The translations under genes and the position numbers were made by a program. A stretch of 64,000 bases of DNA from an uncultured Lachnospiraceae bacterium (GTDB lineage Bacteria > Bacillota > Clostridia > Lachnospirales > Lachnospiraceae). Positions 1-64,000 of this stretch are shown here, piece after piece. Position 1 is the first letter of the stretch, and every line of letters begins with the position of its first letter. The notes under the pieces were generated by a model, which saw only the letters and a program-made list of their open reading frames with translations, had not been told where the DNA came from and ran no database searches. Location: positions 62,001 to 126,000 of the forward strand of contig CAMWBY010000011.1 of assembly GCA_947172645.1 (NCBI GenBank), in the 5' to 3' direction.

Positions 1-427
1 TATATCCACAGTACGTGCCATGGTCATGAGTATGGTGCCCGGTCTGAGTACATCCCTCCACATAACACACGCCCACCGCCCCGCAGGAACCGTCACAATA
101 TCCACAGGCATGGTCATAACCGCAATAGGTAGTCTCATTGTGCGTATGATATCCTGTCTGGGTGCATCCCTCCACATAGCAGACGCCGATTGCCCCGCAG
201 GAACCATCGCAATACCCATCCTCATGGGCATACCCGCAATATGTCGTATCATTATGGACATGCAGACCCACCTGCGTACAATCCTCAACCGTGCAGACTG
301 TACATACGGCGTCTGTTACTGCTGCCTGTGCCTGACGATGATGTCCGTGAGCCGAGACAGGCATGACAAACATTGCTGAAAGCAAAATGCTGACCGCCCC
401 CGACGCTAATACCCTTTTCATACGCAT
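1..427 (-). CDS. Secreted Cys/His-rich tandem-repeat protein (C-terminus outside window)
   Basis: The minus strand is open from an ATG at 427 to the window edge, so the 3' end is missing. GGAGGG lies 8 nt upstream and sets this start. The N-terminus (MRMKRVLASG, then a hydrophobic stretch ending PVSA) is a signal peptide. The mature part is a tandem repeat of about 38 residues, each with a core like CTQTGYHTHNETTYCGY followed by GYCDGSCGA; two full copies and part of a third are visible. The regular Cys and His spacing suggests metal binding or disulfides, but this is inference. I do not recognise a named family. A near-consensus promoter lies at 481-509. Confidence 0.72.
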   Translation of the reverse strand, partial: MRMKRVLASGAVSILLSAMFVMPVSAHGHHRQAQAAVTDAVCTVCTVEDCTQVGLHVHNDTTYCGYAHEDGYCDGSCGAIGVCYVEGCTQTGYHTHNETTYCGYDHACGYCDGSCGAVGVCYVEGCTQTGHHTHDHGTYCGY

Positions 428-480
428 GTTAGAATCCCTCCATACAAATCAAACGCAATTCCTTCTTATCGTTACTTCAT

Positions 481-509
481 ATTCTACTGTCCGCCATATG
501 CTTTGTCAA
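481..509 (-). promoter_or_regulatory. Sigma-A promoter of the Cys/His-repeat protein gene
   Basis: On the minus strand a perfect -35 TTGACA (504-509) is followed after 17 nt by TAGAAT (481-486). It lies just after the stop of the LacI gene, so the repeat-protein gene probably has its own transcript. Confidence 0.7.
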
Positions 510-517
510 TACGTATT

Positions 518-1537
518 TTACCGATTATGTCGGCGCTTATCCCCGCCGGCAGACTCCCGTATACACACCTCATACCCAAGCAGCGTATGGCTCTCCACCT
601 CTTCTCCCGCAAGCATCCGCAACAGCAATTCACATGCTTTTCTCCCCAATTGCGCTACGTCGAACTTTATCGACGTGACTGCCGGAATCCTGTTTGCAAG
701 CGTGGCACTGTCGTAGAAGGATGCAACCTGCATCCGTTCCGGCACTTTCACCTGTCTCGTCTGCAAAGCGTTTAACACGCACCCGCACAGGAAATCATCC
801 ATGCACAGGATACATTCCGTCCCATCGCCTATGGCTTTCTCCACGATTGCGTCCACCTGGCTGTCGTTTACATTCAGGAAAACTTTCCGGCTGCCGTTCC
901 AGTTTTTCCGCTTCCCGAAAGCATCCTCGAAACCCTTCAGGCGGCTGCCCGTGACCATATAGCTCTCATCGCCGCCCACCAGGACAATATTGCGGATGCC
1001 GCTGTCAAGCAGCCTGTCCGTCAATTCCCTGCACGCGCCCCGGTGGTCATTGTCCACCTGCACTACCCGCTCATTGTCGGTACTGCCGATTGCCACGAAA
1101 GGTACATCGCTCTTTGTCAAATATCTCATGGGCGCATCATCCGCCAGTGTCCTGGTGAGAATCGCACCGTCAATCTTCCTGTTAGTCACCGCCCGCTCCA
1201 GTTGGGTAATATTATCCGCCGTCACCATGGAGATAAGCACGTCATACCCTCTGGCGGATGCCGCCCTGCTGATGCCCCACATGCAATTCTGGAAAAAAGG
1301 CAGCTCTACAAGATTGTAGTCCCCGGGAATCACCAACCCCAGATTAAAAGTCTTATTCTGCGCCAACCCTTTAGCCACCACATTAGGGCTGTAATGGTGC
1401 TCTTCTATGAAATCCAGGACCCGCCTGCGGGTCTGCTCCCCGATTCTTCCTTTACCCGATATCGCCCGTGAAACAGTCGTCTTGGACACCCCAAGCCTCT
1501 CCGCGATATCCCCTATCGTCAAATTTCTGTCTTCCAT
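518..1537 (-). CDS. LacI-family transcriptional regulator
   Basis: A 339-residue regulator. Residues 6-27 form the LacI helix-turn-helix (IGDIAERLGVSKTTVSRAIS) with a hinge helix after it; the rest is a periplasmic-binding-protein-like effector domain (VVQVDNDHRGACRELTDRLL is typical). GGAGG precedes the start at 1537. It is transcribed divergently from the GH42 beta-galactosidase 175 bp away, so it most likely represses that gene in response to a galactoside; the effector is not known. A palindrome in the shared intergenic region (1628-1641) is a possible operator. Confidence 0.93.
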   Translation of the reverse strand: MEDRNLTIGDIAERLGVSKTTVSRAISGKGRIGEQTRRRVLDFIEEHHYSPNVVAKGLAQNKTFNLGLVIPGDYNLVELPFFQNCMWGISRAASARGYDVLISMVTADNITQLERAVTNRKIDGAILTRTLADDAPMRYLTKSDVPFVAIGSTDNERVVQVDNDHRGACRELTDRLLDSGIRNIVLVGGDESYMVTGSRLKGFEDAFGKRKNWNGSRKVFLNVNDSQVDAIVEKAIGDGTECILCMDDFLCGCVLNALQTRQVKVPERMQVASFYDSATLANRIPAVTSIKFDVAQLGRKACELLLRMLAGEEVESHTLLGYEVCIRESAGGDKRRHNR

Positions 1538-1627
1538 CGTTCCTCCGGCAGTTTAAAACAAAATCCCGAACCATATCCCTTTACTCTGCCCCCGGTATAT
1601 GCTACAATATCCGCAAAGCAAAACATA

Positions 1628-1641
1628 AACGATTGTTCGTT
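1628..1641. promoter_or_regulatory. Candidate LacI operator (palindrome)
   Basis: AACGATTGTTCGTT has arms AACGA and TCGTT around a 4-nt centre, about 70 bp upstream of the GH42 start and 90 bp from the LacI start. LacI-family operators are short palindromes in this position. No second copy was found in the window, so the assignment is tentative. Confidence 0.4.
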
Positions 1642-1712
1642 ACCAGATTAACAAATATCTTACATTTTCGCAAGTGTATACAACCAAAATACTTTTTGAA
1701 AGGCGGCATATT

Positions 1713-3776
1713 ATGGAGACAGACAGACTTTTATTCGGCGTGGCGTATTATGATGAATATTTACCATATGACAGAATCGAAACCGACATGAAGATGATGG
1801 AAAAAGCCGGTATCAATGTCATCCGCATTGCGGAATCTACCTGGAGCACCTGGGAACCCCAGGAAGGCGTGTTCGACTTCACCAGGCTGCACCGGATGTT
1901 ATCCGCCAGCGCCAAACATAACATTTCGGTTATTGTAGGCACGCCGACCTACGCCGTTCCTGCGTGGCTCGCCGCCAAATGCCCCGATGTGATTGCCGAG
2001 ACCCACGATGGGCCGGAACGGTACGGACGCAGGCAAAACATGGACATCACCCATCCGATTTATCTGAAGCATGCGGAGATTATCATCCGCCGCCTGATGG
2101 AAGAAACGGTTCCCTATAAGCATGTCATCGGCTTTCAGCTCGACAACGAGACGAAAGCCTACGACACATGCAGCGAATATGCACAGAAGAAATTTATACG
2201 GTACTTGAAAGAAAAATTCCATGACGACCTGGACGCCTTAAATCATTCTTTCGGCCTGGATTACTGGAGCAACCGCATAAATGCCTGGGAAGACTTCCCC
2301 GATGTTCGCGGCACAATCAACGGTTCTCTGGGAGCGGAATACGAGAAGTTCCAAAGGAAACTGGTGACGGACTTCTTAGCCTGGCAGCACGCCATCGTGA
2401 GCGAATATGCCCGTCCGGACCAGTTCATTACCCAGAATTTCGACTATGAATGGCGGGGCTACTCCTTCGGTATGCAGCCGGACGTAAACCATTGGGAAGC
2501 GGCCATGCCGTTGACCGTGGCCGGCTGCGATATCTACCACCCTTCCGCGCAACATCTGACAGGTAAGGAAATTTCCTTCGGCGGCGACATAGCCCGCTCG
2601 ATGAAAAAGGGCAATTATCTCGTCCTGGAGACGGAGGCCCAGGGCAATCACGGCTGGCTTCACTATCCGGGACAATTGCGCCTGCAGGCGTTTGGCCACC
2701 TGGCTTCCGGCTCCAACTCCGTAATGTACTGGCACTGGCATTCCATACACAATTCCTTTGAATCTTATTGGAAAGGCGTCCTAAGCCATAACCTGCAAGA
2801 AAACGCAACATACAAGGAAGCGTGTACCATCGGGGCCGATTTTGCCGCCTACGGAGACCACCTGAAAAACCTGCGCAAGAAGGCGGATGTGGCATTCCTG
2901 CTTTCCAATGAATCATTGACCGGGCTGAAATGGTTCCCTGTCCGCCCCGGTTTACAGTACAACGATATTGTCAGGTGGCTCTATGACGCCTTTTACGAAT
3001 TGAACATCGAATGCGATATCCTGTCCGTCAACGACACCGACCTCTTTGGTCAATATAAAATGCTGGTTACCCCTGTGCTTTACAGTGTTTCCGACACACT
3101 TGTCAACTGCTTGCAGCATTATGCAGAAGAAGGCGGTCACCTGATTTCTACCTTCAAGACGGCCTTTTCTGACCCGGTACTGAAAATCTACCCGGACAAC
3201 CAACCACACGGACTGACAGATGTGTTCGGAATGACCTATGACCAATTTACCGATGCAGTCAATGTGGGCCTGAAAAACTGTGTTTTCCTCACGGATACCG
3301 ACACGGTTCACGGCGCCGCTGACGACCGCGCCGCCTGCGCAGCGCATGGCGGCTGTACGGCTCCCGGTACGGTCCATGACTGGATGGAACTTCTCATACC
3401 AGGCGCCGCCCGGGTACTGGCAAGCTATAACCATCCATACTGGGGCGAATATGCCGCCGTCACAGAGAACCAATACGGCAAAGGAAGCGCCGTCTATCTT
3501 GGCTGTTACTTCGACAAGGCGTTTTTGAAAGAACTACTGTCCTATCTGCTCCCCAAAGCGGGAATCCCTCTTCCCGCCACGCAGTTTCCCGTCGTCCTCA
3601 AACGGGGCGTCAACGCATATGGAAAAGAAATCACTTATTGCTTCAACTATGCCGATGAACCCGCGTCCTTTACATGGCACGGAAAGGACGGCGTGCTGTT
3701 GATGCAGGGCAGACACGTGAAAAATGGGGAAACTGTCTCACTAAAAGGATGGGATTTTGCCATTATCGAGCAATAG
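1713..3776 (+). CDS. GH42 beta-galactosidase
   Basis: 687 residues, normal length for GH42 (hydrolysis of terminal beta-galactosides, cytoplasmic). The start at 1713 (METDRLLFGVAYYDEY) follows AGGCGG by 6 nt; an upstream in-frame ATG at 1674 has no ribosome site. GH42 landmarks: the conserved FGVAYYDEYLP opening, the acid/base Glu in GFQLDNET (about residue 149), and the nucleophile region LETEAQGNHGW (about 306-308). A trimerisation-type domain and a small beta domain follow. No transporter is adjacent, so substrate uptake must come from elsewhere. Regulation is probably by the divergent LacI protein. Confidence 0.93.
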   Translation: METDRLLFGVAYYDEYLPYDRIETDMKMMEKAGINVIRIAESTWSTWEPQEGVFDFTRLHRMLSASAKHNISVIVGTPTYAVPAWLAAKCPDVIAETHDGPERYGRRQNMDITHPIYLKHAEIIIRRLMEETVPYKHVIGFQLDNETKAYDTCSEYAQKKFIRYLKEKFHDDLDALNHSFGLDYWSNRINAWEDFPDVRGTINGSLGAEYEKFQRKLVTDFLAWQHAIVSEYARPDQFITQNFDYEWRGYSFGMQPDVNHWEAAMPLTVAGCDIYHPSAQHLTGKEISFGGDIARSMKKGNYLVLETEAQGNHGWLHYPGQLRLQAFGHLASGSNSVMYWHWHSIHNSFESYWKGVLSHNLQENATYKEACTIGADFAAYGDHLKNLRKKADVAFLLSNESLTGLKWFPVRPGLQYNDIVRWLYDAFYELNIECDILSVNDTDLFGQYKMLVTPVLYSVSDTLVNCLQHYAEEGGHLISTFKTAFSDPVLKIYPDNQPHGLTDVFGMTYDQFTDAVNVGLKNCVFLTDTDTVHGAADDRAACAAHGGCTAPGTVHDWMELLIPGAARVLASYNHPYWGEYAAVTENQYGKGSAVYLGCYFDKAFLKELLSYLLPKAGIPLPATQFPVVLKRGVNAYGKEITYCFNYADEPASFTWHGKDGVLLMQGRHVKNGETVSLKGWDFAIIEQ

Positions 3777-3798
3777 CCAAATACCTCGCGGGAATAAG

Positions 3799-4914
3799 TT
3801 ACGGCTGCGGCCGTCTGTGGTATATCTGATACCCCTCCTCAACACAGAAGACAAATAATGGAAACAGAAACGCGTACATTATTTTCTCTTGTCCCCAGAG
3901 GAGGGATTCATAGGCAGAATTGGTCATAATGAAGAACACCGGCATACAGGACGCGATAAAATATCCAAAGCCTCCGAAAAATATGCTGACCCCAAGAGGC
4001 ATTCCCCACAGCGCCGCCGCCATTGTCACCGCCCCAAAATTGCTCTTATAGTGCGCCGAGACGCACATCGTAATAGCGCACAGCAACAGGCACGCCGCCA
4101 AATCCCTCTTTACCATTATCCATGCAAAGGAAGCTGCCGGCATGTAAGTTGCCTGGCGCGTCACATCCAACGTGACAGGATTTGAAAGAGCTATACCCAG
4201 AGGCATTTGGCCGCCTTCCATACCGAATACGTAGGCGGCCAGACTATAGGCAAGAACTACCGCCATACCATAAATGATAAGAGTCAAGGTAAAAGCCGCG
4301 CCTATCTTCGCCCATATGTCCTTCCCCTGCCCTTCCTGAGTCGTAAAAATAAGCGGACGCATTCTTGTCTGGCTCTCCTGCGCAAACACGGTGGATATGC
4401 CAAAAAGAATCAGGATACTTGCAAAAACCATACCAACCTGAAGCGTAGAAAAAAACACGTCCCATCCTTTTGTGTATGCAAAGCAGATTTCTTCCCCTGT
4501 CTTCTCCTGCAATACGCCCAGTTCCGTATCGGCAATCCTGTGTACTTTCGTCGGGACTTTATAATTATCCCACCCATTCATATACCCGTCTGACAAATAA
4601 TCCGCCACAAAACCATTCGCACAATTGGCGTCCTGCCATCCCGGATAGCCGTATGCCACCTCCGACGGAAGCCCGTATTTCTCCACAATCCATGCCACTT
4701 TTTCATCGTCCAACACACCCTGACACTCCTTGGCAATCCGCCTGTTCATCTTAACCGCCTCATAACCATAGTAATGCGTTTCACCCACCGTTGCCGTCTC
4801 ACTGCCCACTTCCGTCCCAAAAAAGAATACAGTGAACAGAGCCGCAAGAAAGCTCCACACAAGAAAGGATTTTTTATGGCAAAGTTTATAGAGTTCTGTC
4901 CGGTATAACCGCAT
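3799..4914 (-). CDS. ABC-2 type permease-like membrane protein (paralogue A)
   Basis: 371 residues starting MRLYRTELYKLCHKKSF at 4914, with GAGGGA 6 nt upstream; a longer reading from 5034 lacks this support. One membrane helix lies near residues 15-35, then an extracellular loop of about 150 residues, then five or so helices, the layout of ABC-2 permeases of the bacteriocin-resistance or Gld type. It is a clear paralogue of the protein at 7482-8675: both open MRLY..ELYKLCHKKSF and share the pattern DGY..GWD.Y in the loop. It is divergent from the sigma factor gene and may form a complex with the ATPase at 6498-7409. Confidence 0.8.
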   Translation of the reverse strand: MRLYRTELYKLCHKKSFLVWSFLAALFTVFFFGTEVGSETATVGETHYYGYEAVKMNRRIAKECQGVLDDEKVAWIVEKYGLPSEVAYGYPGWQDANCANGFVADYLSDGYMNGWDNYKVPTKVHRIADTELGVLQEKTGEEICFAYTKGWDVFFSTLQVGMVFASILILFGISTVFAQESQTRMRPLIFTTQEGQGKDIWAKIGAAFTLTLIIYGMAVVLAYSLAAYVFGMEGGQMPLGIALSNPVTLDVTRQATYMPAASFAWIMVKRDLAACLLLCAITMCVSAHYKSNFGAVTMAAALWGMPLGVSIFFGGFGYFIASCMPVFFIMTNSAYESLLWGQEKIMYAFLFPLFVFCVEEGYQIYHRRPQP

Positions 4915-5066
4915 TGTTCTTCCCTCTTTCCTTTTAATAGTTTTCCAATTGTCTTCTACGCTACCGTAATACAAATAACCTCTCCCTGTCCAGAAAAGAT
5001 GAAAAATAAGGAAAAATAATCCGCTACGGCCCATAACGTTTTCATTCTTCGAAAATTTTTTTAAAT

Positions 5067-5096
5067 TTTCCCATCTTGGTTAATCTTTTATATAAT
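5067..5096 (+). promoter_or_regulatory. Probable promoter of the ECF sigma operon
   Basis: TATAAT at 5091-5096 lies 47 nt before the TTG start. The expected -35 position holds only a weak TTTCCC-like match (5067-5072, 18 nt spacer). The region is AT-rich. A weak -35 is compatible with activation or with sigma autoregulation, but no ECF consensus can be defined from one site. Confidence 0.4.
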
Positions 5097-5143
5097 AGAA
5101 ACAGTTATTTAGTTTAGCAAAACAGAAAGCACAGGATAACGCA

Positions 5144-5662
5144 TTGACTGACAGAGAACTCATCCGAAAAGTGCATGACAAAGATAAGGAAGCGCTAAAC
5201 GACATCGTAAGCAAATATTATGATGAGATATACCGTTTCTGCCTGTACCTGACCGGACAGGCGACGGATTCTTACGATATTACGCAGGATGTTTTCCTCC
5301 GCTTTATTAAATATGTAGATTCCTACGAGTACCGGAACCTGAAAGGCTACTTGCTCATCATAGCCCGCAACCTGTGCCGCGATTACTTCCACCACAAGAA
5401 GGATACCGCCGATATAGAAGATATCATCAGTCTGGGAAGTGAAGACCAAAGACTGGACTCCCTGGAAGACAGGCTTCTTTTATGGAACGCATTGCGTCAG
5501 ATTCCAGTCAGCCAACGCGAAGTCATCGTTCTAAGAATTTACGAAGAATTGCGTTTTCACGAAATCTCCAGAATTTTAGGATGTAACCTGTCGACAGTGA
5601 AATCAAGGTTCCGGCTTGGCGTCAACAATTTAAGAAAAATCATGGGAAATATAGATGAATAA
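5144..5662 (+). CDS. ECF-family RNA polymerase sigma factor
   Basis: 172 residues, the usual ECF size. Region 2 runs from about residue 20 to 85 (SYDITQDVFLRFIKYV is the core -10-binding helix) and region 4 from about 115 (RFHEISRILGCNLSTVKSRF, helix-turn-helix). The start is TTG at 5144, preceded by AGGA at 7 nt; no ATG fits. It heads a four-gene run with a membrane protein, ABC ATPase and permease, so it probably senses envelope stress or a membrane-active compound and controls the exporter. That role is inference from context. Confidence 0.92.
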   Translation: MTDRELIRKVHDKDKEALNDIVSKYYDEIYRFCLYLTGQATDSYDITQDVFLRFIKYVDSYEYRNLKGYLLIIARNLCRDYFHHKKDTADIEDIISLGSEDQRLDSLEDRLLLWNALRQIPVSQREVIVLRIYEELRFHEISRILGCNLSTVKSRFRLGVNNLRKIMGNIDE

Positions 5663-5703
5663 AACCGCTGCCAAACAATTTATTCATCGGAACAGGAGCT
5701 AGG

Positions 5704-6516
5704 ATGAAACATCATATTTTCGCCAATTACAAGAAGACATCGGCAAACATAGCATTTCTGCGCGACGCTTTTGAAGACACAGACACTCTTTTCCCAATCG
5801 ATGAAAAGAGAAAAACAGACACACTCGAGACGGTACGGCAGGAAATGAAGCATAAAAAAATTCTGTTGGTGAACGACAAGGCAAAAATTTGGAAAAATCA
5901 GCTCCGCTATGCCGACAGGACCATGCTTATCCTCCATATATTCGGCTGCATCTTTATGTACCTCGCCTTAAACTTCATGAATATGCAGAGAATAGACCGG
6001 GAAATTATGCTGACAGCCGCCACCATTTTATCAGGCGTACTGGGTTCTCTCTCCATATTGGCGATGGAAAAATCCTGTCTTGCCGAACTTTCGGAATTAA
6101 GCGAAAGCTGTTTTTTCAATGTACGCCAGTTAACCGCATTCGACCTGGCCTTATCAGGCATTATGAATCTGGCCGCCCTCGCCGCCTGTATCCTCCTCAT
6201 GGGCGTCCGGTGGCAGATAAATCTGATACGCATGGGATTATATATCCTTGTGCCTTTCGTCTTTACGCAATGTGTCTGTCTGGGTATCCTGTTGACAGAA
6301 AAGGGCCGAAGGAATATTTGGCTGACCGCGGCAGCCGGCGTTTTCATCTCTGCATCCTGCGCTATATCCACATCCATGCCTTTTCTTTACACACAAGCCG
6401 CGCTTCTTTTCTGGGGCATCGCGTTTGTATTTGGCACAGCCATACTGGTTTTGCAGGTCAGGGCACTTTTTACCGAAATCAATAAGGGAGAAATCTTATG
6501 CATGAACTGGAATTAA
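5704..6516 (+). CDS. Membrane protein, possible anti-sigma factor
   Basis: 270 residues with no domain I can name. Residues 1-70 are charged and cytoplasmic. About six hydrophobic helices follow from residue 75 (pairs near 75-95 and 100-120, then four between about 140 and 260). Its place directly after an ECF sigma gene (41 nt gap) and its cytoplasmic N-terminus fit an anti-sigma factor, but there is no zinc-binding anti-sigma motif. It overlaps the next gene by 19 nt, which suggests translational coupling. It could instead be a further subunit of the ABC transporter. Confidence 0.72.
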   Translation: MKHHIFANYKKTSANIAFLRDAFEDTDTLFPIDEKRKTDTLETVRQEMKHKKILLVNDKAKIWKNQLRYADRTMLILHIFGCIFMYLALNFMNMQRIDREIMLTAATILSGVLGSLSILAMEKSCLAELSELSESCFFNVRQLTAFDLALSGIMNLAALAACILLMGVRWQINLIRMGLYILVPFVFTQCVCLGILLTEKGRRNIWLTAAAGVFISASCAISTSMPFLYTQAALLFWGIAFVFGTAILVLQVRALFTEINKGEILCMNWN

Positions 6517-7409
6517 CGCAATTAAACAAAACTTATAAAGACAAAACCGCCGTACAGAATGTCAATGTTCGCCTGGGCCATGGTATTTACGGCCTGCTCG
6601 GTGAAAACGGAGCCGGTAAAACAACGCTTATGCGGATGCTGTGCGGTATCTTAAAGCCGACCCAAGGCACTATCCTGTGCGACGGCATACCTATCCGGCA
6701 GATGGGCGGCGAATACAGGAAACTTCTGGGCTATCTTCCCCAGGATTTCGGTTATTATGGGGACTTCAGCGCACTCCGTTTCCTGAATTATATGGCAGCC
6801 TTAAAGGCGCTCCCCGCAGAATATGCCAAAGACAGGATAGCCGAACTGCTTGAAATAGTCGACCTGACGCAGGTGAAAAAGCAGAAGCTGAAAACCTTCT
6901 CCGGGGGTATGCTGCGCAGAATCGGCATCGCACAGGCGCTTTTAAACGATCCCGAAATCCTTATCCTGGACGAACCCACTTCCGGGCTGGACCCCGGGGA
7001 ACGCGTGCGCTTCCGCAACATCATCAGCTCTCTTGGCAGGAACAGGACGATTATCCTCTCCACCCATATCGTATCGGATGTGGAATATATCGCAGACCAA
7101 ATCATGATTATGAAAAACGGGCAGCTGATACAGACCGGAGAAGAAGCCCGGATTGTCGAAGCCGCTTCGGGATACGTTTGGAAATGCACTGTCCCGGCTG
7201 ACAGGGCCGAAGAATTTACGCGCCGTTATATCATCAGCAATCTCAGAAACCAATCAGACAAGGTGGAACTGCGTATTATCTCGGGTACGAAGCCCACGGA
7301 AGACTCTGCGCCGCTAACGGCAACCCTGGAGGACGCCTACCTGTACTTTACGAAAGTAGACAATCTTTCCGCAAACCAAAGCCGCCAAATTTCCCACACC
7401 GCACAGTAG
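6498..7409 (+). CDS. ABC transporter ATP-binding protein
   Basis: 303 residues. Walker A GENGAGKT at 35-42, signature FSGGMLRRIGIAQ near 133, Walker B LILDEPTSGLD near 155, H-loop in ILSTHIVSD. The C-terminal 90 residues are a variable extension seen in drug or peptide exporters of the CcmA type. It lies between the membrane protein and permease B and has GGGAG 7 nt before the start. With the ABC-2 permeases it should form an exporter for an unknown amphipathic substrate. Confidence 0.93.
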   Translation: MHELELTQLNKTYKDKTAVQNVNVRLGHGIYGLLGENGAGKTTLMRMLCGILKPTQGTILCDGIPIRQMGGEYRKLLGYLPQDFGYYGDFSALRFLNYMAALKALPAEYAKDRIAELLEIVDLTQVKKQKLKTFSGGMLRRIGIAQALLNDPEILILDEPTSGLDPGERVRFRNIISSLGRNRTIILSTHIVSDVEYIADQIMIMKNGQLIQTGEEARIVEAASGYVWKCTVPADRAEEFTRRYIISNLRNQSDKVELRIISGTKPTEDSAPLTATLEDAYLYFTKVDNLSANQSRQISHTAQ

Positions 7410-7481
7410 CGGGGTAAGCGCTCTCCGCTTTAGTCCGGTCCTCGCGGGAAAAACATGCATATCAAAAATGGAGGTAACCCT

Positions 7482-8675
7482 ATGCGCCTATACCAAGCAG
7501 AACTCTATAAGCTGTGCCACAAGAAATCGTTTATCGCAGGCGTTTTATGCACCTTTGCAGTCATACTTGTGCTGTTTGTCATGAACGTTTGGCAAAAGAC
7601 ATCTACAGTCAATGGGATAACATACCATGGCTATGCCGCCATACAGACAGATAAACAGATTACCGCGACGTTTCGAGGCTCCCTCACGGACGCAAAAATA
7701 CAGGCAATCACGAAACAATACGGCTTCCCCCAGAAAGTGGAGAAGTATTACGGGCTGACAGACGCAAATTTCTTAAACCGTTTTGTGATGGAATATACCT
7801 CTGACGGATACATACGCGGATGGGATGATTATAGCATTGCGACAAAATCCCTTCCTTTGGCCGAGACAGCGCTTGGCCAGGCAGCCGCTTCTGCAAACTC
7901 GGAAATCCTCCTGGAATATTACGACGGTTGGAATGAATTTCCCGAAATTTACATGATTGGAATGGTCATGGTAAGCATTCTTGTGCTGTGTACCGTCTCC
8001 ACAACCTTCTGCGCCGAAAACCAGGCGCACACCAAATCTCTTATATTTACCACAAAAGAAGGTCCCTCAAAAGATACCCTGGCCAAAACCGCCGCTTCCT
8101 TCAGCCTGTCTGTCCTCCTGTGGCTTGCTCTGTCCCTTTTTCTCCTGCTCCTCCACGGCGCAGTGTACGGTTGGAACGGCTTAAACTGTCTCACCGGACT
8201 GGTGATGGACGGCTATGTCAGTCCTTATTGGCAGCTTACGCTGCTGCCATGCAAGCTGTATCTGGCTGCCATGCTCTCCCTCAACCTCCTTGCCATCCTG
8301 GAACTGTGCGGCATCACACTGTATATTTCCGCCCGCTCCCGCAGCGCCTTCCAATCCGTTTCCACTGCGGCGGTCTGTTGGGCGATACCTATATGCTTCT
8401 TTTTCATGCTGCGCAGTATTTACGACACGCTGCCTTCCAGCGCATTGGCATACTCTGTGCTCTTAGTCTTAAGCATCGTCCTCAGCCTTATCCACTGCAT
8501 GGTGTACGCCACGCCCGTCTATCTCATCAATCAAAATATTATCTGGGAATTGTCCGTCATGGACAACCGCAGCGAGATTCTTCCGGTCTATATCGCCGTC
8601 CTGTTTGCATGCTCCCTGTGTATACTGTGCACCCTCGGCGCATACCGCAGATACAGGAGAACGCCGGAAAAATAG
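7482..8675 (+). CDS. ABC-2 type permease-like membrane protein (paralogue B)
   Basis: 397 residues. The start at 7482 (MRLYQAELYKLCHKKSF) follows GGAGG by 7 nt; the upstream ATG at 7455 has no ribosome site. One N-terminal helix, an extracellular domain of about 140 residues, then roughly six helices. It is a paralogue of the divergent gene at 3799-4914 and the likely partner of the ATPase just upstream. The duplicated permease, one copy on each side of the sigma operon, suggests a heterodimeric membrane domain. Confidence 0.85.
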   Translation: MRLYQAELYKLCHKKSFIAGVLCTFAVILVLFVMNVWQKTSTVNGITYHGYAAIQTDKQITATFRGSLTDAKIQAITKQYGFPQKVEKYYGLTDANFLNRFVMEYTSDGYIRGWDDYSIATKSLPLAETALGQAAASANSEILLEYYDGWNEFPEIYMIGMVMVSILVLCTVSTTFCAENQAHTKSLIFTTKEGPSKDTLAKTAASFSLSVLLWLALSLFLLLLHGAVYGWNGLNCLTGLVMDGYVSPYWQLTLLPCKLYLAAMLSLNLLAILELCGITLYISARSRSAFQSVSTAAVCWAIPICFFFMLRSIYDTLPSSALAYSVLLVLSIVLSLIHCMVYATPVYLINQNIIWELSVMDNRSEILPVYIAVLFACSLCILCTLGAYRRYRRTPEK

Positions 8676-8718
8676 CAAAATATGATACGTCCGTCTTCAT
8701 TGTCTGCTGCCCGGGCGC

Positions 8719-9579
8719 TTAATCACCTGCCATGGCTTCCTGTATTTTTTTCCGCGCCTGGTCGATAAGCTCCTGCCCACATCCCGTGTACAGCCGGATG
8801 TCCGCATCCGGCACATTGGCTTTGAGCATATTTACAACAATATTTGTTGTACCCTGTTGTATTCCCTGTTGCAGTCCAATTTCTAAGATATTCATCTTCA
8901 CGCCTTCCCATTCTTCCGATTGTTTCACTTCCCCTACAATTCTGTCCAAATCCAGGATTCTTCCGTCCCTTACCGTAATGCCAGGGTTGTCCAGTGTGGT
9001 ATTTTTCATATATTGTAGTAGGCTTACTAATTCCGGACGGCCATTCCTGCTTTCCATATTCAGAAAGATTTTGCTCGTACCATCGTCTAACGGCAACTCA
9101 GGAATCTCCTCACATCTTTCACTGAAAGTATATCTGGCTAAATCTTTTCCAAAAATATCATCCTGCGTAATAAAAATAATCACTGTGGAAGGAAGATTCT
9201 TATATCGTGTTTCTTTGCCAGATTTTAAGATAGGAGTATCTAGCAGTCCCTGATAAAATCTGGACCGCTTGCGCACATCATCGCTGCCCGAACGATTCTG
9301 CATCTCCATGTCAAACTGTCTGTCCGCCCCGTCTGACGCCCAGGCGTCCAAGCGTATGGCGCGCTTACCGGACCTGTTCAGAACAACCTGTTCCGCCTTT
9401 ACTTCTTTCAATTTTAGCTCCGGCTCATCCAGTATAATGCTCAATACATCCTCATACGCTTCTTTTACTTTCATAACTGACAGAAACAGTGCAAAATCAC
9501 TCAAGTTAAGTTCATATTCTTCCGGAAGCACCGGTGCATATTTTGGCGCTTCTGATTTTTCTGCTGTTTTTTGCTGCAT
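8719..9579 (-). CDS. Rpn-family PD-(D/E)XK nuclease / putative transposase
   Basis: 286 residues from ATG 9579 with GAGGG 7 nt upstream; the longer reading to 9687 is not supported. Residues about 60-90 hold the family core: IRLDAW, then ADRQFDMEMQNR, matching the D...E-x-Q nuclease motif of Rpn recombination-promoting nucleases. LARYTFSERCEEIPEL further on is also typical. The C-terminus has the short GLQQGIQQG repeat common in this family. Such genes are spread widely and act in RecA-independent recombination in Escherichia coli; the role here is not known. It faces permease B convergently. Confidence 0.85.
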   Translation of the reverse strand: MQQKTAEKSEAPKYAPVLPEEYELNLSDFALFLSVMKVKEAYEDVLSIILDEPELKLKEVKAEQVVLNRSGKRAIRLDAWASDGADRQFDMEMQNRSGSDDVRKRSRFYQGLLDTPILKSGKETRYKNLPSTVIIFITQDDIFGKDLARYTFSERCEEIPELPLDDGTSKIFLNMESRNGRPELVSLLQYMKNTTLDNPGITVRDGRILDLDRIVGEVKQSEEWEGVKMNILEIGLQQGIQQGTTNIVVNMLKANVPDADIRLYTGCGQELIDQARKKIQEAMAGD

Positions 9580-9813
9580 AATAGTCCCTCTCTTTCTTCG
9601 CAAGGCAGAGAGTTTACTCTTACAGCAATCCTCCCTGCAGGTATTTAGTTGTATAAGCAAGGAGTTTCCGCAGAGATAGTTCTGCATGAATTCGGTTCAA
9701 CCGGAAATTAGATTCTCAGATTTGTTCTTTGCTTGAAAACATTTTATCACATTCTGTTTTCCATTACAACATGAACTTAATAATAATCATTAGCATCCCG
9801 CCATAAAAAACGC

Positions 9814-9842
9814 TTGCACACATTCCATGCCTATGCTATAAT
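9814..9842 (+). promoter_or_regulatory. Promoter of tRNA-Trp
   Basis: TTGCAC (9814-9819), 17-nt spacer, perfect TATAAT (9837-9842); the tRNA begins 36 nt downstream. This is a strong sigma-A promoter as expected for a stable RNA gene. Confidence 0.8.
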
Positions 9843-9877
9843 ATAAATCGGCGGTTCGAAGAGTAACCGTATTACAT

Positions 9878-9948
9878 AGGGGCATAGTTCAAAGGTAGAA
9901 CAGTGGTCTCCAAAACCATCGATGTGGGTTCGATTCCTACTGCCCCTG
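9878..9948 (+). tRNA. tRNA-Trp (anticodon CCA)
   Basis: 71 nt. Acceptor arms AGGGGCA and TGCCCCT pair fully, with G as discriminator. The D arm pairs GTTC with GAAC, the anticodon arm GTGGT with ACCAT around CTCCAAA (anticodon CCA), and the T arm GTGGG with CCTAC around TTCGATT. No CCA is encoded; it must be added by the nucleotidyltransferase. It has its own promoter and terminator and is a single-gene unit. Confidence 0.96.
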
Positions 9949-9974
9949 TTGAATCTGTAAACAGTGTAATTGAG

Positions 9975-9999
9975 AGTTGGTTGATAACCAACTTTTTTT
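9975..9999 (+). terminator. Rho-independent terminator of tRNA-Trp
   Basis: AGTTGGTT and AACCAACT form a perfect 8-bp stem with a GAT loop, followed by seven T residues in a row. Confidence 0.88.
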
Positions 10000-10047
10000 A
10001 TAGTATAAGATTCAGGTGTCACCTAATCAGTATAAGGAAAGAAACCC

Positions 10048-10569
10048 ATGAGAAAATTATCCGTTTTTCTGGCTGCCCTGGGACTCGCAGCTGGACTTAT
10101 GGCAGGCTGCGGCAGGGATGTACCGCTTCTGACTGCCCTCGATTACGAACTGAACCCGGAGACAAAAACCACAAGCCGGGGAATTACCGTGGGCGACACG
10201 GCAGAGAAATTTTTAGGCGCCTACGACGAATATAAAATCTTTACTTCTGTGGAGGAGAACGATTACCAGGCGCTCGATGCAGATGAAATTCCGTTTGACT
10301 CAGCCATCACCACGCTGCTTCCCACCTTTTTTATAGACGGGCTTCCCATAGACCCGGATACATTCTGCAAAGAAAATGAGATTGCAAAACCTGACCTTCT
10401 CGCATATTTAAGCTCCGAAGATTATTTGCAATCCCACAATGTAGTCTATTACTATCTTGTTTTCACATGGGAGAACGGCTCCATCACGGATATTATGTCC
10501 GAATACATGGACTACAATGAAGACGCTTCCTATTACCATGAGTTCAACGCTATTTATCCCGCAAACTGA
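10048..10569 (+). CDS. Putative lipoprotein
   Basis: 173 residues. Signal peptide with lipobox LMAGC places the lipidated Cys at residue 21, so it is anchored outside the membrane. The mature part is acidic with no domain I recognise. AAGGAAAG precedes the ATG. The gene lies alone on the plus strand after the tRNA and its 3' end overlaps the convergent ABC transporter gene by 16 bp. Confidence 0.8.
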   Translation: MRKLSVFLAALGLAAGLMAGCGRDVPLLTALDYELNPETKTTSRGITVGDTAEKFLGAYDEYKIFTSVEENDYQALDADEIPFDSAITTLLPTFFIDGLPIDPDTFCKENEIAKPDLLAYLSSEDYLQSHNVVYYYLVFTWENGSITDIMSEYMDYNEDASYYHEFNAIYPAN

Positions 10570-12293
10570 CTGTTGTACAAGTTTGCGTAGAATCCTTTCT
10601 GTGCCAGAAGCGTCTCATGGTTTCCCTGCTCGATAATATTCCCGTCTTTCATGACAAGAATCACGTCCGCTTCCCGTATCGTAGACAGCCTGTGCGCCAC
10701 GATGAAACTGGTTCTGCCTTGCATCATCGTAGCGAAGGCTTTCTGTATCCGAATCTCTGTCCTCGTATCGATAGAAGATGTGGCCTCATCCAGAATCAGC
10801 ATGGGCGGCAGACACAGCATGACCCTCGTGATACATAAGAGCTGTTTCTGCCCTTGGGAAAGGTTCCCGCCGTCTTCACCAATCACGGTATCATACCCCT
10901 TTGGCAGCCGCTTAATGAAGCTGTGGGCATGGGATGCTTTCGCCGCCGTCACTATCTCTTCCTCGGTTGCATCCGGTTTTCCCATAATAATATTATCCCT
11001 GACCGTTCCTGCCTTCAGCCAAGTCTCCTGCAATACCATGCCGTAGTTGGCGCGCAGGCTTTTTCTCGTCACATCCCGGATGTCTTCTCCGTCCACACAG
11101 ATTTTGCCCGCGCACACATCGTAAAACCGCATCAGCAAATTAATAACCGTAGTCTTGCCACAGCCGGTAGGTCCTACAATTGCCACGCGCTGCCCTGCTT
11201 TGACTGCCAGATTGAAATCCGTAATCAGTTCCTTGTCCGGCACATAAGAAAAATCCACATGTTCCAGAGCCACCCTGCCCTCCACATCCTTAAGCGCCGC
11301 CGCATTTTCCTTGTCAGGTATTTGAGGCTCCTCCTCAATCAGCGCAAAGATTCTCGCCGCACAGGCGATAGCATTCTGCAGCTCCGTCACCACCCCCGAT
11401 ATCTCGTTGAAGGGTTTCGTATACTGGTTGGCATAGGTCAAAAAGCATGATAACTGTCCCACGCTGATGCCGCCATGTATAGCGAACACCGCGCCTGTCA
11501 CCGCCACACCCGCATAGACCAGATTGTTGACGAATCTGGTGGAGGGATTGGTGATGGATGAATAGAAAATCGCCTTCAAAGAGCACTTTCCTAATCTGTC
11601 ATTGATTTCATCAAATTCCTCTAGCACTTCGTCTTCATGGGAAAACGCCTGCACTACCTTCTGGTTGCCTATCATCTCCTCAATCAGCGCTGTCTGCTCA
11701 CCCCTTGTCTCTGACTGCACCCTAAACATTGTGTAAGTTTTCTTCGCAATAAACGCCGCCACAAGGAACGACAGAGGCGTAATTAACACCACCACGCCCG
11801 TAATTCCCACATTGACGCTGAGCATAAAACCGAGCGTGCCCAGAATAGTAATCAGTCCCGTGAAAAATTGTGTGAAACCCATCAGCAGGCCGTCGGCAAA
11901 CTGGTCTACATCCGCAATGACACGGCTGACTACCTCCCCGTAGGAATGTCCGTCGATATACTTTAAGGGTAAAATTTCTATTTTGCGAAAGGCTTCGTTC
12001 CTGATATCCTGTACGATACGGTAAGTCATCTTATTATTGCAGACGTTCATAATCCACTGCGCCGCCGCCGTAGCGCCGATGACTGCCGCCATTGTCTTAA
12101 GGATTGCAAACACGCCTGCAAAGTCTACCCTGCCTTTATCGATAATTAAATCTATCACCCGCCCCGTTAAAATCGGCAGGTACAACGTCAACGTTACCGT
12201 AAGCGCCGCCATCACAACGGACAGCGCAAGATAAAGCCAATACTTCCTGATATAGTGCAAAACTTTGATGATTGTTGTTCTCTGCCCTGTCAT
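10554..12293 (-). CDS. ABC exporter, canonical half (subunit B)
   Basis: 579 residues: six-helix exporter transmembrane domain (about 15-305) then an ATPase domain with GPTGCGKT Walker A, LSQGQKQL signature and MLILDEATSSID Walker B with the catalytic Glu present. The start ATG at 12293 overlaps the stop of the upstream partner (ATGA), so translation is coupled; the longer reading to 12353 is not supported. Forms a heterodimer of the BmrCD/LmrCD/TmrAB type with the next gene. Substrate unknown, probably a drug or lipid. Confidence 0.93.
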   Translation of the reverse strand: MTGQRTTIIKVLHYIRKYWLYLALSVVMAALTVTLTLYLPILTGRVIDLIIDKGRVDFAGVFAILKTMAAVIGATAAAQWIMNVCNNKMTYRIVQDIRNEAFRKIEILPLKYIDGHSYGEVVSRVIADVDQFADGLLMGFTQFFTGLITILGTLGFMLSVNVGITGVVVLITPLSFLVAAFIAKKTYTMFRVQSETRGEQTALIEEMIGNQKVVQAFSHEDEVLEEFDEINDRLGKCSLKAIFYSSITNPSTRFVNNLVYAGVAVTGAVFAIHGGISVGQLSCFLTYANQYTKPFNEISGVVTELQNAIACAARIFALIEEEPQIPDKENAAALKDVEGRVALEHVDFSYVPDKELITDFNLAVKAGQRVAIVGPTGCGKTTVINLLMRFYDVCAGKICVDGEDIRDVTRKSLRANYGMVLQETWLKAGTVRDNIIMGKPDATEEEIVTAAKASHAHSFIKRLPKGYDTVIGEDGGNLSQGQKQLLCITRVMLCLPPMLILDEATSSIDTRTEIRIQKAFATMMQGRTSFIVAHRLSTIREADVILVMKDGNIIEQGNHETLLAQKGFYANLYNSQFAG

Positions 12294-14035
12294 GCCTGCG
12301 CCTCCTTCTCCTTCGGATACTGGGAATAATAGATTTCCTGATAGACACTGCACCGTTCAAGCAGTTCTTCGTGGGTGCCGATGTCCGCCATCTCCCCGTC
12401 ATCCAACACAATAATCTGGTCCGCATACCGGATAGAAGAAGCTCTCTGGGATACGATAAACACCGTCGTATCACCTTCCATCCTGCCAATCGCCTGCCTG
12501 AGCGCCGCATCCGTGGCATAGTCAAGGGCCGAGGCGCTGTCGTCCAGAATCAGTATCTCCGGCTGCCCCACAAGAGCCCTGGCTATCGTCAGGCGCTGTC
12601 TCTGCCCGCCGGATAGATTCCTGCCCGCTTGGGCTATATAAAATTCCAACTTTCCGTCCTTCTGCCCCACAAATTCCTTCGCCTGTGCCGTCTCCACAGC
12701 CTGCCACAGCTCCTCTTCCGTAGCGTCTTCTTTACCCCAGAGCAGGTTTTCCTTGATGGTTCCCTGGAAAAGTACCGCTTTCTGGGGCACCATCCCAATC
12801 TTGTGCCGCAACTCTTCCATAGAATATTCCCGCACATCTCTTCCGTCTACCTTAACGAAACCGCGGGTGGCATCATAAAACCGTGGAATCATATGTACGA
12901 GTGAAGATTTACCCGAACCCGTACCGCCGATGATGCCCACTGTCTCTCCCTTTTTTACACGAAAATCAATATCCGAGAGAGATTCCGCCCCTGCGCCCGC
13001 ATAGGCCAAATGCACATGTTCAAACTCCACGGCGTACGCTTCTGCCGAAACTTCCGCCGTATCGCCGGACACTCTCTTTTCCCACTCCATACCGGATTGA
13101 ATCTCGAACACATTCTGGATACGGTTGGCACACGCAAGCGCCTTGGTAATGGTGATAATCAGATTCGCCAGTTTTACAAGCTCCACCAGAATCTGGGACA
13201 TATAGTTGACGAGCGCCACAACCTCGCCCTGTGTAATCGTCCCCTCATTCACGCGCACCGCACCGGTATAGAGCAGCAGAATAGTTGCGGCATTGATAAT
13301 AATATATGTGACCGGATTAGTCAATGCCGACAGCTTCCCCACAAATAACTGCATATGCGCAAGAGCGTTGTTCTTTTCCTCAAAAGAATCTATCTCTTCC
13401 TGCTCTTTGTTAAAAGCCCGGATAACCCGAACGCCTGTCAGGTTCTCCCTCGTAGCGCCAAGCACGCTGTCAAGTCCCGCCTGCACTTTCTTGTACAGGG
13501 GCATCGTCAGCATCATAATGCCAAACACCACTGCCGACAGGAGCGGAATTGTCACAACAAAGATAAACGCCGCTTTCACATCGATGGTGAATGCCATAAT
13601 CATGGCTCCAAAGACAATAAAAGGGGACCGCAAGAACAGACGCAGTACCATATTCACACCGTTCTGCGCCTGGTTCACATCGGACGTCATGCGGGTAATC
13701 ATGGTGGAAGTGCCCAGGGTATCAATCTCCGTAAAAGAAAGACTCTGTATATGTGCAAAGAGGGCATGTTTCAACTTGGTGGAAAATCCCACCGCCGCCT
13801 TGGCCGCATAATACTGCGCCGTGATAGAACACACTAGCCCGATTACCCCAAGCGCCACAAGCAGTCCGCCCATACGCCATACATAGGCAGCGTTGCCTCC
13901 GCCAATCCCGCGGTCGATAATCGCCGCCATGACAAGGGGTACAAAAAGCTCGAATGTGGCCTCCAACATCTTAAAAAGCGGGGCAAGCACCGTTTCCTTC
14001 TTGTAATCTCTCAGATAAACCAATAACTTCTTCAT
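12290..14035 (-). CDS. ABC exporter, degenerate-site half (subunit A)
   Basis: 581 residues with exporter transmembrane domain (about 15-300) and ATPase domain. Walker A GGTGSGKS and signature LSGGQRQR are intact, but Walker B reads LILDDSASALD, with Asp in place of the catalytic Glu. This is the usual mark of the non-catalytic site in heterodimeric exporters, and the partner subunit (10554-12293) supplies the Glu. AAAGG lies 12 nt before the ATG, a little far. First gene of the pair. Confidence 0.93.
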   Translation of the reverse strand: MKKLLVYLRDYKKETVLAPLFKMLEATFELFVPLVMAAIIDRGIGGGNAAYVWRMGGLLVALGVIGLVCSITAQYYAAKAAVGFSTKLKHALFAHIQSLSFTEIDTLGTSTMITRMTSDVNQAQNGVNMVLRLFLRSPFIVFGAMIMAFTIDVKAAFIFVVTIPLLSAVVFGIMMLTMPLYKKVQAGLDSVLGATRENLTGVRVIRAFNKEQEEIDSFEEKNNALAHMQLFVGKLSALTNPVTYIIINAATILLLYTGAVRVNEGTITQGEVVALVNYMSQILVELVKLANLIITITKALACANRIQNVFEIQSGMEWEKRVSGDTAEVSAEAYAVEFEHVHLAYAGAGAESLSDIDFRVKKGETVGIIGGTGSGKSSLVHMIPRFYDATRGFVKVDGRDVREYSMEELRHKIGMVPQKAVLFQGTIKENLLWGKEDATEEELWQAVETAQAKEFVGQKDGKLEFYIAQAGRNLSGGQRQRLTIARALVGQPEILILDDSASALDYATDAALRQAIGRMEGDTTVFIVSQRASSIRYADQIIVLDDGEMADIGTHEELLERCSVYQEIYYSQYPKEKEAQA

Positions 14036-14057
14036 CGTGTCATATAACCTTTCTAAA

Positions 14058-14120
14058 AAGTAAATTTGCTTCGCAAATTAACTTTGCGAGTTCCGCTTCG
14101 CGGACTCGAATAAGCGGAAC
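14058..14120. repeat. Intergenic palindrome cluster with TTGCTTCGCAA core
   Basis: Two adjacent hairpins. The first has arms 14058-14069 and 14073-14084 (11 of 12 pair) around TTC. The second has perfect 9-bp arms GTTCCGCTT (14090-14098) and AAGCGGAAC (14112-14120), or alternatively a shorter stem GAGT..CCGC with GCGGACTC. There is no T-run, so it is not a plain terminator. The core recurs near 31386 and, with one change, near 51673. Confidence 0.6.
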
Positions 14121-14136
14121 ACTTTCCTATAAATCC

Positions 14137-14175
14137 CTATAAAGATAAAGGCAGCCGGGTCGCCTCCCAACTGCC
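14137..14175 (-). terminator. Terminator after the LCP-protein gene
   Basis: On the minus strand GGCAGTTGGG and CCCGGCTGCC form a 10-bp stem (two G-T pairs) with a 6-nt loop (14150-14175), followed by TTTATCTTTAT. It separates the LCP gene from the ABC exporter pair. Confidence 0.75.
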
Positions 14176-14230
14176 ATCTTAAGTCCCGTCTATTATTCAG
14201 CGTCGCGCCGGATGCGTCCGGGCGGTCTTC

Positions 14231-15448
14231 CTATTGATACCCTCCTGTCAGTTCCTCAATCTCGGTACTGATGCCCAAAACCTGTTTGGATGGCTTATAC
14301 GCAATCTCCGGATACAACATCTTGTGCAGTTCTATCACATTCTCTTCCAGACTCTCGGGAATAACACAGCTTCCTTTGCTGCCCACATTGGCTCCCCGTC
14401 GGTTGTCCATAAATGGGAAGCCGTCGCTGGTCACCACGTCATAGGCCGCCACACCGCCCAACACGCTCAAGATTTCATTCACGCTCAGAGACGTCTCGAC
14501 CTGTGGCAGAATGGCTGTAACCATATCCGACAAGGAGGTGACTGAAGCCTTCTTCGCCTTCTCCATCATGGCAGTCAGCACATCCCTCTGTCTCTCGGCA
14601 CGCCTGAAATCGTCTCCCTTGGTATAACGAATCCTGCAGTACGCCGTGGCCTGCATCCCATTGAGAAGCTGCTTCCCGCTATGCTCCACAGGAATATAAT
14701 CCACCCCTAATTCCTCTGCCATGCAAAGCTGATAATTGTTCAGGTGCGTAATCTCCGCCTCCGTCACATCCATCTCCACGCCTCCCAAGGCGTCTACGGA
14801 GTCTATCAGTCCGCCGAATCCGACCGTCACATAATCCGTGATATCCAGGTCAAGATTTGTATTGAGCATACTGATGGCCTGTTCCGGCCCGCCCTGCGCA
14901 TAGGCGGCATTACATTTATTGTAAGTGTCATTTCCGAGATTCAGGAACGTATCACGGAATACCGAAATAAGTTTGATTTCTTTCGTATCCTGATTAATGC
15001 TCGCTATAATAATCGTATCGCTTCTAGTGCCTCTGCCAAGCTCGCCGTCCCTGGCGTCCACACCAAAAAGGGCAATGTTACGGTAACCCATCACGACATC
15101 ACTTTCTTCATCCTGCAGAATCTCCACAATCTCCTCGTTAATCGTAATCTTCTCTTCATCAATCTCTTTGCGGTCCACTTCCTTGGTCGCCGTAACCACG
15201 ATGTACATCATTCCGATTGCAAGAGCCAACACGCAAATTTCGATAATTAGCAACGGAACGCTCTTAATCCACTTATTCCGGCCCTTCTGCCCGCCAGGGC
15301 TGTCTGGTCCGTCTGTACTTCCTGCCTGTATATCCGTATTCTCCGGATGAATGCTTTTGCTTCCCTCATCTGCCGCCTGGGCCTGATTATTATCTGCCGG
15401 ACTCCCATCCGGTAACATCTCCTGGGAATCCTGTGTCTGCTTGTCCAT
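14231..15448 (-). CDS. LytR-CpsA-Psr (LCP) family protein
   Basis: 405 residues from ATG 15448 (AAGGAG 6 nt upstream). Layout: a hydrophilic Gln/Asp/Ser-rich cytoplasmic tail of about 60 residues, one membrane helix (VPLLIIEICVLALAIGMMYI), then an extracellular LCP domain. Motifs typical of the family: RNIALFGVDARD, GRGTRSDTIIIASIN, RDTFLN, and YCRIRYTKGDDFRRAERQR near the phosphate-binding Arg cluster. LCP enzymes attach anionic polymers to peptidoglycan using polyprenyl-pyrophosphate intermediates. Single-gene unit with its own terminator. Confidence 0.93.
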   Translation of the reverse strand: MDKQTQDSQEMLPDGSPADNNQAQAADEGSKSIHPENTDIQAGSTDGPDSPGGQKGRNKWIKSVPLLIIEICVLALAIGMMYIVVTATKEVDRKEIDEEKITINEEIVEILQDEESDVVMGYRNIALFGVDARDGELGRGTRSDTIIIASINQDTKEIKLISVFRDTFLNLGNDTYNKCNAAYAQGGPEQAISMLNTNLDLDITDYVTVGFGGLIDSVDALGGVEMDVTEAEITHLNNYQLCMAEELGVDYIPVEHSGKQLLNGMQATAYCRIRYTKGDDFRRAERQRDVLTAMMEKAKKASVTSLSDMVTAILPQVETSLSVNEILSVLGGVAAYDVVTSDGFPFMDNRRGANVGSKGSCVIPESLEENVIELHKMLYPEIAYKPSKQVLGISTEIEELTGGYQ

Positions 15449-15652
15449 AAGTGACTCCTTTATCCGGGTTCGAGATAACACCCCTTACTACTATTATCCC
15501 ATAAGAACCCCGTATTATTTATCACATAATGATAGCGCCCTAATATATAATCTCAGATTTTTACGCCCCTCACATACCGCTGCCTGCGCCTGCGGTATCC
15601 TGTAAAGTCTTACATTTTTCCAATATACCACAAAAATCATGTTTTGAATATA

Positions 15653-15687
15653 TAAAAAGAACAAAATATTAATTTTTTTTAATATTT
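15653..15687 (-). terminator. Terminator after radA
   Basis: AAATATTAA (15664-15672) and TTAATATTT (15679-15687) form a perfect AT stem with a 6-nt loop; on the minus strand it is followed by TGTTCTTTTTATA. Located just after the radA stop. Confidence 0.65.
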
Positions 15688-15706
15688 GTTACAGATTCGT
15701 CATATT

Positions 15707-17077
15707 TTAAATCAAATCAATTGCATCCTGCACCGTCCTGACGCCAATCACTTTCACGCCACTGGCAGACCTTATCGTACTTCTGCCTGCCTCCGGTACA
15801 ATGCATGTCGTAAAACCAAGTTTTGCCGCCTCCGATATTCTCTGCTCCGCCATGGAGACGCCCCGCACTTCCCCGCTTAAGCCAATCTCCCCGAAAGCAA
15901 TCATCTTGTCGTCAATTACCCGGTTTTTAAAACTGGACACAATCGCCATGGCAATCCCCAAATCAATGGCCGGCTCCACGATGCGCATTCCTCCCGCCAG
16001 ATTCACATAGGCGTCGCAATCAGACATCTGCACCCCCAGCCTTTTCTCTAACACAGCCATCAGAAGATTTACCCTGTTAAAATCCGTGCCGATAGCCTGT
16101 CTCCTGGGAATGCCGAAACTACTATGGCAAACCAACGCCTGAATCTCTAACAAAATCGGACGGGTACCCTCCATAGAACAGGATACAATAGAACCGCTTG
16201 CCCCCTCAGGCTTGCCACTGAGCATAAACTCAGAAGGGTTTTTCACTTCCACCAATCCTTCTTCCTTCATCTCAAAGACGCCAATCTCATTGGTTGAGCC
16301 GAACCGGTTCTTCACACCCCGCAAAATACGGTAAGAGGCATGCCTGTCCCCCTCGAAATACAGCACCGTATCGACCATATGCTCAAGCACCCGCGGCCCC
16401 GCCACGGTGCCCTCCTTGGTCACATGCCCCACGATAAAAATGGAGACGTTCAACCCCTTTGCAAGCTGCAGCAGGACATTTGTTGATTCGCGCACCTGGG
16501 AGACGCTTCCCGGCGCGGAGGAAATCTCCTCATGGTACATTGTCTGGATAGAATCGATAATCGTGATATGAGGACGCACGCTGCGGATTGTCTGCTCCAC
16601 AGTCCCCAGATTTGTCTCGCATAAAAGCAGCAAATTATCCGAGAACTCTCCCAGGCGGTTCGCCCGAATCTTAATCTGGCGCAAAGATTCCTCCCCCGAA
16701 ATATAGAGCACCTTACGTCCGTCCGCCGCCATATGCCTGCACACCTGCAAAAGCAGGGTGGACTTGCCTATTCCCGGGTCGCCGCCCACCAACGTCAAGG
16801 AGCCGGGCACAATACCGCCGCCCAGCACTCTGTCAAGCTCCTCCATATGGGTCCGCATACGTTCCTCTTCCTGTATGCTTACTTCCGATAGGCTGGAAGG
16901 CTTGGCGGCTGTAGCCCCTTTTGCGCCTGTTCCCCTCAGGGTTCCCGTTCCGGTCGCCGCCTTCTCCTCCACCATGCTGTTCCATTCTTTACATCCGGGA
17001 CACTGCCCCATCCATTTCGCCGACTCGTATCCGCAATTCTGGCAATAGAACACCGTCCCCGTCTTACTTTTAGCCAT
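15707..17077 (-). CDS. radA: DNA repair protein RadA (Sms)
   Basis: 456 residues, normal for RadA. N-terminal zinc finger CQNCG...CPGC, RecA-like core with Walker A GGDPGIGKST, the RadA-specific KNRFG motif, and a C-terminal Lon-like domain (DCDAYVNLAGGMRI, AIAMAIVSS, GEIGLSGEVRGV). RadA promotes branch migration in recombination and repair. The start at 17077 (MAKSKTGTVFYC) overlaps the end of the upstream gene by 8 nt, so they are co-transcribed; the ORF upstream of that ATG is not RadA-like. Confidence 0.96.
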   Translation of the reverse strand: MAKSKTGTVFYCQNCGYESAKWMGQCPGCKEWNSMVEEKAATGTGTLRGTGAKGATAAKPSSLSEVSIQEEERMRTHMEELDRVLGGGIVPGSLTLVGGDPGIGKSTLLLQVCRHMAADGRKVLYISGEESLRQIKIRANRLGEFSDNLLLLCETNLGTVEQTIRSVRPHITIIDSIQTMYHEEISSAPGSVSQVRESTNVLLQLAKGLNVSIFIVGHVTKEGTVAGPRVLEHMVDTVLYFEGDRHASYRILRGVKNRFGSTNEIGVFEMKEEGLVEVKNPSEFMLSGKPEGASGSIVSCSMEGTRPILLEIQALVCHSSFGIPRRQAIGTDFNRVNLLMAVLEKRLGVQMSDCDAYVNLAGGMRIVEPAIDLGIAMAIVSSFKNRVIDDKMIAFGEIGLSGEVRGVSMAEQRISEAAKLGFTTCIVPEAGRSTIRSASGVKVIGVRTVQDAIDLI

Positions 17078-17486
17078 TCTTCGCAATCTTAACCGCAATC
17101 TCGCCGGCATTCGCAAGTTCCACGCTGACACTCAGCTTGCCGCCCAGATTCGTCTTCATCTTACCGATACTCACATCGCCCACCGTAACACTGTACTCGG
17201 CATCCTCTTCGAGACCAACCGTAATCTGCGCGTCCTCATCCGCCTCCACAGTGAATGTGACGCCGTCCTCCGTTTCCTGGAAACCGGTAACGCTTGTGCC
17301 AGGCTGCGATTCATAGGCAAACATACCATTTTTCTCCAGTTTTGTCAGCTCCTTATAAGTCTTTACCTTATACAGGTCGCCGCCATGCTCATAATTCTCC
17401 ACCTTAGCCTTGGCGTCCAGTTTGTAGTTGCCGAAGCTGAGCGCTCCGTTCTCCTCTGTCCTAAGTAATTCTTCTACTACAGCCAT
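17070..17486 (-). CDS. Conserved hypothetical protein between clpC and radA
   Basis: 138 residues from ATG 17486, with GGAGGAG 7 nt upstream. No signal peptide or membrane helix. The N-terminal part (ENGALSFGNYKLDAKAKVEN) and the acidic, valine-rich beta-strand pattern after residue 65 suggest a small beta domain. I do not recognise a function. It overlaps radA by 8 nt and follows clpC in the same direction, a linkage that hints at a stress-response operon. Confidence 0.8.
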   Translation of the reverse strand: MAVVEELLRTEENGALSFGNYKLDAKAKVENYEHGGDLYKVKTYKELTKLEKNGMFAYESQPGTSVTGFQETEDGVTFTVEADEDAQITVGLEEDAEYSVTVGDVSIGKMKTNLGGKLSVSVELANAGEIAVKIAKNG

Positions 17487-17567
17487 CCTGTTTCTCCTCC
17501 TAAGTCTATATTCATGCCCAGACGGACACTCTGCGCCTTCACTATCCAAATAACGCCAAGTCTTTTC

Positions 17568-20015
17568 TTAATGTTCATGGACGGTAAATACAATTTTTTT
17601 ATTTTTAAGCCCTGCCGATACCTTATCCCCCCTGGCCACGTTGCCATGGAGAATTTCTTCCGCCAAAGCGTCCTCTATTTCGGACTGGATTGCGCGTTTC
17701 ATGGGTCTCGCACCCATCTTGGCATCCATGTGTTTTTCTATAAGCCACTCCTTGACAGAAGCCGTAATCGTCAGTTCCATCTCCATCTGTTCCCTGCACC
17801 GCTTCACCAGGTTCTGTGTAAGCAGCGTGACTATCTTCTTCATATCGTCCTTATTCAACGGATGAAAAACCATAATTTCGTCAATCCGGTTGATAAATTC
17901 CGGTTTAAAGAGACGCTTTACTTCCTCCATCACATTGGATTTCATCTTATCATAATCCTGCTCCTGTGTAGTCTGTGTGGCAAAGCCCAGGTTCTTCGGG
18001 TCGATAATCCGCTGTGCACCGGCATTGGAAGTCATAATCAGTATGGTATTCTTGAAGCTGACCTTCCTGCCTTTGGAATCGGTAATATGTCCGTCGTCAA
18101 GCACCTGTAAAAGCACATTAAACACATCCGGGTGGGCTTTCTCTATCTCGTCGAACAATACCACAGAATAAGGGTTCCTGCGCACCTTCTCCGAAAGCTG
18201 CCCGCCGTCTTCGAATCCCACATAGCCCGGCGGCGAACCAATCATTTTAGACACCGAATGCCCTTCCATATACTCTGACATGTCAACACGAATAAGCGCG
18301 TTCTCCGAACCAAACATCGCCTCCGCAAGCGCCTTGCTCAACTCCGTCTTGCCCACGCCGGTAGGCCCCAGGAACAGAAACGAGCCAATCGGTCGGTTGG
18401 GGTCCTGCAGCCCTACCCTGCCTCTGCGCATCGCTTTCGCCACGGCCGTGACCGCCTCTTCCTGCCCAATCACTCTCTTATGCAGGATAGACTCCAGTTT
18501 TAACAGACGCTCACTCTCTTTCTCGGCGAGCTTCTTCACCGGTATTTTTGTCCAAAGAGCTACTACGGCCGCAATCTCATTCTCACCTACAATATAGGTG
18601 CGGCTCTCCTCTTCTTTTTCCATACGCTTGATAATGCGGTCATACTTACGCATACAATCGTTCTGCTTCTTTTTCAACTCCGCCGCCTGGGTAAAAGCCT
18701 CCATGCGGATAGAACGCTCAATCTGCAGGTCTATCTTCTTAATCTCCTCCGACAGTTCCCGCAATTTATCGGGCTGTGCCGTCACATTGAGCCGCACCGC
18801 CGCCGCTGCCTCGTCAATTAAATCTATTGCTTTGTCCGGTAGGTTCCTGTCATTGATATATCTGTCCGAAAGCGTCACCGCCGCGCGAATCGCCTCGGGG
18901 GTGATTGTGACGCGGTGATGTTCTTCGTATTTGTGCACGATGCCGCGGAGTATATTCTCCGCCTCTTCCACTGAGGGTTCCTCCACAGTCACCGGCTGGA
19001 ACCTTCTTTCCAGTGCGGCATCCTTCTCCACATACTTCCGGTACTCCGCAATGGTCGTGGCGCCAATCAGCTGTATCTCACCCCTGGCCAGCGAAGGCTT
19101 CAGGATATTAGAGGCGTCTATCGCTCCTTCCGCGCCGCCCGCGCCGATTATGGTATGCATCTCGTCCAGGAAAAGAACCACATTCCCGTCCTCTATGACT
19201 TCCTTAATTACTTTCTTAATTCTTTCTTCAAATTCCCCACGGTACTTGCTGCCCGCTACCATACCGGATAAGTCCAGTGTCAGAACCCTTTTATTCTGCA
19301 CGGTAAAGGGCACCTCCCCGGTGACAATCCGTGCGGCAAGCCCTTCCACTACGGCTGTCTTACCTACGCCGGGTTCGCCAATCAGACACGGGTTATTCTT
19401 GGTTCTGCGGCTTAGAATCTGGATGACTCTCGTAATCTCGTCTTCCCTTCCAATCACCGGGTCAAGCTTCCCATCCCGCGCAAGCGCCGTCAAATCACGG
19501 CTGTACTGGTCCAGGGTAGACGTGCCGCTTTTCTTCTTCCCCTGCCTTTTTCCCAAATCTTCTTTGTAGAGGGAGCTGTCCTCTCCCATAGCCACCAGGA
19601 CGTCCACATACAGCTTCTGTACGGAAACCCCCATCGTATTGAGAAGCCTGACCGCTACATTCTCTCCCTCTTTTAAAAGCGCCAACAGGATATGTTCCGT
19701 CCCTGTCTTCTCGCTGTGGAACCGCTCCGCCTGCCTGTGGGCCTCCTCCAGAATCCTCTGCGCCCGCGGGGAATAACCGTCTCTCTCCGCAATCAACACG
19801 GAACTTTCCGGTGCAATCAAATCCTGTATCATCTCTTTCAACTGCACCACGTCCACGCCGTTATTCATCAAAACTGTGGCTGCAACCCCCGTATTTTCCC
19901 GAAGCAGTCCGAGAAGAATGTGCTCGCTTCCCACGTAGCTCTGTCTCAGGTTTTTGGCCGCTCTTTCAGCTAACATCAATGCCGCTTTCGCCTTGTCCGT
20001 AAATTGTGGCTGCAT
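17568..20015 (-). CDS. clpC: ATP-dependent Clp protease ATP-binding subunit ClpC
   Basis: 815 residues. Two N-terminal Clp repeats (1-145), AAA+ module 1 with GEPGVGKTA, a middle domain with a UVR-like segment (about 415-455, AFTQAAELKKKQNDC), and AAA+ module 2 with GPTGVGKTE and the ClpP-binding-type region. Unfolds proteins for ClpP. The start is taken as ATG 20015 in a TGATG overlap with the GntR gene; a TTG one codon earlier (20018) is also possible and has better spacing to AAGGA. No mcsA, mcsB or ctsR lies nearby. Confidence 0.96.
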   Translation of the reverse strand: MQPQFTDKAKAALMLAERAAKNLRQSYVGSEHILLGLLRENTGVAATVLMNNGVDVVQLKEMIQDLIAPESSVLIAERDGYSPRAQRILEEAHRQAERFHSEKTGTEHILLALLKEGENVAVRLLNTMGVSVQKLYVDVLVAMGEDSSLYKEDLGKRQGKKKSGTSTLDQYSRDLTALARDGKLDPVIGREDEITRVIQILSRRTKNNPCLIGEPGVGKTAVVEGLAARIVTGEVPFTVQNKRVLTLDLSGMVAGSKYRGEFEERIKKVIKEVIEDGNVVLFLDEMHTIIGAGGAEGAIDASNILKPSLARGEIQLIGATTIAEYRKYVEKDAALERRFQPVTVEEPSVEEAENILRGIVHKYEEHHRVTITPEAIRAAVTLSDRYINDRNLPDKAIDLIDEAAAAVRLNVTAQPDKLRELSEEIKKIDLQIERSIRMEAFTQAAELKKKQNDCMRKYDRIIKRMEKEEESRTYIVGENEIAAVVALWTKIPVKKLAEKESERLLKLESILHKRVIGQEEAVTAVAKAMRRGRVGLQDPNRPIGSFLFLGPTGVGKTELSKALAEAMFGSENALIRVDMSEYMEGHSVSKMIGSPPGYVGFEDGGQLSEKVRRNPYSVVLFDEIEKAHPDVFNVLLQVLDDGHITDSKGRKVSFKNTILIMTSNAGAQRIIDPKNLGFATQTTQEQDYDKMKSNVMEEVKRLFKPEFINRIDEIMVFHPLNKDDMKKIVTLLTQNLVKRCREQMEMELTITASVKEWLIEKHMDAKMGARPMKRAIQSEIEDALAEEILHGNVARGDKVSAGLKNKKIVFTVHEH

Positions 20016-20398
20016 CAATAATCCATTCCTTTCCCATAGTCTTCATATATTTCATCTATAAGAGCATGCACTTCTTCTCTGGAAATATTCTTACAACTGG
20101 CCTGCGCCAATGTCACCTGCAGTTGTCTGCGCACCATATCAAGAGCTTTCATCCTGTCAATATCTATCGCAATCATGGCTCCCCGCCTTCGGTCCACCTT
20201 GACATACCCCTCCTGCTTCAACACGGTATACGCCTTGTTGACCGTATGCATATTGATGCCGATTGTATCCGCAAGCTGCCTGACAGACGGGAGCATATCC
20301 CCCTCCTGGAACTGTGAAGTCGCGATTCCATGAATAATCTGGTTCCGCAGCTGCATATAGATTGCCTCATCACTGTTAAAATCTATCTCTATAAACAT
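20015..20398 (-). CDS. GntR-family (YtrA-type) transcriptional regulator
   Basis: 127 residues. Winged helix at 10-75 (IYMQLRNQIIHGIATSQFQ, then LPSVRQLADTIGINMHTVNKAY) and a short C-terminal helical tail, as in the YtrA subfamily. Its stop overlaps the clpC start, so the two are translated together. AGGAG sits only 1-2 nt before the ATG, which may mean low expression. In many Firmicutes clpC is led by ctsR; this regulator may take that position, though its target is not shown by the sequence. Confidence 0.9.
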   Translation of the reverse strand: MFIEIDFNSDEAIYMQLRNQIIHGIATSQFQEGDMLPSVRQLADTIGINMHTVNKAYTVLKQEGYVKVDRRRGAMIAIDIDRMKALDMVRRQLQVTLAQASCKNISREEVHALIDEIYEDYGKGMDY

Positions 20399-20434
20399 TC
20401 TCCTGCCACTCTTATGATACCTTGCTTTGAATCT

Positions 20435-21787
20435 TTAATCCTTATCTTCCATATTCAAAAAGCCAAACTCCAAATCATCGTCATCCATCAGGAAATTCTT
20501 CGCCTTGCGCTTCGGCGTGGATTTTACAAGTACATTATCGCTTACATCCTCCTGATACTCCACCTCGCGTATGCCGGGTTTCCTGCTGTCCCTCGTCGTC
20601 CTTGCGCGCGCTGCCGGCGCGTCCTCCGTACGCCGCCTGGAAACCACCGTCTCCTCCTGCGCGCTTCGTCTGCGCCTTGCCGGCGTTTCTTCTATCGTCT
20701 GTCCACGACGACGCCTTGGCGTAATCTCGTCTTCATCATCGTCGTCCTCATCATCTTCATCGTCGTCTTCATCATCATCGTCGTCGTCCTCATAGTCTTC
20801 ATAATACGCGTCACGCAATTTCACTGCCATAACAATAATGACGATAACAAGGATTCCCGACAAAATACCCAGTGCAACGATGGCAATCCTCTGTCGTACC
20901 AACACCTTCGCATCCTCAGACGCATCCACGCTCTGTCCCTGAGCCGCCGCATCGAGGATTTGCTGCAGCTTTTGTTTGGTACGTCCCACATTGTCATGCA
21001 GATACCACACATAAGTGCCATCCGCCTCCTGCTGATATACCAATTCATAATCATTATTGACAGAAGGCTCCGGTTCAGGTTCCGGCTCAGGCTCCTGGGG
21101 CGCCTCCTCCTCAGGAACCGGGAGCATCTCGCCAAGCTCCATCAAATCCGACCGGATGAAGCCGCTCTTCTCGGAGCCGTCTTCCGCCGTAAAAGTGACA
21201 TAATACCACACTTTGCCATCGCCGCCGTTTGACTGTCCGCTGACCACCACACGACTGTCTTTGTCTAAACTGGCAACCGTGCTGTCATTCGTGGAGGGCC
21301 CTGTCCTGACCTTCGCAGAACCTGCGGAAATCGTGGCGTACTGGGCGTCCATAGCAGTCTCCGCCCCGCTTGCAGACTGGGACGAATCTCCCCCTTCCTG
21401 TGAAGCGTCGCCTTCGCCGCCCCCCTGGGAGCCGCCGCCCGACGTAAGCTGCGGAAGGTCTCCGTCATCGTTTCTGTCTACCAAATCCGCACGGATATAT
21501 CCCGTCGTATTCGCATCCACGTACACCTGATACCACGTTACGCCGGAAGCATCCTTCGTCTCACCCGTCAAAGTGATACTTTTCCCCTGGGACGCACTTC
21601 CCACCACCGCGCTGCTTGTATCCGTGTTCGCACGTATCTTCGCCGACCCTACTTTGACAGTGCCGGTATTCTCGGCCCGCACGGTAAACGGCATACACCA
21701 TACGGCGGCCATCATGCCCGCCGCAGTGGCCAAACCCCATAAGAAACGTTTCTTCCCCCCTGCTTTACGTCTGTTCTTCTGTACCAT
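20435..21787 (-). CDS. SH3-domain membrane protein with poly-acidic tract
   Basis: 450 residues from ATG 21787 (AAAGGAG with good spacing). Signal peptide or anchor at 12-37, bacterial SH3 domain 1 (about 40-100), Gly/Ser/Glu linker, SH3 domain 2 (about 150-220), a (PE)n linker, then a membrane helix near 305-325 (IAIVALGILSGILVIVIIVM). The cytoplasmic tail begins with about 30 residues that are nearly all Asp, Glu or Tyr and continues with Arg-rich clusters. SH3b domains usually bind cell wall. A two-ended protein linking wall and cytoplasm is inferred. Confidence 0.85.
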   Translation of the reverse strand: MVQKNRRKAGGKKRFLWGLATAAGMMAAVWCMPFTVRAENTGTVKVGSAKIRANTDTSSAVVGSASQGKSITLTGETKDASGVTWYQVYVDANTTGYIRADLVDRNDDGDLPQLTSGGGSQGGGEGDASQEGGDSSQSASGAETAMDAQYATISAGSAKVRTGPSTNDSTVASLDKDSRVVVSGQSNGGDGKVWYYVTFTAEDGSEKSGFIRSDLMELGEMLPVPEEEAPQEPEPEPEPEPSVNNDYELVYQQEADGTYVWYLHDNVGRTKQKLQQILDAAAQGQSVDASEDAKVLVRQRIAIVALGILSGILVIVIIVMAVKLRDAYYEDYEDDDDDDEDDDEDDEDDDDEDEITPRRRRGQTIEETPARRRRSAQEETVVSRRRTEDAPAARARTTRDSRKPGIREVEYQEDVSDNVLVKSTPKRKAKNFLMDDDDLEFGFLNMEDKD

Positions 21788-21812
21788 AATTTCCTTTTCT
21801 CCTTTAGACGTT

Positions 21813-22295
21813 TTACAATTCCCTCGTAAAACGTTTTGCACCTTCTTCGCCTCTGGTCCTCTCCGTGCCGAAACCGGCCATGTTGAGGTTCCTGGACGAC
21901 CTAGCCTTTTCTTCAATCTCTTTGTGATATGCCGCTTCGCATCTGCCGCAATATCTTCCTGAGCGGATAACCGCCCCGCATATTTCACACTTCATAAATG
22001 TGTTGGAATTGGGCGCAATCTCCAACCGCGCCTCCTTGAGCATATCCCGGATAGATTTCTGCGACACCCCTGTGGCGTCGGATACGTCCGCCGTCGTCGC
22101 GCCCGCATGTTTTTCCAGATAATTGCGCACTTTGCCGTAATCGTCATATTCTATGTAACCGCAGTCCTCGCACTTATACTCCCCTACGCCTTTGAAAATC
22201 ATAATCCCGCCGCATTCGTTGCAAGTCAACGGCCTGTTGTAACTGTCAATCAGACTCTTTACAAGATTCTCTGTTTTTTCTTCTCTGCTGCTCAT
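21813..22295 (-). CDS. Zinc-ribbon / helix-turn-helix protein
   Basis: 160 residues. Two CxxC pairs form the first zinc ribbon (CNECGG, CEDCGY), followed by a helix-turn-helix (ADVSDATGVSQKSIRDMLKEA), then a second zinc site (CEICGA, CGRCEA) and a basic tail. It resembles the YvyF/TIGR03826 flagellar-operon proteins in having zinc and HTH parts, but the order differs. ATG 22295 has GGAG at 8 nt; GTG 22313 is an alternative start. Lies between purD and the SH3 gene, same strand. Likely a small regulator. Confidence 0.78.
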   Translation of the reverse strand: MSSREEKTENLVKSLIDSYNRPLTCNECGGIMIFKGVGEYKCEDCGYIEYDDYGKVRNYLEKHAGATTADVSDATGVSQKSIRDMLKEARLEIAPNSNTFMKCEICGAVIRSGRYCGRCEAAYHKEIEEKARSSRNLNMAGFGTERTRGEEGAKRFTREL

Positions 22296-22334
22296 AGCCC
22301 CTTCTCCCTTCACACCTTTTACACACGTATCGCT

Positions 22335-23606
22335 CTATGCCTCGTCAATGGCCTTCCCAATATCGTTCCTCATATACTTATTTGCAAAGGAGACCCACTC
22401 CGTCGCCCGGTACGCGTTCGCCCGCGCCTCTTTCAAATCCTGCCCTTTTGCCGTGACGCCCAGAACGCGCCCGCCATTTGTGACAATCCCCTCTTGCGTC
22501 CGTTTCGTTCCGGCATGGAAACAATAGTACCCCTCTTTACCATCAAAGTTTTCCAAACCGTCAATCAAAAATCCCTTTTCGTAAGACACCGGATAGCCCT
22601 CGGAAGCCAACACCACACAGACTGCCGCATTGTCCTCAAACACAAGGTCAATCCTGTCCAACGTGCCGTCAATGCACGCATTTACCACATCGATAATATC
22701 ATTTTTCATGCGTGGAAGAACCACCTGCGCCTCCGGGTCCCCAAATCTGGCATTGTATTCAAGCACGCGCGGCCCATCCTCCGTCAGCATTAAGCCGAAG
22801 AAAATCACGCCCTTAAAAGGCCGTCCCTCCGCCGCCATGGCATCCACCGTCGCCTGATAAATATATTTGCGGCAGAACGCATCCACCTCATCCGTATAGA
22901 AAGGGCTGGGGGAAAAGGTCCCCATACCGCCGGTATTGAGTCCTGTATCTCCATCCATCGCCCGCTTATGGTCCTGGGCGGAAGACATTATCTGAATGGT
23001 TTTGCCGTCTACAAAGGAAAGTACGGAAACTTCACGTCCGGTCATAAACTCCTCCACGACCATCCGGCTGCCTGCCTCCCCGAATTTCTTCTCCTCCATA
23101 ATTGTCCTGACACCCTCTTTCGCCTCTTCGAGGGTCTGGCAAATCAGCACGCCCTTCCCCAGTGCGAGTCCGTCCGCCTTCAAGACAACCGGCATCTTTG
23201 ACGTCTCCAGATACGCCAATGCTTTCTCCGGGTCGTCGAAATTCTCATAGGACGCCGTCGGAATGTTGTATTTCTTCATCAAATCTTTGGAAAAAGCCTT
23301 GCTGCCCTCCAATATGGCGGCATTCTTCCGCGGCCCGAATACCCGCAGTCCCGCGGCTTCCATCTCGTCCACAAGTCCGCCCACAAGAGGGTCGTCCATG
23401 CCAACGATGGTGAGGTCGACCGCTTTCTCCCTGGCAAAAGCCACAAGCTTGCCAAACTCCATGGCGCCGATGGGGACACATTCCGCAATCTGTCCTATAC
23501 CTGCATTGCCCGGCGCGCAATAAATCTTGTCAACCTGCGGACTCTTCGCCACGCTCGCCGCGATTGCATGTTCCCTTCCGCCGCTTCCCACGATTAATAC
23601 TTTCAT
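22335..23606 (-). CDS. purD: Phosphoribosylamine-glycine ligase
   Basis: 423 residues, standard length. ATP-grasp enzyme of purine synthesis (second step, forms GAR). Motifs: MKVLIVGSGGREHAIA at the N-terminus, PVVLKADGLALGKGV for ATP binding, and LEYNARFGDPEAQV near the C-terminus for metal binding. Last gene of the purE-purM-purN-purD run; 88 nt follow purN. Confidence 0.97.
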   Translation of the reverse strand: MKVLIVGSGGREHAIAASVAKSPQVDKIYCAPGNAGIGQIAECVPIGAMEFGKLVAFAREKAVDLTIVGMDDPLVGGLVDEMEAAGLRVFGPRKNAAILEGSKAFSKDLMKKYNIPTASYENFDDPEKALAYLETSKMPVVLKADGLALGKGVLICQTLEEAKEGVRTIMEEKKFGEAGSRMVVEEFMTGREVSVLSFVDGKTIQIMSSAQDHKRAMDGDTGLNTGGMGTFSPSPFYTDEVDAFCRKYIYQATVDAMAAEGRPFKGVIFFGLMLTEDGPRVLEYNARFGDPEAQVVLPRMKNDIIDVVNACIDGTLDRIDLVFEDNAAVCVVLASEGYPVSYEKGFLIDGLENFDGKEGYYCFHAGTKRTQEGIVTNGGRVLGVTAKGQDLKEARANAYRATEWVSFANKYMRNDIGKAIDEA

Positions 23607-23694
23607 TGGTATACCTTGCCTTTCTTAATGATTCGCTCCCCACAAAATAACGTAAAGCCAAACTCCTGCAGTGATTCTCCTGCACATTGTCTCT

Positions 23695-24321
23695 CTATCC
23701 GGAAATCTTCACATGCCCGTCCGTCACCTGCACTCTGCCGTTCGCAATCAGATGAATGCTCTCGGGCAGAATCACCCACTCCGCCTCTTCCATCACCCGC
23801 CGCTGTAAAGTCTCCGGCGTGTCGCCTTCCTGCACTGCCACCGGCTTCTGCATGATGATGGGGCCTGTATCCGTGCCCTCATCCACAAAATGCACCGTCG
23901 CGCCGGTAACCTTCACGCCTCTGGCAAGCGCCGCCTCGTGCACCTTCAGGCCATAATATCCGGTGCCACAAAAAGACGGAATCAAGGAAGGATGGATATT
24001 GACAATCCTGTTCTCATATTTCCTTATCAATTCCGGCGGAACCACCACGAGAAAACCTGCCAGCACAATCAAATCCGGCTCCGCCTCATCCACCGCCTTA
24101 AGAAGCGCCTGATTAAACTGTCCTCTGTCATCGTAATCCCGGGGCGATACGCAGACCGCATCGACGCCCGCCTGTTTTGCCCGCTCCAAGGCATAGGCGT
24201 TCCTGTTATTGCTGATGACACGGACAATCCTGGTATTTGTAATCAAACCGTTCTGCACGCCGTCGATGAGCGCCTGCAGATTCGTGCCGCCGCCCGACAC
24301 GCATACCGCTATCTTAAGCAT
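23695..24321 (-). CDS. purN: Phosphoribosylglycinamide formyltransferase
   Basis: 208 residues from ATG 24321 (MLKIAVCVSGGGTNLQALID); the upstream extension to 24372 is not PurN-like. Catalytic region NIHPSLIPSF with the conserved His, HFVDEGTDTGPII with catalytic Asp, and SNNRNAYALERA. Transfers formyl from 10-formyl-THF to GAR. Between purM and purD. Confidence 0.97.
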   Translation of the reverse strand: MLKIAVCVSGGGTNLQALIDGVQNGLITNTRIVRVISNNRNAYALERAKQAGVDAVCVSPRDYDDRGQFNQALLKAVDEAEPDLIVLAGFLVVVPPELIRKYENRIVNIHPSLIPSFCGTGYYGLKVHEAALARGVKVTGATVHFVDEGTDTGPIIMQKPVAVQEGDTPETLQRRVMEEAEWVILPESIHLIANGRVQVTDGHVKISG

Positions 24322-24368
24322 TCTCTCTGCACCTCTGTCGCATATTTTATAGTTTCTTAATGTTTTTC

Positions 24369-25394
24369 TCACACGATAACCGCTTCCTTGCTTCCTTTTT
24401 CTATTTCCCCGACGATGTAAGCCGCCTCGCCCGCCTCTTTCAGCGCGGCAACCGTCCTGTCTGCATCCGCCGCGTCCACTGCCAGAATCATGCCAAGGCC
24501 CATGTTATAGGTATTGTACATCATCTTCTCTTCCAGATTTCCTGTCTTTTGCAGCAATTTAAAAATCGGAGGCACAGGATAGCTGTCCTTATGCACCACA
24601 GCCTTCACGCCGTCCGGAAGCATTCTCGGGATATTCTCATAGAAGCCGCCGCCCGTAATATGGCTGCATCCTTTCATCACAATACCCGCGCTGCGGACAG
24701 CCTGCAGCGCCTTGACATAAATCCTGGTAGGCGCAATCAACGCTTCGCCAAGCGTAGCGCCCAGCTCGTCATAGTAAGTATCCAGGCTCTCTTTCGTCAT
24801 GTCGAATACCTTGCGCACCAGTGAAAAACCATTGCTATGTACGCCGGAGGATGCAATACCCACCAACACGTCGCCCGGCTTAATATGCTCCCCGGTAATC
24901 AAATCCTTCTTATCCGCCACGCCCACTGCAAACCCGGCCAAATCGTATTCGTCCTCGGGCATCAGTCCCGGATGCTCCGCCGTCTCGCCGCCAATCAAGG
25001 CCGCCCCCGCCTGTCTGCATCCTTCGGCCACGCCGCTGACAATCGTGGCAATCTTCTCCGGATAATTCTTGCCGCAGGCGATATAATCCAGGAAAAACAA
25101 GGGTTCGCCGCCCGCGCACGCCACGTCGTTGATACACATAGCGACACAGTCGATTCCTACCGTATCATGCTTATCCATCAGAAATGCAAGTTTAATCTTC
25201 GTGCCCACACCGTCCGTCCCGGACAAAAGCACCGGATGCTCCATCTCCTTTATCTTCTCCATGGAAAAGGCGCCCGAAAAGCCGCCAAGCCCGCCTAAAA
25301 CCTCGGGCCGCATTGTCTCTTTTACGTGTTTCTTCATCAATTCTACCGATTGGTAGCCTGCCTCTATATCGACGCCTGCCGTCTTGTAATCCAT
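24369..25394 (-). CDS. purM: Phosphoribosylformylglycinamidine cyclo-ligase
   Basis: 341 residues, standard length. AIR synthetase of the PurM/ThiL superfamily: [19 protein letters not shown] at the N-terminus, [24 protein letters not shown], and [37 protein letters not shown] precedes the ATG. Follows purE by 95 nt. Confidence 0.97.
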
Positions 25395-25489
25395 GTCCTA
25401 CCTCCAGAGTATGCGGACAGCGCAGCACATGCACGGTCCTGGTTGTATATGATATTTGCCTTATGTCTGCTCTCCAAAACAACGATTAC

Positions 25490-25999
25490 TTACGTTGTCA
25501 TATAATTCCTGTATCCCACTTCCTGCAGCCTGGCGTCCTTTCTCTGCACGCTCTCCTTCAGGCTCCGTGTATAGTCTTTCAGCCTCTGCAAAAGCGCCGG
25601 GTCGGATGTGGCAAGTATCTTCGCCGCCAGGATACCCGCATTCTGCCCGCCGTTGATTGCCACCGTAGCCACCGGAATACCGGAAGGCATCTGCACGATG
25701 GAATACAGAGAATCCACACCGCCCAAGTCAGAAGTCTTCATCGGCACGCCGATTACCGGCATAGGGAAAATGGCGGCGCACATCCCCGGCAGATGGGCAG
25801 CCTTGCCCGCTCCGGCGATAATCACCTTAAATCCCTTATCCTCCGCGCTCTTTGCATATTCGTAAAACACATCCGGCTCCCTGTGGGCCGAAATAATCGC
25901 CATCTCATAAGAAATGCCAAGGTCTTCCAACAAATCCGCCGCCTTAGCCATCACGGGCATATCGGAATCGCTACCCATCACAATGCCTACCTGTGCCAT
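25490..25999 (-). CDS. purE: N5-carboxyaminoimidazole ribonucleotide mutase
   Basis: 169 residues. The start at 25999 (MAQVGIVMGSDSDMPVM) follows AAGGAGG; upstream in-frame Met codons lack this. Class I PurE motifs: GSDSDMPVM, SAHREPD, and GAGKAAHLPGM. First gene of the purine run; a promoter sits about 90 bp upstream. The partner purK is not in this window. Confidence 0.97.
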   Translation of the reverse strand: MAQVGIVMGSDSDMPVMAKAADLLEDLGISYEMAIISAHREPDVFYEYAKSAEDKGFKVIIAGAGKAAHLPGMCAAIFPMPVIGVPMKTSDLGGVDSLYSIVQMPSGIPVATVAINGGQNAGILAAKILATSDPALLQRLKDYTRSLKESVQRKDARLQEVGYRNYMTT

Positions 26000-26088
26000 T
26001 TGGATTTCCTCCTTATCTGTCGCACTCATTTCCGCTTGTCTGCCACACAGGCCGTCCAAAAAGCCTGCTTGCATTAATTCCCATAATC

Positions 26089-26117
26089 AGTGTACTAAAT
26101 TTTTTTTGGATACGCAA
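26089..26117 (-). promoter_or_regulatory. Candidate promoter of the purE operon
   Basis: On the minus strand TTGCGT (26112-26117), 17 nt rich in A, then TACACT (26089-26094). It lies between the aminopeptidase stop and purE. I saw no purine riboswitch core and no PurR-box-like pair here. Confidence 0.5.
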
Positions 26118-26131
26118 CTATCTTTTATGAA

Positions 26132-28228
26132 TCAAACGCCACAACCAAAGGCCCGATTAAGTTCCTCGCACCCCGGCAGCACAAATTGACCGTTCAGGAT
26201 AATCGGAACCGTTCTCCCTTCCTTCGTGACGACCGACAGTTCCCCCAACTCGTCATAAGGAATGGTAATGTCCGTATGGCATTGGAAATACGCCTTACTG
26301 ACATCCCTGTCACGTAAAGCCGACACTTCGTTGTCCTTGGCGATAATCTCCTTGCCGTCAGGGTTGTAGACACGCACGTTCTCCGCATGGGAATAGCATG
26401 TATCCCCCACCGCAAAATGAGGCCCCGTCTTCTCCGCAATCAGTATCGGCATCTTATCCTCAATCCCGTACTTACGCGCCGCCACATAGGCCGTCGTATT
26501 GGTGCCAATGGCAAACTCCCCAAGGGGAAGCGTCTCATGATGGAACAGCACGTTATCCTTAATATATTTACGGTTTTCCTCCTCCGTCCGGAAATTGGCG
26601 CATCCGTAATCCGCAATCATGCCCTCCTCAAACTTCAGCCAGATATCCCTATATTCCAGTTCGTTCAGAAAAACCCTTGTCACATGCAAGATACCCTCCG
26701 TCCCTGCAAGCACCGGGGAGGTGAACACTTCTCCCACCGGAATATTGACGTCCGCCACACAGTTCTCGAAGTTCGTCTCCTTCCCGGGGTCGCCCAGTTC
26801 ATGCAGACGGATGGACAAGTCTGTCCTGTTGGCCCCACATCCTTTGACTTTAACGGTCACTCCGCCGTCCAGCGCATCGATTATCTTCTGTTGTATACCC
26901 TGGTAAAGTTTATAGTCCAACGTATTAATTTTAACAATCTCATCGAATATTTCTTCGTAGTCGCCGCCGATATCCGGCACCGGAAAAGCGATGATGGTAA
27001 AGCTTCTCTCCTCGCCCGGGATATATTCATTCTGCATAGCGCCTGCCCTGGACGCATACTCCACGGAGAGCTTCTGCTGCTTCTGCGTCAATTTGCAGGC
27101 CGTCTCCTTCGTCTGCGGCACGAAAGGCTTCTCGCCGAATATCTCCAGCACTGCCGGCCCGCCGAACACTGACGCCTCTTTCCTGTACCGTTCATATGCA
27201 TTCCTTAAACATTCCAGCTTCCGCTCCACAAGCAGCCCGTCGAGCACAAGCGACTGGTCTTCCTTATGGTCGTAGTCAAACTGTTTGTTCGGGTTAGCGC
27301 CGAAGAAACCGTTCTTATTGACGCTCCTGCCCTGGAAAATGCTGGCCCCCGCACGGTATATGGAAGAACGAAGACCAATCCGGTCAAAATTGACGGCCGC
27401 CTGGCGTATCATCCGCTCAAATCCAAGCCCGTAACGGATGTTCACCGTCTTCTTTAAAGAGATATCTTTATTCCCTGTCTCGAAGCCGATGCGGTAACCC
27501 TCCGTGTAAGTATCCGCCATCAGCTTGATTCTCTCTTCCGGCATCCCGTTCAAATGCCTTGCAGTCCTCAGTTCATTCTCCGTCACATATTCCCCATAAT
27601 AATACAGATACCGCAAGTCGTTTAAATCGCTGTCCATAACGATACGGTAGGCAAAGTCCTTGTCCGGGCACAAGAGCTGCGCCGTCCGCTCGAGGGATTC
27701 CGGCTCATAATAATCGCTCACATACCAGTATAATATCTGCCGCACCGCCTCCGGCTCTATAGCCGCCTGCTCTGATACGGCGCTGACAAAAGACTGATAG
27801 ACCTCCAACAGCAATTCCATGCGTATCACCATGTCAAAACGGTTCTGTTCAAAAACCGCCGGTATCATTCCCCGCAGTTCCGCATAGAGAAAAGACAGCA
27901 TCCTACCTATTGACTCGCCCAGACAACACACCGCATAGTCGGGGTTCCCATAACTGCTCCCATAATTTTCCGGGAGGATATCCTCATACAGCTCTCTATT
28001 AAAAGACTGTAGCTGCTCCAATGTCATCTCCTTAAGCCTGCCGCTTTCCACGATGTTCCAGGCCCTGTCGGTCAACAGGGCAAACCGGGCCATTGCATGA
28101 AAATATGTCCGGAACTGCTCCTCACAGATTGACTCGTCCGGTATCGCTCTGATACGCTCTATGGCCAGGCCATACCGTTCTTTCTCCAAATCATCTTTAT
28201 CCGCCTCTGAAATATAAATATCTTCCAT
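26132..28228 (-). CDS. M29-family aminopeptidase with long N-terminal region
   Basis: 698 residues from ATG 28228 (AAAGGG close upstream). The C-terminal half (about 380-698) has the M29/AmpS pattern: ADYGCANF, HHETLPLGEFAIGTNT, KTGPHFAVGDTCYSHAEN, holding the Glu, His and Tyr ligands of a dinuclear metal site. The N-terminal half is helical, with no family I recognise, and makes the protein much longer than the usual 400-residue M29 enzyme. Cytoplasmic; releases N-terminal amino acids. It follows the DUF6142-type gene by 36 nt. Confidence 0.85.
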   Translation of the reverse strand: MEDIYISEADKDDLEKERYGLAIERIRAIPDESICEEQFRTYFHAMARFALLTDRAWNIVESGRLKEMTLEQLQSFNRELYEDILPENYGSSYGNPDYAVCCLGESIGRMLSFLYAELRGMIPAVFEQNRFDMVIRMELLLEVYQSFVSAVSEQAAIEPEAVRQILYWYVSDYYEPESLERTAQLLCPDKDFAYRIVMDSDLNDLRYLYYYGEYVTENELRTARHLNGMPEERIKLMADTYTEGYRIGFETGNKDISLKKTVNIRYGLGFERMIRQAAVNFDRIGLRSSIYRAGASIFQGRSVNKNGFFGANPNKQFDYDHKEDQSLVLDGLLVERKLECLRNAYERYRKEASVFGGPAVLEIFGEKPFVPQTKETACKLTQKQQKLSVEYASRAGAMQNEYIPGEERSFTIIAFPVPDIGGDYEEIFDEIVKINTLDYKLYQGIQQKIIDALDGGVTVKVKGCGANRTDLSIRLHELGDPGKETNFENCVADVNIPVGEVFTSPVLAGTEGILHVTRVFLNELEYRDIWLKFEEGMIADYGCANFRTEEENRKYIKDNVLFHHETLPLGEFAIGTNTTAYVAARKYGIEDKMPILIAEKTGPHFAVGDTCYSHAENVRVYNPDGKEIIAKDNEVSALRDRDVSKAYFQCHTDITIPYDELGELSVVTKEGRTVPIILNGQFVLPGCEELNRAFGCGV

Positions 28229-28264
28229 ATCCCTTTCCTCTCTTCTCTCTGTCATACTCTGCGG

Positions 28265-28594
28265 CTATGCATACGCCCCCGCATATAAAATCACGCTGAT
28301 TACAGCAAGCGCCAACACGTTGAGAACAATGCCCAGATAAGTAAAAAGATAGAACTTATCCCGTTCCGTCTTGGAAACTACCCCGAGCGCCACCCCCGCA
28401 AACGCAAAAAACATGACCAACATCGCCGCCGCGCCGTACTGTCTGGGAATATCGCCCGACTTCAAATAACTCATGACAATCGCATAGCCCAATGTTGCCA
28501 GGGAAATCACTCCGAGAATGGTTGACATAATTCCTTTTTGCGTATGCTGTTTATTCGTAAACATATAACTATTTTTTTTCACCTTAATCACCAT
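28265..28594 (-). CDS. Small membrane protein, DUF6142-like
   Basis: 109 residues, three membrane helices (about 23-43, 54-74, 85-105) and a short charged N-terminus (MFTNKQHTQKG). It resembles the clostridial DUF6142 family by my recollection of the pattern. Start choice is uncertain: ATG 28594 has GAGGG directly adjacent; ATG 28528 has AAAAAGGAATT with good spacing but would remove the conserved-looking N-terminus. Two strong hairpins lie just upstream. Confidence 0.78.
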   Translation of the reverse strand: MVIKVKKNSYMFTNKQHTQKGIMSTILGVISLATLGYAIVMSYLKSGDIPRQYGAAAMLVMFFAFAGVALGVVSKTERDKFYLFTYLGIVLNVLALAVISVILYAGAYA

Positions 28595-28608
28595 CCCTCA
28601 AAAACACA

Positions 28609-28705
28609 TACTCCCAGAATTTCCTGCACCTGTTTTTGCAGGCAAAGCTCCGGGAGTACATAAGTTCAAAATGGGTATCTTCGCCTGTTCCGAAAACACC
28701 CATTT
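28609..28705 (-). terminator. Tandem hairpins between two small membrane-protein genes
   Basis: On the minus strand hairpin 1 pairs AAATGGGT with ACCCATTT (28669-28676 and 28698-28705) and is followed by TTTT-less-strong T run (TTTTGAAC). Hairpin 2 pairs TACTCCC with GGGAGTA (28609-28615 and 28652-28658) with an inner CCTGCA/TGCAGG stem and is followed by TGTGTTTTTG. They probably terminate the gene at 28719-28871. As hairpin 2 ends about 14 nt before the next start codon, it could also act as an attenuator. Confidence 0.6.
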
Positions 28706-28718
28706 ATCTCTTTCCTCT

Positions 28719-28871
28719 TTAGAATAAAATCTTATTTCTTCCCGCCAACAGTTTTGCGCCGCTGATAAGCAAAAGCACGCCGCTGGCTACGCCGACCACC
28801 AGTGTGACTACGCCGACGGCGATATTGAGCGCTCCTGAGCCGCCCATTGTCCTATAAGTCTTCTCTTCCAT
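28719..28871 (-). CDS. 50-residue single-span membrane protein
   Basis: ATG at 28871, stop TAA at 28719-28721. The product begins MEEKTYRTMGGSGALNIAVG and carries one Val/Leu-rich helix (about 15-40) and a basic end (AGRNK). GGAGGGG lies 4 nt before the start, a very strong ribosome site, which is the main reason to call it. I know no function. Possible roles are a small regulator of a membrane complex or a toxin-like peptide. Confidence 0.7.
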   Translation of the reverse strand: MEEKTYRTMGGSGALNIAVGVVTLVVGVASGVLLLISGAKLLAGRNKILF

Positions 28872-28919
28872 ATTCCCCTCCGTTCCGGCAGATTACAGCC
28901 AAATAAGGTTGCATGTTAC

Positions 28920-29597
28920 CTATTTCACACCATATTGCTCATAGTATGCGTCAATCGCACCCTTTAATGTATCGTCAATATAAATTGTACCCTGATACGG
29001 CTGATTGTAAAGGTACTCCACCACCTCTTCCATCGTGACGATGGCGTTGGTCTCAAATCCGTATTTCTCTTTAATCTCTTCAAGCGCGCTCTTGTCGCTG
29101 CTCAGCCCGCGTTCCATCCGGTTCAGGGAGACGATAAGCCCCTTAATCTCCACATCCGCCTGGCTCCTTAGAATCGGAAAAGTCTCTTCGATGGATTTCC
29201 CGGAAGTCGTCACGTCCTCAATCACAACCACCCGGTCGCCATCGTTTAGCTTGCTGCCAAGCAGAATGCCCGTGTCGCCGTGGTCCTTCACTTCTTTCCT
29301 GTTGGAACAGTAACGGATTTCCTTGCCGTACAATTCGCTGATTGCCATGGCAGTCGCCACCGAAAGGGGAATCCCTTTATAAGCCGGCCCGAACAGCACA
29401 TCGAAATTAAGCCCATAGCAATCATGGATTGCCTTCGCGTAATACTCGCCCAGCCTGCGTAACTGAGCCCCCGTCACATAAGCGCCCGCATTCATAAAAA
29501 AAGGAGATTTTCTACCGCTCTTCAACGTAAAATCACCAAATTTCAGCACCTTGCTGTCAACCATAAACTCTATAAACTCTTTCTTATAACTTTCCAT
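28920..29597 (-). CDS. pyrE: Orotate phosphoribosyltransferase
   Basis: 225 residues from ATG 29597 (GGAGG at 10 nt); the earlier in-frame ATG is not supported. PRPP-binding motif VVVIEDVTTSGKS, substrate region FFMNAGAYVTG and FGPAYKGIPL. Makes OMP from orotate in UMP synthesis. Separated from pyrF by a terminator and its own promoter, so the two are independently transcribed although neighbours. Confidence 0.97.
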   Translation of the reverse strand: MESYKKEFIEFMVDSKVLKFGDFTLKSGRKSPFFMNAGAYVTGAQLRRLGEYYAKAIHDCYGLNFDVLFGPAYKGIPLSVATAMAISELYGKEIRYCSNRKEVKDHGDTGILLGSKLNDGDRVVVIEDVTTSGKSIEETFPILRSQADVEIKGLIVSLNRMERGLSSDKSALEEIKEKYGFETNAIVTMEEVVEYLYNQPYQGTIYIDDTLKGAIDAYYEQYGVK

Positions 29598-29695
29598 GTG
29601 TTCAAAACCTCCATATCCCTGGCGTACCGATTTGACCGACAACGAACAAATCAACCCACCGGTTTCCTATTCGAACGGCTTCTAAATTTTTCCCA

Positions 29696-29724
29696 ATTTT
29701 ACCATATTTCCTATTGATATTCAA
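29696..29724 (-). promoter_or_regulatory. Promoter of pyrE
   Basis: TTGAAT (29719-29724), 17-nt spacer, TAAAAT (29696-29701) on the minus strand, about 100 bp before the pyrE start. The leader of about 90 nt has no clear PyrR anti-antiterminator that I can recognise. Confidence 0.6.
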
Positions 29725-29785
29725 TCACTTTTCTCCTCATCCGCCTAATAAGATAAGGCTAAGGTACATTTCGCAATTGCCTAAT

Positions 29786-29832
29786 CGAACAAAGGAAGCG
29801 GCTGCACTCTATCATAACAGAGGACAGCCGCT
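29786..29832 (-). terminator. Terminator after pyrF
   Basis: AGCGGCTG and CAGCCGCT pair perfectly (29797-29804 and 29825-29832), with an inner CTCT/AGAG stem; on the minus strand TTCCTTTGTT follows. Confidence 0.75.
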
Positions 29833-29864
29833 ATTTTACTTTATGCTCGTTTTTTCTATACTGT

Positions 29865-30833
29865 CTATGCCCTGCCGGCAAGCGCGCCCGCAATATCTTC
29901 TTTCATGGCAATCACCGCCGCCCTGGAGGCATCGGCAAAGTTCTTGGCGCCGTACTGCGCATACTGCTCCTGCTGGTATGCCGCGATAATTCCCCTTGAC
30001 GAGTTGACAATCGCACCCAACCCATCCTGGTTAAAGAAATGTACCAAATCTGCGCCTTTACCGCCCTGCGCGCCGTAGCCCGGCACCAGGATAAAGGCCT
30101 TCGGCATAATGTTCCTGAGGATTCTTCCCTGCTCCGGGTAGGTAGCGCCAACCACCGCGCCCACATAGCTGTAGGAATCGCCCATACACTCCGCGCCCCA
30201 TGCCGCAACCTGCTCGCCTACTATCTCATAGAGCGGCCTGTCGGCAACGTCCGCCTGGCTGTTTCCCGCATCTGTCCCCGTCCTGACCAGACGGTCCTGA
30301 AACTCCCCGCTGCTCGGATTGGAAGTCTTTACAAGCACGAAAATGCCCTTCTTCTCCTCTTGACACACCTTGATAAAGGGCTTCACGCCATCGGAGCCAA
30401 GGTAAGGGTTGACGGTCACAAAATCTTCATCAAAACCTCTGCATACAGTGTTCCCTACCTTGACCTGTCCAAGATGCCCCACCGCGTAAGCTTCCGAAGT
30501 GGAGCCAATGTCGCCCCTCTTCACGTCGCCAATTACCACCAGGTCTTTCTCCTTGCAGTAATCTACGGTCTTCTGGAATGCCGCCATCCCTTCTAAGCCA
30601 AATTGTTCATACATAGCCACCTGCGGCTTCACTGCAGGAATCAAATCATAAATATTGTCAATAATCGCCTTATTATACTGCCAGACCGCTTCCGCCGCGC
30701 CTTTCAAAGTCTCCCCGTACTCCTCGAAGGCTTTCTTCTTTATATGCTCCGGTATAAACTTCATGGTAGGGTCAAGCCCGACCACAATCGGTGCCTCTGT
30801 CTTTTTAATTTTATCTATCAATTTGTTAATCAT
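29865..30833 (-). CDS. pyrF: Orotidine 5'-phosphate decarboxylase (type 2)
   Basis: 322 residues, the long subfamily 2 form. Active-site motif VVIGDVKRGDIGSTSEAYA with Lys and Asp residues, and VVGLDPTMKFIP at the N-terminus. Final step of UMP synthesis. The ATG overlaps the stop of the Nudix-like gene by 4 nt (ATGA), so translation is coupled. Confidence 0.96.
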   Translation of the reverse strand: MINKLIDKIKKTEAPIVVGLDPTMKFIPEHIKKKAFEEYGETLKGAAEAVWQYNKAIIDNIYDLIPAVKPQVAMYEQFGLEGMAAFQKTVDYCKEKDLVVIGDVKRGDIGSTSEAYAVGHLGQVKVGNTVCRGFDEDFVTVNPYLGSDGVKPFIKVCQEEKKGIFVLVKTSNPSSGEFQDRLVRTGTDAGNSQADVADRPLYEIVGEQVAAWGAECMGDSYSYVGAVVGATYPEQGRILRNIMPKAFILVPGYGAQGGKGADLVHFFNQDGLGAIVNSSRGIIAAYQQEQYAQYGAKNFADASRAAVIAMKEDIAGALAGRA

Positions 30834-31234
30834 AAAGTCTTACCTTCCAAGTCTTTCAGTACATACTGATTCTCGATATAGTTGGGGAATTCATCCCGCG
30901 GCACCCAGGCCCACTCGCCATACTCTTCCAACAGGACGATATTCTCCTCGTCCTCCTCCTTGATGGAACACAAATATGCGATTCCGACGCAATGGGTATC
31001 GCCCAACATGCTGGACCATATATATTCAACCTTATCAATGGAACCTTCCACTGACAACTGTTCCTCAATTGCACGGCAGACTGTGTCGTTAGGCGACTCA
31101 CCGTGCTGCACTTCCGCATCGATAAACTCCCATACAAAAGGGTCCGGAATACGGTCGTCCACCCATCTTTTCACCAAAAGATATTTGTCTCCCTTTTTGA
31201 TAATGCCTTTCACACGTAAGAAAGTATTCTCCAT
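30830..31234 (-). CDS. Nudix-fold protein with degenerate Nudix box
   Basis: 134 residues. The Nudix fold is visible (FLRVKGIIKKGDKYLLVKRW; then HGESPNDTVCRAIEEQLSV). Against GX5EX7REUXEEXGU the helix reads R-A-I-E-E-Q-L-S-V: the Glu after Arg is Ala and one metal-binding Glu is Gln, so canonical pyrophosphatase activity is doubtful. It leads pyrF in one operon. A pyrimidine-related housecleaning or regulatory role is possible. Promoter at 31277-31305. Confidence 0.82.
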   Translation of the reverse strand: MENTFLRVKGIIKKGDKYLLVKRWVDDRIPDPFVWEFIDAEVQHGESPNDTVCRAIEEQLSVEGSIDKVEYIWSSMLGDTHCVGIAYLCSIKEEDEENIVLLEEYGEWAWVPRDEFPNYIENQYVLKDLEGKTL

Positions 31235-31276
31235 ATGATTACCATGCCTTCCTGTTAGATTATGTAACTTATTTTA

Positions 31277-31305
31277 ATAGTAACATCGGCTTTTCGCCTT
31301 GTCAA
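31277..31305 (-). promoter_or_regulatory. Promoter of the Nudix-pyrF operon
   Basis: Perfect TTGACA (31300-31305), 17-nt spacer, TACTAT (31277-31282). The spacer carries a small inverted repeat, GGC and GCC around GAAAA, which might be a regulator site. Confidence 0.68.
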
Positions 31306-31330
31306 TCCAATCCCCGGTTCTTTCAGCCGC

Positions 31331-31464
31331 TACTATTTACGGCCTGGGGCCGCTCATAGTAACGATTCGGGGCGATATTCCAGATTTGCTTCGCAAAAGT
31401 CGCCCCTCACACCTGAATTATGTTCTCACGGAATGCGCAGCAAGTGCGCATTCCTGACCCGTGA
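31331..31464. repeat. Cluster of three nested intergenic hairpins
   Basis: Hairpin 1 (31331-31361): TACTAT with ATAGTA outside and CGGCC with GGCCG inside, symmetric internal loops. Hairpin 2 (31369-31406): GGGGCGA with TCGCCCC outside and TTTGC with GCAAA inside. Hairpin 3 (31424-31464): TCACGG with CCGTGA outside and a perfect 10-bp GGAATGCGCA/TGCGCATTCC stem inside. All pairs are exact. No T-run follows the strong stems. It lies between the TPR-lipoprotein stop and the Nudix promoter. Could be an RNA element or a small repeat cluster. Confidence 0.65.
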
Positions 31465-31483
31465 AAAGTAACCTTGCCCCTTA

Positions 31484-32557
31484 CTATCTTGTGCGCAGGA
31501 ACTCATATTCCCGTTTCGCCGTCTCATCGTCCGGGTAAGCTTTCAGGTAACTGTCCATCAGGGCTGCCGCCGTCTTGTAATCCTTCATATATTCATAGGA
31601 AACGATTTCATTAAATTTGAGGGTCTGCATCATGCCATTGTCCTCAATCTTCATCGCCTCCTGGAAAGCCGTGCGGGCCGCCTCATATTCTCCCATCTGC
31701 ATCCTGCATAAGCCTAACTGATTATAGATTTCCGCCTTGTCCTGGTCATTCTCCACATACCCTGCATAGATGCTGGAAGCATAATTATAATCCCCCAACG
31801 CCTCATAAGTCCTGCCCAGGTACAGCGCCGCCCCATAGTCCGTAGCGGTATCCAGATTGGACAGACGGTCTCTCGCCCGCTCGTAATCGCCCATGTAATA
31901 ACAGATACGCCCCATGTCATAATCGGAGATGGATTTCTCATTCTCCGTCAGGGCATTTTGCAGATAAATCAGTCCCGCCTCCTTATACCCATACTCCTCC
32001 AACGCCATGTAAATCCGTATCATCTGATCATAGTTCTTACTGTCAAGCGCCACCGCCGCACTAAAATCCGCCTGCGCCCCGTCGAAGTCATCCCGCGACA
32101 GTTTCACGCACCCCCGCAGATAATAGGCGTCTTTCTCCTTCGGACGCAGCGCAAGGATGGCGCTGTACGCGTCTATTGCCTGCTGCAGCTGTCCGTTCCT
32201 GTAGTAGGCCGTGGCCAGATAATAGTTGATGTCAAAATCAATATCCTCTGCCTTGCCGCCGCCTGCATGTAAAGCTGCCTCCAGATAGGCCGCCGCCTCG
32301 CCATACTCGGTCATACCCATATAGGCAAGTCCCATTCCACGGTAGACAGTCCTTTCGTCCTCGCCGTCTTCCAACGCCTGTGCGAAAAAGTCCAGCGCCT
32401 CCTCGTATTGTAACGCCTCCACCGCTTCCATCCCCTGCTTCATATGGCTTGCTTCCTCCTTGGCGCCACAGGCGGCAAGGAACAGGCAAATCGCCGCAAC
32501 CGCCAACAGGGTTTGCGCTTTTGCTGCATATCTCTTCCTCATAGTATTTATTTTCAC
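31484..32557 (-). CDS. TPR-repeat lipoprotein
   Basis: 357 residues. Signal peptide with lipobox LAAC (Cys at about 30), then about eight tetratricopeptide repeats across 35-350 (for example YAYMGMTEYGEAAAYLEAAL-type helices). Extracytoplasmic scaffold or adaptor. The 32557 start is GTG with a weak ribosome site; ATG 32542 is in frame. A single gene, function unknown. Confidence 0.85.
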   Translation of the reverse strand: MKINTMRKRYAAKAQTLLAVAAICLFLAACGAKEEASHMKQGMEAVEALQYEEALDFFAQALEDGEDERTVYRGMGLAYMGMTEYGEAAAYLEAALHAGGGKAEDIDFDINYYLATAYYRNGQLQQAIDAYSAILALRPKEKDAYYLRGCVKLSRDDFDGAQADFSAAVALDSKNYDQMIRIYMALEEYGYKEAGLIYLQNALTENEKSISDYDMGRICYYMGDYERARDRLSNLDTATDYGAALYLGRTYEALGDYNYASSIYAGYVENDQDKAEIYNQLGLCRMQMGEYEAARTAFQEAMKIEDNGMMQTLKFNEIVSYEYMKDYKTAAALMDSYLKAYPDDETAKREYEFLRTR

Positions 32558-32698
32558 ATCCCGTTATCTTCTTGTGCTGTCTCATCGATACGTCATATAA
32601 TCATTTATGCCCGGACAGTCATACTGCCAAAAACGCCTACGTCTCGTCCGGCCTATTCCCATGATACCACAACGACGACGCAAATCCAAGTTTAGAAA

Positions 32699-33454
32699 TT
32701 AAAAGAGATTCCCGCAGGCAAAATCCTTCATGATGCCGAAAAACTCCCGCACCATATTGTTTAACTGGAAATACACATTGGAACGGGCCGAGATGCCACA
32801 GACGTCTTCAAACCCTTTTGCCTTGGCGATATGCACGCCTCTGAACACATGGAAATTGTTCGTCACAATGCCCACGCTCACATCCTTCCGCCCAATCAGT
32901 TCCATGCTGTAGGCAATATTCTGCGATGTGTCCGTGGATTTATCTTCCATAATAATGCGCTCCGGCGCAATCCCGCGTTCCGTCAGATAGCGGTACATCC
33001 CTTCCGCCTCGGTGCAAGGTTCATTGCTCCCTTTCCCTCCTGAGACGATACATAGCGTATTTTCATTTTCCGTCAGATAATCATAAGCGGCATCCAGGCG
33101 GAATTTCAGCACCGCGCTTGGCCCCGCCGGCTTCATCTGCGCCCCCAGTACGATGATATAATCCAGGTTCTCCCTGCCTCTGTCATGAAACCTGCTGATA
33201 ATGCATCCTTCCACAATCACGAACAGCACAAGCCCTGCTGCCACCGCCGCACAGAATACCCGCCTTAACATAAGCGGAAGCCTGTCCCACCATCCGAAAT
33301 GCAGCATCATCGCAAGCCCAAGAAAGCACAGTCCGCCTACCGCCCACACAAGGTAAAATTTACTTCCCGATTTAATCAGAAAGACCACCGCACAGTAAAG
33401 AAAGCAGAACAAAGCTGCCAGAATACACAATATACTCATTATTCTCTTCCCCAT
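32699..33454 (-). CDS. YdcF/SanA-like DUF218 membrane protein
   Basis: 251 residues from ATG 33454 (GGAAGGGG 5 nt upstream). Three hydrophobic segments in the first 95 residues, then the DUF218 domain: YIIVLGAQMKPAGPSAVLKF, VSGGKGSNEPCTEAEGM, EDKSTDTSQNI, and VTNNFHVFRG. DUF218 proteins are linked to envelope integrity and possibly lipid-linked sugars; the enzymatic role is not settled. Confidence 0.9.
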   Translation of the reverse strand: MGKRIMSILCILAALFCFLYCAVVFLIKSGSKFYLVWAVGGLCFLGLAMMLHFGWWDRLPLMLRRVFCAAVAAGLVLFVIVEGCIISRFHDRGRENLDYIIVLGAQMKPAGPSAVLKFRLDAAYDYLTENENTLCIVSGGKGSNEPCTEAEGMYRYLTERGIAPERIIMEDKSTDTSQNIAYSMELIGRKDVSVGIVTNNFHVFRGVHIAKAKGFEDVCGISARSNVYFQLNNMVREFFGIMKDFACGNLF

Positions 33455-33547
33455 TCTATCCCCTTCCGTAATTTCCTCTAAAGCGAAAAAAGAGCCTGCA
33501 TACCCGCAAGCTCTGACTTCCCTTCCACGCAATACTCTGCAATGCCG

Positions 33548-33895
33548 TTACAGTGACTGGATAGTTTCCACCGTCTTGTCATACATCGCTTCCGCATTCT
33601 TCATGTAGTCCAAAATACTCCCCTCGTCGTATGGCTCCGAGCGAAGCGCCTCCGTAAGCGGGGCAACATAGTCCATAACGCCGCCCAATCCCAGGTTACC
33701 GCACAGTCCCTTGACCGTATGGGCATATGTGAATGCATCTTTCCAATTTTTGTCCGCCACAGTTTGTCTCAATCCATCGAAATTTTTATCATTCAGGAAT
33801 TTCCGCAGCATTCTCAGATAGAAATCTTCCTTCCCCATAAAGCGTTTAAGCACCTCATCATAATCTACCCCAACCGCTACTAGTTTTTCTTTCAT
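33548..33895 (-). CDS. Stand-alone Hpt-domain phosphotransfer protein
   Basis: 115 residues, one four-helix Hpt domain. AHTVKGLCGNLG contains the phosphorylatable His with the usual HxxKG spacing. It has no kinase or receiver part. A good RBS (GGAGG at 5 nt) supports the start. The hybrid kinase at 42590-45394 ends in a receiver and lacks its own Hpt, so the two could form a phosphorelay; nothing links them directly. Confidence 0.88.
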   Translation of the reverse strand: MKEKLVAVGVDYDEVLKRFMGKEDFYLRMLRKFLNDKNFDGLRQTVADKNWKDAFTYAHTVKGLCGNLGLGGVMDYVAPLTEALRSEPYDEGSILDYMKNAEAMYDKTVETIQSL

Positions 33896-34253
33896 GTCTA
33901 CCTCCTCGTGGATATTAAATCCTGTCTACTATTAAGCTTACGTTGTTTTTAGATAAATGGCAAGTGTTTTTTCACTCCTGCCCGCAAAAATCATTATTTT
34001 TTAAGTCTGTCTGCGCTCTTTCCCTATTGTCGTGCTTTCCATTATCTGTTAGAATATAAACATCATAAAGTATCCGTATAGACAGAGGTTACTTCTTTTT
34101 ATGCAAAATCAATTACAAACATAGAAATAAATGATGTCTGTGAAATTTCAGGTTCCTTTTTTGAAAAAAAAGATACGTTACGTTTTTTCAAAATAATATA
34201 ATAAAACTATATGATATCAAGCATGAGAATTTTAAGCATAAGAGGAGGCAATC
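33896..34253. promoter_or_regulatory. 358-bp divergent intergenic region with a -10 element
   Basis: This AT-rich stretch separates the Hpt gene (minus) and the hemerythrin gene (plus). TATAAT at 34197-34202 is a plausible -10 for hemerythrin; the -35 position (TACGTT, 34174-34179) is weak. I see no ORF with a ribosome site and no clear RNA fold here. Confidence 0.4.
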
Positions 34254-35141
34254 ATGTTCAAGCAAATCATGTGGAACAATCGATTCAACCTCGGTGTAGA
34301 TGTAATCGACCAGGCGCACCAGAGGCTTTTTTCTATTGTAAGCAGGCTGGTCGACCTCAATAAGGACACCGAGAAGCAGCAGCACGCATGCAAGGAGGGT
34401 ATTAAATACTTCAAGAGTTATACCCTGAAGCACTTCGCTGAGGAAGAGCGTTACATGCAGTCCATCAATTATCCCGGATATGAGATGCACAAGAAACTGC
34501 ACGACAATCTTAAGAACAACACGCTCCCCGCCCTGGAAGACGAACTGGAGGAATTTGATTATTCCGTGGAGTCCGTCCAGCACTTCATCGGCATCTGCGT
34601 CGGATGGCTCAACGGGCATATCATGATTGAAGACCGTGCCATCACCGGTAAGAATCCAAGCAAATGGGTCCATCAGCCGAATGAGGATATCACAGACTCT
34701 CTTGTCAGGGCAGTCCAGCAGGGCTTACAGGTTCTGTGCCAAGCGGACGCCCATCTCGTCAGCAAGCATTATGACGGGGTGGATTTTGCCTCCGGCCACG
34801 TGCTCTGTTACCGTTTAAACTATTCGTCCAAGACGAAAGAACACGTACAGCTTTATCTTGTTTTTGAAGAATCCCTCGTGCTGAAAACATTAAGGGAAAT
34901 TCTTGACTTACAGTTACACAAAGTAGACAAAACCGTCGTGGAGGCCATGAGAATGCTCTCGGAGCAGTTTGTCGCCTATCTGCACCAATTCTTCGTGCTC
35001 AAAACCAAATACATGCTTGACCGGATTGATGTGCAGACCTTCGACCAGTTCGCACGTAATTTTGACAAGGCTTACCCGCCCTACAGTCTTTTATTTAATG
35101 CGACAGACAAAGGGTATTTTGCATTATGCGTCAATACATAA
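34254..35141 (+). CDS. Bacteriohemerythrin fused to a CheX-like C-terminal domain
   Basis: 295 residues. The first 135 residues are a hemerythrin domain, with diiron ligands in DQAHQRLF, KHFAEEE, YEMHKKLHD and LNGHIMIED. Residues about 145-295 (DITDSLVRAVQQGLQVLC; VVEAMRMLSEQFVAYLHQFF) look like a CheX/CheC-type domain, by pattern only. GAGGAGG gives a clear start. An O2- or NO-sensing module linked to signalling is the likely role. Confidence 0.85.
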   Translation: MFKQIMWNNRFNLGVDVIDQAHQRLFSIVSRLVDLNKDTEKQQHACKEGIKYFKSYTLKHFAEEERYMQSINYPGYEMHKKLHDNLKNNTLPALEDELEEFDYSVESVQHFIGICVGWLNGHIMIEDRAITGKNPSKWVHQPNEDITDSLVRAVQQGLQVLCQADAHLVSKHYDGVDFASGHVLCYRLNYSSKTKEHVQLYLVFEESLVLKTLREILDLQLHKVDKTVVEAMRMLSEQFVAYLHQFFVLKTKYMLDRIDVQTFDQFARNFDKAYPPYSLLFNATDKGYFALCVNT

Positions 35142-35171
35142 GGGAGTGCGCTAAGCACTCCCATTATTTTG
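35142..35171 (+). terminator. Terminator after hemerythrin gene
   Basis: GGGAGTGC and GCACTCCC form a perfect 8-bp stem with GCTAA loop (35142-35162), followed by ATTATTTTG. The right arm includes the stop codon of the convergent LacI gene. Confidence 0.8.
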
Positions 35172-36131
35172 TAAATGGCATCCAAGCCTCACTTCCCTTA
35201 TGGCATTCTCTTTTTTCCCTAACAGGGCCATCAGCATCTGGACTGCAATTTCCCCGCTCTTTTCATAGGAATAATGAACCGTGAGAAGCGGAGGGTTCAT
35301 CAGGCGGGTAATTTCTGAACCGCCGTGCCCCGCCACAAGAATCTGCTCCGGAACCGCTATGCCCTGTTCCTGCAAGTATTGTACCGCTCCTACCGCCATC
35401 GTATCGCTGGCGCAGATGATACCGTCCAGGTCGCCGCATTTCCTGAGAAGCTCCCCGGCGCTGCTGTAGCCGGAAGCCACAGTAAATGCCGCCGTCACAA
35501 AATTTCCTGCAAGGTCTTCTAAACCCATATCGCATACGGCATCCCGAAACCCTCTGTAACGCTCCGCACCCGCCGCTTCGTCCTGCTGTATGGCGCCGAT
35601 ATACCCAATCTCCTTTCGTCCTTTTCCGATAACCGCCCGGGTAAGTTCATAAGTCGCATGGTAATCGTCATGGAACACGCAGCAGTATCCCGGCAGGTAC
35701 TGTCCCACAATCACCACCGGGACAGACAAGTTCTTCAACATATTTTTATGTTCCGTGGTAAACACCGTGGCGATAAAAATCACGCCGTCCACCTGCTTGT
35801 CACGGAAAGCCGCCAAGTATTCCAGTTCCTTCTCGGGGTCGTTCTGTGTCACCGCTAAGAGCATCCTGTATCTGCTTTCGTTTAATGCCGAAAGAATCCC
35901 TTCCACCATTTTGCTTACGGATGCAGATGCAATCTTCGGCGCAATGACGCCCACCATCTTCGTCTTTTTCGTCCGCAGCGTCTGCGCCTGCACCGACGGT
36001 CTGTATCCTGTCCTCTCTACTATCTTGCGGATTGCTTCACGCTTTTCCTCTGAAATATATCCATCGTTAAAATAACGCGACACCGCCGCCCTGGATACGC
36101 CCGCCATCTTTGCAATTTCTGCTATATTCAT
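35151..36131 (-). CDS. LacI-family transcriptional regulator
   Basis: 326 residues; HTH IAEIAKMAGVSRAAVSRYFN at 3-22, then an effector domain. It lies 55 nt downstream of the GH13 gene on the same strand and probably controls that gene. The start has GAGGGGCGG upstream. Its stop lies inside the hairpin that ends the convergent hemerythrin gene. Effector unknown; sucrose or a glucan fragment would fit. Confidence 0.92.
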   Translation of the reverse strand: MNIAEIAKMAGVSRAAVSRYFNDGYISEEKREAIRKIVERTGYRPSVQAQTLRTKKTKMVGVIAPKIASASVSKMVEGILSALNESRYRMLLAVTQNDPEKELEYLAAFRDKQVDGVIFIATVFTTEHKNMLKNLSVPVVIVGQYLPGYCCVFHDDYHATYELTRAVIGKGRKEIGYIGAIQQDEAAGAERYRGFRDAVCDMGLEDLAGNFVTAAFTVASGYSSAGELLRKCGDLDGIICASDTMAVGAVQYLQEQGIAVPEQILVAGHGGSEITRLMNPPLLTVHYSYEKSGEIAVQMLMALLGKKENAIREVRLGCHLQNNGSA

Positions 36132-36186
36132 ATATACCGCCCCTCATTTATATTACTTCACTTCTATATAAAAGAATCTCAGAAAT

Positions 36187-38031
36187 TTATGAGGAATGTT
36201 TCTTCATGAAATAATAAAATCCGTAAGCCGGTATATGAATCTCTCCCAAATCAGCCTTATTGCCCGAAATCAGGTCTGTATAACCGCCCTCCGCCTCATC
36301 AATCCGTACAGTCTTATCACTCTCGCTGAAATTGAACAGGCCATAAATTTTATCACCGTCGTAATGCCTTCCGATACACAATACGCTGCTTTCGCCGGTA
36401 TCCATCGTCCATGTGTCCGCATCCGACATAAATACTTTCTCGGATTTGCGAATCTGTTCCAACTTACCAAGCCCCCGGAACATCTTTCCTTCTACCGTAT
36501 TTACGTCTGCAATGTCCGCCGCCTTCTCCCAATTCATCGCACCGCGGTGGATATAGCGGGAATCCGGCGCTTTATCCGGGTCTTCCTTATATGTGTAATC
36601 ATTGACCTGCCCGATTTCATCACCGCTGTACAGCACGGGAATCCCCGACTGCATAAACATATATGCGTGGAGCATCAAGTCCTTCTGTATAGCCCGTTCC
36701 ATCGCCTCTTCGTCTTTCTCGAATCCGGCTTTCTCTATACCGCACATGGAAGCCGTCGTCCCGCAGAAGCGCGCGTCGCCTGTAACCGGGTCTGCATTGT
36801 ACAGCTCGCCGCGGCTGCAGCTTCCTCCCGCATAGCCCTGGAAATAATCATTCAAATATTTCTTGTGGGAGCGCTCTTCCATGCCTTCTTTCGCCAACGT
36901 CCCATAATCCAGCCCCCAGCCGATGTCATCGTGGCAGCGCAGATAATTTAGGAATACATATTCTTTCGGCAGCGCATTGACGATGTCAAGCTGCCTTTTT
37001 AACAGGCTCACATCCCTGGTTGCCACCGTATGCCATGTGGTCGCCATGGTCGTCACATTGTACAGCATATGACATTCCGGCTTCTCCACGGTACCGAAGT
37101 AGGGAACAACTTTCTCCGGCTCCATCACCACCTCGCCCAGGAGGAGCACGCCCGGACATACAATCTCCCCAATCATGCGCATCATGCGGACAATCGTATG
37201 TACCTGGGGAAGGTTCCGGCATGGCGTATTCAGTTCCTTCCATATGTAAGGCACCGCATCGATACGGATAATGTCGATTCCCCGGTTCGCCAAATAGAGG
37301 AAATTGTACATCATCTCGTTAAAAACCCTGGGATTTTTGTAATTCAAGTCCCACTGATAGGGATAGAAGGACGTCATCACATAATGGCCCGCATCCTCCA
37401 GCCAAGTGAAATTACCCGGCGCAGTTGTGGGGAACACCTGCGGTACCGTCCTCTCATACATGGCGGGTTCTTCTTCATTGTTGAAGAAAAAGTAACGGCT
37501 CATATATTCACCGTCGCCCTGGCGCGCTTTCTTCGCCCACTCATGGTCCTCCGAGGTATGGTTCATGACAAAGTCCATACAGACGTTGATTTCCTTCTTG
37601 TGGCAGGACGCCGTCAGGTCGTCCAGGTCTTCCATGGAACCTAATTTCTCCTGTACCTTACGGAAATCCGACACCGCGTACCCGCCGTCAGACCTGCCCG
37701 GCGTTGTGTCAAGAAAAGGCATCAAATGAATATAATTCACATTACACTTTTCCAGATAATCCAGTTTAGACTCCACGCCTTTCATATTGCCCGCAAAATT
37801 ATCAATATAGAACATCATCCCGAGCATGTCATTGCGCTTATACCATTCCTGGTCGGCCTCGCGCTTCAAATCCCTGGCCTTTAAATCCTTATTTCTTTCC
37901 TTGTCAAACTGCTGCATACGCTCGCATAACTCAGCAAACATGGAGCTATTGTCATATAGCTCCATGTACAGCCAACGCAGTTCATCATGATGTCTCTCCA
38001 GCCTCTGCTGGAATTTCCCCTTTTTACTCAT
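36187..38031 (-). CDS. GH13 enzyme, amylosucrase-like
   Basis: 614 residues. Helical N-terminal part (about 1-70), then the (beta/alpha)8 barrel. Motifs: DFVMNHTSEDHEW, IDIIRIDAVPYIWKE with the nucleophile Asp, LLGEVVMEP with the acid/base Glu, and NYLRCHDDIGW with the transition-state Asp. The CHDDIGW motif is typical of amylosucrases (GH13_4), which make glucan from sucrose, but trehalose- or sucrose-hydrolysing relatives cannot be ruled out. No signal peptide, so cytoplasmic. Followed by a LacI regulator. Confidence 0.88.
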   Translation of the reverse strand: MSKKGKFQQRLERHHDELRWLYMELYDNSSMFAELCERMQQFDKERNKDLKARDLKREADQEWYKRNDMLGMMFYIDNFAGNMKGVESKLDYLEKCNVNYIHLMPFLDTTPGRSDGGYAVSDFRKVQEKLGSMEDLDDLTASCHKKEINVCMDFVMNHTSEDHEWAKKARQGDGEYMSRYFFFNNEEEPAMYERTVPQVFPTTAPGNFTWLEDAGHYVMTSFYPYQWDLNYKNPRVFNEMMYNFLYLANRGIDIIRIDAVPYIWKELNTPCRNLPQVHTIVRMMRMIGEIVCPGVLLLGEVVMEPEKVVPYFGTVEKPECHMLYNVTTMATTWHTVATRDVSLLKRQLDIVNALPKEYVFLNYLRCHDDIGWGLDYGTLAKEGMEERSHKKYLNDYFQGYAGGSCSRGELYNADPVTGDARFCGTTASMCGIEKAGFEKDEEAMERAIQKDLMLHAYMFMQSGIPVLYSGDEIGQVNDYTYKEDPDKAPDSRYIHRGAMNWEKAADIADVNTVEGKMFRGLGKLEQIRKSEKVFMSDADTWTMDTGESSVLCIGRHYDGDKIYGLFNFSESDKTVRIDEAEGGYTDLISGNKADLGEIHIPAYGFYYFMKKHSS

Positions 38032-38140
38032 AATATGATACTTACCATGCCCTTCCTACAACCTGCCGGATACGGCCGCCGGCCGCAAATCCGCCGCTGT
38101 TAAATTCCATCCAACTTACACAAATCCCCTGTATGCTGCA

Positions 38141-38365
38141 TTAGCATACAAACGGAGCAATTTTTTCTGCTATTTCTTCATTTTTGGAATCATACCTCAA
38201 CGGAACCGGCCCCGTCAGGTCAAGCCCCATCACCCCAAGTATGGATTTCGCATCGACGACCCTATGTCCGGAACCCAGGTCAAAGCTTGAATCAAATTTG
38301 TCAATGATGTCTACGAACTTCCTGATTTGCTCAACGCTGTTGAATTTTACATTTACCTGCTGCAT
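38141..38365 (-). CDS. HPr-like protein without the catalytic histidine
   Basis: 74 residues, HPr length. The region VVDAKSILGVMGLDL matches the Ser46 region of HPr (AKSILGVMSL), so a site for HPr kinase may remain. The loop that should carry His15 (LHARPA in HPr) is absent: the N-terminus reads NSVEQIRKFVDIIDKFDSSF. It cannot act in the usual PTS chain; a Crh-like regulatory role is the inference. AAGGAGG precedes the ATG. Own promoter at 38414-38442. Confidence 0.82.
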   Translation of the reverse strand: MQQVNVKFNSVEQIRKFVDIIDKFDSSFDLGSGHRVVDAKSILGVMGLDLTGPVPLRYDSKNEEIAEKIAPFVC

Positions 38366-38413
38366 AGAATTTTCCTCCTTGCTTGTGTGGTATCGATTTC
38401 ATTTTGTACCACT

Positions 38414-38442
38414 ATCATATATGCAAGTTTTCCACTTGTAAA
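38414..38442 (-). promoter_or_regulatory. Promoter of the HPr-like gene
   Basis: TTTACA (38437-38442), 17-nt spacer, TATGAT (38414-38419). A palindrome lies upstream at 38487-38502. Confidence 0.65.
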
Positions 38443-38486
38443 TTGTCATTATTCATAATTTTTGAAAAATTTTTTTGTAAATTATA

Positions 38487-38502
38487 GTGAAATTGATTTC
38501 AC
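38487..38502. promoter_or_regulatory. 16-bp palindrome upstream of the HPr-like promoter
   Basis: GTGAAATTGATTTCAC pairs GTGAAAT with ATTTCAC around TG, centred about 50 bp upstream of the -35. Size and position fit an activator or repressor site. Confidence 0.4.
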
Positions 38503-38540
38503 ACTAATCCCCATTTCTGAGCGACTTGTCGCGAAGAGGC

Positions 38541-38563
38541 GACGCAAATTTGAGATTTGCGTC
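38541..38563. repeat. Intergenic hairpin GACGCAAAT/ATTTGCGTC
   Basis: Perfect 9-bp arms with a 5-nt loop just after the stop of the minus-strand gene at 38572. No T-run on either strand, so terminator function is doubtful. A smaller GCGAC/GTCGC hairpin lies beside it near 38521. Confidence 0.5.
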
Positions 38564-38571
38564 TGCCAACG

Positions 38572-39498
38572 TCATCTGTTCACGGAAACCGCCATCCTGT
38601 GATAGGTGTGCCTTACGCCCCGGATAGCGACAGAGTAAGCCATAATATTCTCCGGCAGCGCCATGCCCGGATACCCCGTATCCCCGATATGGTGGATATC
38701 TGTGCCCGCCATCTTACACATCAGCGCAATCCGCCTGACCGTATCCACGTCCGCGCCTTCCTGGGATGTCCCTATAGCCGTGATTGTCAGCGCTCCCTTC
38801 CCGTGCGCATAGGCAATCAGCTCCCGCACATACTCCATGGTAATGCCCGGCACAGTGCCGGGCGCCGGAAGCAATATGATATCCGCCCCCGCGTCGATAA
38901 ATTCGTCTATGTCTTCCTTCGTGATGATATTCTCGCCGCCCTCCCCGACAATGCCGGAGGCGTGCATCTTCCCTGCCGCAAGAATGAGCTTGTCTTTCAT
39001 CCCCGCCGATATGGCGCGCAGAGAGTCCGTGATGGCACGGTTGCTCACCCCGTTGCCCGGGTTTCCCGTCAACAGCACCATGTCCACGCCCATCTCATAA
39101 GCCCTGGCAGCATTCTCCGCCGTAGCCTTGCGCCCCGCAGACATCCGCCAAATCGTCCCGTCATTATCAGCCGCCATCTTTTCTTCCACAGGCTCCAGGT
39201 TAATCCCCACCATCCGCCCGGTCAGACGCTTTAGCTCCCTCACGGTTTCTTCCGGCGCGGTCTCCGGCAGTCCGTTCACCACCGGCGCGTCCACGTCGAA
39301 CATATTAAGCAACAATAAATCAGCGCCCATGGACGCCGCAAATTCGGCGTTGGTCACATCCGCCAGGACAGGCATGGTGACGCCGATACATTCACACGCA
39401 AGCACTCTTCCCTCGCTGCCGGCAATGGAGCTTAAGTAATCTTCTTTCGTAAATCCCCTAAGGTCCGACGCCGTACAGTCCAACATTCTTTTTGCCAT
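38572..39498 (-). CDS. DUF7916-like TIM-barrel protein
   Basis: 308 residues from ATG 39498 (GGAGGAG at 4 nt). Strand-loop pattern with GVTMPVLADVTNAEFAASMG, MVLLTGNPGNGVSNRAI, KLILAAGKMHASG and ADIILLPAPGTVPGIT indicates a (beta/alpha)8 barrel of the PEP-mutase or aldolase type; it resembles DUF7916 proteins found near PTS genes, from memory. Substrate not known. Follows the response regulator by 38 nt. Confidence 0.78.
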   Translation of the reverse strand: MAKRMLDCTASDLRGFTKEDYLSSIAGSEGRVLACECIGVTMPVLADVTNAEFAASMGADLLLLNMFDVDAPVVNGLPETAPEETVRELKRLTGRMVGINLEPVEEKMAADNDGTIWRMSAGRKATAENAARAYEMGVDMVLLTGNPGNGVSNRAITDSLRAISAGMKDKLILAAGKMHASGIVGEGGENIITKEDIDEFIDAGADIILLPAPGTVPGITMEYVRELIAYAHGKGALTITAIGTSQEGADVDTVRRIALMCKMAGTDIHHIGDTGYPGMALPENIMAYSVAIRGVRHTYHRMAVSVNR

Positions 39499-39536
39499 AT
39501 AACTCCTCCGTTCTTTATACTCTCGCGTAACCGTTC

Positions 39537-40262
39537 TCACTCTTCACAGTAATAGCCGAAATATCTTTCCCTCAGCGGCTGGTAAGCCCCTCTCGGCGGA
39601 TAGATTTTTTTCCCGTTGTCCATCTGCACTTCCTGCCGGCTGAGATTCTCGATATGTTCCATATTGACAATATAGGCAATGCCAATCCGGGTGAACTCCG
39701 GATACTGCAAAAGCATTCCGCATATTTCCGCCATGGTAATACGGACCATGCACTGTCTGCCGTCCAAGAAATAGAGACACTGCATCTTGCCCTGTGCCTC
39801 GCAACATACGATATCGTCTACAGCCACCCGCTGAATCCTGCCCTCAATCCGAAGTAAAAGATATTTCCTGCGTTCCTCTTGCGCTTCCTCGAAAAATTTT
39901 TCCAGTACAGGGAATAGCTTCGCCGCCGAAACAGGCTTCACAAGGTACTGCGCCGCTCCCACTCCAAAAGCGTCGAGTGCGTGTTCCTTAGATGTGGTGA
40001 GAAATAAAATCCTGCATGTGCTGCCCATTTCCCGCAGTTCCTTCGCCGCTTCGATTCCCATTTTATCCGGCATATAAATATCCATAATAACCAAATCCGG
40101 TTGACAGCCTTTCTCCCGGACCATGCCAAGCAGCCTGTCCGCACTGTCAAACCGTTCCACCTTGAAATCCACCTCGGCGTATTTCTTATCATACTCGACA
40201 AGCAGTTGTGCCGTTTTATCCAGTTCTGCCGCCTCATCGTCGCAGAGTGCAATCACATACAT
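39537..40262 (-). CDS. LytTR-family response regulator (B)
   Basis: 241 residues: receiver domain (1-120; IALCDDEAAE acidic pocket, phospho-Asp in LVIMDIYMPDK) and LytTR DNA-binding domain (about 140-240; YFDGRQC-type strands, RIGIAYIVNMEHIENL). Pairs with the kinase just upstream (32-nt gap). Paralogue of the regulator at 41650-42372. Confidence 0.93.
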   Translation of the reverse strand: MYVIALCDDEAAELDKTAQLLVEYDKKYAEVDFKVERFDSADRLLGMVREKGCQPDLVIMDIYMPDKMGIEAAKELREMGSTCRILFLTTSKEHALDAFGVGAAQYLVKPVSAAKLFPVLEKFFEEAQEERRKYLLLRIEGRIQRVAVDDIVCCEAQGKMQCLYFLDGRQCMVRITMAEICGMLLQYPEFTRIGIAYIVNMEHIENLSRQEVQMDNGKKIYPPRGAYQPLRERYFGYYCEE

Positions 40263-40294
40263 AGACGTCTCATCTCCATTACATTGTACTCTTA

Positions 40295-41635
40295 TTATAC
40301 GATATTGTGCTTCTCTTTGGAATCCTTATTCTGCGGAATGTTCATAATCAGGCGGAAAATAAACACGCCGTTATCATTCTTAAAGTCATACTCTCCTTCG
40401 AATTTCTCCGCCGTCTTGATGATGCTCATGACGCCAATCCCGCCGGTAGATTCCGGCTTAGGCTGCCCGTTCATAATCTCTGTTTCCAGTCTGCACGTAT
40501 TGCTGCAATAGATGACCAGTTTATTCTTCTTTTTCTTTATCATAAGATGGATGGAGCATTCTCTGTCCGTCGATTGCTTCTGAACCTCCATACACCCGTA
40601 AATGGCATTCTCGTAGGCGTTTGCCAAGATTGTAATTAAGTCAATATTGGGTATGGCCAGATTCTTGCTCAGCTTCACATCCATCGTGACCCCGATATGC
40701 GCTTTCCGCGCTCTCCCGGTATACGCCGCCAGGATATTGTTGACCGCGGTGTTTGCACAAATCGGTTCCGTAACGCCTACCTGGGTCTCTTCTCCATATT
40801 CCTGCAGATAATGCAGCAATTCTTCATTCTGCCCCCTGCGGGCATATTCCGCAATCACCGCATTATGGTGCCTCGCGTCATGGCGTATCCGCCTCCCGGA
40901 CTCCACAGATTCCTCAAGCAGCTCTATGTTCCGCTCCAACAGCCTGTGGTTCATCTGCATCAACTGATTTTCTTTCTGGTACTCCTTCTCCTTACCGATA
41001 TGCTGATATAGACGGAATACCAAGAACTGCAGCGCTCCCGTCAGAAAGAAATTCATAAAAATCTGAAAAAGCCTGTATGGCGTCTGTTCCGAAACATTCG
41101 GATTTAGTATAAACCCAATCCCGAAAAGTATACTGATAATCATAACGGTGATACTGACCTTATCCAGTTCATTTTCCATGTAATAATTAAACCCGCGGAT
41201 AGAACTCTTTATCTTCTTATCTATGAAAAACGCCATGGAAATAATCAACACAACACGTGTTATGATATCCGCCCATATATTTCCCCGAAAAAAAATCACG
41301 GCGACTTCAATCCCGCCAATCATAAATACCGCCAAAAGATAGAACGTAAGCGCCAGCTTATAAAGCGACAGCGTCACCGGGTCGCTGCTCATGAAAACAG
41401 AGAAAAAAGCGAAAAATATATACATCACAAAGGCCACCATTTTCACACAACTCTTCCAGTCCGCCACATACCAGATACATGCCACGCCGACGACTGCCAC
41501 GCTAAAACAAAGATACGCCGACAGCATCCTTTTCTTTCCATAACGCGGCTCGCTTATGAGCGAAAACAGCGTAATGGTTCCCGCAAGACTTATCGCAAAG
41601 CGAAGCATAGCTATCAATACAGAACCACCTAACAT
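40295..41635 (-). CDS. GHKL-type sensor histidine kinase
   Basis: 446 residues. Six to seven membrane helices fill the first 215 residues, then a coiled segment and the GHKL (AgrC-like) kinase: GRRIRHDARHHNAVI has the phospho-His, and NAYENAIYGC plus the Gly-rich STGGIGVMSI bind ATP. GAGGGAG precedes the ATG. It sits between two LytTR regulators, 14 nt after the first. The ligand is unknown; no AgrB or AgrD-like gene is adjacent. Confidence 0.93.
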   Translation of the reverse strand: MLGGSVLIAMLRFAISLAGTITLFSLISEPRYGKKRMLSAYLCFSVAVVGVACIWYVADWKSCVKMVAFVMYIFFAFFSVFMSSDPVTLSLYKLALTFYLLAVFMIGGIEVAVIFFRGNIWADIITRVVLIISMAFFIDKKIKSSIRGFNYYMENELDKVSITVMIISILFGIGFILNPNVSEQTPYRLFQIFMNFFLTGALQFLVFRLYQHIGKEKEYQKENQLMQMNHRLLERNIELLEESVESGRRIRHDARHHNAVIAEYARRGQNEELLHYLQEYGEETQVGVTEPICANTAVNNILAAYTGRARKAHIGVTMDVKLSKNLAIPNIDLITILANAYENAIYGCMEVQKQSTDRECSIHLMIKKKKNKLVIYCSNTCRLETEIMNGQPKPESTGGIGVMSIIKTAEKFEGEYDFKNDNGVFIFRLIMNIPQNKDSKEKHNIV

Positions 41636-41649
41636 AATAACTCCCTCTT

Positions 41650-42372
41650 TTAATCGTTATAATATGCAAAATACCTCTCAATCAAATGCTGGTAAGACCC
41701 CCTGGGCAGATAAATCCTCTTCCCGTCCTCCGTGCAAACCTCCTGTCTGTTGAGGCTCTCTATATGCTCCAAATTGACGATATAACTGCTTCCAACCCTG
41801 ACAAATTCCGGAAAAACACCGAGTAGTTCCTCCAACCCTGCCATGGTCATATGTAAAAGAAGCCTTTCTCCGTCCGTCAAATATACATACTGGAACTTTC
41901 TCTGCGCCTCACAGCACACAATCGCCTGCACCGCTACCCTGCACGCCCCGGTGTCTGTCTGCAACATCAGAAATTTCTTCGTTTCCCTGTCCAAATCTTC
42001 CAGAAGCTTGTCCATAAGTCTTGACAGGGCTTCCTCCAAAATCGGCTTGACCATATACTGTACCGCATCTACGCCGAAAGCCTCCAACGCGTAATCCGCC
42101 GACGCCGTGACAAAAACAATCCTGCACCTGCTCCCCATTTTTCTAAGCTGCTTCGACACCTCAATCCCATTTTGTTTCTGCATATAAATGTCCATAAACA
42201 GTATATCCGGCGCATACTTCTTCTTGTTTACCATACAGAGAAGCCTGTCTGCGCTCTCAAACCGGGTAACCGTAAAATCACAATCGGCGTGCCGCTCCTC
42301 ATATGTATGCAGCATGCTTTCCATAAGGTTCAGTTCCACAGGTTCGTCATCACAAATCGCTATCTGATACAT
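41650..42372 (-). CDS. LytTR-family response regulator (A)
   Basis: 240 residues from ATG 42372 (MYQIAICDDEPVELN). AGAGG is 10 nt upstream, whereas it abuts the ATG at 42381, so the shorter start is preferred. Receiver domain with phospho-Asp in ILFMDIYMQKQ and LytTR domain (RVGSSYIVNLEHIESL). First gene of the regulator-kinase-regulator set. Its leader holds a 13-bp tandem repeat and its promoter a C8 tract. Confidence 0.93.
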   Translation of the reverse strand: MYQIAICDDEPVELNLMESMLHTYEERHADCDFTVTRFESADRLLCMVNKKKYAPDILFMDIYMQKQNGIEVSKQLRKMGSRCRIVFVTASADYALEAFGVDAVQYMVKPILEEALSRLMDKLLEDLDRETKKFLMLQTDTGACRVAVQAIVCCEAQRKFQYVYLTDGERLLLHMTMAGLEELLGVFPEFVRVGSSYIVNLEHIESLNRQEVCTEDGKRIYLPRGSYQHLIERYFAYYND

Positions 42373-42391
42373 CTTGCCCATACCTCTTCTT

Positions 42392-42417
42392 CCAGTCATT
42401 CATTCCAGTCATTCATT
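42392..42417. repeat. Tandem 13-bp duplication in a 5' leader
   Basis: CCAGTCATTCATT occurs twice head to tail (42392-42404 and 42405-42417), immediately before the ribosome site of response regulator A. Confidence 0.8.
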
Positions 42418-42432
42418 CTGTATTCCGTTATC

Positions 42433-42466
42433 ATTATAAAAGACAAGGAAACGTTTTACCCCCCCC
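42433..42466 (-). promoter_or_regulatory. Promoter of the LytTR set with a G8 tract at -35
   Basis: On the minus strand TATAAT (42433-42438) has GGGTAA at the -35 position, after 17 nt. A run of eight G (42459-42466) overlaps the -35. A poor -35 suggests activation, perhaps by the LytTR regulator itself, and tract-length change could alter expression. Confidence 0.5.
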
Positions 42467-42545
42467 TCGGTACAATTTGCACTTTTGGGGGTATACTTTG
42501 CATCTGTTAAAAGCGCTTTCCCGTATGCAGATATTTTTTCTATAC

Positions 42546-42577
42546 AGGTAAAGAAAGCCAGAGACTGCTCTCCGGCT
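42546..42577 (-). terminator. Terminator after the hybrid kinase gene
   Basis: AGCCGGAGA and TCTCTGGCT form a 9-bp stem with one G-T pair and GCAG loop (42556-42577); TTCTTTACCT follows on the minus strand. Confidence 0.72.
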
Positions 42578-42589
42578 TCCCAATGTCCC

Positions 42590-45394
42590 TTATTTATTTC
42601 CTAACCATCGCTCAATCACACCGTTGATAATATCCGGCTCCAACGGTTTCGCCATATGCTCGTTCATCCCCGCATCCTTGGCCGCCTGCACGTCCTCCGC
42701 AAACGCATTCGCGGTCATGGCGATAATCGGAATCTCCGAGGCATCCGGCCTGTCCAGACTCCGTATCGCCCGTGTTGCCTCATGCCCGTCCATGACAGGC
42801 ATCATAATATCCATAAAAATAATCTGGTACGTATAAGGAGCCGACTGCCGAAACAGTTCCACCGCTTCCTGTCCGTTTTCCGCCATAGTAACCTCCAGAC
42901 CGTTCTCCTCAATCATATACTGGGCAATCTCCCTGTTCAGCTCATTGTCTTCCACAATCAGCGCATGCTTTCCGGAAATCCCATTCAAATCCACTTCCGC
43001 ATCTTCCGCCTGCTCCACTGACTCTTCCGCAACCTGAAGCGGCAGCGCCACGGTAAACACGCTGCCCTGTCCCGGCTCGCTCTTTGCCTGAATCGTTCCG
43101 CCCATACTGTCAACAAGCTTCTTCGTGATTGTCATGCCAAGCCCCGTGCCCTGGTAGTTCGTCCTTGCCCCGTCTATCTCCTGCATAAAAGGTTCAAAGA
43201 TATGGCCCAGGAATTCATGGCTCATACCCACCCCGGTATCTGAAACCTCGAAGCATACCCGGGCGACTCCCTCCTCATACGAAAGCTCATGGCAACTGAT
43301 ATTGATGCTCCCAGACGGTTTATTATATTTCACGGCATTGCCCGCTATGCTGATAAGGATTTGTTTGATATGAAGCGGGCTTCCCATCAAATATTCATGG
43401 GGCAGTCTGCCCGGCGTATCAAAATCCGTTGTAAACCGAATATTGCGCGCCGCCGCCTGTCCTCCTATCATCGCCGCGCAGTTGCCCAGAAGCTCATGGA
43501 TGCTAAACATCTCATTGGCAAGCTCTACGTGCCCGCTTTCCAGATTGTTGATGTCTAACACGTCATTAATAAGCGACAGCAAATGTTCCGCCGACGTCTT
43601 GATTTTCTTCCTGCAATCTTCCTGTCTGTCCAAGTCTTCCGGATTCTTCTCCGCTATAGTTAACATGCCCATAATGCCGTTAATCGGCGTGCGCATATCA
43701 TGGGACATATGGGCCAGGAATTCCGACTTGGCCTGGTTGGCTTTCTTCGCATCCCGTATGGCAACCTGCAATTCGGCATTCTTTTTCTCAAGCATATGGT
43801 AAGATTTGCGCCTCATGCGGAAAATAGCTGTCCCAAAGCACAGCACGAACGCCAAAATAATAACCGCGATAATAATGACGTCTTTGCTCTGGTACAGATA
43901 ATCCAACAGCTCGTAAGTGTCATAGGGGATATTCATATACTGGTTGATAATATCTTCCTTCTCCGCCGTCGTCACAAGACGCATGGATTTGTTCATCACA
44001 TCAAACAGTACAGGGTCTATATCCTTCGCCGCAGCCAGGGCGCATCCCGACTGATACCGGTAGTTTTCCCATTCCATCAGGTCGGAAAAACGCTCGTTCT
44101 TAGACTGGTAATTGTATTCTATCGTATTGAGGAGCGTGATATCCGCCTCTCCCCTTGCCACCGCTAACAGGCAGTCTTTAGCGCTGTTATAGTAGATGAC
44201 GTCTCTCACTTCTCCTACTTTGTCCGCCCAATAGGACCTCCCCCTGGTCAACGCCATCGTCGCATCTTTGTCCGCAAGAGTGTAGCCTATCTTTGACACG
44301 ATAACCGCATTATATGGCATAAACTCGTTCGTCAGCGTAATTTCTTCATCTTTTGCAAGCTGCATAATGTTTGCGCCCACATAGAAGTCTATTTCGCCTC
44401 CCAAAAGCAAATCCTTCCAATACTCATCCCTCTCAAGGGGACAAAACTCCATAGGAATCCCGCTTCTCTCGGAAACCATCTGCAATATCTGAAGGTAAAT
44501 GCCAACATATTCGTCCTGGTCATTCATATAAGCCAGGGGCCTTGTGTCTTTATAGAAGCCGATTCGCACCGGCTCCCTGGTGTTAATAAGATGCAGTTCT
44601 TCCGCCGCAAAATTTTCCCTGCGGTCCCCGTAATAACGGTTTATCAATTCCTGCTCCAGGGTGGGGCCGTCCATATTGATTTCTTCAATGCCCCTGTTCA
44701 GTTCGTCAAGCAATGTGGCATTGCCTTTCCAAGATATATAATAGTAGGGGGCATAGGCAAATTTGCCCACCAGGCACTGCCCCTCCCAAACTTCTGTCAA
44801 TGTATGCACCGCCACATCGATTTCTCCGGCCTCCAATGCCTCCTGTAAATATTGGGTAGATTCGTACTCCTTCACCTTCGGGCTGCCGATGCCGTTGCGG
44901 TCCAAATATTCCAGAAATTCCCCTTTCCTGATATAGCTCTCCACAACGCCAAACTCCATATCCTTCATACGCCCGAAGTCTTCGAAAGCAAGGTCGCTGT
45001 CTTCCCCCACAAACAGACATCCGTATGTGTAACCGCTTGGCAGCGCCGCATAGTCAAAAATCTCGGCGCGCTGTGCGGAATACTGTGCCGAACCGACCAA
45101 ATCCACTTCCTGCGCTTCAAGTTTTTCGAGCGCATCGTCCCAACTCTCACACTCCACATATTCTATGTCCCATCCTGTATAGACGCAAACCTCTTCCAGA
45201 TATGCCACGTCCATGCCGCCATAGCCGGCCTCTTCCGAGTAAGTGTGAAACCCTTTCATAGGAAAAAAAGCCACTCTGACGGTACGGGATTTACGCGCGC
45301 AGACAGACAAGGGGAAAAACACAGACAAAACTATTACCGCAACGGCCAAAGCAATGCCGCCCTTTATCCATGTATGCCAAAATCTTCTCTTCAT
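42590..45394 (-). CDS. Hybrid sensor kinase with two solute-binding sensor domains
   Basis: 934 residues from ATG 45394, with GGAGG within the preceding codons. Layout: signal or anchor helix (8-30), two SBP_bac_3 domains in tandem (about 36-260 and 270-490), membrane helix (about 505-525), histidine kinase with phospho-His in AHMSHDMRTPINGIMG, ATP-binding domain (DTGVGMS, GTGLGM), and a C-terminal receiver (about 800-925; FMDIMMPVMDGHEA). It is of the BvgS type, with an amino-acid or similar ligand likely. It lacks an Hpt domain, so it should need a separate one. Confidence 0.93.
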   Translation of the reverse strand: MKRRFWHTWIKGGIALAVAVIVLSVFFPLSVCARKSRTVRVAFFPMKGFHTYSEEAGYGGMDVAYLEEVCVYTGWDIEYVECESWDDALEKLEAQEVDLVGSAQYSAQRAEIFDYAALPSGYTYGCLFVGEDSDLAFEDFGRMKDMEFGVVESYIRKGEFLEYLDRNGIGSPKVKEYESTQYLQEALEAGEIDVAVHTLTEVWEGQCLVGKFAYAPYYYISWKGNATLLDELNRGIEEINMDGPTLEQELINRYYGDRRENFAAEELHLINTREPVRIGFYKDTRPLAYMNDQDEYVGIYLQILQMVSERSGIPMEFCPLERDEYWKDLLLGGEIDFYVGANIMQLAKDEEITLTNEFMPYNAVIVSKIGYTLADKDATMALTRGRSYWADKVGEVRDVIYYNSAKDCLLAVARGEADITLLNTIEYNYQSKNERFSDLMEWENYRYQSGCALAAAKDIDPVLFDVMNKSMRLVTTAEKEDIINQYMNIPYDTYELLDYLYQSKDVIIIAVIILAFVLCFGTAIFRMRRKSYHMLEKKNAELQVAIRDAKKANQAKSEFLAHMSHDMRTPINGIMGMLTIAEKNPEDLDRQEDCRKKIKTSAEHLLSLINDVLDINNLESGHVELANEMFSIHELLGNCAAMIGGQAAARNIRFTTDFDTPGRLPHEYLMGSPLHIKQILISIAGNAVKYNKPSGSINISCHELSYEEGVARVCFEVSDTGVGMSHEFLGHIFEPFMQEIDGARTNYQGTGLGMTITKKLVDSMGGTIQAKSEPGQGSVFTVALPLQVAEESVEQAEDAEVDLNGISGKHALIVEDNELNREIAQYMIEENGLEVTMAENGQEAVELFRQSAPYTYQIIFMDIMMPVMDGHEATRAIRSLDRPDASEIPIIAMTANAFAEDVQAAKDAGMNEHMAKPLEPDIINGVIERWLGNK

Positions 45395-45424
45395 ATCTTC
45401 CTCCATGCCAGAGTAATTTCTGCG

Positions 45425-45452
45425 AAAAGGATTCCCCCACAGGAATCCTTTT
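45425..45452 (-). terminator. Terminator after the GH3 gene
   Basis: AAAAGGATTCC and GGAATCCTTTT pair perfectly (11 bp) around a 6-nt loop. The T-run is inside the right arm on the minus strand. It lies just past the GH3 stop. Confidence 0.78.
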
Positions 45453-45473
45453 CATATCGGCAATCCGCCGTTA

Positions 45474-47693
45474 TTATACAAGTTGAAACTTGGCGCAGTT
45501 CACAGTGGCGCTATCCGTCCCGACAAACGCTTCAAACTCGCCCGCTTCGCTCTCCTGCCTGCCGTTTTCCGTGAGGAACCGGAGCTTACTGTCATCGATT
45601 GTAAAGCGTACCGTCTGCTCCTCTCCCGGTTCCAGGGTGACCTTACAGAAACCTTTCAGTTCTTTCACCGGACGCACCACACTGGCAGCCACATCATGGA
45701 TGTAGAACTGTACGGTCTCCGTCCCTCTCCTTGCTCCTGTATTCTTCACTTTCACCTCGGCCTGGATGTTCTCTTCCCTCGTCATACATTCTTTATCCAG
45801 CATAACCGGTGAAACCGAGAAACTGGTGTAGCTGAGTCCATATCCGAAAGGATAAAGGGGCGCATTGGGGATATCAAGATACTTGGAACGGAACCTGTCC
45901 TTATTCTTGCCGGGCATATAGGGCCGCCCGGTAGCATATTCATTGTAGTGCACCGGCACCTGCCCCACGCAGTAAGGAAAACTCATGGGCAGTTTCCCGG
46001 TAGGGTTATAATCCCCGTAAAGCACGTCCACGATAGCGCGGGCGCCCTCGGTTCCCGGCATCCACACGTGCAAAACTGCCTTGGCTTTTTCGGAAATCTC
46101 CCTGATATCTAAAGGTCTGCCGGAGAAAAGAACCACAACGACATTCTCGTTTACTTCACAGATTTTCCTGAACAACTCCATCTGCACTTCCGGCACCTGG
46201 ATATTCGCCTGGCTGCTCGCTTCGCCGGACTGCAAATAATGCTCTCCAATCGCCATAACCACGGTGTCCGCGGACTTCGCCATGCCCACTGCCTCTTCAA
46301 GCATCCGCCCGGCGTCCTGAACCGGCGTTTCCTGCGCTTCGCTGCCCGCAAATCCTTCCAGTTTCACATCATCCCCGACCATCGGGCTGCCTGCGCAGAA
46401 CACTGCCTGCCCGCTTCCGTCGTATTCGCCGACTGCCTCCTGCAGCGTTGTCACATCCTTGCTCTCTCCGATGATTGACCAGGCTCCCATCATATGGCGG
46501 TTATCCACGTAAGGTCCTATATAGGCTGTTTTACCCTCTTTTTTCAACGGAAGGGCGTCTTCGTTCTTCAACAGGACAAAAGATTTCCTCGCCGCTTCTC
46601 TCGCCAATTCCCTGTGTTCCTTGCACAGGATAATCTCCGCCTCGGCTTTCTCGTCCGCGTCCTTATACGGATTCTCAAAAAGCCCAAGTCTGTTCTTCAA
46701 ATCCAGGATGCGCGCCGCCGCCTCATCCACAAGCTTCTCCGGGATTTTCCCCTCCCGGACAAGACCGCACAGATGCTCCGAGTAAATCCCCGTCATCATG
46801 TCAATGTCCACGCCTGCCTCGGCCGCCCGTAACGCCGCCTCTTTCCTGTCGGCACAGTAGCCGTGGTAAATCATCTCCTCAATCGCCGCCCAGTCGGAAA
46901 TCAGCACGCCGTCAAATTCCATCTCCCCGCGCAGCACATCCCGCATCAGCCATTTGTTTCCGCTGCAAGGTATTCCGCCCAAGGTATTGAAAGCCGTCAT
47001 CACCATAGCCGCCCCGGCGTCGATGCCCGCCTTATAGGAGGGCAGATAGAACTCCCGCAGCGTATGCTCCGACAATTCCACCGTATTGTAATCCCGCCCG
47101 GCCGTGGGAGCGCCGTACCCGCCAAAATGCTTGACACAGGCCGCCACACGGTAAGGCTCCTTGATATCCTCTCCCTGGAACCCTTTCACCATGGCTGCAG
47201 AAAACAAACTGTTCATATAGGGGTCTTCCCCGGTGGATTCCATCACACGTCCCCAACGCGCGTCCCGCACCAGGTCAACCATCGGCGCAAAAGTCACGTG
47301 GACGCCGCTGACTGCCGACTCCTTCGCCGCCACCGCCGCGCATCTTTCGGACAATTCCGGTTCGAAACTTGCCCCCTGTCCAAGAGGTATGGGGAATATC
47401 GTCCGGAAACCATTAATCACATCCAACATAAAAAGAAGCGGAATTCTGTGCGGATGCTTCTCCATAAATTCCCGCTGCATCTTCTTAAGCTTCGCCGCAC
47501 CGTGAGTCCCAAGCACCGACCCGGCCAGGGCAGCCCTCTCCTCCGTAAGCCCCATCTCCTGCATGGGTCCCGTGACCACCCCTTCATCCGTGAGAAAAGC
47601 GCCGATAAGCTGCTGCATCTGATTCACTTTCTCTTCCAGGGTCATCTCTTCCAATAGACTGTGTAATTCCTGTTCTGTCATCTTTCCAACCAT
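45474..47693 (-). CDS. GH3 beta-glucosidase
   Basis: 739 residues. GH3 barrel (nucleophile Asp in GVLISDWAAIEEM; KHFGGYGAPTAGRDYN before it), a middle alpha/beta domain, and a C-terminal fibronectin-III-like domain (VKNTGARRGTETVQFYI). No signal peptide, so cytoplasmic. Start uncertain between ATG 47693 (AAAGG close by) and ATG 47681. Hydrolyses beta-glucosides or related xylosides. Confidence 0.93.
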   Translation of the reverse strand: MVGKMTEQELHSLLEEMTLEEKVNQMQQLIGAFLTDEGVVTGPMQEMGLTEERAALAGSVLGTHGAAKLKKMQREFMEKHPHRIPLLFMLDVINGFRTIFPIPLGQGASFEPELSERCAAVAAKESAVSGVHVTFAPMVDLVRDARWGRVMESTGEDPYMNSLFSAAMVKGFQGEDIKEPYRVAACVKHFGGYGAPTAGRDYNTVELSEHTLREFYLPSYKAGIDAGAAMVMTAFNTLGGIPCSGNKWLMRDVLRGEMEFDGVLISDWAAIEEMIYHGYCADRKEAALRAAEAGVDIDMMTGIYSEHLCGLVREGKIPEKLVDEAAARILDLKNRLGLFENPYKDADEKAEAEIILCKEHRELAREAARKSFVLLKNEDALPLKKEGKTAYIGPYVDNRHMMGAWSIIGESKDVTTLQEAVGEYDGSGQAVFCAGSPMVGDDVKLEGFAGSEAQETPVQDAGRMLEEAVGMAKSADTVVMAIGEHYLQSGEASSQANIQVPEVQMELFRKICEVNENVVVVLFSGRPLDIREISEKAKAVLHVWMPGTEGARAIVDVLYGDYNPTGKLPMSFPYCVGQVPVHYNEYATGRPYMPGKNKDRFRSKYLDIPNAPLYPFGYGLSYTSFSVSPVMLDKECMTREENIQAEVKVKNTGARRGTETVQFYIHDVAASVVRPVKELKGFCKVTLEPGEEQTVRFTIDDSKLRFLTENGRQESEAGEFEAFVGTDSATVNCAKFQLV

Positions 47694-47800
47694 GTCCTTT
47701 CTCTTTGTCAGCATACATCCTAAAAACATTTCCATTATTGTCATTATACAATAATCCCGGCGCAAGAGAAACATGTTTTTTTATGCAAAAATCCTAAATT

Positions 47801-48359
47801 TCAGGATAGCTCATCCCGTTTTCTCACAATTTCACAAAAATCCTTCTTCACAATGTCATACTTGGAAGCATCCCGCAGGATTGCGGAAGGATGATATGTG
47901 GCGGTCAGCGCACAGTTTTTGCGGCATATCCATGTGCCATGCTGCCTTGTGATTTTAAAATCCGGTGAAATAATGCGCTGGGCGGCCACACGGCCGAGGC
48001 AGACTATGATTTTAGGTTTTAAAAGAAACGTCTCATACTTCAGATATGGGAAACATGCCTCCTTCTCCTCTTCCTTCGGGTCCCGGTTCCCGGGCGGATG
48101 GCATTTCACAATATTGGTAATATATAGTTCCTCCCTTGTCAGCCCACAATCCCGCAAAAGGCTGTCCAACACTTCCCCCCGAGCTTCCTACAAACACAGT
48201 CCCTTGTTGGTCCTCCTGCCCTCCCGGCGCCTCGGCAATCAACATAACACAAGCCTGGCGGTCTCCGCATCCCATGACGGGCAGACGCCTGGTCTTGCTA
48301 AGCGCACAGTGGGTACATTCCGCCACATGCCGCTCGATATCATTCCATGTATATTGCAT
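47801..48359 (-). pseudogene. Family-4 type uracil-DNA glycosylase, frameshifted
   Basis: Two overlapping reading frames together give one protein of about 185 residues. The first frame (from 48359 or 48371) encodes CTHCALSKTRRLPV and LIAEAPGGQEDQQGTVFVG. It loses the family pattern at a run of six G (48175-48180 as C on the plus strand). Removing one G joins SSG to EVLDSLLRDCGLTREELYI and the second frame continues to ITNIVKCHPPGNRDPK and ATYHPSAILR, both glycosylase motifs. Thus a +1 homopolymer insertion, either real or a sequencing error. GGAG lies 6 nt before ATG 48359. Confidence 0.85.
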
Positions 48360-48379
48360 AATAATCTCCATTTCCGCCT

Positions 48380-49291
48380 TTATGTATCACAATCCTGCCA
48401 TCTTCTCCTATACTCGAGGGGCGTACAGTGTGCGTATTCCCGAAAAACCTTTCCAAAATAACTGCTGCTTCCCAAACCGCAGGCATGACTGATATCCGTA
48501 ACATTCCCCTCTCCTTTTTCCAACATTTGACAGGCTATTTGCAGCCGGTAAGTTGTTATATACTCTACCGGCGTCATATGCAGGCAGTCACGGAACACTC
48601 TAAAGCATTCCCTTTCGCTCAAATATGCCGCTGCCGCCAATTCCGAAATAGAAATTTTTTCAGAATAATGTTCATGAATGTATATCATCAGCAGCTTTAT
48701 CTTGTCACTATTCTTATTATGTTCTTTGTTCACCTCCAACATAGGCCGGGATACCTCGAAAAGCATCATCCATATTTCCGACAAAATCGCCCGCAGTTTC
48801 ATTTCATACCCAAATTCACTGCCTGACAGACGAAACGCTGACAGAATCAGTTCCAATATATCCTCCTGTACCGCGTCCCCCGGAAAAAGGGGAATGATTT
48901 CAATCTGTTGGGCCGCCACCACAGGCATAATATATTTCTGTTCTATTCTGCTCCCCCGCTCTCCGGCAAGCAGGGAAGTATCGAAAATATGGAGGAGTTG
49001 GCTTGTTTTCTCCGTCCGCCCTATTCCTTTTGTCATATGAAGTACATTGGAATTTACCATCCCGCCGCTGCCTGCGGAAAACAATATCTTTCCGCCAGGC
49101 GTACTATATTCCAGGCTGCCGCTCTCCATATAAAAAAGTTCTACCGCCCTGTGCCAATGCCACGGCACAAAGCGTCCTACATATTTGTCAATTTGTGACC
49201 TTGAAGCAATATAAGGAAAGCTACTCGTGAAATCGGGAAGCAATTCTTCCTTGCTTCCGGTATGAAATTCAATACTCTGCACGTTTCTCAT
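48380..49291 (-). CDS. AraC-family transcriptional regulator
   Basis: 303 residues from ATG 49291 (AGGAG at 8 nt). N-terminal cupin-like sensor region (HWHRAVELFYMESG) and a C-terminal double HTH (ISISELAAAAYLSERECFRV; YFGKVFREYAHCTPLEYRR). The start lies inside the end of the carboxypeptidase gene (23-bp overlap). A GH3 gene lies one gene away on the same strand, so it may regulate sugar use, but that is inference. Confidence 0.92.
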   Translation of the reverse strand: MRNVQSIEFHTGSKEELLPDFTSSFPYIASRSQIDKYVGRFVPWHWHRAVELFYMESGSLEYSTPGGKILFSAGSGGMVNSNVLHMTKGIGRTEKTSQLLHIFDTSLLAGERGSRIEQKYIMPVVAAQQIEIIPLFPGDAVQEDILELILSAFRLSGSEFGYEMKLRAILSEIWMMLFEVSRPMLEVNKEHNKNSDKIKLLMIYIHEHYSEKISISELAAAAYLSERECFRVFRDCLHMTPVEYITTYRLQIACQMLEKGEGNVTDISHACGLGSSSYFGKVFREYAHCTPLEYRRRWQDCDT

Positions 49292-50735
49292 ATTTCGCGC
49301 TCCTGACGATACATTCCACCGCCGCCTCGGCATGTGTGGGCAGCCCTTTTGCCGTCTGACCCGCTCCCCCGGGCGCAGTCGCTTCCATCCCCTCATAGAA
49401 AGACTGTCTGGCGTACCTGGCCATCAATCCCGATACCCGTCCCCGCTCCATAGAATCCTCGGTGCCAAAGACAACAACTATCAGGTCATGCTCCATCGTC
49501 CCGTCGTCCGCCGCCAGGGATGTGACCAAGCAGGCCCCGGCTTTATTGGTCGTTCCCGTCTTTAAACCCGTGACCCCAGACAAATTATGTAAGAGTGGAT
49601 TACTGTTTTTTACCTCAAAATCGAGGGATTCCAGTTTCGCGTCTTTCAAGAATGTGATGTCCGTAACCTGTGGGTAGACCTGCAAAAGGTAGGAAGACAG
49701 CCGAAACATATCCTGCGCGCTCATGCGGTTCTGACGCTTCGAGGAGACAGGTTCTTGCGTGTATGACGGCAAACCATGACAGTTGAAAAAGACCGCCTGG
49801 GAAAGCCCCAGTTCCTGAGCCTTCTGATTCATCATGCGGACAAAGGCTTCCTCCGAACCGGCAATGGATTCAGCCAGGCACAACGCGCACTCGTTACTGG
49901 AAGGCAGAAGGAGTCCAAGCAGAAGCTCTTGTACGGTAATCTGCGCTCCGGCTTCCAGGGGAATCACTCCGTCGCTTGATGAGGCTAACATCTCCACCGC
50001 ATCTGAGACAGTGACGGTCTCCTCAAGGGTAATCTGTCCTGCCGCTATGGCATCCATAGTCAAAAGGCACGTCATAAGCTTGGATGTGCTGGCTATCGGA
50101 TAAGGCATATCCGCCTGATACTGGTAATAAAGTTCTCCGGTGGTAGCATCTCCTGCCAACACACTATTGACGCCGTAAAAATAACCGGACTGCTCCAATG
50201 CGGAAGGGGAAACGCGGAAAGGTTCCTGCGTATGTATCTGCAGGGAACCCGCATCAGAAATTGTGACGTTCACATCCAGAAGCATGGCCATATCCATAGT
50301 CATCATAAAACAATCATAATCGCCGGAGGATAACTCCATAATCATGGTGTAGTAAGACACCTTTTGCCCGTTCACCTCAAATTCATTCCGCCGCAGGGAA
50401 ATATCCGGGTTCTCTTCACTTTCCCACGGGGCATTTTCCACGCCCACCGGGATATAATCGCTCCCCGGAGTCAGCGAGACAGAATTATTTGTGATTTCCA
50501 CGGAAAAAGATTTGTCCGTATCTTTCAGGACCATAGCCACATCCCTCAAAGAAAGATATGTATTGTTGGCATAACTGTAATCCAAAGTCTTAACGGTGCC
50601 CGCACTGCCGCCCGCTACCTCCACCCGGCAAGTCCCTGTAATCTCGAAGCTTGCGAACACATTGACAGGCAGGATGGCACACAGCAGAAACACAGACAGT
50701 ATCAGGGGCATTGCCTTATAAAGGATATTTTTCAT
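49269..50735 (-). CDS. D-alanyl-D-alanine carboxypeptidase with N-terminal stalk domain
   Basis: 488 residues. Signal peptide (1-29), a domain like the copper-amine-oxidase N-terminal or stalk domain (about 30-165; LSLRDVAMVLK), then S11 peptidase with STSKLMTCLL (SxxK), SSN and GLKTGTTNKAG (KTG). Removes terminal D-Ala from peptidoglycan outside the membrane. The stalk domain is not part of standard DacA. GGAG at 6 nt gives the start. Confidence 0.93.
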   Translation of the reverse strand: MKNILYKAMPLILSVFLLCAILPVNVFASFEITGTCRVEVAGGSAGTVKTLDYSYANNTYLSLRDVAMVLKDTDKSFSVEITNNSVSLTPGSDYIPVGVENAPWESEENPDISLRRNEFEVNGQKVSYYTMIMELSSGDYDCFMMTMDMAMLLDVNVTISDAGSLQIHTQEPFRVSPSALEQSGYFYGVNSVLAGDATTGELYYQYQADMPYPIASTSKLMTCLLTMDAIAAGQITLEETVTVSDAVEMLASSSDGVIPLEAGAQITVQELLLGLLLPSSNECALCLAESIAGSEEAFVRMMNQKAQELGLSQAVFFNCHGLPSYTQEPVSSKRQNRMSAQDMFRLSSYLLQVYPQVTDITFLKDAKLESLDFEVKNSNPLLHNLSGVTGLKTGTTNKAGACLVTSLAADDGTMEHDLIVVVFGTEDSMERGRVSGLMARYARQSFYEGMEATAPGGAGQTAKGLPTHAEAAVECIVRSAKYEKRAEY

Positions 50736-50817
50736 TGTTCACTCCATTTCTTCGCAATCATAAATTTACGTTTCCCATTTCGCCTTTCCCAAGTCCCGGA
50801 AAACGGTCTCCCTGGCG

Positions 50818-51537
50818 CTATTGTAAGGTATATATCATAGGATAACAATCGGAGAAAAGACCGGAATCTCCGGAATCCGCCTCCCCCGACAGGACAAGGC
50901 TCGCGTCTTTGCGGATATAGTATTCCGCCCTGGTTCCAGACTGCCCGCCATCCTCAAACCGCCACGCCAAAATGCCTTCGTCGGCTTCATAAGTGCCGCT
51001 GCCGTCATACTGTGCCTGTAAATCTTCCAGGGAAGGAAGCAATTCGGGGCCATAGGCCATCAAATAGGATACGGTAGACATCCCAAACGCATCCACTACG
51101 AGAGTTTCCACGTCCTCCTGCTCCGTGCCGCCCTCATAGCCCGCCATGCGCAGCCTCTCGCCCAAAAGCTCCCGGAACCCATTTGCAAATGCCTCATAGG
51201 CCGCCTGATTGCAGGCGTCGTAACTGTCCTGGCGGATATTGCTGCTAAAAGTTCCCTCCATGCGAGCCGTCTGCTCCATAGTCAAATTGACCTGAATAGT
51301 CAAATTCGGCATGTAGGACTCCATATCCTCCATAGAAACCGATACGGCTTCTATGTCCTGCAGCCAGTCAAGGGCCGTAACCGCAGCTTGTTTTGTCACA
51401 TCAACATCCGCCGTCCACTCCCCGGTAAAATCGCTGTCCCCCGATGCGAAAAAGTGCAGGTATGCCAAAAGAGCCGTGGAAGTCCCCAATATCAGAATCA
51501 AAAAGGTTACGACGGCATTTTTCAAAATTTTTCCCAT
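50818..51537 (-). CDS. Membrane-anchored extracellular protein
   Basis: 239 residues. One N-terminal helix (8-30) and an acidic extracellular domain with Val/Ala-rich helices; no domain recognised. Follows the palindromic element and precedes the carboxypeptidase gene by 82 nt on the same strand, so it may work in wall metabolism. Ribosome site is weak. Confidence 0.78.
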   Translation of the reverse strand: MGKILKNAVVTFLILILGTSTALLAYLHFFASGDSDFTGEWTADVDVTKQAAVTALDWLQDIEAVSVSMEDMESYMPNLTIQVNLTMEQTARMEGTFSSNIRQDSYDACNQAAYEAFANGFRELLGERLRMAGYEGGTEQEDVETLVVDAFGMSTVSYLMAYGPELLPSLEDLQAQYDGSGTYEADEGILAWRFEDGGQSGTRAEYYIRKDASLVLSGEADSGDSGLFSDCYPMIYTLQ

Positions 51538-51580
51538 AGATATAATTTCCAGTCCTTTCGCTTACACTATACAATAATAA

Positions 51581-51782
51581 TTGCGAAACTTATCTCAACG
51601 CTATTATTACTGTGTAAATAGCATAACCATAAGCAGACCCTTGGAAAACGTTGGTACTTGGCAAGGTAAAAGTTGCTTTGCAACTTTCGCGCCTAGTACC
51701 ACTACGTTTGGAACGGAGCGACAGCGCGTCTGTGTTGGTTTGCTATTTGCACAACTTTACTAAACTTGAAAAAGTTTCGCAA
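51581..51782. repeat. 202-bp imperfect palindromic element with terminal inverted repeats
   Basis: Ends are perfect 11-bp inverted repeats, TTGCGAAACTT (51581-51591) and its complement (51772-51782). Inside, a second inverted repeat pairs 51611-51638 with 51728-51753 (most positions). The centre pairs GGTACTTGGC with GCCTAGTACC (51653-51662, 51691-51700) and holds a perfect AAAGTTGC/GCAACTTT hairpin (51669-51687). Outside, 14-bp direct repeats CTTACACTATACAA lie at 51561-51574 and 51787-51800, offset by 6 and 4 nt. It resembles a MITE-like or REP-like element; no transposase is present. Confidence 0.7.
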
Positions 51783-51792
51783 CCGCCTTACA

Positions 51793-52413
51793 CTATACAA
51801 AGGCAATCTCATATTCCTTTATCCCATATCCCAGCAACCGCATAATCCGCAGCTCGTCTTCCGCATCCAAAACGGCATTATGCGTCTCATTATACCGCTT
51901 GTCCCCGCTCAGCATTTTCAATATATTTTCGACGCCGTACCCCCGTTTCATTTTTCCGGTCTTGTAACAGTCTGCGCAGTCCGGTATGGCGCTGTTATAT
52001 TGCCGGTACGCCGCCAAGCGCATAATATCATACCATTCATACCCTGAATACTCCGGCAGATGCCTCTTATCAAAAGACGCATTGTATGCAAAAAGTTTCC
52101 GCACATGGTAAGCATCCAGCCATTGCTTGATTTGTTTTAACGTCTGCTTCCTGTCCGCAACGCAAACCCCTTTTTCGTCAAGCTTCAGTTCATTTGAATA
52201 CATTCCCCCTACTCTGTATTCCGGGTCAATTATGTAATATACCGAATCAATTTTCGTCTTCGTCTCCGTATCGGCCACCACTACGCCAATCGACATAACC
52301 TTGTCATCCCAATTCGTCTCCGTATCGATTACTGCAAATTTATCTTTATTATATGCTGCCGTCTTCTGTGGAAAGAACTGCTGCTTATCCGATTCCTTCA
52401 GCGGTATAGACAT
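51793..52413 (-). CDS. DEDDh-type 3'-5' exonuclease
   Basis: 206 residues. Exo I FAVIDTETN (Asp, Glu), Exo II LFAYNASFDKRHL, Exo III HNAVLDAEDELRIM with the His typical of the DEDDh class. Similar in form to DnaQ-like proofreading exonucleases, but with no polymerase domain. AAAGGAG at 6 nt. Its last codons lie within the right-hand direct repeat of the palindromic element. Confidence 0.9.
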   Translation of the reverse strand: MSIPLKESDKQQFFPQKTAAYNKDKFAVIDTETNWDDKVMSIGVVVADTETKTKIDSVYYIIDPEYRVGGMYSNELKLDEKGVCVADRKQTLKQIKQWLDAYHVRKLFAYNASFDKRHLPEYSGYEWYDIMRLAAYRQYNSAIPDCADCYKTGKMKRGYGVENILKMLSGDKRYNETHNAVLDAEDELRIMRLLGYGIKEYEIAFV

Positions 52414-52530
52414 ATAGAGTTCTCCTTTTCCTTATCTTTGGGTTTATCGCTTCTATCATATCATTTTCGTTTTGTATACACAATCATCTTCCTTTGCTTT
52501 TTCTGAACGGTACCGCCAGGCACAGCAATA

Positions 52531-52559
52531 CAATAGGGCGGCTCACCTGCCGCCCATTG
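52531..52559 (-). terminator. Terminator after collagen-like gene A
   Basis: GGGCGGC and GCCGCCC form a perfect 7-bp stem, extended by CAAT/ATTG, around a 6-nt loop (52536-52555). A T-rich TATTGTATTG follows on the minus strand. Confidence 0.65.
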
Positions 52560-52583
52560 CCTTTATCCTGTGTTATTGTGTTG

Positions 52584-53879
52584 TTAATTGATGCTCAGCC
52601 CCGCGCTTGCATATCCCGCAACCGTATTAATCAGCGTCAGCCCACTGGCTGTTGCCGAAAATACCAACATCAGACGCGTCTGGGCTGTGACTGGAATATT
52701 GAGCCCTGTCAGCGCACCGTTTAACAGTGTCCCCACAGATATCACCCCGGAAAGCGACGGCGCCAGATTAATCAGCGTTCCGGCAATCGGAGTAAATACA
52801 TTGTTCGGCGTCGTAGACTGATATATCTGCGCATTTACCGTAACAGTGGAACCTACCAAGGAAAGCGCTGCCGTCGTACTGAAAAATGCGCTGAATGAGG
52901 TAATAGTGCCGGCACGCGGAACCTGGAATGCAAAGTTAGAAAGCGTTCCGCTGGCATTTGTAATATCTATTGAGGAACCTAACAGCGTAAGTCCCTGCGC
53001 ACTGCTTCCAAAACCGACGAAAGCAGGAAGTCCCGCGAGTCCTCCGGCAATTGTCGTCAAAGAAACCGGAAGCCCCGACGCAAAGGGAATGATTGCGCCT
53101 GTGCCTGCGATACCCGTAGGTCCGGTTGCACCGTCGGCTCCGGTAGCTCCCGTGGCTCCCGTTGCACCTGTGGCGCCTGTCGCTCCGTCGGCTCCTGTAG
53201 CTCCTGTGGCTCCCGTTGCACCGTCGGCCCCCGTTGCGCCTGTGGCTCCCGTTGCTCCAGTGGGGCCTGTTGCTCCAGTGGGGCCTTCATCGCCCGGACA
53301 TCCCTTCGGGCCCTGAATACCGATTGGGCCGGTTACGCCCTGGATACCCTGTGGCCCGGTCACACCCTGAGGGCCCATGGAACCGGTGGGGCCTGTCGGG
53401 CCTGTCGGACCCGGAATGCCTCTGGGGCCTTGCGGGCCTATATCACCCTGCGGCCCCATCGGGCCTGCCGGGCCAACCGGACCTGCCGGGCCTTGTGGGC
53501 CGACATCACCCTTAGGCCCCTCGCAGCCTGGGTCTCCTTTCGGGCCAATATCACCGCGAACGCCCTGGATACCCTGAATGCCCTGCGGCCCTGCGTACCC
53601 TCTCGGCCCGGCATACCCCCTTGGGCCAGTGTTTCCGGTAGGCCCTACCGGGCCTGTATTTCCTCTGGGCCCTCTTGCGCCAGGAGCGCCGGGAATCCCC
53701 TGTGGCCCCATCGGCCCCGGGTCACCTCTGTCACCCTTAGGGCCGGGACAGCCGGTATCTCCCTTGACACCTTGCGGCCCCATCGGCCCCTGCTCTCCTC
53801 TTGGCCCAGCCGGCCCACGTTCACAGCACGGAGGATGACATTGATTCTGACAGTAATTACATGAATTATTTTGATTCAT
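52584..53879 (-). CDS. Collagen-like protein with BclA-like C-terminal domain (A)
   Basis: 431 residues. A Cys-rich start ([13 protein letters not shown]) precedes about 79 uninterrupted Gly-X-Y triplets (22 to about 258), ending in many GAT/GAD triplets. The remainder is a Gly/Ala/Thr-rich globular domain as in exosporium BclA proteins. This layout fits a spore-surface fibre. The Thr-rich triplets are typical glycan sites. A sigma-K-like promoter lies upstream (53940-53966), which supports late mother-cell expression. Confidence 0.92.
53110..53290. repeat. Degenerate 9-bp tandem repeats encoding Gly-Ala-Thr/Asp
   Basis: The coding strand repeats GGAGCCACG-like nonamers that encode about 20 GAT/GAD triplets. 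Such arrays change copy number by slippage, so the collagen length may vary between strains. Confidence 0.7.
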
Positions 53880-53939
53880 TCAAAGCACATCCTTTTCTGA
53901 TTTTGTATAAGACACCCAAAAAGTATCTTTTTCTACAAA

Positions 53940-53966
53940 TATTTTATGTATCTTTCAAATAAATGT
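53940..53966 (-). promoter_or_regulatory. Candidate sigma-K-type promoter
   Basis: On the minus strand CATAAAATA matches the sigma-K -10 CATANNNTA (53940-53948), with AC 16 nt upstream (53965-53966). It would start transcripts about 50 nt before collagen-like gene A. Short motif, so other interpretations remain. Confidence 0.5.
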
Positions 53967-54057
53967 TACTTTTTGTCGAAAAAGGGATGAAAAACATGCG
54001 CCCTGTGCGCCGCATTAGCGGCATATTTCATCTGCACGGGGCTGCACATAAACAATC

Positions 54058-54080
54058 AGAGCGTGCATGGAGCACGCTCT
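54058..54080 (-). terminator. Hairpin terminator after the glycosyltransferase gene
   Basis: AGAGCGTGC and GCACGCTCT pair perfectly (9 bp) around 5 nt; GATTGTTTATG follows on the minus strand, a weak T-rich tail. Confidence 0.6.
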
Positions 54081-54086
54081 GAAAAA

Positions 54087-55154
54087 CTACAGACTATTAA
54101 AATACCGTTTGTTATAAAGATATGCCTGAGAATATGGCTTGCAGGCCCCGGCCCTTTCATTGTATTCTTTTGCCTTTTTTCTGTCTCCCAATCTGTCGTA
54201 ACATACGCATAACTGCAATAGCGGAACGTAATCATAACAGTCCGGCACAATAAACCCGCCGGAATATTCCTTTCTTGGTACACCCAGCGCCGTTTCATAC
54301 CAATAGACAGCTATATGGAAGTTTCCATGTTCCAGAAAATATTTCCCAATCTCACAGCACAGCTCGGCCCTGGGCACGTCAAAACTCATACTGCGTAAAA
54401 GCGTTATGAGCGCATCCTGTTCTTTCCCCAACTGGAAATAACAATTGGCGCAGACAGAACACGCCTCTATCTTATTTTCTATCCACCCTTCTTCCGAATC
54501 CAAAAACCGTTCCATTACAGAAACAGCTTCTTCATATTGCTTATGATAATATAATTCCCGTCCATAATAATATTGCTGCCGCGGCTCCAAAAGCCTGCCC
54601 TCCGCAATCAGCTTCCGGTATATTCTCAGATTCCGGTCACTATCCCCTCCACTTTCTTTTCTGTGGCTAATGGCTATGTCAGAGTATATTACTTTGCCCT
54701 GCGGCGGAATGACTTCATGGACCGCTCCTATCCAATCGTGCCCCTCGCAATTTTTAATCCATCTCTCCCGAAAATAGGAAAAGGAAGGCTTACCCGCTTC
54801 ATCAAAAGAAGTATTATATTTCATCATGACCATATCTGTATCCGATGACAAAGAACGTTTTAACTGCAAAAATTTATCCTTTTCCTCTTCTTCCAGAATA
54901 TCATCGGCATCCATCCACATACAGTAATCCATAGACGCCTTGGAAAAAGAATAATTTCTGGCCTCTGAAAAGTCATCCGCCCACGGGTATGAAAAAACTT
55001 CCGTCGTATAACGAGAGGCTATTTCTATCGTCCCGTCAGTCGAACCAGTATCTACGATTACTATTTCCTCTACCAGTTTCGCCACACTGTCGAGACAGCG
55101 TGCCAGATATCTCTCCTCATTTTTGACAATCATACAAAGACTTATTGTCGGCAT
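54087..55154 (-). CDS. GT2 glycosyltransferase with TPR-like C-terminus
   Basis: 355 residues from ATG 55154. GT2 (GT-A fold) start SLCMIVKNEERYLARCLDSV, IVIVDTGSTDGT, then CMWMDADDIL (metal-binding DxD region). The last 130 residues are helix-rich and TPR-like, as in SunS-type or WcaA-like enzymes that act on proteins. Between the two collagen-like genes, so O-glycosylation of their Thr residues is a good guess. Confidence 0.9.
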   Translation of the reverse strand: MPTISLCMIVKNEERYLARCLDSVAKLVEEIVIVDTGSTDGTIEIASRYTTEVFSYPWADDFSEARNYSFSKASMDYCMWMDADDILEEEEKDKFLQLKRSLSSDTDMVMMKYNTSFDEAGKPSFSYFRERWIKNCEGHDWIGAVHEVIPPQGKVIYSDIAISHRKESGGDSDRNLRIYRKLIAEGRLLEPRQQYYYGRELYYHKQYEEAVSVMERFLDSEEGWIENKIEACSVCANCYFQLGKEQDALITLLRSMSFDVPRAELCCEIGKYFLEHGNFHIAVYWYETALGVPRKEYSGGFIVPDCYDYVPLLQLCVCYDRLGDRKKAKEYNERAGACKPYSQAYLYNKRYFNSL

Positions 55155-55289
55155 ACTGCTCCCCCTCTCTTCTTTCAATAGGCTCTCGCAATATCAGGCA
55201 CAAAGAGATTCCGAGAGACTATTTTCATATACCCCCGCCCGACCACAAAGACCAATGCAAGAGACATTCCGGAAGTACATTTCGGTTAA

Positions 55290-56075
55290 TTACCTGCACA
55301 GCTTCTCTATACTCAGGCTCATATCAATTTTAGAAGCCCCCTCCGAAGAATGCCACGCAAAGAACAGTGCGGAACCGGTTGGTATCTCCACAATAAAATA
55401 TCTTGATACCGTCAGCATTTCTTTTCTTTTTGCCGACTCAGCATATGCACTGTACAGAGGCTGCTTGCACTCATTGAATATTGGCGTGAGTTTTATAAAA
55501 CCATGCCTTCTCATCACCGTGGATACATAATAACTGACAGCATAGTAACCCGGAGTCAGCGCAACGGAAAAGTTATTGCAAGGAGTGATATTGTGGGTTA
55601 CGTCCGGTATGTCTATTTTGAGTGGAAGACTTGCGCTTTCCGGCAAAATCATGTTCTGCCCTGAAAAAGTTGCAAAAATACTGCTTTGCGGATAACCTGG
55701 CGGCCCCGCAGGGCCGCGCGCTCCTGGCTCTCCTCTCGGCCCCATCGGCCCGGTGGCTCCCTGAGGCCCCTGGGGCCCGGTAACGCCTTGCGGGCCGGTT
55801 TCTCCACGCTCACCGGGGCATCCTGGCGGCCCCGGCTCTCCCCTCGGCCCCATTGGCCCCGGCTCTCCGCGTTCATAAGAAATACCGCAAAAAGAACCGT
55901 CTTCCTCTGATTCCATGACGTTCGTATTCCAGGAAGAATCTGATGCGGTTGTATCTGTCTTATATATATCCTCATGGGGAATCTGCGCTGCATTCTGATT
56001 ACGATTCCTGTTAGAAACCCCCATACCGAACAGATTCGGCGGATGGAACATCCGGTTCGTATTATAATTATTCAA
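55290..56075 (-). CDS. Collagen-like protein with jelly-roll-like C-terminus (B)
   Basis: 261 residues. TTG start at 56075 with GAGGTGG 5 nt upstream. An Asn/Pro-rich leader (1-69), 20 Gly-X-Y triplets (70-129), and a C-terminal domain (about 130-261; [19 protein letters not shown]) of beta strands, probably a C1q/TNF-like fold. No signal peptide, as in exosporium proteins. Second member of the collagen/glycosyltransferase locus. Confidence 0.88.
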
Positions 56076-56234
56076 TTAGACCACCTCAATTATATTTGAT
56101 ACTGCGTGATGATGCATTTATCATAATAAATTATATGCATGGGGAACCAATTGGCTTTTAGAGATGTGAATGCATGATAGGCTGTTTTTGAATATCATTC
56201 AAATAGAATAGGGGCTTCTTTCTGTTTCAATGCC

Positions 56235-56738
56235 TCATGGCTTTGGATAACGGCGAACCATTTGCCTCACGAACCTCTCCACCATACGCGGATTATACCC
56301 AATGGCATTATTCTCCTTGAAACCCCTATAGGTATCTGTCAAATCATTTAAGTTCCTATCATCGAGACATCTTTCCAAATGCCTTTTCAGATTGGATGCT
56401 GCAGTCCTCCTCTCTGCATCAGTTTGTCCGTACTGGATAAGCGCAACGCATTTCCTCATGTCCGCAGCTATCTTCCAGTATTCTATCCCCCAGGATTCCG
56501 TTTTCTTATCAGGAAAAACCTCCGGGCTTTCTAAATCCCCCAGAAATTCTTTCGCTTCTTTTATGGCATTCTGCAGACTTCCAGGCACATCTCCCGGCGC
56601 ATCCTCAAGGTCGCTACGATATTCAAAACCGCGGAATTCTGCATTTGGATACTTGTCGACCTGCTCGCGACATTCCTCCCATTCATTAAAAATTCCGGTC
56701 TTTCTTCCGTTTTTTACTGCGTATATCTTTTTCTTCAT
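56235..56738 (-). CDS. Viroplasmin-domain protein without RNase H
   Basis: 167 residues. Residues 1-42 (YAVKNGRKTGIFNEWEECRE, NAEFRGFE) match the viroplasmin (Cauli_VI) domain that begins many RNase HI proteins and binds RNA:DNA duplexes. The RNase H domain is absent; the remainder is a helical region I do not recognise. Last gene of the right-end operon, 51 nt after the PLD-like gene. Strong AGGAG site. Confidence 0.78.
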   Translation of the reverse strand: MKKKIYAVKNGRKTGIFNEWEECREQVDKYPNAEFRGFEYRSDLEDAPGDVPGSLQNAIKEAKEFLGDLESPEVFPDKKTESWGIEYWKIAADMRKCVALIQYGQTDAERRTAASNLKRHLERCLDDRNLNDLTDTYRGFKENNAIGYNPRMVERFVRQMVRRYPKP

Positions 56739-56789
56739 AATCCATCGTCTCCTGTCGTCAGCATTTTTCCATATTTCCCACCAAATTTT

Positions 56790-58250
56790 TCACCGTATTT
56801 TAGGCAGCCATTTTTGAAATAAACCAGAATTCCGGGAATCCGTATAATACCATTGTTTTCGTTCACTGTCCCACTTTGCGCCTAATTTTTTTACTTCTTC
56901 TTTATCTTTGTATGGGCAATTGATGTAATATCTATTTGTTCCTGCGGCGTCTGCCGTTCCGTGGACATATGTATCCGGCTGTGCAAGGATTTCATGAAAA
57001 AATTCAATCAGCTGCCCTGCCAGCCCGCAGTCTTCTATTATCATATAATGGTTTACTTTCGAATATTTTCCTCTATAGCTTATGCCGCTTATATTTGCCG
57101 TATCAGCATTATCTATAGACACATCTCCGTATATAAATTCTGTTGGCGTATAATTGCCTGTACTGACAATAATCATGTTATCTGCAACGATGAACCTTGC
57201 ATTGACATTTTTGTTCACGCTATAGCTGCATGTGGCAAGCTGCTCCGCCTGCCTGATTAATTTTTTAAACTTGGCGCTGTCTGCAGGCGCCGATTGGCCC
57301 CGCAAATCCCCGTTCGTATCCACATATGTCCGTGAAAGGCATTTCACCTGGATTCCTTGTCTGCACTTCTCGAAAACAGCTCCAAAGATTCCCCGTCTTA
57401 ATATTCTATTTTCTATAGCGCGATAATTGAATGCGCTCAAATCTTCCGCACATATATAGATTCTCTCTTGTGCGTTGGAAATGATATCTATCATCTTTTC
57501 TTCAATTTTAATTGGTGAATCCTGGATAAACGGTGCGGTAAAATAATTCATCCCCACCTTTCCGCCATCCACTGTTTCCATTTCGTAATTGTAATTGGGA
57601 TGTGGGTTCTGCCAATCAGGCAATCTGACAGAATGACTCAGCAGATTAGAAAAAAACATTTCTGTTATTTCACATGACGCCGGCGTGTCTTCTGCAAGCA
57701 GCATGAGTTCAGCCTTGGGCCGATATCCTACGGCAAGATTAGAAGATGTAAGCCCTGTCACCGTCTTCCCGTCTTTATATTTGATATAAACAGAATTATT
57801 ATGCAGGCTATATGGCAGCTTTTTCCCGAAAGAGGACGCGTATCTCAGCGTAGATTTTCTTACGCAAGTATGGTCAAAAAGCCGCAATATGTAGTTTTCG
57901 TTATTCAATCTTTCGATATCTTCATATATCCCTTTTGCCAATGAATATACCGTAACATTATGACGGTAACTCTTATTTGTTCCATATTCGTATATGTCTT
58001 TAGGGTGATTATCATCATAGCCATCCAATGGGATTGAAACAACGGTGACCTTGATTCCCCGATTTGCAAAAGCTTTCATTTTCTCGTGTAAGACACTGTT
58101 ATTATACAGCCGCATACTCAAATATATTTCCGAGATATCGTCTGCCTGCCTGTCTAAAAAATCTATAAGTTTTTTTAATAACCCCATGCTGGAGCCCCAT
58201 TGATAAAATTTGGGGTCGCTTGGCACTTCAAGAAATAATTTAGGTTCCAT
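56790..58250 (-). CDS. Protein with degenerate PLD motifs and a DUF5710-like tail
   Basis: 486 residues from ATG 58250, with GGAG 9 nt upstream. Two repeats have the PLD shape: SVYIKYKDGKTVTGLTSSNL (about 160-185) and NARFIVADNMIIVSTGNYT (about 340-365). The HxK residues are replaced (Ser/Tyr and Asn/Arg), while the second Asp remains; catalytic activity is doubtful. The last 40 residues (NCPYKDKEEVKKLGAKWDSE) match the DUF5710 type. Overlaps the phosphoesterase gene by 11 nt. Confidence 0.75.
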   Translation of the reverse strand: MEPKLFLEVPSDPKFYQWGSSMGLLKKLIDFLDRQADDISEIYLSMRLYNNSVLHEKMKAFANRGIKVTVVSIPLDGYDDNHPKDIYEYGTNKSYRHNVTVYSLAKGIYEDIERLNNENYILRLFDHTCVRKSTLRYASSFGKKLPYSLHNNSVYIKYKDGKTVTGLTSSNLAVGYRPKAELMLLAEDTPASCEITEMFFSNLLSHSVRLPDWQNPHPNYNYEMETVDGGKVGMNYFTAPFIQDSPIKIEEKMIDIISNAQERIYICAEDLSAFNYRAIENRILRRGIFGAVFEKCRQGIQVKCLSRTYVDTNGDLRGQSAPADSAKFKKLIRQAEQLATCSYSVNKNVNARFIVADNMIIVSTGNYTPTEFIYGDVSIDNADTANISGISYRGKYSKVNHYMIIEDCGLAGQLIEFFHEILAQPDTYVHGTADAAGTNRYYINCPYKDKEEVKKLGAKWDSERKQWYYTDSRNSGLFQKWLPKIR

Positions 58251-58926
58251 AATGCTCTTCTCCATAAGGAAAAATCAACCATTCTCCCACATCCGTAACA
58301 CGATAGTATTTGTTATTTTCCGTATCAATTTTTATAACAGGAATCATGCCGCTTTCCAGGACAGTCCCGTCTATGTAGTAATGGCTTGCCCCATCAAAGT
58401 AAATATCATGGAAATCCGGATTACCTGCTATCTCAGCCGTTCCTATATGTCCTGCGACAATCTTCATGTCATTATAAAATCTGCCCGTCTGTGCCGGATA
58501 TTTCTCCGTAAAGGTATAATCGTCGGTCCCCCACTCCCATAAGTCTTCCGCCTCTTCATCAATTCCTGCATGGACGAATATTGTGTTTGCCTCGGAATAA
58601 TATCTTGGCAGATTCCGCATCCACATGAGATATCCCGCATCATCCTCTGCATGGCCATAGGCATCTTTATCATCGTTTCCGCCGATGGTCCACCTGCCGT
58701 CACACGCCATGTCCTCATGATTCCCACAAAGGGCTATCACCTTATCACTGCCATATTCGTTTTGTAACTGCATGATTTTATGAAGGACGCCGTAATCATC
58801 CGGCCCATGTATATAGTCGCCTAAGAATATAAGCTTATTATCACCGGACAAGTCAACTAATGACAGTGCGTGTTCCAAAGCATCACAGCAGCCGTGTATG
58901 TCACTCATTGCATAAATGTAACTCAT
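58240..58926 (-). CDS. Calcineurin-like metallophosphoesterase
   Basis: 228 residues. Metal-binding motifs SDIHGCCD, LGDYIHGPDD (Arg of the GDxxDRG motif is absent), and CGNHEDM, with HAGIDEE later. This resembles bacterial Ser/Thr phosphatase or ApaH-like enzymes. Target could be a protein or a nucleotide such as a signalling molecule. One nt separates it from the HpaII-like gene. Confidence 0.92.
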   Translation of the reverse strand: MSYIYAMSDIHGCCDALEHALSLVDLSGDNKLIFLGDYIHGPDDYGVLHKIMQLQNEYGSDKVIALCGNHEDMACDGRWTIGGNDDKDAYGHAEDDAGYLMWMRNLPRYYSEANTIFVHAGIDEEAEDLWEWGTDDYTFTEKYPAQTGRFYNDMKIVAGHIGTAEIAGNPDFHDIYFDGASHYYIDGTVLESGMIPVIKIDTENNKYYRVTDVGEWLIFPYGEEHYGT

Positions 58927-58927
58927 T

Positions 58928-60112
58928 TTAATCCGTTTCCTTTTTAGATTCTTCTGAACCGCCTTTTAATTGTAAATTCATAAGTTTTATCTGAAAATTA
59001 AGATTAAGAAACATCTCTTCATTCACCTCATACAACTTCATAAAATTACCCTTGCGTTTATCGGTACTAGGCGGGGCAAATTTCGTATTGCCAAGCAGAT
59101 ACTGTTCAAAAGAATTTCGGTTATAAATACGATTGGCCAATATTTTCCCGTCTTTCGTAACAAATAGAAAACCGCCATTCACCTTATCAAGTCCATTCCA
59201 CGGCGTTGCCGGTTTCATTCCCAACGCGCAGGCGCACAAAAATTTCTTTAGCTTATACTCATATAAGGTTGTATCCCCATATTTTTGCGGGTAATGTTCT
59301 CCCATACTTTCCAATAATCTTTTACACTGTCCAATGCCCTCATTGCCACTGCCTTTGTGTTGGTAGAAGTGCAGCAACATGTCTGCAAATATTTCAGGCA
59401 TATCCCTGTCTACCATGGTAAGATTTCTTTTGAAAATATCCGTATTATTTCTAAACCGTCCATCAAATGACAGTTTCCCATTGTACTCCCTGATTTTTGC
59501 CATTCGGTTATTGATTGTATTGGCCCCGTTTATCTTATTGATTTCATCCATCTGTTCACGGGACAGTCTTTGTGGCGCTTCAACTTTATATACAAAGTTT
59601 GTTGTCTGCGTGGCATTGACAAGGGTAGGAAGTCCGCCAATAAACGATTTAACGGAAAATCCCAAATCATGGGACGAATGGGTGTCATCTATCTGCATGA
59701 AGATATCATTTGATTCATCCGAATCCGCTTTCATTGTTGTTACCCTCATGTATTTTGCAAAGTCTTCAATCTCCGGCATTCCAAATTTGCCGTCCTTATT
59801 GTTATCCCTTTTTTTCTGGATTTCCTTCAGAAGGCATTCCGCCTGTTCTTCAATCACGCTTCTGTCGATGGCAGTTATCCTTCCCGCCTGTCCTCCAACA
59901 ATGACCACCTTAGTCCCCTTAATCACATAGTCTGTCTGCTCCCCCTGCTCTTTGCGCATCATTTTATTAATCGGATAATAAATGTTTTCAACTTTTTCCA
60001 GTTTCTCATCTGTTGCCTGAACTGTCCCTTGCGCAAGCAGCTTCAAAAAAACATACAATTCGGACCATTCACCTTTATTGCCTACCCATTCTCTGTCCTT
60101 TTTTTTCGCCAC
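58928..60112 (-). CDS. HpaII-family type II restriction endonuclease
   Basis: 394 residues from GTG 60112 (AAGGAG at 7 nt). Landmarks I associate with R.HpaII (RE_HpaII): GNKGEWSELYVFLKLLAQG near the start, YYPINKMMR, and DLGFSVKSFIGGLPTLVNAT near the centre, followed by TNFVYKV. HpaII cuts CCGG. No DNA methyltransferase is in this window, and it sits in an operon with protease and nuclease-like genes, which is unusual for a type II system. The methylase could be upstream of the window or absent. Confidence 0.78.
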   Translation of the reverse strand: MAKKKDREWVGNKGEWSELYVFLKLLAQGTVQATDEKLEKVENIYYPINKMMRKEQGEQTDYVIKGTKVVIVGGQAGRITAIDRSVIEEQAECLLKEIQKKRDNNKDGKFGMPEIEDFAKYMRVTTMKADSDESNDIFMQIDDTHSSHDLGFSVKSFIGGLPTLVNATQTTNFVYKVEAPQRLSREQMDEINKINGANTINNRMAKIREYNGKLSFDGRFRNNTDIFKRNLTMVDRDMPEIFADMLLHFYQHKGSGNEGIGQCKRLLESMGEHYPQKYGDTTLYEYKLKKFLCACALGMKPATPWNGLDKVNGGFLFVTKDGKILANRIYNRNSFEQYLLGNTKFAPPSTDKRKGNFMKLYEVNEEMFLNLNFQIKLMNLQLKGGSEESKKETD

Positions 60113-60138
60113 ACGAAAACTCCTTCCCCTGCATACTG

Positions 60139-60894
60139 CTAATCTACAATTCCGGCGCCTTTGCGTGCAAGCTTATCCGCAAGCTCATTGGCCCGCTTAT
60201 CTGCAAGCGCTTTGGCCGAATTTCCTCCGGCCTCATGGGAGCGTCCCTCTATGCTCATGACTTCAATCTTCATTTTTTCTCTCATCTCATACATATACTG
60301 GCCGGCCGCCTGCGTCAGCTCATCTCCGCATCTGCGATAAGCCCATGCGATAATCTCACTATCATAAATAATAGTAATCTCCGGCCAACCCAAACCTTCG
60401 GCATGTTTCACCGCCTCCATACAGGCCAGCAGCTCGCCGGCGCCGCATCCCAGTTCTGCCAAATCCTTATCTTTCCCACCGCCATAAAACTTGTCTATCT
60501 TCCCGTCACATATAAGGACAACACCAAAGCCATACATCTTACTCCTTGGGTCATAAGAACCGTCCACATATGCACAGTATTTCGGATATTCCCCGACAGA
60601 AAATCCCGACACACTTAAGGCAGTATCCGGTTTCAATTGTCCCGGCATGGCCTTATACCCCTCTAACCACGTTAGAGCCTTCTTTGAAATCGGATTTCCT
60701 CTCCACTTCCCGGCTATAAATTCCTCCGCCTCATCCTTGGTAGGGAATCCATGGTAGACAGCTCTCGAAACGTTACGCATTTTCATCTCACATTCCGGCC
60801 ACGACGTAAAAATCTGCACATTCTCCCCTATCTGTGCATCTCCATTTTCTTCGTCTCCTTTTAACATAAGCACCCAATAATTATTCTTACTCAT
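60139..60894 (-). CDS. RNase H1-like protein with N-terminal extension
   Basis: 251 residues from ATG 60894 (AGGGGGA just upstream). Residues about 20-60 (SWPECEMKMRNVSRAVYHGF, then TKDEAEEFI) fit a diverged viroplasmin domain. The C-terminal RNase H domain shows the acidic set: YVDGSYD (Asp), GELLACMEA (Glu), IYDSEI (Asp), and HEAGGNSAKALADKRANELA for the last. Cleaves RNA in RNA:DNA hybrids. It begins 8 nt after the AAA+ protease gene stop. Confidence 0.88.
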   Translation of the reverse strand: MSKNNYWVLMLKGDEENGDAQIGENVQIFTSWPECEMKMRNVSRAVYHGFPTKDEAEEFIAGKWRGNPISKKALTWLEGYKAMPGQLKPDTALSVSGFSVGEYPKYCAYVDGSYDPRSKMYGFGVVLICDGKIDKFYGGGKDKDLAELGCGAGELLACMEAVKHAEGLGWPEITIIYDSEIIAWAYRRCGDELTQAAGQYMYEMREKMKIEVMSIEGRSHEAGGNSAKALADKRANELADKLARKGAGIVD

Positions 60895-60902
60895 CTTTCC
60901 CC

Positions 60903-63900
60903 CTATTCCGAACATATTCCATCGGCTTCCATCAGTTCTTCAAATTGTTTTCCTGTCAGCCTGTTCTCCTTTACCAGCACATCCGCAATCCTCTGTATCT
61001 TATCTTTTGCGTTTTCTATGATTTCTGTTGCGTTTTTCATCTCGGTCTTCAGGATTTCATTCACTTTAGCCGTATATTCTCCGACCAACGCTGACTGGAA
61101 TACTTCATCTTTACTGAGGGTAATCAACTCATCGTCTTCCATTCCAAATGCACATATCATCCGAAATGCGATATCGGTGGCATTTTTCAGGTCCGAAGAT
61201 GCCCCTGTGTTGAGAGATTTCTCTTTGCCATAGAACACCTGCTCAGCCGCACGGCCCGCCAAAGAAGCCCTGATGGCTGCAAGAAGTTCCTCTCTTGTAT
61301 AATCGGCTACATCCTCCCGGTTGGCACGCTGCATATATCCGCCATAATCCCCCCTGGACTCAATCGTGATATAGGAAGGCTTGTCGCCACTGATATAGGC
61401 CACATACGCATGGCCTGTCTCATGGATAGCCACGCTCTTGTAGTAATCCTTCGTATGCTCTTTCTTTTCACCATAATTTTGTTCCTCGAGAGCGGTCAGC
61501 AAATCGTCATCCGTCATAGTCCCTGACTGTCTTACGACATTACGGAATGCGTGTTCAAACACATTCTGAATATCTGCAAGGCTCTTTCCCGTAGTTCTCT
61601 CCGCAATACTGTGCACCGCCTCTTCGGAAACGGTCGTGATATCCCTGTCGGCAAGCATCCGAAAGATATATTGTTCACGTTCACTCTCCTTGGGAAGAGC
61701 CACATAAATTTTGTTGTCAAAACGCCTAAGCAGGGCATCATCCAGAGAAGCGCCCTCACCACTCTCCCCTCTGACTACATAGTTCGTAGCCGCCAGTACA
61801 AAGACCGGCTTATTGCTGTCAGCGCCACGGAAACCGTCCATCTCGGTAAGCAAAGCATTCAACATACTTTCTGTGTGATGGGTATTCTCTGAGCCGGTCC
61901 TCTTCTTGCCAATCGCATCAATCTCATCAATGAATATAATGGCCGGCGCATATTTCCTCGCCGTTTCAAATATCCGCCTGATATTCGCCTCGCTCCCACC
62001 TACAAGGCTATTCATAAGCTCCGTTGCACTGGTTGGGAAAAAGGTCACATCTGATTCACCTGCCATAGCCCTGGCAAGCATTGTTTTTCCGGTTCCCGGA
62101 GGCCCGTAGAGAAGGAGCCCCTTCGGCGCCCTGCCGCCTTTCCTAAGAAATTCTCCTGGTTCCGTAAGATACTTCACAAAATACCGAAGCTCTTCCTTCG
62201 CCATTTTTGCTCCGATGACATCGTCAAATTTGACGCTTGGCCGCTCTGCATCGGATGGGGCAGAGCTATACTCCTTAAGGGCGGCAAGCAAATCCTCATC
62301 CGTCATAGTCCTTGACTGTCTTGCGGCATTACGGCATGCGAAGTCAAACATGTTCTGAAGTTCTGCAAGGCTCTTTCCCGCAGTCCTCTCCGCAATATTG
62401 CGCACCGTCTCTTTGGAAACAGTCGTAATATTCTGCTTCGCAAGCATCTGAAGAATATATTGCCCTCGTTCACTCTCCTTGGGAAGAGCCATATATATCC
62501 TATTGTCGAAACGCCGAAGCAGAGCGTCATCCAGCGAATCAATCCCATCGTTCTCCCCGCCCACACCATAGTTCGTCGCCGCCAATACAAATACCGGCTT
62601 ATTGCTGTCGGCGCCACAAAAACCATCCATCTCGGTCAGCAGGGCATTCAGCATACTTTCTGTGCGATGCATATTCCCTGAACCGGTTCTCTTCTTGCCA
62701 ACCGCATCGATTTCATCAATAAATATAATAGCCGGCGCATATTTTTTCGCCGTTTCAAATATCCGCCTGATGTTTGCCTCGCTCTCGCCTTGATATTTAC
62801 CCATAAACTCCGTTGCACTGGTCTGGAGAAAGGCCACGTCCGATTCGCCTGCCATAGCCCTGGCAAGCATTGTTTTTCCGGTTCCCGGAGGTCCGTAGAG
62901 AAGGAGCCCTTTCGGCGGCCTGATGCCGTTCTTAACGAACTCTCTTGGTTTCGTAAGATATTCCACAAAATACCGAAGCTCTTCCTTCGCCTTTTTTGCT
63001 CCGATGACATCGTTAAATTTGATATTGGGCCGCTCTACATTGGACAGGACTGAAGACATATCCTCGGATTCCACGGCCGTTTCCAGTTTGAGGTCATAAA
63101 ATTCAATCTTACCCACATCATAGCGTTTGTCAGCAAATCCTTTTCTCGTCTTATAGGTCAATATCTGATGCCTGCGGGCGAGTGTGTCCATTACCTGCTG
63201 GCAGCATACATCCCAATAGGCCGCCTCCAGTTCATCTTCATAAAATTCCCTGTCAATAAAGCCTCGCGCGCCTCTTTTCATCAGGTCGTTTTTCTCTCTG
63301 TCCGAATACTTATATTCGTTCTTCCCGCCGCATAAAATGTATATCGGAATATCTTTGTTTTCTCCTATCGTGCGCAAGAACACATTACTTCCCACTGTTC
63401 TTGCATCTGCGATATTCAGGCTGTTTTCCGTACTGTCCAATCCCAGCGTATAATCAATTACCGCAAAAAGAACCTTCCCGGAACGAAGCATTTCCATAAA
63501 TCCGTTACAGTCCGTTGTGTCCTTCACTGTGATGCCGTTCTCTTTGAGAGAGCCGGAGGGCTCGTATTCCATGGCTCCCAATACAGGAATCACACCGTTT
63601 TTTTCACCGGAATATAATTTCCTGACCTCATCCGTTGCTCCCGTGAAGTCACAGTCCCACTCTATCTTTTGAAGCCCTTCGATGTTGTCCGGCACCATCT
63701 TCTGCATCATCAAATACATAAATTCAAGTAATTGCTGGTCAATCAGCTTTCCGGCCAGCTTGGATGCATTCCTTGCATCGGCGCTTCCACCCATGGAATA
63801 AAGCACAGTCTTCGCCAGTTTACTCTTCCCGGTACTCAGATTGTATCCAAACCCCCGCTCTGTTTGTATCAATTGGTTCTCCACATCCTTTTCCACCACC

Positions 63901-64000
63901 CGCCTGAGGGCATCCGCCTTGAGATGGTTAAACATGATGACGGTATGAGAAGACATCCTTGACAGTATTTCAGGAGGAAAAAACGGTTCCTTTGTTTCCG
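60903..64000 (-). CDS. Tandem-AAA+ FtsH-like metalloprotease, soluble, 5' end outside window
   Basis: At least 1017 residues counted from ATG 63956; the frame is open beyond it to the window edge and that ATG lacks a good ribosome site, so the true start is probably upstream. About 300 residues of an unrecognised N-terminal domain (a Rossmann or receiver-like pattern near VLFAVIDYTLGLD), then two AAA+ modules of about 265 residues with Walker A YGPPGTGKT (near 350 and 615) and Walker B IIFIDEIDA in each. The M41 protease follows: HETGH (near 845) and TGASSDLKNAT with the third ligand Asp. Unlike FtsH, no membrane helix is visible. Confidence 0.85.
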   Translation of the reverse strand, partial: ETKEPFFPPEILSRMSSHTVIMFNHLKADALRRVVEKDVENQLIQTERGFGYNLSTGKSKLAKTVLYSMGGSADARNASKLAGKLIDQQLLEFMYLMMQKMVPDNIEGLQKIEWDCDFTGATDEVRKLYSGEKNGVIPVLGAMEYEPSGSLKENGITVKDTTDCNGFMEMLRSGKVLFAVIDYTLGLDSTENSLNIADARTVGSNVFLRTIGENKDIPIYILCGGKNEYKYSDREKNDLMKRGARGFIDREFYEDELEAAYWDVCCQQVMDTLARRHQILTYKTRKGFADKRYDVGKIEFYDLKLETAVESEDMSSVLSNVERPNIKFNDVIGAKKAKEELRYFVEYLTKPREFVKNGIRPPKGLLLYGPPGTGKTMLARAMAGESDVAFLQTSATEFMGKYQGESEANIRRIFETAKKYAPAIIFIDEIDAVGKKRTGSGNMHRTESMLNALLTEMDGFCGADSNKPVFVLAATNYGVGGENDGIDSLDDALLRRFDNRIYMALPKESERGQYILQMLAKQNITTVSKETVRNIAERTAGKSLAELQNMFDFACRNAARQSRTMTDEDLLAALKEYSSAPSDAERPSVKFDDVIGAKMAKEELRYFVKYLTEPGEFLRKGGRAPKGLLLYGPPGTGKTMLARAMAGESDVTFFPTSATELMNSLVGGSEANIRRIFETARKYAPAIIFIDEIDAIGKKRTGSENTHHTESMLNALLTEMDGFRGADSNKPVFVLAATNYVVRGESGEGASLDDALLRRFDNKIYVALPKESEREQYIFRMLADRDITTVSEEAVHSIAERTTGKSLADIQNVFEHAFRNVVRQSGTMTDDDLLTALEEQNYGEKKEHTKDYYKSVAIHETGHAYVAYISGDKPSYITIESRGDYGGYMQRANREDVADYTREELLAAIRASLAGRAAEQVFYGKEKSLNTGASSDLKNATDIAFRMICAFGMEDDELITLSKDEVFQSALVGEYTAKVNEILKTEMKNATEIIENAKDKIQRIADVLVKENRLTGKQFEELMEADGICSE

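Follow-up and report, generated by a model that had tools for sequence, protein, structure and literature searches.

Which function could hold together a tightly packed row of genes in which a large AAA+ protease is followed by nuclease-type proteins? The question is raised by the genome of an uncultured Lachnospiraceae bacterium (GCA_947172645.1), contig CAMWBY010000011.1, positions 62,001-126,000; this whole stretch of 64,000 nt is referred to as the window. From the letters alone an earlier note had described its last part as an operon of six genes with one common function, suggested to be defence or genome surveillance.

Organization of the gene cluster

Between positions 56235 and 64000 of the window six ORFs were found, all on the minus strand. 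Their close same-strand packing was confirmed, with gaps of 8, 26, 1, -11 and 51 bp given ATG starts of G2 and G5 at 60894 and 58250, respectively, and ribosome-binding-site-like stretches, read by eye, precede most of the six genes. The gene set had to be extended: all six ORFs are present, but G1 is cut by the window edge and a seventh gene of the cluster, coding for a stand-alone receiver (Response_reg 7e-8, Pfam), lies upstream of G1. A serine recombinase gene (Resolvase 7e-22, Recombinase 2e-23) is located ~2 kb upstream of the operon. The features in the window are as follows.

60903..64000, minus strand: G1, C-terminal ~64% of the large AAA+ protease (full gene reaches window-equivalent 65732, 1,609 aa)
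63186..63602, minus strand: predicted receiver (REC)-fold domain of G1 (P0001 residues ~716-854; beta1 acidic pair absent)
62253..63029, minus strand: FtsH-type AAA module A of G1 (approximate limits)
61473..62240, minus strand: FtsH-type AAA module B of G1 (approximate limits)
60933..61442, minus strand: M41 zinc protease domain of G1 (Peptidase_M41 1.8e-29; HETGH intact)
60139..60894, minus strand: G2, Cauli_VI and RNase H (start possibly 60915; Cauli_VI 9e-10, RNase_H 6.5e-5)
58928..60112, minus strand: G3, orphan HpaII-family endonuclease (GTG start; RE_HpaII 2e-94; accessory)
58240..58926, minus strand: G4, calcineurin-type metallophosphoesterase (Metallophos 1.6e-11; relatives in 3/5 loci including the window)
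56790..58250, minus strand: G5, PLD-like with C-terminal DUF5710 (start possibly 58265; DUF5710 8.6e-16; accessory)
56235..56738, minus strand: G6, Cauli_VI and a short conserved C-terminus (Cauli_VI 3e-16; relatives in 4/5 loci including the window)

Domain structure of the large protease

The full G1 protein (P0001; L002:4903-9732, minus strand) was read with the aid of 2 kb of extra contig. From the N- to the C-terminus its 1,609 residues comprise a Cauli_VI domain, a Clp-type AAA+ module, a receiver-fold domain, two FtsH-type AAA+ modules and an M41 domain; the part inside the window starts with the C-terminal end of the Clp-type module. The original AAA+/AAA+/M41 description agreed with the two AAA matches and the M41 match in the window part (Pfam), but fell short of the full protein, which has three AAA+ modules plus the N-terminal Cauli_VI domain and the receiver fold. 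FtsH-type modules A and B are 77% identical and both carry the Walker A motif GPPGTGKT, the corresponding motif of the Clp-type part, outside the window, being GPSGVGKT. The zinc site HETGH is found at residue 1442.

The middle domain was assigned as a receiver fold, which we accepted solely from the predicted structure. At the sequence level no Pfam match identified it as a receiver, and hhalign against stand-alone receivers gave a probability of 0.55%. Alignment A6, read by eye, lacks at the corresponding place the beta1 acidic pair of a phosphorylatable receiver; the Asp at the end of beta3, located by eye with the predicted structure, is near-invariant. The region is conserved throughout the wider protease family. 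For residues 46-397, a candidate degenerate Clp_N domain, the structure prediction was unusable (mean pLDDT 35.8, pTM 0.23). A repeat scan found no tandem repeats in G1, and no FtsH N-terminal family was among the 13 families listed for its N-terminal part, where membrane segments were judged by eye.

Cauli_VI domains, RNase H and phosphoesterase

Cauli_VI profile matches were obtained for three proteins of the operon, G1, G2 and G6 (Pfam), and the proposal of a viroplasmin protein was thereby borne out for G6. For the suggested RNase H-like protein G2, matches to both RNase H and Cauli_VI were detected, but the RNase H score of 23.6 bits was just below the cut-off of 25.8; the acidic catalytic residues of RNase H are present in the alignments, as judged by eye. 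The phosphoesterase assignment of G4 was upheld by its Metallophos match.

The Cauli_VI domains, a kind related to the hybrid-binding domain of RNase H1, may possibly bind RNA:DNA hybrids, the contact residues being only partly kept. A lysine pair in this type of domain, which we take to be DNA-binding in human RNase H1, is absent from 5/5 G1 copies in the alignment. In the excerpts consulted, Cauli_VI and RNase H modules are proposed to guide proteins of the RnlA anti-phage family to DNA-RNA duplexes (PMC3710099), and one Cauli_VI domain, that of ANKLE2, is reported to lack hybrid binding (PMC13179284).

Recurrence of the gene set

The core of the cluster recurs in four further Lachnospiraceae/Clostridia contigs, giving five loci including the window. 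Over these the protease was present in 5/5, the Cauli_VI protein, the RNase H and the receiver each in 4/5, and the phosphoesterase in 3/5; the RNase H figure counts as unconfirmed the one of L009 (hhalign probability 37%, no Pfam match). Beyond the four loci with G6 relatives, L009 has a match to the C-terminus of G6 only. HpaII and PLD/DUF5710 genes were each found in 1/5 loci and in none of the four relatives, and were therefore classed as accessory. The slot between the core genes is variable and holds HpaII and PLD, or DUF488, or nothing.

A single function for all six genes, as first claimed, did not stand, as none of the four relatives carries all six; the partners that recur are the receiver, the RNase H and the Cauli_VI protein. 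The proposed search for the six-gene neighbourhood thus gave a divided answer, with a core that is linked and conserved but does not include HpaII and PLD/DUF5710.

The core genes are under purifying selection. Where present in L006-L008, the receiver, G1 and the phosphoesterase gave dN/dS values of 0.12-0.22 (0.18-0.22 for G1, 0.12-0.14 for G4), the RNase H 0.24-0.41 and G6 0.31-0.54. Comparisons with L009 were near saturation (0.10 for G1, 0.40 for the receiver) and were excluded from these ranges.

A cluster assembled by accident from genes each useful on its own would agree with the two of six genes that are unconserved and with promoter-like sites inside the stretch, which were not clearly above chance since 33 were found and 25 expected (sd 5). 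We nevertheless consider such a cluster very improbable: the protease, the RNase H, the Cauli_VI protein and mostly the receiver stay together in most of the five loci within different flanks, no flanking ORF of the four relatives matched the window outside the operon, and the gaps measure only -11 to 51 bp.

The HpaII-type nuclease and the PLD/DUF5710 protein

G3 was verified as a full-length RE_HpaII member (Pfam), in agreement with the call of an HpaII-like endonuclease. No C5-cytosine methylase lies beside it, and none (PF00145) was matched in the own genome, which is 98% complete; the control search was positive in 10/14. One other methylase class, D12, was searched in the own genome and gave a single weak match of 34 bits. 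Among 15 HpaII loci examined, a C5-cytosine methylase was adjacent or fused in 10, and two loci (L140, L146) were likewise without a methylase nearby. CCGG is not avoided in the window (388 observed, 391 expected) and its frequency in the genome is near-normal. G3 keeps the probable catalytic residues D136, D143, S153 and K155. It is changed at K134, N274, H328 and R376 (R376 conservatively), which are invariant in 14 relatives, and its activity or specificity may therefore be lost.

These data bear on the idea of a gated suicide module, in which the HpaII-type nuclease would be toxic because the host CCGG is unmethylated, and would be held inactive or degraded by the unfoldase-protease or a partner until released on infection. 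The lack of a C5-cytosine methylase match, the normal CCGG count and the kept catalytic residues are what such a module would predict. Against it stand the changed residues, the further HpaII loci without a nearby methylase, and a possible methylase of another class that could take the part of the missing one. Moreover, the protease core occurs without HpaII in 4/4 relatives, so that a suicide module would be an add-on at most, and we judge it to be quite unlikely.

The near absence of GATC from the genome (74 found, 1,600 expected, 464 kb sampled), together with the orphan state of the nuclease, also prompted the idea that G3 had switched its specificity to GATC. It was set aside as unneeded: the genome carries a DpnI-family gene (2e-72), and GATC avoidance has been published for genomes with DpnI-like enzymes, according to the portion of PMC4687349 consulted. 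The DpnII and MutH/Sau3AI families gave no match.

G5 was retained as a DUF5710 protein (9e-16), but its PLD part matched weakly (PLDc_2 2e-4, under the cut-off) and the HKD motifs look degenerate by eye. A PDB sequence search returned nothing for the HpaII or the PLD protein.

Horizontal transfer and distribution

Between the window genome and genome G089, the G1 proteins are 82% identical with a pS of 0.33. All reciprocal best hits found between the compared stretches, 12 in number, showed identities of 24.8-67.1% and pS values of 0.72-0.90. As the pS of G1 is far below the chromosomal values, horizontal transfer of the protease between genera is indicated, and vertical inheritance was rejected for this pair by the pS and identity comparison.

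The distribution is patchy in close relatives, with a G1 match at E 1e-100 in 2/145 genomes, the own one included. Searches at the class and family level gave matches in 19/391 and 18/299 genomes, respectively, and in each case three matches, including the own one, span essentially the full profile; the others, none of which reaches beyond profile position 325, resemble ordinary Clp proteins. Members of the wider Clp-receiver-FtsH-M41 family occur only sparsely across the phylum. In the sample of stretches 14/20 were counted, the six under 15 kb being excluded.

The phage, plasmid and viral collections searched yielded no full relative. None of the phage and plasmid records covers 80% of the query, and two partial matches that were opened (H30, H1) are ordinary Clp-like proteins, because they have two Walker A-like motifs and no HExxH. 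From viral contigs 80 loci were kept with query A5, and among the matches listed none extends beyond residue 363 of the 572 in the query; a pattern scan of viral contigs with the receiver region (A3) detected no relative.

The cluster could instead serve the mobile element that carries it, as a maintenance or transfer module for, e.g., replication or excision control, and not protect the host. The serine recombinase gene near the window operon and a conjugative coupling-protein gene (T4SS-DNA_transf 1e-39) at the distant family member L021 speak for such a role. It is hardly probable, however, given the missing phage, plasmid and viral relatives and the flanks of L006-L009, in which no recombinase was seen by eye (those of L006 and L008 end at contig ends).

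Gene neighbourhoods

Defence-type nuclease genes occur ~9 kb from 2/5 loci, outside the operon, a count over the part of the flanks scanned. One of them, on the upstream side of the window operon, codes for a YhcG-type nuclease (PADLOC PDC-S02 3e-120), and the other is a MunI-type restriction gene at L007 (2.3e-63). At L021 an RNase H and an Mrr-type nuclease lie near the protease (PADLOC defence candidate, PDC-S02 1.3e-107), and ~6 kb off a protein is encoded that is 42.5% identical to the Metallophos protein of L018. The flanks of L006, L008 and L009 hold ordinary genes, as judged by eye.

Other members of the wider family have different surroundings. L137, L139 and L017 adjoin two small paired proteins, L241 lies alone among metabolic genes, and L137, L139 and L241 are in ordinary chromosomal settings (all by eye); these surroundings point to a protease of general, regulated use. 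As a regulated enzyme of quality control or stress response, the protein would degrade damaged or stalled complexes and, in the branch of the window, would be tethered by Cauli_VI to R-loops or stalled replication, while RNase H would resolve the hybrid and the receivers and phosphoesterase would be ordinary signalling. The purifying selection and the receiver-fold region kept across the family are also consistent with this role. Rarity in close relatives, movement between genera and swapped cargo argue against it, and we regard it as possible but rather doubtful.

Proposed function

The evidence supports a linked, conserved and horizontally moving gene set whose centre is an FtsH-like protease and whose partners are RNase H and Cauli_VI proteins. 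A defence role may be read from the defence-type genes near two of the five loci, the neighbours at L021, the recombinase gene upstream, the orphan nuclease and the RnlA parallel. Against it speak the distance of those defence-type genes from the operon, the ordinary surroundings of other family members, the missing lysine pair, the ANKLE2 report and the lack of full relatives in the phage, plasmid and viral collections searched. The whole is best explained, tentatively and at somewhat less than an even chance, as a mobile, accessory proteolytic conflict system that might act at RNA:DNA hybrids.

In such a conflict system G1 would form stacked AAA+ rings, in which the Clp-type module would engage and unfold a protein and the FtsH-type modules would thread it into the M41 chamber. 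The Cauli_VI domains could gather G1, the RNase H (G2) and G6 at one place, either by binding an RNA:DNA hybrid of the invader's replication or transcription or by binding one another. There RNase H would strip the RNA strand, and G1 would clear the proteins bound. The stand-alone receiver, the receiver fold of G1 and the phosphoesterase might gate the activity. Between the core genes there would be an exchangeable effector slot, in this species taken by the orphan HpaII-type nuclease and the PLD/DUF5710 protein.

A more far-reaching version, which we hold to be unlikely, is a new immune machine: one polypeptide would unite a protease with a Clp ring, a pair of FtsH rings and a pseudo-receiver switch. 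Tethered by Cauli_VI to invader RNA:DNA hybrids beside RNase H, it would be armed in each lineage with interchangeable nucleases, among them a restriction enzyme that could do without a methylase owing to its gating by the machine.

AAA+ proteases usually belong to one of two kinds, Clp-type rings to which a separate peptidase is docked and FtsH-type proteases of the membrane. A protein in which M41 is combined with a Clp module, a receiver fold and either one or two FtsH modules, and in which no membrane part is evident, would be a new architecture, wiring signalling into proteolysis in a new way. If immune, the system would link proteolysis directly to RNA:DNA-hybrid surveillance and would have recruited a restriction nuclease without its methylase.

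Comparison with known systems

The statement that no described system has this gene set was sustained, as no equivalent was found in the literature searched. PADLOC matches for the operon were confined to the shared AAA modules of G1 (IetA, DolB and others) and the HpaII nuclease.

IetAS resembles the cluster in the FtsH/Cdc48-like AAA of G1, which matches IetA models (2.8e-82, PADLOC), but the window part of G1 scored 244.9 bits against the NCBIfam IteA model with a cut-off of 510. A subtilisin-like partner is presumably the defining feature of IetAS, and no subtilisin-like domain was detected among the operon genes (Pfam). The excerpts of PMC10924106 mention an FtsH-like domain for IetA only.

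Cauli_VI joined to RNase H is also a feature of the anti-phage RnlA/RNase LS family, as far as described in the excerpts of PMC3710099 and PMC5308261, but the operon is without a HEPN domain or RnlB and has an AAA+ protease in their place; neither G2 nor G6 gave a HEPN or RnlA match (Pfam, PADLOC). The FtsH-containing MoxR-vWA ternary conflict systems, in the excerpts of eLife 2020, PMC7159879, likewise have a protein with a pair of FtsH-type AAA domains, encoded in an operon suspected of a conflict role; the first AAA of that protein is inactive, and its partners are MoxR and vWA. G1 differs in keeping Walker A in both FtsH-type modules, and Pfam results for the operon genes include no MoxR or vWA partner. 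From HpaII type II restriction-modification the locus has the endonuclease, but a C5-cytosine methylase is neither adjacent nor matched in the genome.

FtsH itself (TIGR01241) shares with G1 the FtsH-type AAA and the M41 domain with HExxH, but the window part of G1 reached 538.4 bits with a cut-off of 600, its match beginning at position 154 of the 598 in the profile, and G1 has in addition Cauli_VI, the Clp AAA+, the receiver fold and a second FtsH-type AAA. The AAA_2 of G1 is like the second AAA module of ClpA/ClpB/ClpC, with ClpE, ClpA and ClpC as the best solved sequence matches; whereas Clp proteins dock ClpP, the Clp module of G1 is fused to its own protease.

Gene content of the operon

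The earlier note described six closely packed genes on one strand, with gaps of 8, 26, 1, -11 and 51 bp. This arrangement on the minus strand was borne out provided that the ATGs 60894 and 58250 are the starts of genes 2 and 5; the window is C11:62001-126000 of a genome of 3.87 Mb that is 98% complete. The domains AAA, M41, Cauli_VI, HpaII, Metallophos and DUF5710 were detected with Pfam, whereas RNase H and PLD stayed under the curated cut-offs. The RNase H match of gene 2 reached 23.6 bits, and its identity is supported by acidic residues conserved among aligned relatives. The six-gene observation is real but incomplete. Downstream of the operon we found:

52584-53879 and 55290-56075, minus strand: two collagen-like Gly-X-Y repeat genes (Pfam Collagen, 4e-38 and 7e-11)
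51793-52413, minus strand: a short protein that weakly resembles exodeoxyribonuclease X (7.7e-4) and has no Pfam match

Conservation across five loci

A search of genome contigs gave five loci, among them L010, which matched by its Cauli_VI domain alone and was left out. The compared set (n=5) comprised the window locus and four loci from Lachnospiraceae/Clostridia assemblies (L006-L009); the L008 contig belongs to G089, a genome of another genus. By BLAST, window included, the protease was present in all five loci, the Cauli_VI protein in four (not counting a C-terminal match in L009), RNase H in four (L009 has an unconfirmed candidate), the stand-alone receiver in four (absent from L008) and the phosphoesterase in three. 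The HpaII and PLD/DUF5710 genes each occurred in one of the five loci, and the claim that all six genes serve one function was too strong. L006, L007 and L008 had no gene at the HpaII position and in L006 a DUF488 gene occupies the PLD place; the L006 and L008 contigs stop close to the cluster, so genes beyond their ends are possible. One FtsH-type AAA module was found in L006 and L007, and two in the window, L008 and L009. Flanking ORFs of L006-L009 gave no match to the window outside the operon, of which the window holds only the downstream flank.

Selection and horizontal transfer

Against L006, L007 and L008, where the gene was present, dN/dS was 0.16-0.19 for the receiver, 0.18-0.22 for the protease, 0.24-0.41 for the RNase H gene, 0.12-0.14 for the phosphoesterase and 0.31-0.54 for the Cauli_VI protein; HpaII and PLD lack near relatives.

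Between the window genome and G089 the protease was 82% identical with a pS of 0.33, and pS was 0.59 for the phosphoesterase, 0.51 for the RNase H gene and 0.29 for the Cauli_VI protein. All 12 reciprocal best hits between stretches of ~460 kb and ~440 kb of these genomes showed 24.8-67.1% identity and a pS of 0.72-0.90; some pairs may be paralogues, and even the best were saturated. The low pS of the protease against saturated chromosomal pairs points to horizontal transfer. At E 1e-100 the protease was matched in 2 of 145 genomes searched, its own included. Upstream of the window, in coordinates of the extended locus, lie:

L002:12089-13762 and 14215-15339, minus strand: serine recombinase gene (Pfam) and two small sigma-like genes

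The recombinase gene is ~2 kb from the operon, and the one sigma-like gene scanned matched Sigma70_r4_2 at 2e-5, just under cut-off. Together they suggest an integrated element near the operon. Both the protein architecture and the mobile core are out of the ordinary and merit testing.

The protease gene contains no GATC in the window copy, compared with 7-33 sites in its four relatives. The lack of this site in a gene of a GATC-purging genome suggests that the arrival of the operon was not very recent. GATC is nearly absent from the window (2 sites, at 6948 and 32026, vs ~210 expected) and from 464 kb sampled (74 vs 1,600); five of six same-genus stretches were unlike the window genome in this scarcity. 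A DpnI-family gene lies elsewhere in the genome (G000:C7:3920-4459) and GATC avoidance has been described for carriers of DpnI-like enzymes (PMC4687349), which together offer an ordinary explanation. Two other genomes with divergent HpaII genes, G127 (L186, L187) and G170 (L188, L189), were likewise very poor in GATC (1 vs 71 and 7 vs 96 expected sites).

The orphan HpaII-type nuclease

Across the order, 21 of 383 genomes gave HpaII-family matches, the window's genome being one of the 21. A C5-cytosine methylase was adjacent or fused at 10 of 15 fetched loci (Pfam, on ORFs preselected by motif) and found by motif only at two more (L150, L152); the window's locus, L140 and L146 had none nearby. 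The window's genome gave no PF00145 match, and CCGG occurs in the window at the expected frequency (388 vs 391). In alignment with relatives the enzyme keeps the probable active-site residues D136, D143, S153 and K155, while four positions invariant in 14 relatives are altered: K134, N274, H328 and, by a conservative change, R376. The enzyme could be under control, act on a different target, lack activity or be offset by a methylase of another class.

Defence neighbours

Upstream of the window operon, at a distance of ~9 kb, lies a YhcG-type nuclease gene (YhcG_C, 1.3e-64; PADLOC PDC-S02, 3e-120). Near one relative we found:

L007:24406-25032, minus strand: MunI-type restriction gene (2.3e-63), ~8.7 kb downstream of the L007 operon

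Defence-type genes were thus near two of five loci, a count from flanks judged by eye and selected genes scanned, for which we claim no enrichment. Of the readings considered, defence comes first, though it is unproven.

The wider protease family

Within the order, the N-terminal alignment matched 6 of 392 genomes, one of them by a fragment where its contig ends. When the query was the Clp-to-FtsH alignment, essentially full-profile members were found in 3 of 391 genomes of the class, 3 of 299 of the family and 3 of 382 of the phylum, own genome in each; every search scored just a few candidates per genome. The distant members L017, L018, L019 and L021 share the Clp AAA, middle region, FtsH AAA and M41, and lack the Cauli_VI domain at their start. 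Neighbours were two small paired proteins in L137, L139 and L017, ordinary genes in L241, and TIR, kinase, FHA and PP2C genes, judged by eye, in L017 and L018 (PADLOC matched kinase and TIR).

The most telling distant locus is L021. Its protease has as close neighbours an RNase H (7e-12), an Mrr nuclease (3.8e-19; PADLOC PDC-S02, 1.3e-107) and a relative (E 1e-11) of a protein near the L009 protease. At a greater distance lie a PIN7 gene, a conjugative coupling-protein gene and a phosphoesterase-like protein without Pfam match, 42.5% identical to a Metallophos protein of L018. No phage or plasmid record covered 80% of the 905-residue N-terminal query, and a pattern scan of viral contigs gave no relative of the receiver region; the queries stem from the Cauli_VI branch, and more distant members might have escaped them. 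The divergent protease of L138 (G817:C9) has its Clp Walker A altered to GPPAVGKT, and CCGG is strongly depleted in that stretch (13 vs 125 expected).

Proposed mechanism

The analysis shows the architecture, its conservation, selection on the core genes, transfer and the orphan state of the nuclease. Beyond this, we propose that the operon would be a mobile conflict system: Cauli_VI domains would direct an ATP-driven unfoldase-protease to its substrate, possibly by recognising hybrids; the rings may stack, and receivers and phosphoesterase may gate the activity. In the Cauli_VI domain of the protease a loop resembling the RNA-binding loop is kept and the lysine pair of the RNase H1 structure is absent. 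Two uses of the domain have been published: in RNase H1 it binds hybrids, and RnlA-family proteins are proposed to target DNA-RNA duplexes (PMC3710099); in ANKLE2 it was reported to bind no hybrid and to take part in the binding of PP2A phosphatase subunits (PMC13179284). With a phosphoesterase in the operon too, this last case is a striking parallel, though no more than a lead.

Comparison with known systems

No description of a Clp-receiver-FtsH-M41 fusion was found in the literature searched, whose coverage mostly leaves out subscription journals; such silence is a weak sign of novelty. The protease differs from strict FtsH, with no N-terminal FtsH region matched and a score under the curated cut-off. 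The operon is neither an RnlAB system nor a complete restriction-modification system. It differs from IetAS, as the IetA match is under cut-off and the partner is absent, and from the FtsH ternary system, having no MoxR or vWA and retaining an intact Walker A in both FtsH-type modules of its protease.
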